The position numbers and the translations under genes were made by a program. The notes below the pieces were generated by a model. The model ran no database searches and was not told the DNA's origin. It saw only the letters and a program-made list of their open reading frames with translations. Shown one piece after another: positions 1 through 21,600 of a stretch of 21,600 nt of DNA (positions are counted from its first letter, which is position 1; each line of letters begins with the position of its first letter). This DNA is from a virus, in IMG/VR virus record IMGVR_UViG_3300030099_005488, positions 1 through 21,600 of that record, one strand, 5' to 3'.

Positions 1-41
1 TCTGCCTACCTCTATGTGTTAAAGTAGCAAAATCTCCTCTT

Positions 42-266
42 CTACTTGCTGCCATCTTTTATCTCTCCTCCTTTTGACTCTTTGTTTATGAATACGGCAA
101 AACTTCCTGTCATCGCTCCAGTTACAACCGATATCAGAGATGCCATCTGTGTGCTTAGTTCTGGTTGTGCTAACGCATACTCTATGCACCTTATGTAAAC
201 TAATGTCATAACAATCATCATAAATCTGGGAACTATTTGCCATCTGTTAAGTGTTTCTGGTGTCAT
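42..266 (-). CDS. Small two-helix membrane protein, holin-like candidate
   Basis: A 74-residue protein with two likely membrane segments (about residues 12-31 and 41-60), a short loop containing Pro and Glu, and a charged, Lys-rich C-terminal tail (KESKGGEIKDGSK). The ATG overlaps the stop of the upstream gene in an ATGA junction, so translation is probably coupled. Size, two helices and a basic tail fit a holin or another small phage membrane protein. Similar short proteins beginning MTPETLNRW occur in marine phages by my recollection, but I know of no proven function. Its neighbours upstream encode an exported Cys-rich protein and a membrane-anchored protein, which is compatible with a lysis or envelope role. 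The holin assignment is inference. Confidence 0.7.
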   Translation of the reverse strand: MTPETLNRWQIVPRFMMIVMTLVYIRCIEYALAQPELSTQMASLISVVTGAMTGSFAVFINKESKGGEIKDGSK

Positions 267-769
267 TTTTTAAAGCTTTCATTTAATGAATCCACTACGC
301 TGTCTATATTAGGTTCCTGACCCCCCGGCTCATATTTGCATTGGAACTCTACGGGACACTCACCCTCTACAACCAAAGTATAAGTATCATTTGCGCCTTT
401 GTATAGACAAACGTGTTGTCCATTCTTGGCTTTTTTTCTTTTATATCGTCTGCACGTTACGTATTTTGGATCTTCACGAACACCGCGTCTAATCTCCTGC
501 TCCCAAGTCCAGTCACTAAATTTTTTTAAAAAACAGCTAAAACACTGAATAATATTTTCTGATTGTGCTAAATATATCACACCTTCATGTGCACAAAGCC
601 ATTCAAATGTTTCCTGACCGCCTTGTTTACGTACACATTTACTCGAACCATCCCCTGTCGAGTCCCATAAGGGAGTAGACGAAGAGGCCAAGAAGACCCA
701 AGCCAACAGCAAGCACAACGGTAAGTGCCACGATGCCGATAACCTTTTCTCTAAATATCTTTTTATCAT
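263..769 (-). CDS. Exported Cys-rich protein of unknown function, overlapping the upstream gene
   Basis: This reading frame is open further upstream (to 904), but the start at 769 is preferred. It is preceded by AGGAG six bases upstream and it gives a protein beginning with a basic stretch (MIKRYLEKR) followed by a hydrophobic core (LPLCLLLAWVFLA), a good signal peptide or N-terminal anchor. Earlier in-frame ATGs at 823 and 904 have no ribosome binding site. The 168-residue product has eight cysteines after the hydrophobic segment, which suggests a disulfide-bonded domain outside the cytoplasm. The first 131 bases overlap the end of the upstream membrane-protein gene in a different frame. No lipobox is visible, so it is not an obvious Rz1-type lipoprotein. 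Function unknown. Confidence 0.72.
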   Translation of the reverse strand: MIKRYLEKRLSASWHLPLCLLLAWVFLASSSTPLWDSTGDGSSKCVRKQGGQETFEWLCAHEGVIYLAQSENIIQCFSCFLKKFSDWTWEQEIRRGVREDPKYVTCRRYKRKKAKNGQHVCLYKGANDTYTLVVEGECPVEFQCKYEPGGQEPNIDSVVDSLNESFKK

Positions 770-1136
770 ATATCTCCTGCTGCCTACGCTTTCGTATCTG
801 CCCTTCCATACGTAATAGCTCATCCCACGCAGCCGTTCCGTGCGTAAACTTAATAAACTGTTGTAACTCGTATCGCTGCTCTTCAAGCTTCTTTTTTGCT
901 GCAAAAGCCTCGATTGCCTCTTGTTCTACCGTGCCCCCACCAAATACTTTACGAAACATAGTAGGATTCTTTGCCGATTTATGCGCCGCATCCACATCAG
1001 ACACAGCACCCATCCATCTTGACAGATCCTGTGTCATAGATTCCAAATCGCGCCCTGCCTGAAAGGCACGCTTAATACCTGAAAAAGCCGTACTTGCGGT
1101 AGCTACAGCCGCAGAAATAGTGACTGGATCGAACAT
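639..1136 (-). CDS. Phage protein with C-terminal membrane anchor (MFDPVTIS family)
   Basis: A 165-residue protein. The N-terminal 30 residues are Ala/Thr/Ser-rich (MFDPVTISAAVATAST), residues about 70-125 are charged and likely helical or coiled coil (VEQEAIEAFAAKKKLEEQRYEL, then EGQIRKRRQQEIYDKK), and residues about 132-157 form one strong membrane helix. Proteins starting MFDPVTIS are found in the structural regions of marine podoviruses as I remember them, without a firm function. The position after the portal gene suggests a virion-associated or envelope-acting protein. A GGGAA lies about six bases before the ATG. Its last 131 bases also encode the start of the next gene in another frame, and the membrane helix lies in that overlap. 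Confidence 0.8.
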   Translation of the reverse strand: MFDPVTISAAVATASTAFSGIKRAFQAGRDLESMTQDLSRWMGAVSDVDAAHKSAKNPTMFRKVFGGGTVEQEAIEAFAAKKKLEEQRYELQQFIKFTHGTAAWDELLRMEGQIRKRRQQEIYDKKIFREKVIGIVALTVVLAVGLGLLGLFVYSLMGLDRGWFE

Positions 1137-1160
1137 AGTTTTTCCCGTAGTTTCATAAGT

Positions 1161-1550
1161 TTACTTCACCTTGCCGCCTTTCTTATACGCAGGAGTAGGA
1201 CTCAAAAGGGTAGAAATAAACCCTAGTGGACCAACTTTCTTTACGGCTCCTTTTCCTAAATTTATTGCTCTTTTAAATTGATTTTTACGTATTTCATCTG
1301 TTCTTTTTTTTATTAGATCGCCATACAGTTTTTTACCCGCAGGATCTGTAAGGCGTGATTGACCGCTTTTGAGATCTTTTACATCTTTTTTTAAATCTAC
1401 ATTTCGTTCCTTAAGACGTTTATTTTCTTTTTGTGTGCGTATTCTTTTATTACGACGGGTTCGTCTATCTCTATCGGCCTCATCACCTCTACCAATAAAC
1501 TCTTTATAGTAGTCGCTCATACTTTTTTTCTCAGGGCTATAATCTACCAT
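1161..1550 (-). CDS. Small highly basic protein downstream of portal, function unknown
   Basis: A 129-residue, very Lys/Arg-rich protein. Residues about 25-75 are almost entirely charged and likely helical (TRRNKRIRTQKENKRLKERN), and the C terminus ends AYKKGGKVK. Short GGKV-type tails recur in structural-region proteins of marine phages in my experience. The start is supported by AAAGGA eight bases before the ATG, inside the end of the portal gene, and only two bases separate the two genes. An internal Met11 is an alternative start without a clear ribosome binding site. The charge and position suggest nucleic-acid binding or a minor head component. This is inference; I do not recognise the family. 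Confidence 0.8.
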   Translation of the reverse strand: MVDYSPEKKSMSDYYKEFIGRGDEADRDRRTRRNKRIRTQKENKRLKERNVDLKKDVKDLKSGQSRLTDPAGKKLYGDLIKKRTDEIRKNQFKRAINLGKGAVKKVGPLGFISTLLSPTPAYKKGGKVK

Positions 1551-1552
1551 AA

Positions 1553-3958
1553 TTACTGTCCTTTTGATTTAATAAATTCTCTTTGCATCGCTGCATCTAT
1601 ACGTGCTGCGGTCTGTCGTTCCTGACTTGCCAACCGCTGTTGGAACTGATCGGCGCGTAATCTCTGATTCTGTGCATCAAGATTTAGTTTCGCCTGATCG
1701 TTCTGCGCATCGTTCTGTTCTGCCTGTGCTCTAAGCTGCAACTCCTTCTCCTTGAGCTGCACCAATGGATCTGGTCCCTGACCCGAAGCCTGTTGTGATA
1801 GTTGTCTCAACTGCTGCATACCCTGCGCTACAAATTTAGCCTTAATACTTTCCATCATAAGTTCCTGTTGCTCAGGAGCCATGGGACCTTGATTACGCAT
1901 TTCCATAATTGCCATTTCTTCCGCCTGTATCTGCACGTGTTCCATACAATGCTTCTGTAACGCTATGGCTGCCGGAGGCATATTTGCAATCATAGGGGAC
2001 GCGCCAAAAACCAAATGCGCCATGATGTGAGACTCATGGTCTTGTCCCTGGAACGCTTTTAAGGTCACCATATCCAAAACATCTATATTCTCTTGTGCCG
2101 GATCTTTTGGAACAGGCTCTTCATCCGGTACACGCCGCATAATTCTGTCTGTGTCCTTAACCCCAAGCGCATCATACATATCACGATATACCTCATACAT
2201 ATTATGTAAATCAGGCGCTGCTCCCGCTAGTTGTAGTTTTGTTTGCGCTAATGCAATTCTTTGTGCCTGTGAAAAGACATTCGGGTCCGATACCGGTATA
2301 ACATCCACTCTATCGTCAAAATCTGATGCCTTAACTGCACTATCCTCACCCTCAACAGAATACGGATACTCCCTCGGTAAACTCTCGCTCATCACCCTTG
2401 ACAGGATCTTAAACTCCAGTCGCATCGCATAATGCAAACGTTTATGCACCGCACTCATTACCCGTGAACCCTGTTCCAATAAGGCTATAGTTGTACCTAC
2501 AGCCGCCTGCTGATTGCCGTCACCGACCTTCATATCCGTGATGGTGGCAAATCTACGTCCTGCATCAACAACAAACCCTAGTAACTGAAATAAGGTTCCG
2601 TCAGGACCTTTAAATGGCAGCGGCATTAGGCTGTCACGAATAGCCCCTCCGGGAGCGTCCACATCGCGGAACTCACCGGGCTGAAGCGGATCATCGTCGT
2701 CCCTGATCCGTAGTCCACGGGCTTTGAAACCCGCAGGAAGATTGGACAACGTACCGGCGTCGATTAGCTGCCTCAGTGCCGCTGTGGCGGTTCGTGACAA
2801 CCCGCCAATCGTGTGAATAAGTCCCAACCCATAAAAACCAAAACCGGGTAGAAACTTATAGTGCACAAAATACTGTATCTTGCGCTTCATATCATCATCT
2901 TCACGATAATTACGGCGTATGGACAATATCTGTCCATTATCCTGACTAATTGTTACCACATACGGCACTTTTATGCCTGTCGGCTCTCCATTATCATCTT
3001 TTTCTTCATATCCCTCTATATCCAAATCGACATGACATTCTAGCAAAGTGCAGTCATAATCTATCTGATTAGGTGTCATACCGTCTATTCTGTTGATTTC
3101 ATCGCTTACAGAATCGCCCTCAGCCTGTGCAGGAAGCACCGGAATATCCAAATAAAACCCCGCTATTTGCTTCTTTCTAAGCTCATTTAGCGATATGCGC
3201 AGCGTTTGTGTAATATTTGGACAGGTTTCAAGGTCAGAAGTCTCATATGGCACCACTAAATGCTCAGCCGGCACGAATTTTGACACTGCTCTGCCTAAAT
3301 TTTCATCATAATACACCTTTTTAAACGTAGAACCGGCCAAAGGCAGGTAAAAAAGCATCTGATCTAGCTCAGGAGTGTATTCTTCCATCACATTTGTGAT
3401 GTAATAATTCATAAATTGGCGTACACGCTGCGATTGTTGCTGTTTATCGCGTGTTTCGGCCCCAACTATGGCTGTTCGGACGGGACCCGAGGCCGGAAGT
3501 AGCTCATTAAACGCTTGTGCTTGGAATTGTGTGGCCGCTTCGGCCAAAAGTGGGTGTGTTACCCCTGAAGAACCCCTAAAGGGCTGTGTTCTTTCTTCAT
3601 AACTAAACCCTAATAGCTCTAAACCATTAGCATAAGCGTCTTCCCACTCCTGACGACTGGCTTTATTAGCATCATACTCGCTGAGAAGCTCACCGGCTAT
3701 GCGTCCAAGCTCCCTATCGGGCATTTCTTCAGCTAAATTTGCATAAAAATCGTCACTCACACCCCTTTGATCGATGGGTTCAAAGTCAATGGTCACACCG
3801 CCATCGTCCTCAGCGGTAATCTCTATATCCATATTCTGCGCTTCGCCTTCAAAACCAATACTAGACATTGGCTCCATGGCACCAGGAACCTCTAACTCCA
3901 CTTCGGCAGCGAGGTCCTCTTCATCAAGTTGTGATGGTATTCCTTTTTCAATAGCCAT
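1553..3958 (-). CDS. Portal protein (P22-type)
   Basis: An 801-residue protein with the size and layout of P22-type portal proteins, which form the dodecameric ring at one head vertex through which DNA enters and leaves. After an acidic N-terminal region of about 75 residues comes the portal core: RQEWEDAYANGLELLGFSYEER, PFRGSSGVTHPLLAEA, a Gln-rich LPASGPVRTAIVG segment, then ITNVMEEYTPELDQMLFYLPLAGS and KKVYYDENLGR. The last ~130 residues are Gln-rich and likely coiled coil (about residues 690-795), comparable to the barrel of P22 portal. It follows the terminase large subunit and one intervening gene. AAAAGGAG lies seven bases before the ATG. The portal call comes from overall pattern and context rather than a catalytic motif. 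Confidence 0.9.
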   Translation of the reverse strand: MAIEKGIPSQLDEEDLAAEVELEVPGAMEPMSSIGFEGEAQNMDIEITAEDDGGVTIDFEPIDQRGVSDDFYANLAEEMPDRELGRIAGELLSEYDANKASRQEWEDAYANGLELLGFSYEERTQPFRGSSGVTHPLLAEAATQFQAQAFNELLPASGPVRTAIVGAETRDKQQQSQRVRQFMNYYITNVMEEYTPELDQMLFYLPLAGSTFKKVYYDENLGRAVSKFVPAEHLVVPYETSDLETCPNITQTLRISLNELRKKQIAGFYLDIPVLPAQAEGDSVSDEINRIDGMTPNQIDYDCTLLECHVDLDIEGYEEKDDNGEPTGIKVPYVVTISQDNGQILSIRRNYREDDDMKRKIQYFVHYKFLPGFGFYGLGLIHTIGGLSRTATAALRQLIDAGTLSNLPAGFKARGLRIRDDDDPLQPGEFRDVDAPGGAIRDSLMPLPFKGPDGTLFQLLGFVVDAGRRFATITDMKVGDGNQQAAVGTTIALLEQGSRVMSAVHKRLHYAMRLEFKILSRVMSESLPREYPYSVEGEDSAVKASDFDDRVDVIPVSDPNVFSQAQRIALAQTKLQLAGAAPDLHNMYEVYRDMYDALGVKDTDRIMRRVPDEEPVPKDPAQENIDVLDMVTLKAFQGQDHESHIMAHLVFGASPMIANMPPAAIALQKHCMEHVQIQAEEMAIMEMRNQGPMAPEQQELMMESIKAKFVAQGMQQLRQLSQQASGQGPDPLVQLKEKELQLRAQAEQNDAQNDQAKLNLDAQNQRLRADQFQQRLASQERQTAARIDAAMQREFIKSKGQ

Positions 3959-3973
3959 AGTAACTCCTTTTCG

Positions 3974-5005
3974 TTACCCTACCATAAACGATTCATAAGA
4001 GCCAATACCTTTTGGACCCTTAAACATATCACGTGCCTGATCCGATAAACCGGCAATACCGCCATCTGCTTTCTTCTCAATGTTTTTTGGTAATTGTTTA
4101 AGAAAAGGTAATTGATCGTCCCTTCTTTGCTCAATTCGATTCATCATGCGTTCTAACCCTAAATCTCTTACTTCTTTTCGTAAACCGCGATCAGATATAG
4201 CTCTTGCGAGGTCCTCTTGCGTTTTACCTTTTCTAATAGGATCCCCAGAACGAACAAAGTCGTCTGGGCCTGATCCTTTCCGAAACATATGTGAAATGTC
4301 TAAATCTATTTCACCTAGTGCTATTAGCTCTTCATCACTCAGTTTCATAAAATCTTTGTATGTTTTACCTTTTAAAAAAGTTTCAAGATCTTTATTAAGT
4401 GATACAGTCAGATCGTTCATCAGCTCCGTGGTTTTTTGACCCTCCGATAAAATATCTATACCTTTTTTAAAATCTTTTCCTGTCCTCATTTTATATGTGT
4501 CGGCTAAAGAACCAAAAGCAAAATCTCGTAACTTATCGGCCTTAGCGACTGCTGCGGCTAACGGACCTTTCAACGCGGTCTTAGCAACCTTGGCCGCAGG
4601 TGCAGGAGGCACTAGATCAACAATACCTTTACCAACCGGCGCCGCTAAAGCAGCTGCCCCCATGCCCGTAAGCACCTCACGACGCGACAAACCTTGCTTG
4701 GCCGCAGGTGTCTTTTTAGCAACATCATCCGCTGCGCCTAACAAAAACAATTCTTTTAAAGCATCTACGCCTGCTGTAAGTGAAGGCTTAATTAAATTTC
4801 TCCCAAAGTAAGCAACTGGAGCAGCCGCCAATATACCTGTCTCCAAAGCTGACTCGCCATATTTACCCTCCTTTAAAGCCTGACCGGCACGCTGAAACCC
4901 AGTCACAGGATTCATATCTACTGCCGTTTTTGCAAAGGGCCGTAGTTCAGGAGGTATGTACCGTGTTACATCTTTGCCAAAAATACCAAACCGTTGTTCC
5001 GTCAT
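3974..5005 (-). CDS. Probable virion-associated protein with an internal twin-arginine-like segment
   Basis: A 343-residue protein between terminase and portal, not recognised as a named family. The N terminus resembles tail- or head-associated proteins of marine phages (IFGKDVTRYIPPELRPFAKT). Residues 1-90 contain Ala/Gly-rich hydrophobic stretches. Residues 107-125 (LSRREVLTGMGAAALAAPV) look like a twin-arginine export signal: SRRExL followed by a hydrophobic Ala/Gly run and Ala-Pro. They are internal rather than N-terminal. The C-terminal part is charged and helical, ending KKADGGIAGLSDQARDMF, a GGIAGL-type tail seen in structural genes of this phage type. The ATG overlaps the terminase stop (TGATG), indicating coupling. 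A scaffold or ejected internal protein is possible but unproven. Confidence 0.8.
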   Translation of the reverse strand: MTEQRFGIFGKDVTRYIPPELRPFAKTAVDMNPVTGFQRAGQALKEGKYGESALETGILAAAPVAYFGRNLIKPSLTAGVDALKELFLLGAADDVAKKTPAAKQGLSRREVLTGMGAAALAAPVGKGIVDLVPPAPAAKVAKTALKGPLAAAVAKADKLRDFAFGSLADTYKMRTGKDFKKGIDILSEGQKTTELMNDLTVSLNKDLETFLKGKTYKDFMKLSDEELIALGEIDLDISHMFRKGSGPDDFVRSGDPIRKGKTQEDLARAISDRGLRKEVRDLGLERMMNRIEQRRDDQLPFLKQLPKNIEKKADGGIAGLSDQARDMFKGPKGIGSYESFMVG

Positions 5006-6450
5006 CAGTAGTACGCTCTTACTTGCACGTTGTTGTCATCCTCATCCCAATCATCACTTGGTAGCTGCACAAAGTTGCCCTGACGATACCGCATTAAAGC
5101 CTGTGTCATACTATCCACAAGGTCATCATACTCCCCATTTGGAAAAGCTGCAACCTCCTCTATCATCTCATCCGCAAACTTAGTGTCTGGTGCGTACACC
5201 ATGCCCGCTTCAAAAAGCACCGATACAGAGTGCACGCGCGTCACCTTATCATTACCTTTACTCGGTGTAAAGTTGACAACAGGTATACCCATGTTTCGTA
5301 GTTCGTGGGTCAAGGGCAGCCCTGTCGCTTTCGCTTCTATAATCACCGTGTCCGGCTCCCAGTACTTATATTGATCCAACGCCACCTGCTTTAACTCAGG
5401 AAAATCCCACCGCTCTTTCTGACTATCAAGAAGTATCAGGGCCGGGGGCCCACCCGCTTCTTCCGGATAAAACACGCCCCATGTCGTTATCGCACTATAG
5501 TCCGATGTCTCGCGTTTCGTGAACGCTGTATCGTAGCTCTGTATTACAAACTCAAGATTAGGCACGTTCTCTTTGTCCCAACGCTTCCACCACTCGCGAG
5601 GAATAATAGCGTTTTCCTCACCCGTCGGATTCTGTTGATACTGCGCGTTCCATTTACTAGGCGGAATAGATGCACGCACCGCTGTCAAATCATCGAGGCT
5701 CCAGAACTCTGGCCAACAAGGACTGCCATCGTCAAATATCGCCGGTAACTCTACAACTTCCCACTGGTCCGCTAATTCATCTTTTGCCATCGCACGCAGC
5801 AACTGTCCCGTCATATCCTTCTCGGACCACCTCGTCTGAACCAACACAATACTGCCGCCCGGCTGTAGTCTCTGTCGGGGGCCCCCAGTGTACCAGTCCC
5901 ACGCATCGTCAAAACCCGTGTTCGACATTGCTGTCTGTTCCGAGTGCGGATCATCTATAATCACCAAATCTCCACCACGACCCGCTAAGTTCGAACCAAC
6001 CCCAACCGCATAATACATACCGCCCGATGTCGTGTCCCACCGCCCGGATGCTTTACTGTCAGCAGACAAATTAACAGACGGAAAGATATCCTTATAGTCA
6101 TCACTATCAATGAGGTTCTTGGTCTTACGACCAAAGTTCACCGCCAACTCCGTGGTGTGTGTCGCCTGAATAATCTTCATCTTAGGGTTCTTACCCATCA
6201 TCCACGCCGGAAACAAAAAACTTGCAAACTCCGACTTGGTGTGCCGTGGGGCCATATTAATAATCAAACGTTTCAGCTCACCGCGTGCCACACGTTCTAA
6301 CTTCTCGGCAATAATCTTATGATGCCTACCCGCAATGAAGTCCGGCCACATATTTTTTACAAAAACTAAAAAGTCCTCTTGACACTTCTCGTGCTTTTCT
6401 ATCTGCGCTAATCTTAATTTAAGCTTGGCTTCCTGTTCTGAAACATCCAT
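5005..6450 (-). CDS. terL: Terminase large subunit
   Basis: A 481-residue packaging motor that translocates and cuts concatemeric phage DNA at the portal. The ATPase domain shows a deviant Walker A, APRHTKS at residues 68-73, adenine-motif surroundings (IIQATHTTELA), Walker B LVIIDDPHS at 162-170, and the coupling motif LVQTRWSE at 203-210. The C-terminal RNase H-like nuclease shows acidic residues Asp307 (QSYDTAF), Asp317 (SDYSAI), Glu372 (IIEAKA) and Asp443 (YDDLVDSM). The length is normal and both active sites are intact. The gene starts at a TGATG junction with the upstream nuclease, next to an unusual GGGGCCCC palindrome. Identification is firm. Confidence 0.97.
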   Translation of the reverse strand: MDVSEQEAKLKLRLAQIEKHEKCQEDFLVFVKNMWPDFIAGRHHKIIAEKLERVARGELKRLIINMAPRHTKSEFASFLFPAWMMGKNPKMKIIQATHTTELAVNFGRKTKNLIDSDDYKDIFPSVNLSADSKASGRWDTTSGGMYYAVGVGSNLAGRGGDLVIIDDPHSEQTAMSNTGFDDAWDWYTGGPRQRLQPGGSIVLVQTRWSEKDMTGQLLRAMAKDELADQWEVVELPAIFDDGSPCWPEFWSLDDLTAVRASIPPSKWNAQYQQNPTGEENAIIPREWWKRWDKENVPNLEFVIQSYDTAFTKRETSDYSAITTWGVFYPEEAGGPPALILLDSQKERWDFPELKQVALDQYKYWEPDTVIIEAKATGLPLTHELRNMGIPVVNFTPSKGNDKVTRVHSVSVLFEAGMVYAPDTKFADEMIEEVAAFPNGEYDDLVDSMTQALMRYRQGNFVQLPSDDWDEDDNNVQVRAYY

Positions 6451-6905
6451 CAGGGGGCCCCTACAATCTTAAAAAACATATCGTCCCAACGAAACGGCTG
6501 CATACAATGAAACTCCGGCTTCTTATCTTTCAACCCATCTAACTTTAAGTCTACCGCATCTTCGGCCTTAAACAAAAACATCTCTGCTCTGTCCGCCGGT
6601 GTCGGCTGCTTCTTAATCAAAATCCAACACGACGCGTGTTTGTGTTTCGTGAGCCACGATACCTGGGACGGGCGCAGATCTACTTTGTTCGTTTTCGTAA
6701 ATTTAAGCTCCACAAAATGAAAACAACCATGGGTATCACAGAGGAGGACGTCTGGGATTCCGGCTCCGACCCAGTTCTCAATTCGCGTTAGCGACAGCTT
6801 TCGACTTACTCTTTGCGCCGCTTCCTTTACCTGTTTGTAAAAGCCGCTCTCCTTCTTCACGGCTATCGTTATCTTCTGGGGTGATGTCGATTGTGACTGG
6901 GGCAT
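6450..6905 (-). CDS. PD-(D/E)XK (VRR-NUC-like) nuclease
   Basis: A 151-residue protein with the nuclease signature GIPDVLLCDTHGCFHFVELKFT: Asp52, Glu66 and Lys68 match the PD...ExK core. The helix LRPSQVSWL (77-85) matches the downstream Gln/Trp element of VRR-NUC and Holliday-junction-resolvase-like enzymes. Glu43 (RIENWVG) is a candidate further active-site residue. It would cut DNA, perhaps branched DNA before or during packaging, and it lies between the two terminase genes. The ATG has a strong AAAGGAG site five bases upstream. This start means the first 128 bases overlap the end of the terminase small-subunit gene in another frame. A GTG at 6860 is a weaker alternative start. Target and partner are unknown. 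Confidence 0.85.
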   Translation of the reverse strand: MPQSQSTSPQKITIAVKKESGFYKQVKEAAQRVSRKLSLTRIENWVGAGIPDVLLCDTHGCFHFVELKFTKTNKVDLRPSQVSWLTKHKHASCWILIKKQPTPADRAEMFLFKAEDAVDLKLDGLKDKKPEFHCMQPFRWDDMFFKIVGAP

Positions 6906-7395
6906 AACTCTCCTTTATCTCTTTCAATGCTTTCATAACTTCTTCCTTAGACATACTGTCTATGCTCCCGGTTCGTATCTCTGATTTATTCACGTATATA
7001 TCACCCTGCGCCATGCCACGACGGAACTCTGCCTGCACCGCTGCGGAGTAGGCCCCATTTGCCAGAGCCTCGTCCCGTATCTTTTGTAAATCTCTAATGT
7101 GACGATGAAAGGTAATACCATACTTCTCATCCAAAGCACGCCGATATTCTTTGATCGCATGAACAACATGAGGCGATACATTTGGGTTCGTTAACTCATA
7201 CGCACGTGTGTGTGCACTCGATACACCGTACCCTGCATTCTCTGCTGCCTCTCTCATGGTTATCTGGCCATCCTTGCTGACCAGTTCGCGGACAAACAGT
7301 TCCTGTTTTCGTGTCAATGGTGTGTGAATAGTTGCGGGTTTTCGTCCGCGTGTCTCGTAGCGTATACCCGCTTTTCCTAGTTTTTTCTTCGTCAT
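6778..7395 (-). CDS. terS: Terminase small subunit
   Basis: A 205-residue protein that probably recognises phage DNA and loads the large terminase. Residues about 25-85 form the typical small-terminase helix-turn-helix region: LTRKQELFVRELVSKDGQ, then MREAAENAGYGVSSAHTRAYEL, then NPNVSPHVVHAIKEYR. The C terminus is charged and Lys-rich (GSGAKSKSKAVANAN). The frame is open back to 7479, but the ATG at 7395 is preferred because GAGGG lies eight bases before it, while ATGs at 7431 and 7479 have none. Its position next to the nuclease and large subunit supports the call. The last 128 bases overlap the nuclease gene. A parS sequence and a repeat-rich non-coding segment lie just upstream, where cos or pac sites often occur. 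Confidence 0.88.
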   Translation of the reverse strand: MTKKKLGKAGIRYETRGRKPATIHTPLTRKQELFVRELVSKDGQITMREAAENAGYGVSSAHTRAYELTNPNVSPHVVHAIKEYRRALDEKYGITFHRHIRDLQKIRDEALANGAYSAAVQAEFRRGMAQGDIYVNKSEIRTGSIDSMSKEEVMKALKEIKESYAPVTIDITPEDNDSREEGERLLQTGKGSGAKSKSKAVANAN

Positions 7396-7429
7396 TCTCG
7401 GCCCTCGGATAAGTGAACAGTAAACAGGC

Positions 7430-7457
7430 ATAATATGCACGGTTTTTAGGCAGTTAA
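7430..7457 (-). promoter_or_regulatory. Possible sigma-70-type promoter for the packaging operon
   Basis: On the minus strand TATTAT (7430-7435) is preceded by TTAACT (7452-7457) with a 16-base spacer, 35 bases before the terminase small-subunit start. The -10 is good and the -35 weak. The perfect parS sequence lies about 35 bases upstream of the -35 element, so ParB spreading there could affect this promoter. Assignment is tentative. Confidence 0.35.
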
Positions 7458-7490
7458 CAAGAATCTTTTTTTTGCACAAATAATAGGCAT

Positions 7491-7506
7491 TGTTTCACGT
7501 GAAACA
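7491..7506. promoter_or_regulatory. parS: Perfect parS-like centromere site (ParB-binding palindrome)
   Basis: The sequence TGTTTCACGTGAAACA is a perfect 16-bp palindrome and is identical, base for base, to the canonical bacterial chromosomal parS site recognised by ParB/Spo0J proteins. ParB binds parS, closes into a CTP-dependent clamp and spreads along flanking DNA, and ParA then moves the complex. The chance of one exact 16-mer in 21.6 kb is about 5 in a million for random DNA. No second copy and no parA or parB gene were seen. The site lies 96 bases upstream of the terminase small-subunit start. Use of host ParB is inference. Confidence 0.85.
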
Positions 7507-7971
7507 TTGGTACGATTTTTTATGTGATTATTCGTGAAAAACATGGCCCATGCAAGCGCAGCACAGCACCACGGCGTCCGCTCCTGGACCGATCAAATCG
7601 GCGATTTTTTGCCGTAAACTGACCCGATAACCGAGGGACCCTGGGCGTATATACTAGACTCCAGGACCTGGAAACGCGTTCCCTGGTGCATGATCTAAAG
7701 CGCTGCGGTTTTCCCTGGACCGGGCGCGATGGACCTGGGGCAGCTGCGGCGCGTAAACTGATCCTAAACTACTGCTCCAGGTTTCGTTTCCTGCGCGTAA
7801 TTATTAAAAGTTTAGCTGCGGTTTTTGCCTGGACCGGGTGAAAGTTTAGCTGCGGTTTTCCCTGGTCCTGGTGCCATGTTTCGGGGTTTTCTATCCAGGA
7901 TCCGCGCGACCTGGTACGTTTGGAGCTGCTCGAGGGCCTCGGCCCTGGGCGTGTTTAACTGTTAAAAAGTC
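7507..7971. other. GC-rich non-coding segment with direct and inverted repeats
   Basis: No gene on either strand is convincing here. The stretch from about 7545 is much richer in G+C than its flanks. It contains three imperfect copies of a GCTGCGGTTTT(N)CCTGG unit (around 7702, 7815 and 7849, the last two 34 bases apart), two GTAAACTGA copies (7614 and 7752), and 14 CCWGG sites. Hairpins include CCGAT/ATCGG (7589-7601), TCCAGG/CCTGGA (7660-7672) and AGGGCC/GGCCCT (7933-7946). Its position upstream of the terminase small subunit suggests a packaging site (cos or pac), an origin or a structured RNA. None is proven. Confidence 0.6.
7808..7870. repeat. Tandem 34-base direct repeat
   Basis: Two adjacent copies, beginning at 7807 and 7841, share AAAGTTTAGCTGCGGTTTT followed by a CCTGG core (CCTGGACCGGG in the first, CCTGGTCCTGG in the second). 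A third partial copy lies at 7702-7726. The period is 34 bases. Such short tandem units in non-coding phage DNA are typical of protein-binding arrays or packaging sites, but the binder is unknown. Confidence 0.75.
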
Positions 7972-7998
7972 AAAAAAAAGGCCCGAATAAACGGGCCT
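7972..7998 (-). terminator. Rho-independent terminator after the 65-residue gene
   Basis: On the minus strand a perfect 7-bp stem, AGGCCCG/CGGGCCT with a six-base loop, is followed by eight T residues. It ends the two-gene unit 9035-8023. The same hairpin with the same loop and T-run occurs again at 9111-9137. Confidence 0.9.
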
Positions 7999-8022
7999 GA
8001 TTTATTAGAAGTTTAACCTGGT

Positions 8023-8220
8023 TTATGTGTGCGTATAACCATCGTTTTCTATTACCAGGTATTGATTCCGCGCCTTGATAACTATAGCAGCCTCTTCTCC
8101 TAGTATTGAGTTTCTAGAGTCAATAAACTCTCCGAGCGTACCAGGAAAAGATCCTTTACTAGATTCCTCCTGGTATAACTCTAAAAGTTTTTCTAGTTGT
8201 TTTATGCTCGGGTTTTTCAT
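8023..8220 (-). CDS. Small hypothetical protein (65 residues)
   Basis: A 65-residue, probably mostly helical soluble protein with no recognised family. The N-terminal third is helical and charged (IKQLEKLLELYQEESSKG), and the C-terminal part looks beta-like (AAIVIKARNQYLVIENDG). The ATG overlaps the stop of the upstream 272-residue gene in an ATGA junction, so the two are likely translated together. A strong terminator follows. It is CCWGG-rich, with the motif falling in different codon phases. Confidence 0.72.
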   Translation of the reverse strand: MKNPSIKQLEKLLELYQEESSKGSFPGTLGEFIDSRNSILGEEAAIVIKARNQYLVIENDGYTHT

Positions 8221-9035
8221 CGCGCAGGAGGCCTTCCAATATTTAAATTAACTAGGGTATATTCTCCGCTCTTAATTTTGGCCTCGGTTTCTTTCCTGGT
8301 TTCATTTAAAAAGAGTGCTCTATATTTAGAGGTAGTTTTTGAAAAATCCCAGTGTATGCGGTCCAAGTAAGTCTTCCCATCTGGCGCCTGGTAAACTATG
8401 CGGTGTTTATAACTCTGAAAAGTTCGGCTGCCGTCTTTGGTCCTAATCTCGTATTGATTAAGACCTGCATTAACCTTAGCAACCCAGGGAAGGTTTAAGG
8501 CCTCTTCAGGTGTTGCAGCAGCTGCGGCAGGTACTTGCACACTCAAAGATATATTACCGGGTTTATTGCTGCTTAAAGTGGCCTCTTCAACCTGGCCTTT
8601 TGCAGCTGATTGCGATGAGTCCAAAAACTCTTCCAGGTTTTCTTCCAGGTTCTTCTTGTACCTGGTCGGCAGTCCCCATTTTCTTTTGTTTAATTCCTGG
8701 TCTACCTTCGATTGATCGCCCCGAGGGTTAAGAATTAGAGTTGTTTTGCCGTCTACGCCTACAACCTGCACAAAAGGATCTTTAATAAGCTTTAAATAAC
8801 CCTTGTCTTCGTTTCCTGGTTTATCCCAGTAATGATGCAAAGTTTTTTCCCAGGTATAGAGTCCATGCAAGTTTCTGCCATTATAAATAACAACTGTCTT
8901 TATATGGTCCGCTGTGTATCTCCTGGAAGATTTGCAGCGCGATATAATATGATCCGTAATGGCTGAGATCGAGGGCAGGACGGGCAGCAAGTGATGCCCG
9001 GTTGAGTTCGTCAATTCTAAATGTCCATGATACAT
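8217..9035 (-). CDS. Hypothetical protein with DUF8033-like C-terminal region
   Basis: A 272-residue protein. Residues about 1-120 are a mixed domain (YTADHIKTVVIYNGRNLHGL, then FVQVVGVDGKTTLILNPRGD). Residues about 135-180 are a low-complexity linker with an Ala run (VPAAAAATPEE). The C-terminal part (about 190-262) has the pattern FQSYKHRIVYQAPDGKTYL, then IHWDFSKTTSKYRALFL. It resembles the small DUF8033-type domain I recall from marine phage proteins; that match is from memory and needs a profile search. The leader carries the shared AACTAACTAACGGAG motif, preceded by a good sigma-70-type promoter. Function unknown. Confidence 0.8.
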   Translation of the reverse strand: MYHGHLELTNSTGHHLLPVLPSISAITDHIISRCKSSRRYTADHIKTVVIYNGRNLHGLYTWEKTLHHYWDKPGNEDKGYLKLIKDPFVQVVGVDGKTTLILNPRGDQSKVDQELNKRKWGLPTRYKKNLEENLEEFLDSSQSAAKGQVEEATLSSNKPGNISLSVQVPAAAAATPEEALNLPWVAKVNAGLNQYEIRTKDGSRTFQSYKHRIVYQAPDGKTYLDRIHWDFSKTTSKYRALFLNETRKETEAKIKSGEYTLVNLNIGRPPAR

Positions 9036-9042
9036 TTATTTT

Positions 9043-9059
9043 CTCCGTTAGTTAGTTTA
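9043..9059 (-). promoter_or_regulatory. Shared leader motif (copy 1)
   Basis: On the minus strand TAAACTAACTAACGGAG sits directly before the start of the 272-residue gene, with GGAG as the ribosome binding site. Near-identical leaders precede six other genes in the accessory block. Confidence 0.7.
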
Positions 9060-9077
9060 TGCATTATTGCAATATTG

Positions 9078-9105
9078 ATTATAGGTTTTTACGGGATTTA
9101 ATCAA
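9078..9105 (-). promoter_or_regulatory. Sigma-70-type promoter for the 272-residue gene
   Basis: On the minus strand TTGATT (9100-9105) and a consensus TATAAT (9078-9083) are separated by 16 bases. It lies between the terminator at 9111-9137 and the leader motif, so the two-gene unit 9035-8023 appears to be transcribed on its own. Confidence 0.75.
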
Positions 9106-9110
9106 CTAAT

Positions 9111-9137
9111 AAAAAAAAGGCCCGAATAAACGGGCCT
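9111..9137 (-). terminator. Rho-independent terminator after the DUF932 gene
   Basis: The AGGCCCG/CGGGCCT hairpin with loop and eight-T tail is identical to that at 7972-7998. It closes the single-gene unit encoding the DUF932 protein. Confidence 0.9.
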
Positions 9138-9162
9138 TAATCTAGTTTATGTTTAGCAGCGT

Positions 9163-10356
9163 TTAAGCAGCAACTTTGTCTAGCAGCTGCCCCGCCTTCT
9201 TTTCAAGATCAAATCGGCTATCCTGGTGGGGAATGTCACGAGCTACGGCGGTAATTGCTTGTGCTGCATCCCAGGCGGTTCTTGCGGAGTGCTGCTCTTC
9301 CTCTTCATGCCTCTTCAATGCCTCTTGTGCCATTCTTTCAGATAGGCCTACTCTTTTTCTAAAGTAGTCGATCATTTCTTCATCGGTACTAGCAAGCTGC
9401 GTTGCCTTTGCTTTATCTACGCCTTCAATTAATGCCTGGCTGTTGCCGTTGCTATAATCTTTTAACGCAGGCGCTGCTTGTTCAACAAATCGAGATAGTG
9501 CAAACTTTGTATGATTAATTTTAATCTCTTGAAAATTTTCCACTCCCCATAAGCAGCGGTTCATACAAATACCGCGTAAATACATGGTGCCAAGTCTAAA
9601 AGATTTCGCCCCTACTTCTGAATTAGAAACATAAAAGCCTCTAAACATTAAATCAGGATCGCCGTTTGGCAGCTTGCCTACTTCGATAGGATTTAGATCG
9701 TCAACCATAAATAAAAATATATCTCTATCGGATGCAAATAAAGTTGTGCTGCTTTTTTTGTTTACTCCATAAAAAGGATCATATTCCCCGTTATTATTTA
9801 GCGCTCCAGGTACCTTAAACTGCGTATTGTAAATAGCATCTTTAACACATTGTGCTACATCATGGTCATAAATCCGCCCGTAGTCCTGGCCTGTAATAGC
9901 AGCTAGCGTACCATTAGTTGAAGAGTAAGGTTTAACAAACTGACTCTTTCTATTGTTAGCTATGCCCCAGTAGACGCATTCAGCTGCGAGTGATGCAGGT
10001 ATTTTTCTCATGTAGGAGGCAGGTGCTGATCCTAAAGTTGCAACCTGGTTAAATCCCCAGTTAGTCGGCTCTGTCTGATGCCATTGTCCTGTTGTTTCGT
10101 CTTTAAACTCAACAAACATTTTTCCTTGCATCAAATTTGTTTCGCTATCCTGGCCGATAACTTTGAAGTTTTTTGAATTAACATCAACAATACAATCTGA
10201 CATAGTCCTGGATTTTTCTCTCTTGCTGCTGATTAAATCATCAAGAGAAATAAAGCGCTCATCTTCTGGTCTATTGGCCCAGTTGTTAGCTACTATAGCA
10301 CCCTCTTTAGATATGCCTTTTTGAAAAGCTGCTGTTTTATATGTAGATGTTTCCAT
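9163..10356 (-). CDS. DUF932 phage/plasmid-like protein
   Basis: A 397-residue protein of the DUF932 (phage/plasmid-like, TIGR03299-type) family. The family is common on phages and conjugative plasmids and has no established biochemical role. Recognisable family segments are the central YGRIYDHDVAQCVKDAI, DRDIFLFMVDDLNPIEVG, then FRGFYVSNSEVGAKSFRLGT and MYLRGICMNRCLWG. The C-terminal third is helical (ALSRFVEQAAPALKDYSNG onward). The length is in the usual family range. It is a monocistronic unit: the leader carries the AACTAACTAACGGAG motif, a hairpin terminator lies immediately upstream and another follows. An early role during host takeover or replication is often assumed for such genes, but that is inference. 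Confidence 0.88.
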   Translation of the reverse strand: METSTYKTAAFQKGISKEGAIVANNWANRPEDERFISLDDLISSKREKSRTMSDCIVDVNSKNFKVIGQDSETNLMQGKMFVEFKDETTGQWHQTEPTNWGFNQVATLGSAPASYMRKIPASLAAECVYWGIANNRKSQFVKPYSSTNGTLAAITGQDYGRIYDHDVAQCVKDAIYNTQFKVPGALNNNGEYDPFYGVNKKSSTTLFASDRDIFLFMVDDLNPIEVGKLPNGDPDLMFRGFYVSNSEVGAKSFRLGTMYLRGICMNRCLWGVENFQEIKINHTKFALSRFVEQAAPALKDYSNGNSQALIEGVDKAKATQLASTDEEMIDYFRKRVGLSERMAQEALKRHEEEEQHSARTAWDAAQAITAVARDIPHQDSRFDLEKKAGQLLDKVAA

Positions 10357-10362
10357 TTTTTT

Positions 10363-10379
10363 CTCCGTTAGTTAGTTAA
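10363..10379 (-). promoter_or_regulatory. Shared leader motif (copy 2)
   Basis: On the minus strand TTAACTAACTAACGGAG lies just before the DUF932 gene start. It almost matches copy 1 at 9043-9059 exactly and begins within the T-run of the hairpin at 10378-10406. Confidence 0.7.
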
Positions 10380-10406
10380 AAAAAACGGGCTGAATTTCAA
10401 CCCGTT
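10378..10406 (-). terminator. Hairpin with T-run between the zinc-ribbon gene and the DUF932 gene
   Basis: On the minus strand AACGGG pairs with CCCGTT around an inner TGAA/TTCA helix with one mismatch, followed by eight T residues. It ends the zinc-ribbon gene transcript. Because it abuts the DUF932 leader (22 bases from the ATG), no promoter fits between them. DUF932 expression must therefore come from a promoter upstream of or overlapping this hairpin, making it a possible attenuator. Confidence 0.8.
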
Positions 10407-10409
10407 TAA

Positions 10410-10438
10410 AATATCTCATAATATCGCGTATAGTGCAA
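10410..10438 (-). promoter_or_regulatory. Possible promoter for the DUF932 gene
   Basis: On the minus strand TTGCAC (10433-10438) and GATATT (10410-10415) are separated by 17 bases. Transcription would begin at or just before the terminator-like hairpin, placing it in the 5' leader. The match is weak and the arrangement odd. Confidence 0.3.
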
Positions 10439-10439
10439 G

Positions 10440-10871
10440 CTATTTTTCTTTTGGCAGCTGAACAGCAAAATGTCTCTCTGCCAGGCCTATCAAAGTTAAG
10501 TCTTCAAAACCTGACTCTTTGTTCCTGGATAGGCCCCATAGCCTAAGCTTTTTCTCTAAAATTTTTTTCTCAAGATCGTATAAGTCTCTTAATAGCGCAT
10601 TCGATTTAAGTTTATATCTGTGGTCGCGATTTAGCACAGTTAATCTTTCCCCACCATTCTCTTTCAAATCTGCGAAGAATTTACGAAGTTTTGCAAGTCG
10701 GGTAGTTTGTGTAAATTCTAAAATTCTGGCAGGAATTACGGCCTCTCGGTTGCAGGATCCACAACATTGCCCGTCAGCTAGTGGTTGTGCATTTTCTCCC
10801 TGGTCCCAATACATAACGCCTTTTTTATTATACTTTTTTTCAATCTCGCCACCACATAAAATACAATCCAT
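10440..10871 (-). CDS. Zinc-ribbon protein of phage type
   Basis: A 143-residue protein. The N-terminal ~45 residues contain a two-knuckle metal site: CILCGG (Cys3, Cys6) and QCCGSCN (Cys36/37, Cys40), spaced by a YWDQGENAQPLADG loop. This matches short phage proteins of the form CxxCG...GxCCxxCN. The rest is basic and helical (residues about 55-115: TRLAKLRKFFADLKENGG, LLRDLYDLEKKILEKKL), possibly for nucleic-acid or protein binding. The start is the ATG after the shared leader motif. It has its own promoter at 10901-10929 and a terminator after it. Function unknown. Confidence 0.82.
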   Translation of the reverse strand: MDCILCGGEIEKKYNKKGVMYWDQGENAQPLADGQCCGSCNREAVIPARILEFTQTTRLAKLRKFFADLKENGGERLTVLNRDHRYKLKSNALLRDLYDLEKKILEKKLRLWGLSRNKESGFEDLTLIGLAERHFAVQLPKEK

Positions 10872-10877
10872 TTACTT

Positions 10878-10893
10878 CTCCATAGTTAGTTAA
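10878..10893 (-). promoter_or_regulatory. Shared leader motif (copy 3)
   Basis: On the minus strand TTAACTAACTATGGAG precedes the zinc-ribbon gene by six bases. It has the same AACTAACTA-N-GGAG layout as copies 1 and 2, with one small change. Confidence 0.65.
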
Positions 10894-10900
10894 AAAATAA

Positions 10901-10929
10901 AAAGTATTCTGTATAAGTGATATTGTCAA
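10901..10929 (-). promoter_or_regulatory. Sigma-70-type promoter for the zinc-ribbon gene
   Basis: On the minus strand a consensus TTGACA (10924-10929) and TACTTT (10901-10906) are separated by 17 bases. The -35 abuts the stop codon of the upstream gene, and no hairpin separates the two genes. Confidence 0.6.
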
Positions 10930-11646
10930 CTATTCTTTTCCGATATCCCCGGCTATGTGGTGACGTAGTATAGTTCCAGGACGTAAGCTTTTAACAAACT
11001 TTCTTAACTTTTGAGCATCCGTTTCTTTCTGATCTTGCGCAGCAGTTTCATCCCACCAAATTCTAGTGTTTCCGCCGTCAGCATAGCATCCGCCTTTTTG
11101 GTCCTGCTCTATTTTTTTCTTCTGGTTACCATGCGCAGTAAATCCAATAACATAATTTCTGTGCTGCCTGGCGCATAATGGTTTATCGTTTCCGCAGTTT
11201 ATGCATGAAATTTTATCAGGATTTGTTTCTTCCGGGCATCGCACAATTTTTATACCACGCTCTGTTTTAGTTTTCTTTCCCTGCCAGTAATCTTTTTTCA
11301 CTACATAAACAGTTGGAATATTATTGTGTTTAAACTGGTGTTCAACAGCAGCAATAGAGTCCGCAGAATAATTTATAGTAGTGTATTGATCTAGCCTGTA
11401 TTTATTCTTAAACCAAAAGTAAGGGTTAAAGTGTGTGTATGTAAACGCCTCTCCATTTTCTGGTTTGCTCTCTGCTAAGGCGTCAAGATAATCGTGATCT
11501 ATCTGTATCTGCTCGCAGCCTTTTCCGCTCGCATTTAGTTTGCAGCTAAGTGGACAGGTGCCAAATTTATTTTTAGTTCCTGATCTGTAGGTTATTGCCA
11601 GGCCTTTTGTTTTTTTTCCTCGTGAGGACTCTACTGTTTTTAACAT
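10930..11646 (-). CDS. Cys-rich phage/plasmid protein (DUF7227-like) with apparently reordered motifs
   Basis: A 238-residue protein with eight cysteines in clusters suited to metal or Fe-S binding: GTCPLSCKLNASGKGC (Cys31, 35, 44), RCPEE...SCINCGNDKPLC (137, 148, 151, 158) and GGCYADGG (187). Other recognisable elements are FTYTH (68-72), NYSAD, VIGFTAHG (166-173) and LRPGTILRHHIAGDIG (221-236). These match the family I know from phages and plasmids (TCPxxC...GCYADxG...WRHNVAGDLPG...FTYTHK...CPA..C..C.LC...VIGFxAHG). In those relatives the GCYAD and WRHNVAGDLPG parts come before FTYTH; here they sit at the very C terminus. Function of the family is unknown to me. The leader carries the AACTACGGAG form of the shared motif. 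Confidence 0.82.
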   Translation of the reverse strand: MLKTVESSRGKKTKGLAITYRSGTKNKFGTCPLSCKLNASGKGCEQIQIDHDYLDALAESKPENGEAFTYTHFNPYFWFKNKYRLDQYTTINYSADSIAAVEHQFKHNNIPTVYVVKKDYWQGKKTKTERGIKIVRCPEETNPDKISCINCGNDKPLCARQHRNYVIGFTAHGNQKKKIEQDQKGGCYADGGNTRIWWDETAAQDQKETDAQKLRKFVKSLRPGTILRHHIAGDIGKE

Positions 11647-11652
11647 TATTTA

Positions 11653-11664
11653 CTCCGTAGTTGT
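11653..11664 (-). promoter_or_regulatory. Shared leader motif (copy 4, diverged)
   Basis: On the minus strand ACAACTACGGAG precedes the Cys-rich gene. A TTGACA lies further upstream (minus strand, near 11675), but no -10 sits at the right distance, so the promoter is unclear. Confidence 0.5.
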
Positions 11665-11691
11665 ATGTGAATTTGTCAACTTATCACAAAC

Positions 11692-11717
11692 AAAAAAGGC
11701 CGTCAAGATAACGGCCT
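11692..11717 (-). terminator. Rho-independent terminator after the 36-codon gene
   Basis: On the minus strand AGGCCGT/ACGGCCT with a seven-base loop is followed by six T residues. It ends the three-gene unit 12504-11724. Confidence 0.88.
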
Positions 11718-11723
11718 AATTTT

Positions 11724-11834
11724 TTATTTTCGTTTGTTATTGTTAAAATAATTGTCGGCTCTTCTTCTTAAATTTCTGTGGTCGGGGCCGTACAATAATC
11801 TACTCAACCAATTCAATAAAAATATTTTTCTCAC
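11724..11834 (-). CDS. Tiny basic protein (36 residues) with GTG start
   Basis: This frame fills the gap between the stop of the 88-residue gene and the terminator. The GTG overlaps that stop (GTGA), with AAAGGAG immediately before it inside the upstream gene, a layout suited to re-initiation. The product is MRKIFLLNWLSRLLYG followed by PDHRNLRRRADNYF and a Lys/Asn-rich end. It has an amphipathic or hydrophobic N-terminal helix and a very basic C-terminal half. YGPDHRN-type short proteins are familiar to me from marine phages, but I cannot name a family. It stops three bases before the terminator region. The spacing between the ribosome binding site and GTG is very short, which lowers confidence. 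Confidence 0.6.
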   Translation of the reverse strand: MRKIFLLNWLSRLLYGPDHRNLRRRADNYFNNNKRK

Positions 11835-12097
11835 CTCCTTTCATTTTTCTTAATATCCGCCAACATAGATAAGCCAATATAATTTTGCGTATCCGCATGG
11901 CTATGATACATCCAGTTAGTGTCCTCATAATTATCAAAACCTAAACCAACAGCCTCTAATAACTCTTTATCGTCTAACCCGGCAAGTCTTAGTAATATTG
12001 CTTGTCTAAACTGATTAGCTGTAACATCATCACCTTTGGGATCAGTACACTTTGGAACTTCAAAAGCTATTGTAAATGCAACATTGTATGTCTTCAT
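11831..12097 (-). CDS. Hypothetical protein (88 residues)
   Basis: The start at 12097 is preferred over the open frame back to 12154. Its ATG overlaps the upstream stop (ATGA) and GGAG lies eight bases before it. The protein begins with a beta-like segment (MKTYNVAFTIAFEVP), continues with a helical region (NQFRQAILLRLAGLDDKELLEAVG) and ends with KKNERR. No family recognised. It is the middle gene of a three-gene unit. Confidence 0.75.
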   Translation of the reverse strand: MKTYNVAFTIAFEVPKCTDPKGDDVTANQFRQAILLRLAGLDDKELLEAVGLGFDNYEDTNWMYHSHADTQNYIGLSMLADIKKNERR

Positions 12098-12504
12098 ATC
12101 TTGATCTCCGTTTCTGACCCATCGGCCTCTTGCAGATGAAAGTCTAGTTCCCAAACAAAATCTCCTTCGGACATACGTTCTTCATACAATTTTATTGCCT
12201 CACTTTGATACTTAACTCTAAGTGCGTCCATACCATCTTCCGTCATAGACTCCGCCTCTTCGGGTGTTAATGTTGTCTCGACCGATACAAATTGGTCACA
12301 CTTAAAATCAAGAAATACTTTGGCTCTTATAGGTTGAAGATTCTGCAAATCTTTCAACATATTAGATAATCTTTCTTTATCCTCTCTCAGAAAATATTCA
12401 GTTCGTGCTATTGAATTTCTCAAATCATCAATAGAGTCCTGTATCAACTGCTTACTTCTCAGCTTATTTTGGGCATAGTGGACCAGTTTATCATCATTTT
12501 TCAT
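12094..12504 (-). CDS. Hypothetical coiled-coil protein (136 residues)
   Basis: Residues about 1-60 are strongly helical and charged (QDSIDDLRNSIARTEYFLRE, DKERLSNMLKDLQNLQ), likely a coiled coil. The remainder is acidic and mixed (LTPEEAESMTEDGMDALRVK, GDFVWELDFHLQEADGSE). It has no recognised domain. It is first in a three-gene unit with its own promoter (12536-12563) and a leader containing a diverged form of the shared motif followed by AAGGAG. The acidic, soluble composition would suit a small phage inhibitor or adaptor, but nothing in the sequence proves it. Confidence 0.78.
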   Translation of the reverse strand: MKNDDKLVHYAQNKLRSKQLIQDSIDDLRNSIARTEYFLREDKERLSNMLKDLQNLQPIRAKVFLDFKCDQFVSVETTLTPEEAESMTEDGMDALRVKYQSEAIKLYEERMSEGDFVWELDFHLQEADGSETEIKI

Positions 12505-12510
12505 ATTTTT

Positions 12511-12526
12511 CTCCTTAATAGTTAGT
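12511..12526 (-). promoter_or_regulatory. Shared leader motif (copy 5, diverged)
   Basis: On the minus strand ACTAACTATTAAGGAG lies seven bases before the start of the 136-residue gene. The ACTAACTA core is kept, with three extra bases before the ribosome binding site. Confidence 0.55.
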
Positions 12527-12535
12527 GTATGTGAT

Positions 12536-12563
12536 GTTATAGGAAGGTGTATATAGTTGTCAA
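12536..12563 (-). promoter_or_regulatory. Sigma-70-type promoter for the 136-residue gene
   Basis: On the minus strand TTGACA (12558-12563) and TATAAC (12536-12541) are separated by 16 bases. It lies between the GTAAC repeat region and the leader motif. Confidence 0.75.
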
Positions 12564-12653
12564 CATAAATAATTAAATCCCCTTATATATATGGCTGAAA
12601 CAAAAAAAATAAAAAAGACCCACGGCCCCAATAAGACCTTTTGCTAAATAAGA

Positions 12654-12809
12654 GGTAACACTAGTATTTTGATAAGTGTTACTGTAGTGTTACCTATAAT
12701 CTCTATATATATCAAAAGCTTACAAGCGTGGTAACGCGGTAACACCGGTAACTGGGGGTTATGAAAAAATATGTTTTTCTTTCTCAGATATATATAGTGT
12801 TACTGTTAC
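12654..12809. repeat. GGTAAC/GTTACC repeat array, candidate iterons or operators
   Basis: Within about 155 non-coding bases the core GTAAC, or its complement GTTAC, occurs eight times: GGTAACAC at 12654, AGTGTTAC at 12675 and 12686, GGTAACGC at 12730, GGTAACACC at 12738, GGTAAC at 12747, AGTGTTAC at 12796 and TGTTAC at 12804. Three copies are on one strand at 8-9-base spacing. AT-rich stretches (TATATATA types) lie between and beside them. Together with 12564-12653, where I see only AT-rich sequence, this makes a 341-base gap without a gene. It could be a replication origin or a repressor array. Confidence 0.65.
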
Positions 12810-12835
12810 AAAAAAGAGGCGGCATTGCTGCCGCC
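12810..12835 (-). terminator. Rho-independent terminator after the 153-residue gene
   Basis: On the minus strand a GGCGGC/GCCGCC stem with a six-base loop is followed by CTCTTTTTTG. It ends the single-gene unit at 12846-13307. Confidence 0.85.
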
Positions 12836-12845
12836 CCTGGTGTGA

Positions 12846-13307
12846 TTATGACTTCAAGTATTTAATTAAAGCCTCAGTACGCATTCTATGCGCTCTTCCT
12901 CGACCAAAAAGATGCCCAGTTTCAGGTGGCTGTACCTTAAATTTACGCAATAAATCATCAACAATACTTTCTGTATTGATGCCCCTAAAACTTTTTACTA
13001 TCTTACCATTCAAGGTTATTGTAGATTTAGGTGAAGATAAGTCACTTTTATGCTCTCTAATAAAGTGCTCTAAATACGCCCTTGGAAAACAACCTTTTCC
13101 TTCAAAATTTTCTTTACGATTAAAATACCATGGTTTGTAAAATGCATAGTTATCTCCAAGCATTTGCCATAATGTTCGCTCTGAAACTTTTGGTAGAAAA
13201 CTTTTTATCTTTTTTGACATGATTGTATCAAACTGATCTGCTTTCTTCTCAAGCCTTTGAATATACCAATAAGCCGTGGTTAAGGGTTTATATTTTTTCT
13301 TAGACAT
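12846..13307 (-). CDS. Hypothetical basic protein (153 residues)
   Basis: A basic protein without a recognised family. It starts MSKKKYKPLTTAYWYIQRLE and contains helical stretches (VSERTLWQMLGDNYAFYKPW, IVDDLLRKFKV) and a basic C-terminal part (GHLFGRGRAHRMRTEALIKY). The SERTLWQMLG region could be part of a DNA-binding helical fold, but the match is not strong. It is a monocistronic unit with the best promoter in the window (13419-13447), a leader of about 105 bases, the shared leader motif, and a terminator. Its gene borders the GTAAC repeat array, so a role as origin- or operator-binding protein can be imagined but is not shown. Confidence 0.8.
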   Translation of the reverse strand: MSKKKYKPLTTAYWYIQRLEKKADQFDTIMSKKIKSFLPKVSERTLWQMLGDNYAFYKPWYFNRKENFEGKGCFPRAYLEHFIREHKSDLSSPKSTITLNGKIVKSFRGINTESIVDDLLRKFKVQPPETGHLFGRGRAHRMRTEALIKYLKS

Positions 13308-13315
13308 TTGTCTAC

Positions 13316-13332
13316 TCCTTTAGTTAGTTAAA
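13316..13332 (-). promoter_or_regulatory. Shared leader motif (copy 6)
   Basis: On the minus strand TTAACTAACTAAAGGAG precedes the 153-residue gene. It matches the core of copies 1-3. Upstream in the same leader a small GCCGA/TCGGC hairpin lies near 13349-13360. Confidence 0.68.
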
Positions 13333-13418
13333 GTTAATATTCGATCATCGCCGATTTCGGCTACGAATGGATTCCAACGATGTCAAATAGCAAAACAACT
13401 TTTTCAAGCTGTAAAACC

Positions 13419-13447
13419 ATTATAACATATATATAGGATAATGTCAA
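13419..13447 (-). promoter_or_regulatory. Full-consensus sigma-70 promoter
   Basis: On the minus strand TTGACA (13442-13447), a spacer of exactly 17 bases and TATAAT (13419-13424) match the E. coli consensus at all twelve positions. It drives the 153-residue gene. The transcript would carry a leader of about 105 bases. Confidence 0.88.
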
Positions 13448-13451
13448 CCCA

Positions 13452-13640
13452 TTAATTTTTCAACAAATGCCAGTAGTTTCGGAAGCGACCATCTCCAAAC
13501 TCTTTTTGTTTCTTCAACATCTGCTCAGCGTCTTTTAGATTAGTAACGTGGTTCGTGATCCGATGCCCGGCTGCCTCGATGTAATAACGGAGTTTCTTGT
13601 CCGGTCCTACTTCTTGCTTGATGACAAATGTGTCAGGCAA
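13452..13640 (-). CDS. Small hypothetical protein (62 residues), TTG start
   Basis: A small protein starting at TTG, with AAGGA close upstream inside the previous gene, which it overlaps by eight bases. The pattern TFVIKQEVGPDKKLRYYIEA followed by LKDAEQMLKKQKEFGDG suggests a short beta hairpin then a helix, as in many tiny phage DNA- or protein-binding proteins. It is last in a four-gene unit that begins at 14223. No family recognised, and no terminator is seen after it; the next promoter starts almost immediately. Confidence 0.65.
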   Translation of the reverse strand: MPDTFVIKQEVGPDKKLRYYIEAAGHRITNHVTNLKDAEQMLKKQKEFGDGRFRNYWHLLKN

Positions 13641-13893
13641 AGTCCTTACAATCTTTGTGCAGCATCTTTAATACTTTTGTCAGCGCATCAACGGCGCCTC
13701 TATTGTATGAGGCCTCTTCAGGTGATATGGCCTGACTATGTATATTAATTTTTTTATGCTCCAGTATCATCTTTTCTACCTGATCTGTGATAGTTTCGAT
13801 CTTCAAACCTAGCTTACCCATATGTTTCATGGCATCTATATATGCTTGACGTCTTACGCGATTTTTTTCTGTTTTAGTGCTTCTTATGTCCAT
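13633..13893 (-). CDS. Small hypothetical helical protein (86 residues)
   Basis: The start at 13893 (MDIRSTKTEKNR) is chosen over the ATG at 13905 because GAGG lies six bases before it. The protein is basic at the N terminus and then helical (IDAMKHMGKLGLKIETITDQ, VEKMILEHKK), ending with SYNRGAVDALTKVLKMLHKD. It overlaps the upstream gene by 20 bases and the downstream one by eight. No family recognised. Confidence 0.7.
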   Translation of the reverse strand: MDIRSTKTEKNRVRRQAYIDAMKHMGKLGLKIETITDQVEKMILEHKKINIHSQAISPEEASYNRGAVDALTKVLKMLHKDCKDFA

Positions 13894-14065
13894 CTCGATC
13901 CTCATTCATTATCATATCGGCCAGGTTTTCAAAGTCCTGGGCGATGTATACTATGTTTGTGTATTGTATATATTTAGCTATTTTAATAATTTTTCGTGTT
14001 TCGTCATTATCGGGGAGCAAGCCACGCTCCCCGTAGGTTATGATATATCTAAGTACTTCTTCCAC
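13874..14065 (-). CDS. Small hypothetical protein (63 residues), GTG start
   Basis: The start is a GTG that overlaps the upstream stop codon by one base (TAGTG), with AGGA six bases before it. The product begins MEEVLRYIITYGERGLLPDN and is followed by a helical region (ETRKIIKIAKYIQYTNIVY) and a short charged tail with HKKH. It belongs to the tightly packed four-gene unit 14223-13452. No family recognised. Confidence 0.68.
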   Translation of the reverse strand: MEEVLRYIITYGERGLLPDNDETRKIIKIAKYIQYTNIVYIAQDFENLADMIMNEDRDGHKKH

Positions 14066-14223
14066 TAGAGTCCTAGTAATTCCCGTAAAATGCCGCTAGG
14101 TATGGGGCTATCTGTATCTATCTTACCTATTCGCAATGTTACATATCCATCATCATCCATTGTTATGTATGATACATCGTCTGTTAGATTATTCAAAGCC
14201 TTGGTTAAATCATCCCAGGTCAT
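14065..14223 (-). CDS. Small acidic protein (52 residues)
   Basis: A 52-residue frame starting MTWDDLTKALNNLTDDVSY and ending SGILRELLGL. It is acidic (Asp-rich: MDDDGYV) and has a short beta-like centre (YVTLRIGKID). The ATG has GGAG eight bases upstream and lies behind a promoter (14252-14280) and a diverged shared leader (CAACTATAGGAG). It is first in a four-gene unit, coupled to the next gene by TAGTG. No family recognised, but start, spacing and context make it convincing. Confidence 0.75.
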   Translation of the reverse strand: MTWDDLTKALNNLTDDVSYITMDDDGYVTLRIGKIDTDSPIPSGILRELLGL

Positions 14224-14229
14224 TTTTTT

Positions 14230-14243
14230 CTCCTATAGTTGAC
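14230..14243 (-). promoter_or_regulatory. Shared leader motif (copy 7, diverged)
   Basis: On the minus strand GTCAACTATAGGAG lies before the 52-residue gene. Only the AACTA-N-GGAG part of the shared motif is kept. Confidence 0.45.
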
Positions 14244-14251
14244 AATATCTT

Positions 14252-14280
14252 ATATAAGCACGTATAAAAATGCAAGTCAA
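14252..14280 (-). promoter_or_regulatory. Sigma-70-type promoter for the four-gene unit 14223-13452
   Basis: On the minus strand TTGACT (14275-14280) is followed, 17 bases later, by TTATAT (14252-14257). It lies between the terminator at 14284-14313 and the leader. Confidence 0.65.
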
Positions 14281-14283
14281 CAC

Positions 14284-14313
14284 AAAAAAAGCCCCCCAGA
14301 ACTCTGGAGGGCT
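14284..14313 (-). terminator. Rho-independent terminator after the 15032-14383 unit
   Basis: On the minus strand AGCCC.TCCAGA pairs with TCTGG.GGGCT (one mismatch), followed by seven T residues. Between it and the gene ending at 14383 there are 69 bases in which I see no gene. Confidence 0.82.
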
Positions 14314-14382
14314 TTCCACTAACTACGGGAGCAGGCCTATGATAACCTGTTCATCTACTAAGATAAGCGAATATATAAGATA

Positions 14383-14628
14383 TTACAAGCTTTTTTTTCG
14401 TTTTTTATTATTAAAACCGTCTGGTGTGATAAAACCCTTATTTATATCGGATTTTATGCGCTTAATTGTCTCTTCATCGTCCATAATTTTAGAGTAATCA
14501 ACGTCTTTTTTCTTTTTACGCCGGGTTATACTCTTAAATTTATCTATAACTTCCTTGCTGAAATGGCGCACCTGGTGGTCCATGCTCTTCTTTTTTACAA
14601 AATTATTAATGTGAAACTTATCTTCCAA
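14383..14628 (-). CDS. Small Lys-rich hypothetical protein (81 residues)
   Basis: A very basic protein with Lys clusters (SITRRKKKKDVDYSK, FNNKKRKKSL). The longest frame starts at a TTG two bases after the upstream stop, with GGA about seven bases before it. An ATG at 14583 (MDHQVRHFSKEV) preceded by AAGAAGAG is an alternative start. Composition suggests nucleic-acid binding. No family recognised. It is last in the three-gene unit headed by the ribbon-helix-helix gene. Confidence 0.65.
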   Translation of the reverse strand: MEDKFHINNFVKKKSMDHQVRHFSKEVIDKFKSITRRKKKKDVDYSKIMDDEETIKRIKSDINKGFITPDGFNNKKRKKSL

Positions 14629-14630
14629 AG

Positions 14631-14861
14631 TTAATCCATAAAATTAGGCTTGGGCATGGGTGCGCGGACCTCTATTATATAATTATCTACCTTACCACAG
14701 TTAGGCTTTCTGACAATAGGATCATAATGCTGTCCTAGAGCATTTGCGTAATAGTGGCATTGTTCAAGATTATCAAAGTAAAGGCGATGGATGGCGTGTT
14801 TATCGGATTCAATATCGGGTAAGGTAATCAGATACAGCACAAAATGAATAGTGGGCGTCAT
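14631..14861 (-). CDS. Small hypothetical protein (76 residues)
   Basis: The product starts MTPTIHFVLYLITLPDIESD, with a hydrophobic beta-like stretch, then YFDNLEQCHYYANALGQHY and a C-terminal VDNYIIEVRAPMPKP. The FVLYLI...FDNLEQC pattern resembles short phage proteins that begin with a beta strand and a Cys-containing helix, but I cannot name the family. It begins three bases after the stop of the ribbon-helix-helix gene. Confidence 0.7.
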   Translation of the reverse strand: MTPTIHFVLYLITLPDIESDKHAIHRLYFDNLEQCHYYANALGQHYDPIVRKPNCGKVDNYIIEVRAPMPKPNFMD

Positions 14862-14864
14862 GGT

Positions 14865-15032
14865 TCAGCTAATCTTGGGCCGTGGGTCTAGGTCATCCTT
14901 TAGTTTATTATAGATCTGGGCCATCATTTTCAGCTGAGTGTTGATAGTACGGCCTCGTTCCTCTGCATCTTTCTTAATACTATTGTACACCTCACGCGGA
15001 GTGACGATAGATTTGTACTTTTCTGTGTCCAT
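14865..15032 (-). CDS. Ribbon-helix-helix (Arc-like) DNA-binding protein, 55 residues
   Basis: A 55-residue protein, MDTEKYKSIVTPREVYNSIK then KDAEERGRTINTQLKMMAQI. The pattern is an Arc/MetJ-type fold: a short beta strand (KYKSIVT), helix A (PREVYNSIKKDAEERG), the turn residues RTIN, and helix B (TQLKMMAQIYNKL). Such dimers bind operators through the beta ribbon and are frequent phage repressors. AAGG lies about eight bases before the ATG, and the gene has its own promoter (15062-15090). It heads a three-gene unit. Targets are unknown; the GTAAC array or the promoters of the accessory units are candidates. Confidence 0.8.
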   Translation of the reverse strand: MDTEKYKSIVTPREVYNSIKKDAEERGRTINTQLKMMAQIYNKLKDDLDPRPKIS

Positions 15033-15061
15033 GTAAACGCCTTTTATATAATTTTTATAAG

Positions 15062-15090
15062 AATATATAGGATACTTTACATAAAATCAA
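15062..15090 (-). promoter_or_regulatory. Sigma-70-type promoter for the ribbon-helix-helix unit
   Basis: On the minus strand TTGATT (15085-15090) and TATATT (15062-15067) are separated by 17 bases, directly after the polymerase terminator. AT-rich DNA surrounds the -10. Confidence 0.68.
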
Positions 15091-15091
15091 G

Positions 15092-15117
15092 AAAAAAAGC
15101 CCCGTAAGTCGGGGCTT
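15092..15117 (-). terminator. Rho-independent terminator ending the replication operon
   Basis: On the minus strand AAGCCCCG/CGGGGCTT with a five-base loop is followed by a T-run. It lies 47 bases after the DNA polymerase stop codon. Confidence 0.9.
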
Positions 15118-15163
15118 GAGTCTTGGAGGAAAGAACCGAACAAATGCCGTTAGCAGACAGTTT

Positions 15164-17056
15164 TTATTGAGCAGCTCCCCAATCGGGGCCAATTTCAACG
15201 TCACATTTGCTCGGTATCTCTAAGTCTACGGCATTTTCCATAATTTCTGCAATAGTTTTTGCTTCTTTTTCATCTTTTACGGACATAGCTATCTCGTCAT
15301 GTATTTGTATAAGCGGCAATCGTCCTGTTTTATATATATCTACCATAGCTTTTTTGGTCATATCGGCTGCGGAGGCCTGTATTAATCTGTTCAGGGCCTT
15401 GTAGCTGTAGGCACGTTTTAATTTTGTCGTGGGCCCATATTCCAGGACCGCCTCGCTGTAGGGCAGGGCCTTGTTCATCTTAAAACTATCGGGTTCCCAC
15501 AGATCAAATCGGCATTTACGGCCAAGCAGCGAGCGTATAGATCCTTTTCCGCCTTGTTCGTTGAGTCTATTTTGCACGCCAGTCATCAATCCACGGACAA
15601 AGGGCACACGGTCATTGTACTGTGCGACAAGATCCTTAGCCTCATCAAGCGATATATCGAGTTGTTCAGACATTTTTTTCACGCCCATGCCGTATATGAG
15701 CCCTAAATTTATGGTTTTGGCCTGTTTTCGTGGTATTTTTGCCATCTCTGCGACCATGGTATGGAAGTCCATACTTGAATCATGCCGATACCCGTGGACA
15801 AATTCGTCTATACCTTTGAGTGGTATGCCTCTGCTATTGCCATATATATAGGCATAGTGGACCAGGATTCGTGGTTCTTGCTGCGAATAATCTATAGCCG
15901 CCCATTGTTCGCCTTCTTCCGGTAGAAACAGAGAGCGAATCATAGGACCAAGCTCGGGATCACGGGCGGGAATCTGCTGTAGGTTTGGGTTGTTCATGGA
16001 TATACGTCCTGACACGGTACCGCCGTCGTCGGAGCGTATCTGGTTTATGTGACTATGTATTCGACCATCGGACCGACAATGCTTCATTATGGTGTTAATA
16101 AACGTGCCAGATGTTTTATTCAGATTACGTGCTTGGACAATAAGCTGCGGTAGTTCGTGTGTATGCTCGCTTAAAAACTGTTTTGTAAACGATGGGGCAC
16201 CTTTGTCTGTGCGTGGATACTGTATGCTTAGCGCCTCAAACGCTTTTGCGATAGAGGCTGCTGCCCATATTTCTACGTCGTGACCTACAAGTTTTTTAAT
16301 CCCACTTAATACTTCTTGCTCACGTTTGATGAGAGAGGTACGGGTACGTTCCACTTTGTCCTGGTCCACGCGTACACCACGCCAGGTCATATCGATGAGG
16401 CAGGGCAGCAAGTCTAGCTCTAAGTTAGCTACGTTCCATAAATCTTCTTTACCAATCTGACCCGATAGATAGCCCCATAACTCTAGGGTTAGAGAGGCAT
16501 CACCCTCGGCATACGGTCCGACATACATAGCAGGCATTTTCCACAGCTCACCTTTTGGATCTAAACCAAAGCTACGCGCGGCCTCTATGAGATTTTTCTC
16601 AGACTTCACCTTACCTATGTGGTCATAAGCTAAGGCATTCAGGCTATAGCTCATACGATTCTCGTCTAACAGGGCCGCTATCAGCATGGTATCAATGATA
16701 CGACCGTTTAGTGTAAAACCCATGCGCCGAATCCATCCTGCATCATACTGTGCGTTGTGCATGATTTTATCCGCAGGACTCTCAAATACTTTCTTCAGCC
16801 AGTTGTTTACGATGCGCTCATCTAGATTACCACCGTATTTGTGACGGATCGGTATATAGCCTGCCCAGTCATTGACCGCTATGGCATAGCCAACAACCTC
16901 GCCATCGCCTGTTGGCCACCCTGGTCCGAGGGTCTTGATGTTAGGATCGCGTGTCTCTACATCAATAGCTATTTGCTTTGCGTCAAATATATTAGGAAGC
17001 TCACTAGGCGGCAGCCATTCTGACTTTGGCGTATCAAACGCTAACTGCAAAGACAT
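15164..17056 (-). CDS. polA: DNA polymerase, family A, with 3'-5' exonuclease
   Basis: A 630-residue replicative polymerase. The start at 17056 is set by GGAGGAG seven bases upstream and a TAATG junction. The exonuclease domain has all DEDD motifs: Asp32/Glu34 (IAIDVETRD), Asn101/Asp105 (MHNAQYDAGW) and Tyr182/Asp186 (PYAEGDASLT). The polymerase domain has motif A with Asp389 (AAIDYSQQEPR), motif B R443KQAKTINLGLIYGMG and motif C His586-Asp587-Glu588 (IQIHDEIA). No 5'-3' exonuclease domain is present, as usual in phages. In motif B the residue equivalent to E. coli Phe762 is Leu451. Leu at this site lowers activity in vitro and is associated in the virology literature with slower or temperate viruses. 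Confidence 0.97.
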   Translation of the reverse strand: MSLQLAFDTPKSEWLPPSELPNIFDAKQIAIDVETRDPNIKTLGPGWPTGDGEVVGYAIAVNDWAGYIPIRHKYGGNLDERIVNNWLKKVFESPADKIMHNAQYDAGWIRRMGFTLNGRIIDTMLIAALLDENRMSYSLNALAYDHIGKVKSEKNLIEAARSFGLDPKGELWKMPAMYVGPYAEGDASLTLELWGYLSGQIGKEDLWNVANLELDLLPCLIDMTWRGVRVDQDKVERTRTSLIKREQEVLSGIKKLVGHDVEIWAAASIAKAFEALSIQYPRTDKGAPSFTKQFLSEHTHELPQLIVQARNLNKTSGTFINTIMKHCRSDGRIHSHINQIRSDDGGTVSGRISMNNPNLQQIPARDPELGPMIRSLFLPEEGEQWAAIDYSQQEPRILVHYAYIYGNSRGIPLKGIDEFVHGYRHDSSMDFHTMVAEMAKIPRKQAKTINLGLIYGMGVKKMSEQLDISLDEAKDLVAQYNDRVPFVRGLMTGVQNRLNEQGGKGSIRSLLGRKCRFDLWEPDSFKMNKALPYSEAVLEYGPTTKLKRAYSYKALNRLIQASAADMTKKAMVDIYKTGRLPLIQIHDEIAMSVKDEKEAKTIAEIMENAVDLEIPSKCDVEIGPDWGAAQ

Positions 17057-17310
17057 TATTTTTCTCCTCCGAGAGCGCCGTATCCACATATATCAAGCCA
17101 TGAATCTTCATGTTCTGGTGTTTCTATCAGGCGTGATAGCTTGACGGCTATCATACATTGGTATACTTGCGCGACGGTGACTTCTCTTTCAAGCAGCACG
17201 GACCACATTTTAGCTATGCGCTCATGGTTCTCATGGGCATCGCCGTAATCCTTAGCCCGTGGGCCGTTAATCATCTTCTCGGCTTTCTCTAATATGTCTT
17301 TCCTGTTCAT
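17056..17310 (-). CDS. Small DUF6378-like phage protein (84 residues)
   Basis: A short protein with the pattern INGPRAKDYGDAHENHERIA then KMWSVLLEREVTVAQVYQCM and AVKLSRLIETPEHEDSWLDI. This is the KDYGDxxENHxRIAxxW...M...K.aRL...P.H.DSxxDi pattern of phage DUF6378-type proteins. The alternating helices with conserved Glu, His and Asp resemble all-alpha NTP pyrophosphatase-like folds, but that relation is only a suggestion. The ATG overlaps the helicase stop (ATGA) and the stop overlaps the polymerase start, so it is embedded in the replication operon. Confidence 0.82.
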   Translation of the reverse strand: MNRKDILEKAEKMINGPRAKDYGDAHENHERIAKMWSVLLEREVTVAQVYQCMIAVKLSRLIETPEHEDSWLDICGYGALGGEK

Positions 17311-18839
17311 ATGCTGTAACTCCTCAATGCGTCTTCTGGCTCGATTAAATATAAGTTTTTTTTAGTTCGTGTTACACCGACATAGAATACCCGGTGTAGC
17401 TCGTCAGGATCCTGCTCAGCGGCCTTTGATGCCGCAGGTGATACATCGGTAAAGAGAACGACGTTGTCGGCCTCTCCGCCCTTAGATCCGTGGATAGTGG
17501 ACAAATGTATACGGGGCGTGCCGTTAAACTTCTCTCCACGCCTGAGCAAAGCGGTAATATAGGCCCGTTCTCCATCAGGTATTCTGTCCATGGCCTCATG
17601 CCATATCATATCTTTTGTAGCAAGTAGACCATGATTTACTTGTAGTTGTTCTAGTGTAATCTCGTCATCGTCCATAAGATGCGGTAGTTTTTTAAAGCCA
17701 CGCTTTACACGATTGCCGACAGACATATAGCTATATACTGTTCTTGCCGACTGTGCCGTTACCGCTTTGCCTTTACGCATTTGTTCCCATCCATTAACGG
17801 CCTCACTTATTTTTTGTGATATGGACCGTTTACCGTGATACGCAAACAGTAGGCCGCTGCTGCGTAGACTATCTATAACATTGTGCAGAAAGTAATTAGC
17901 CTGGGCCAGTATGAGCCAAGTGCCGTCAGATAAGTCTATATCACTAACATCATTGAGGCGCTGTACCTCACCGTCCTCTTCTTTAGGTAAGTAACTCTTT
18001 GGCACTCGTCTGTGTATACGTTTTGATATACGCGCGGCGATTGCGTGAATGTTCCGTGGTACGCGATACGATTGCTCTAGTACCTCATAACCCCCGTCGA
18101 GTCCTATAAGATGCTCTACTTCGGCACCTGCCCACTTGTATATGGCCTGGTCATCATCGCCTGCACAGTATATCTTATCGGAGTATTTTTCTATTATATG
18201 CGCAACATCCCATTGCAGAGGCGAGAGATCCTGTGCTTCATCTATAAAACTCACACTTAAATTCGGACAGAACTTAGAGCTTTCATTTACAAATATCTCA
18301 AGCATATCCGTAAAGTCATACAGCTGTAATCGTTTCTTGTAGTTAATTAAGGATTCGGCCACGTAGGATAGTGTTACCCAGTCTATGTCGGTGTTTGATT
18401 TGTTGTACTGAGAGCGTAGAGGCACTTTACGCAGTCTAGCCAGGTTTATAATACTTAATATGGGATCAGAGTTTGCGTTAGACTCCAGTATATTATCCTC
18501 TGCGTTGAACCTGTCCACAGTAATACTGACGCCTATGGCGCGTGACAACTCTCTGTAATGTTCAGCCTGCATAATTTGTTCGGGGCGTATGCCTGACAAG
18601 CGCAGAGCAAAGCTATGTAAGGTACGAAACCATGGCAATTGCTTGGGCTCCAAACTAAATCGTTGACACGCACGCTCTATCGCTTCATATGCTGCCTGAC
18701 GCGTAAACGCAAAGTATCCTATCTTTGATGGATGAATACCTTGGTTTAGTGCGTCATCAACCTTGTTCAGTAGAGCTGTGGTCTTCCCCGTCCCTGGTGG
18801 GCCGTATATCCTGAATATCTTTGTTTTCATTCTGCTCAT
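17307..18839 (-). CDS. UvrD/PcrA-type superfamily 1 DNA helicase
   Basis: A 510-residue helicase expected to unwind DNA 3'-5' at the phage fork or in recombination. Motifs in order: Walker A GPPGTGKTT (13-21), Ia AFTRQAAYEA (44-53), FRTLHSFA (71-78), Walker B FIDEAQD (198-204), III GDDDQAIYKWAGA (227-239), IV LEQSYRVPRNI (254-264), V LSTIHGSKGGEADNV (446-460) and VI VFYVGVTRTKKNLY (484-497). At about 510 residues it is shorter than bacterial UvrD (~720), with a reduced 1B/2B region. The start is uncertain: Met1 at 18839 and Met4 at 18830 are both close to the Walker A and neither has a strong ribosome binding site. Its 5' end overlaps the preceding small HTH gene. Confidence 0.93.
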   Translation of the reverse strand: MSRMKTKIFRIYGPPGTGKTTALLNKVDDALNQGIHPSKIGYFAFTRQAAYEAIERACQRFSLEPKQLPWFRTLHSFALRLSGIRPEQIMQAEHYRELSRAIGVSITVDRFNAEDNILESNANSDPILSIINLARLRKVPLRSQYNKSNTDIDWVTLSYVAESLINYKKRLQLYDFTDMLEIFVNESSKFCPNLSVSFIDEAQDLSPLQWDVAHIIEKYSDKIYCAGDDDQAIYKWAGAEVEHLIGLDGGYEVLEQSYRVPRNIHAIAARISKRIHRRVPKSYLPKEEDGEVQRLNDVSDIDLSDGTWLILAQANYFLHNVIDSLRSSGLLFAYHGKRSISQKISEAVNGWEQMRKGKAVTAQSARTVYSYMSVGNRVKRGFKKLPHLMDDDEITLEQLQVNHGLLATKDMIWHEAMDRIPDGERAYITALLRRGEKFNGTPRIHLSTIHGSKGGEADNVVLFTDVSPAASKAAEQDPDELHRVFYVGVTRTKKNLYLIEPEDALRSYSI

Positions 18840-18972
18840 CTATTTTTTTTACTATAACACGTATGCGCTCACGAGTGAGTCCATACATCTTTCCAATAGC
18901 TGTCAGCGTCATTAATTTATCTGTTCTAAGAGAATATATTTCGTTATTACGCTGATTATATTTCAAGTGCAT
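18757..18972 (-). CDS. Small sigma-70-region-4-like helix-turn-helix protein
   Basis: A 71-residue protein. Residues 21-44 (MTLTAIGKMYGLTRERIRVI) follow the sigma-70 region 4 helix-turn-helix closely (TLxxIGxxxGxTRERIRxI), the part that reads -35 promoter elements. There is no region 2, so it is not a full sigma factor. The tail is acidic and disordered (DIQDIRPTRDGEDHSSTEQG). The start at 18972 is chosen over 18996 because GGAGG lies nine bases upstream, inside the previous gene. It overlaps that gene by 17 bases and the helicase by about 80. A role as a small DNA-binding regulator or RNA-polymerase modifier is inference. Confidence 0.75.
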   Translation of the reverse strand: MHLKYNQRNNEIYSLRTDKLMTLTAIGKMYGLTRERIRVIVKKIDEQNENKDIQDIRPTRDGEDHSSTEQG

Positions 18973-19204
18973 CTTCAAGATCCTCCATACTGCCATATCT
19001 CTTTATAAATATGGGCGTAGTTTCTCCGACCCAAGCACCGGCAGTATTAAAATCAAAATACTCCACGGCTTCTTCGTAAGGCATACCATGACGCCGACAC
19101 AGTATAGCTATACACTCATCTCTGTCATAGGCAATAATATCTTTTTGACCACACCGGCTGCCTATGCCTATTACAGCCTTATCAAATCCATCGGCTTTTA
19201 ACAT
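18956..19204 (-). CDS. Conserved phage protein of unknown function (82 residues)
   Basis: The pattern GFDKAVIGIGSRCGQKDIIA, YDRDECIAILCRRHGMPYEE, AVEYFDFNTAGAWVGE followed by TPIF is one I recognise from many phages (DGFDxAiiGigxrcGqxdilxYdxdkci...EeaxEyfxfNvxGaWVGexTPif). It has no known function. GAAGGAGG lies before the ATG, which overlaps the primase stop (TAATG). The location between primase and helicase suggests a link to replication. Confidence 0.85.
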   Translation of the reverse strand: MLKADGFDKAVIGIGSRCGQKDIIAYDRDECIAILCRRHGMPYEEAVEYFDFNTAGAWVGETTPIFIKRYGSMEDLEDALEI

Positions 19205-20748
19205 TAAAATACCTCCTTCTTATCATTAATACCAAAATCAGGCGCAGATACTGTTACTTCCTTGTTTACAAAGGCGGGTATCTTCCATACACGCACAGGA
19301 CGCCCCTTGATCTTTATAAGCTTACTCTCACCGCCTCTGTCACGTAGTCGTTGCGCCATCTTATATGTCTTATACTCAAAGAAGCGATGTTTCTTGAGAT
19401 GGTTTTCAAAGTCTTTAAGACGGAAGTACGTTACGTTTTCTTCTTCATCTGTCCAAGGACGCTTCAATAGTATCTCTTCTTTATCTTGTGCCTGCTGTAA
19501 ATGCGAACAAAACTCTTCAAGATGGTCATAAAACTGACCTGTGATGCTTGCGTCTTCAGGCACTTCTATAATAGCACTCTCGTTTTCACGCATTTCACGC
19601 AGTAAACTGGATATGCGTGTCTCCCATATATTACGATTTACGGACTGTGGCATGAAGTTTAATTGTTCCATACAGGCCTTTTGAAAGGTAGTTTGGTTCT
19701 GTAATGCGTCTGTATCCAATTCTAAGGGCTCACTATTGACGTCTACGAACCATACGGGTGGTACAGAGTTATATTTACGCAAGTTGGCTATCATGGCCCC
19801 TTGTATGGCCGCTCCTATGCCATGGCGTCGTGTAAGACATAGAGTCTTGTTGCAATGCGCGTTGATAGGTGAGTCACTACATTTATAGGCATAATCTTTT
19901 TTCTGTAGCTGTTTTGCCACAATATTAACTTCGCCAAGAGGCAGAGGTGGCTCAAGATAGTTTGTGTTGTACACTTGTATCTCTGTTTCCCATGTGTCCG
20001 GGTATGCTTTGCGTAGATACACGCCAAGATTAAATAATCCATTGTTACGCCCACCTTCTGATATCTTTTTGCGTGCTAATATTTGTAAGCACGGTGGGCC
20101 GTCAACCAATATGTCTTCTTTAATATTCTCACCAATGCGTATCTTGGATAGTTGCTCAGGTGTCTGTTTATATTTTTCATACAGTTCTATAAACTCATCA
20201 AGCGTGGCACCTGTGCCGTCGTCTTTGATGGCATATCGTAGACCACTCTCGGCATCAAAATAAGGTAGGTTAAGGAAGTTACCTACATCATCACGGTCAA
20301 GGTTTAGTTTTATCTGCTTAGGAAAGACCTCGCTACCGCCGTAGCCAAGCGCGGCCGATATTTGCTGTAATGTTTTCTGCATATCTTCAGCGTCAATCCA
20401 CTCTGTGGAGAACAAGAAACAATGTGCTCCACCTGATTTAGATCGACAGATCACCAAAGGCAGTTTTAGTTTTCTTATCTTTTTCACTAATACTTTATGG
20501 TCCAGGGGATATTGATCCACATCAATACATCCCCAGACACATTTGTTTTCTTCGTTTATGGGTATGATACCTACTGCCCGGCCTTTACCAGACAGGTGAC
20601 CCTCCCATAGCTCTGTGGACCGTGGTTCGCGAATGATCGCGGCACGGCCCGTGCTCTTACCATTTAATTGCTTCTTGTCAATCTTAAACGTGCCATACGC
20701 CAACCGCAGGCCGTCAAAGATAGCGGCAAATTTTTCAGTTGTAGACAT
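19204..20748 (-). CDS. Archaeo-eukaryotic-type primase (TOTE/Prim-Pol-like)
   Basis: A 514-residue protein whose N-terminal domain carries the AEP primase signature: DxD at Asp76/Asp78 (WGCIDVDQYP), the sxH motif with His109 (SKSGGAHCFLF) and a following NFLNLPYFD segment (157-165), comparable to the third motif. The middle contains a PriCT-like element (KISEGGRNNGLFNLGVYLRK, 228-247) and a Cys cluster (Cys290, Cys299, Cys304) followed by TRRHGIG, a likely metal site. The C-terminal third is helical (LLREMRENESAIIEV, HLEEFCSHLQQAQDKEE). It would make primers for PolA and perhaps extend them. There is no fused helicase. The start lies right after a 17-base inverted repeat with no ribosome binding site. 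Confidence 0.88.
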   Translation of the reverse strand: MSTTEKFAAIFDGLRLAYGTFKIDKKQLNGKSTGRAAIIREPRSTELWEGHLSGKGRAVGIIPINEENKCVWGCIDVDQYPLDHKVLVKKIRKLKLPLVICRSKSGGAHCFLFSTEWIDAEDMQKTLQQISAALGYGGSEVFPKQIKLNLDRDDVGNFLNLPYFDAESGLRYAIKDDGTGATLDEFIELYEKYKQTPEQLSKIRIGENIKEDILVDGPPCLQILARKKISEGGRNNGLFNLGVYLRKAYPDTWETEIQVYNTNYLEPPLPLGEVNIVAKQLQKKDYAYKCSDSPINAHCNKTLCLTRRHGIGAAIQGAMIANLRKYNSVPPVWFVDVNSEPLELDTDALQNQTTFQKACMEQLNFMPQSVNRNIWETRISSLLREMRENESAIIEVPEDASITGQFYDHLEEFCSHLQQAQDKEEILLKRPWTDEEENVTYFRLKDFENHLKKHRFFEYKTYKMAQRLRDRGGESKLIKIKGRPVRVWKIPAFVNKEVTVSAPDFGINDKKEVF

Positions 20749-20765
20749 AAGTATTTAGAATACTT
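20749..20765 (-). promoter_or_regulatory. Perfect inverted repeat at the primase start
   Basis: On the minus strand AAGTATT-CTA-AATACTT ends immediately before the primase ATG. It contains the last codons and the stop (TAA) of the upstream gene. No Shine-Dalgarno sequence is present, so primase translation may depend on coupling, and the hairpin could control it. A chance AT-rich palindrome is possible. Confidence 0.5.
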
Positions 20766-21564
20766 TTTTGTCTTTAGAAGTATCTTCAGCTACAGGTTCC
20801 GGATTGCCCTCATTGTCAGCTTGATGCTTAACAGGCACTTCACCGGCTTTGATGCTTTGAGCAAAAGCTTTTGCCCGGTTATAAACGCTCTCATCAGTAA
20901 CCATACTGTCCTTTGCCATCTCCCAACCGTGCCAACTACCTTTGTCGTTTTTCTCTGGAACGGTGGTGAGTTTATAAATATGGCTAAAACGTGGTGGACT
21001 AAAGGCGCCATTAGCACTAGGCAAGACAATGGATTTAATTAACGTGTTCCATTTCTTTGACTTTTTACGCTGCGTAGATTTCATTGTAATCAAGGCAGGC
21101 TCAGCAGCACCATCGTCTTTCAACAACAATACAAAATGCTGATGCGTTTCTTCAATGTAATCACCGTCGGCACCTACAACCTTGTCCTGGTTAGTGTTTT
21201 CGTCTCTCTGTGTTTCAGGTCTTTTTTCATTAGGCAGGTATATAGCAACCGGTGCTCCTGTGCCATTGCCACGTGGTGCCCATTGAATAAAGCGAACTTG
21301 GTAAGAACACGGTATAACTCTAATACCGTCTTTCCCTTTAAAGATCTCTTTACTGACCGTATTATAAATGTCGCCTTTTTTGGCATTGTCATTTTCATTC
21401 ATAATATCATCGTCTTGACCAGATATTATCTTGAGAAACGGTGTAGCCAGATCTTCTTGACCAACATTTTCGTTACCCATATCTTGGTCTTGTTCAAACA
21501 TAGAACTTAAAGCGACCACATTTGCAGATTTAGGGTCTGCTACCTCTTTTTTTGCTTCAGCCAT
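20755..21564 (-). CDS. Putative single-stranded DNA-binding protein
   Basis: A 269-residue protein first in the replication operon seen here. The central region has GDIYNTVSKEIFKGKDGI then IPCSYQVRFIQWAPRGNGTG, and VLLLKDDGAAEPALITMKST with SQ/TQRKKSKKWNTLI. This pattern recurs in phage genes placed next to primases and polymerases and is often annotated as ssDNA-binding protein. The N terminus is acidic and flexible (EQDQDMGNENVGQEDLATPF). The C-terminal tail is acidic and ends in Phe (AEDTSKDKKVF), as in T7 gp2.5-like SSBs, where the tail binds replication partners. AAAGGAGG precedes the ATG. A recombination mediator is the alternative; the SSB label is a moderate-confidence inference. Confidence 0.75.
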   Translation of the reverse strand: MAEAKKEVADPKSANVVALSSMFEQDQDMGNENVGQEDLATPFLKIISGQDDDIMNENDNAKKGDIYNTVSKEIFKGKDGIRVIPCSYQVRFIQWAPRGNGTGAPVAIYLPNEKRPETQRDENTNQDKVVGADGDYIEETHQHFVLLLKDDGAAEPALITMKSTQRKKSKKWNTLIKSIVLPSANGAFSPPRFSHIYKLTTVPEKNDKGSWHGWEMAKDSMVTDESVYNRAKAFAQSIKAGEVPVKHQADNEGNPEPVAEDTSKDKKVF

Positions 21565-21600
21565 TTTTACCTCCTTTGGCTTTTTTGATTACTGCTCTTT

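Follow-up and report, generated by a model that had tools for sequence, protein, structure and literature searches.

A conserved parS palindrome near the terminase genes of a phage clade: a probable centromere for the host ParB protein

Introduction

Phages P1 and N15 carry ParABS cassettes. In mycobacteriophages of the RedRock type, the cassette comprises parA and parB beside the phage's own parS, and the prophages are plasmids (PMC7157519). The genome of the virulent phage phi29, in the account relayed by PMC9437464, is trapped in Bacillus spores by the host Spo0J/ParB protein (Meijer et al., 2005), and CtrA sites on phages of Alphaproteobacteria have led to a hypothesis of lytic deferment (PMC9437464). 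On the host side, parS is the nucleation site of chromosomal ParB, which then closes into a clamp with CTP and slides (PMC12704722), and SMC is recruited at parS sites (PMC10197239). Caulobacter ParB tested in E. coli spreads approximately 2 kb from one site, and plasmid-borne parS can kill Caulobacter, the plasmid being segregated in place of the chromosome (PMC5815017). In Hyphomonas neptunium, two copies of TGTTTCACGTGAAACA serve as chromosomal parS (PMC7022226).

The phi29/Spo0J precedent is thus known, and its breadth beyond sporulating hosts appears to be unreported in the literature searched, which led only to phi29 and to ParABS prophages and yielded no description of a lone parS in a phage whose host does not sporulate (the search took in neither preprints nor most articles behind subscription). 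Here we describe a lone parS in the virus record IMGVR_UViG_3300030099_005488, of which the whole 21,600-nucleotide stretch analyzed is referred to as the window.

Results

The parS palindrome and its junction

The sequence at positions 7491–7506 of the window, TGTTTCACGTGAAACA, is identical at 16/16 positions to the chromosomal parS palindrome, as a sequence-only reading of this DNA had proposed. It is the single exact copy in the whole 21.6-kb record and the only match in the window even when up to three mismatches are allowed; approximately 0.12 matches of this quality are expected in dinucleotide shuffles of the window, and approximately 7e-6 exact matches are expected from its base composition (our own arithmetic). 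The exact occurrence of parS in this phage is not due to chance. Chromosomal parS is found near the bacterial chromosome origin, whereas this 16-mer lies on a virus contig beside terS. The features of the region are as follows.

5005–6450, minus strand: terL, terminase large subunit (Terminase_6C; 62% identical to TerL of pelagiphage HTVC027P)
6450–6905, minus strand: VRR-NUC-like nuclease gene (PHROG 2165 and 93; weak VRR_NUC match below the cut-off)
6778–7395, minus strand: terS, terminase small subunit (PHROG 51, E 5e-7; Pfam Terminase_2, E 2.6e-5, just below the cut-off)
7396–8022 (627 bp), no strand: non-coding junction that separates the packaging operon from the operon upstream, with no convincing ORF
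7430–7457, minus strand: weak promoter-like pair (TTAACT, 16 nt, TATTAT), assigned to the packaging operon, with the conserved TTGTTAACTG block, from a consensus search
7491–7506, no strand: parS-identical palindrome TGTTTCACGTGAAACA, proposed phage centromere (exact match, sole copy; conserved in relatives)
7539–7549, minus strand: conserved GGGCCATGTTT block, across the parS site from the promoter-like pair, from the flank alignment
7998–7979, minus strand: terminator-like hairpin of the upstream operon, at one end of the junction, with terS at the other

The gene-free character of the junction and the closeness of the site to terS, both noted in the sequence-only reading, are confirmed; the terS start codon (7395) and the site are 95 bases apart. 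All recognized genes of the window are on the minus strand. The site is followed by terS, the VRR-NUC-like nuclease, terL and an SU10-type portal gene, and is preceded by genes for a family-A DNA polymerase, a UvrD-like helicase, an AEP-type primase and a Pam3 gp34-like protein; given the polymerase, helicase and primase genes, the phage has its own replication proteins. The promoter consensus search gave one match (7457–7430, minus strand) against 0.9 expected by chance. The TTGTTAACTG block is conserved in relatives and persists where parS is deleted, and the GGGCCATGTTT block, more conserved than its surroundings, is likewise retained in relatives without parS.

The region also shows compositional peculiarities. 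Positions 7201–9000 contain 29 of the 62 CCWGG motifs of the window (8, 12 and 9 per 600 bp vs. 0–4 elsewhere) and three GCTGCGGTTTTCCCTGGACC-like repeats of approximately 30 nt, and relatives have different GC-rich repeats at the same terminase junction. Positions 18757–18996 encode a protein of 79 aa in which a helix-turn-helix resembling sigma-70 region 4 was recognized (Pfam Sigma70_r4, E 1.1e-5); it is possibly a phage transcription regulator.

Conservation among terL relatives

Relatives were retrieved by terL, blind to the parS site, giving 85 unique loci including the window. Sixty-four of these have the exact 16-mer upstream, three have it with one mismatch, nine have the junction but not the site, and nine are too short to tell. 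The question posed in the sequence-only reading, whether relatives keep the 16-mer at the syntenic junction, is therefore answered by 67 of the 76 informative loci with at most one mismatch (64/76 exact). Among 31 dereplicated loci the information content is 1.97 bits per site column, compared with 0.95 in the upstream and 0.99 in the downstream flank; this set comprises only loci with zero or one mismatch, so that the contrast is somewhat favored by the choice of loci, whereas the proportion of 64/76 exact sites is uncensored. Comparison of the sequences supports the palindrome being kept by selection in the clade of the window phage.

Upstream of terL, the site is found at a distance of approximately 1,056 nt in loci with terS and the nuclease gene in between; in loci without this pair, the distance is mostly approximately 84–151 nt. 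Since this distance tracks the intervening genes, the site marks the start of the operon. Each of 12 records of 31–57 kb contains exactly one exact site and none with one or two mismatches. A second inverted repeat, TTGCCTAATTATTAGGCA-like, occurs just 3' of parS in many relatives (L123–L201), being duplicated in L168, L171, L177, L179, L190 and L200 and lost in L152.

Even with two mismatches allowed, no site occurs in HTVC023P, 023Pt_psg01 or DSL-LC04, the nearest relatives in culture, and an exact site is also missing from the first 50 kb of CRP-901 and from Pkon1, two alphaproteobacterial isolates whose TerL is related. A one-mismatch match in HTVC027P, considered as a moved parS, was rejected as a coding coincidence, because it is located inside a 138-codon open frame resembling a VRR-NUC-like nuclease, where it reads FHVKH, and because none of 80 loci of the HTVC027P type contains an exact parS.

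Loss and relocation of the site

The spacing between the site and the promoter-like block is not constant, being approximately 24 nt shorter in L152 and approximately 43 nt longer in L168, L171, L177, L179, L190 and L200. The palindrome is absent from one subclade (L146, L154, L155, L157, L158/L220, L163, L164 and L222) and from L173, all of which retain both the GGGCCATGTTT-like and the TTGTTAACTG blocks. L155, at 42.8 kb the longest relative with a site-less junction, has one exact copy elsewhere, 6.7 kb away. The relocated copy (L219:3345–3360) is at the edge of a segment of approximately 820 bp that is missing from L220, a relative approximately 92% identical, in which no parS was found in 11.3 kb. 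Such relocation was demonstrated in one (L155) of the nine relatives without the site at the junction.

A terL homolog is present in 34 of the 120 listed viral stretches bearing the 16-mer. Among the matches listed, close terL homologs have the site immediately upstream of terL, and at 50–75% terL identity it can be downstream (L070 and L110) or kilobases distant (L023 and L103). The site is thus movable and location-independent.

Searches for ParA, ParB and integrase

The sequence-only reading had seen neither parA nor parB in view, and searches of long records agree with it. ParA (PF13614) was found in none of 18 long records, the window among them, that are related or contain parS, with 14/14 control genomes matching, and HTH_ParB (PF17762) gave no match above the cut-off in the same 18 records; a match in G010 (14.5 bits) was below the cut-off and was rejected. 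ParB_N (PF02195) was detected in 0/12 long relatives and in 0/26 long records of two further lineages described below (L055-like and L044-like), records that may be incomplete in both cases. A ParB-like domain occurs in 2 of 50 parS-bearing viral records. The sequence-only reading had suggested a search of the rest of the genome for parA/parB and further parS copies; the long relatives have exactly one copy of the site and no detected ParA or ParB. This comparison and that of the junctions both favor the recruitment of host ParB. No integrase was found in the long relatives; the lack of both integrase and ParA makes a standard integrated prophage, or a plasmid prophage that is self-sufficient, less likely. 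We know of no plasmid-like or lysogenic state in this phage group.

Other phage lineages and collections

For two further lineages, the anchors were picked for carrying the site, and the relatives were recovered by TerL only. In the L055-like lineage, exact or one-mismatch sites are present in 51 of 79 loci, mostly a few hundred bases past terL, and in the L044-like lineage in 40 of 79, upstream of terL, often as two to five exact copies with irregular spacing. In the arrays of the latter (L420–L498), the two to five exact sites lie within approximately 1.5 kb of terL, and their positions differ between close relatives. The single control palindrome used, the parS palindrome written backwards, has no match within one mismatch in the loci of both lineages (1.59 Mb).

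A scan of IMG/VR for exact parS gave at least 120 stretches vs. 1 for the control, and a scan of INPHARED gave 315 records vs. 0, a count with high redundancy in which some records may be host DNA (e.g., unannotated multi-site Listeria contigs) and some phages may encode their own ParB. The INPHARED carriers include phages of Listeria, Microbacterium, Arthrobacter, Gordonia, Bacillus, Lactobacillus, Enterococcus and Ruegeria, as well as several microviruses. The exact site in several of these ssDNA phages of 4–6 kb (M17988.1, HQ264138.1, MG945524.1 and others) is surprising. Where parS falls within coding DNA, its usual reading is VSRET, and the stretches concerned are often linker-like; in B103, a phi29-like phage, it is located in a linker of the gene-15 lysozyme. 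B103 has no ParB among its annotated genes, and there is little space for a partition cassette in genomes as small as those of B103 (18.6 kb) and Spiroplasma phage 4 (4.4 kb). Isolated phages carrying the site include Ruegeria phage DSS3P8, Bacillus subtilis phage B103 and Arthrobacter phage Joann.

Host

The exact 16-mer is present in 108 of 144 alphaproteobacterial genomes, usually in one to three copies (control palindrome, 0), vs. 0 of 78 Verrucomicrobiota genomes, the phage contig itself aside. On this basis the host is probably an alphaproteobacterium, and together the parS match and the relatives suggest Alphaproteobacteria, a group without endospore formation. tRNA and Rfam searches gave no hint of the host. 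Contigs of this phage family occur inside two Verrucomicrobia MAG bins (L206 and L207; NHCX01000045.1 and PBTU01000003.1). As no other sampled Verrucomicrobiota genome contains this parS, these contigs are probably misbinned, and Verrucomicrobia were rejected as the host.

Discussion

We consider it likely that the 16-mer functions as a lone centromere on the phage genome and loads the host ParB, so that phage DNA would become a client or a competitor in the host ParABS/SMC machinery. This reading draws on the exact sequence, its strong conservation, the presence of one copy per long genome in the clade, the lack of detected ParB, ParA and integrase, the independence of location, the match to alphaproteobacterial parS and the near absence of the control palindrome, and it agrees with the published clamping of ParB on parS, segregation of parS plasmids in Caulobacter and trapping of phi29 by Spo0J. 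Against it stand the nine relatives without the site at the junction, of which one is shown to have it elsewhere and L220 has none in 11.3 kb, the lack of a site within two mismatches in HTVC023P, 023Pt_psg01 and DSL-LC04, and the fact that no plasmid-like or lysogenic state is known in the group. In an infected cell, host ParB-CTP would nucleate at the phage site, close as a clamp and slide onto the flanking phage DNA. The resulting partition complex might then be handled like a chromosomal origin by the host ParA gradient and the SMC loaders, and the phage genome would thereby be positioned, kept with the nucleoid, moved or compacted. As one site would be added per replicated phage genome, competition with the few chromosomal sites of the host would follow. 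The benefit that we would place first is that the host ParABS positions and segregates phage genomes; disruption of host segregation would be second, and compaction before packaging is also conceivable.

Disruption could, however, be the very purpose of the site, if it acts as a decoy that titrates ParB and diverts ParA and SMC, so that host segregation and division are blocked while phage DNA accumulates. Strong plasmid-borne parS does lower the viability of Caulobacter approximately 1000-fold, the plasmid being segregated in the place of the chromosome (PMC5815017), and the parS arrays of the L044-like lineage would suit such a role; but the clade of the window phage keeps exactly one site, where more copies should benefit a decoy, and a late division block would be of little gain to a lytic phage, which makes this explanation rather unlikely in our view. 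In most of the clade the first packaging gene begins 95 nt downstream of the site, which could instead suggest local regulation, with ParB spreading from the site to silence or tune the packaging operon or to protect the packaging region, and ParB of Pseudomonas aeruginosa can indeed repress promoters adjacent to parS (PMC5521831, PMC7022226). Yet the spacing to the promoter-like block varies (by −24 and +43 nt), the site has been deleted with this block intact, and it is located elsewhere in L155 and in other lineages, so that its position beside terS looks incidental and such regulation is improbable. Accordingly, of the recruitment of host ParB envisaged in the sequence-only reading, the parts that hold up are the identity to parS, the retention under selection and the predicted lack of parA and parB, whereas the specific tie to the packaging region does not.

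The fixed place near terS in most of the clade would also be compatible with an operator for a phage-encoded regulator or with a part of a cos/pac site, the identity to parS being coincidental. Sites of the cos/pac type are often near terS. An element of this kind would be expected to be indispensable and fixed in position, whereas the palindrome varies in spacing, has been naturally and cleanly deleted in a thriving subclade and is relocated in L155; its movability and clean deletion disfavor a terL/terS operator or cos/pac site, which we rejected. The 16/16 identity to parS, the occurrence of the same 16-mer at other places in unrelated lineages and the lack of an HTH_ParB match above the cut-off make any such explanation very improbable. 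Chance, carry-over of host DNA or coding coincidence scarcely merits belief as a general account: coincidence does explain the one-mismatch matches of the HTVC027P type, and some collection matches, such as the unannotated multi-site Listeria phage contigs, may well be host DNA, but the site of the clade is non-coding and nearly invariant against divergent flanks, and the control palindrome is almost absent. For this clade chance and carry-over are refuted, since a neutral relic would decay like the flanks.

The loading of host ParB by a lone centromere may extend beyond this clade. We lean slightly toward its being a general strategy that virulent phages have evolved repeatedly and use in ordinary infection, beyond spore trapping, in marine, freshwater, actinobacterial and Firmicute phages and possibly in ssDNA microviruses. 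If so, 16 bp would give phages access to the machinery by which most bacteria move and compact DNA, and the placement of some phage genomes inside the cell would be explained. The site would also be a predictor of host ParB specificity from sequence alone, helping to assign hosts to metagenomic phages; here, this use counts against the Verrucomicrobia bins. The isolated phages DSS3P8, B103 and Joann would offer a clean genetic test.

Comparison with known systems

Among known systems, CtrA sites resemble the phage parS in being sites on phage DNA for a DNA-binding protein of the host cell cycle; however, the sites of CtrA, a transcription factor, are clustered at promoters, whereas the phage parS is single and movable. 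No TTAA-N7-TTAA site was found in the window. The ParABS cassettes of the RedRock type likewise place a centromere site on a phage genome, but the window phage has no detected parA, parB or integrase, and its site is the sequence of the host. The chromosomal parS of Alphaproteobacteria has the identical 16 bp; the phage copy, in contrast, belongs to a virus and has neither parAB nor a host origin anywhere near it. With phi29, as far as the account relayed by PMC9437464 goes, the window phage would share the handling of the genome of a virulent phage without its own ParB by a chromosome-segregation protein of the host, and parS on a phage without its own parB is what was found in the window phage and its long relatives. 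The phi29 relative B103 has the exact parS, as does the window phage. The two cases differ in that phi29, in the same account, infects a sporulating host in which Spo0A represses its promoters, whereas the host of the window phage is probably a non-sporulating alphaproteobacterium, and the two phages belong to unrelated families.
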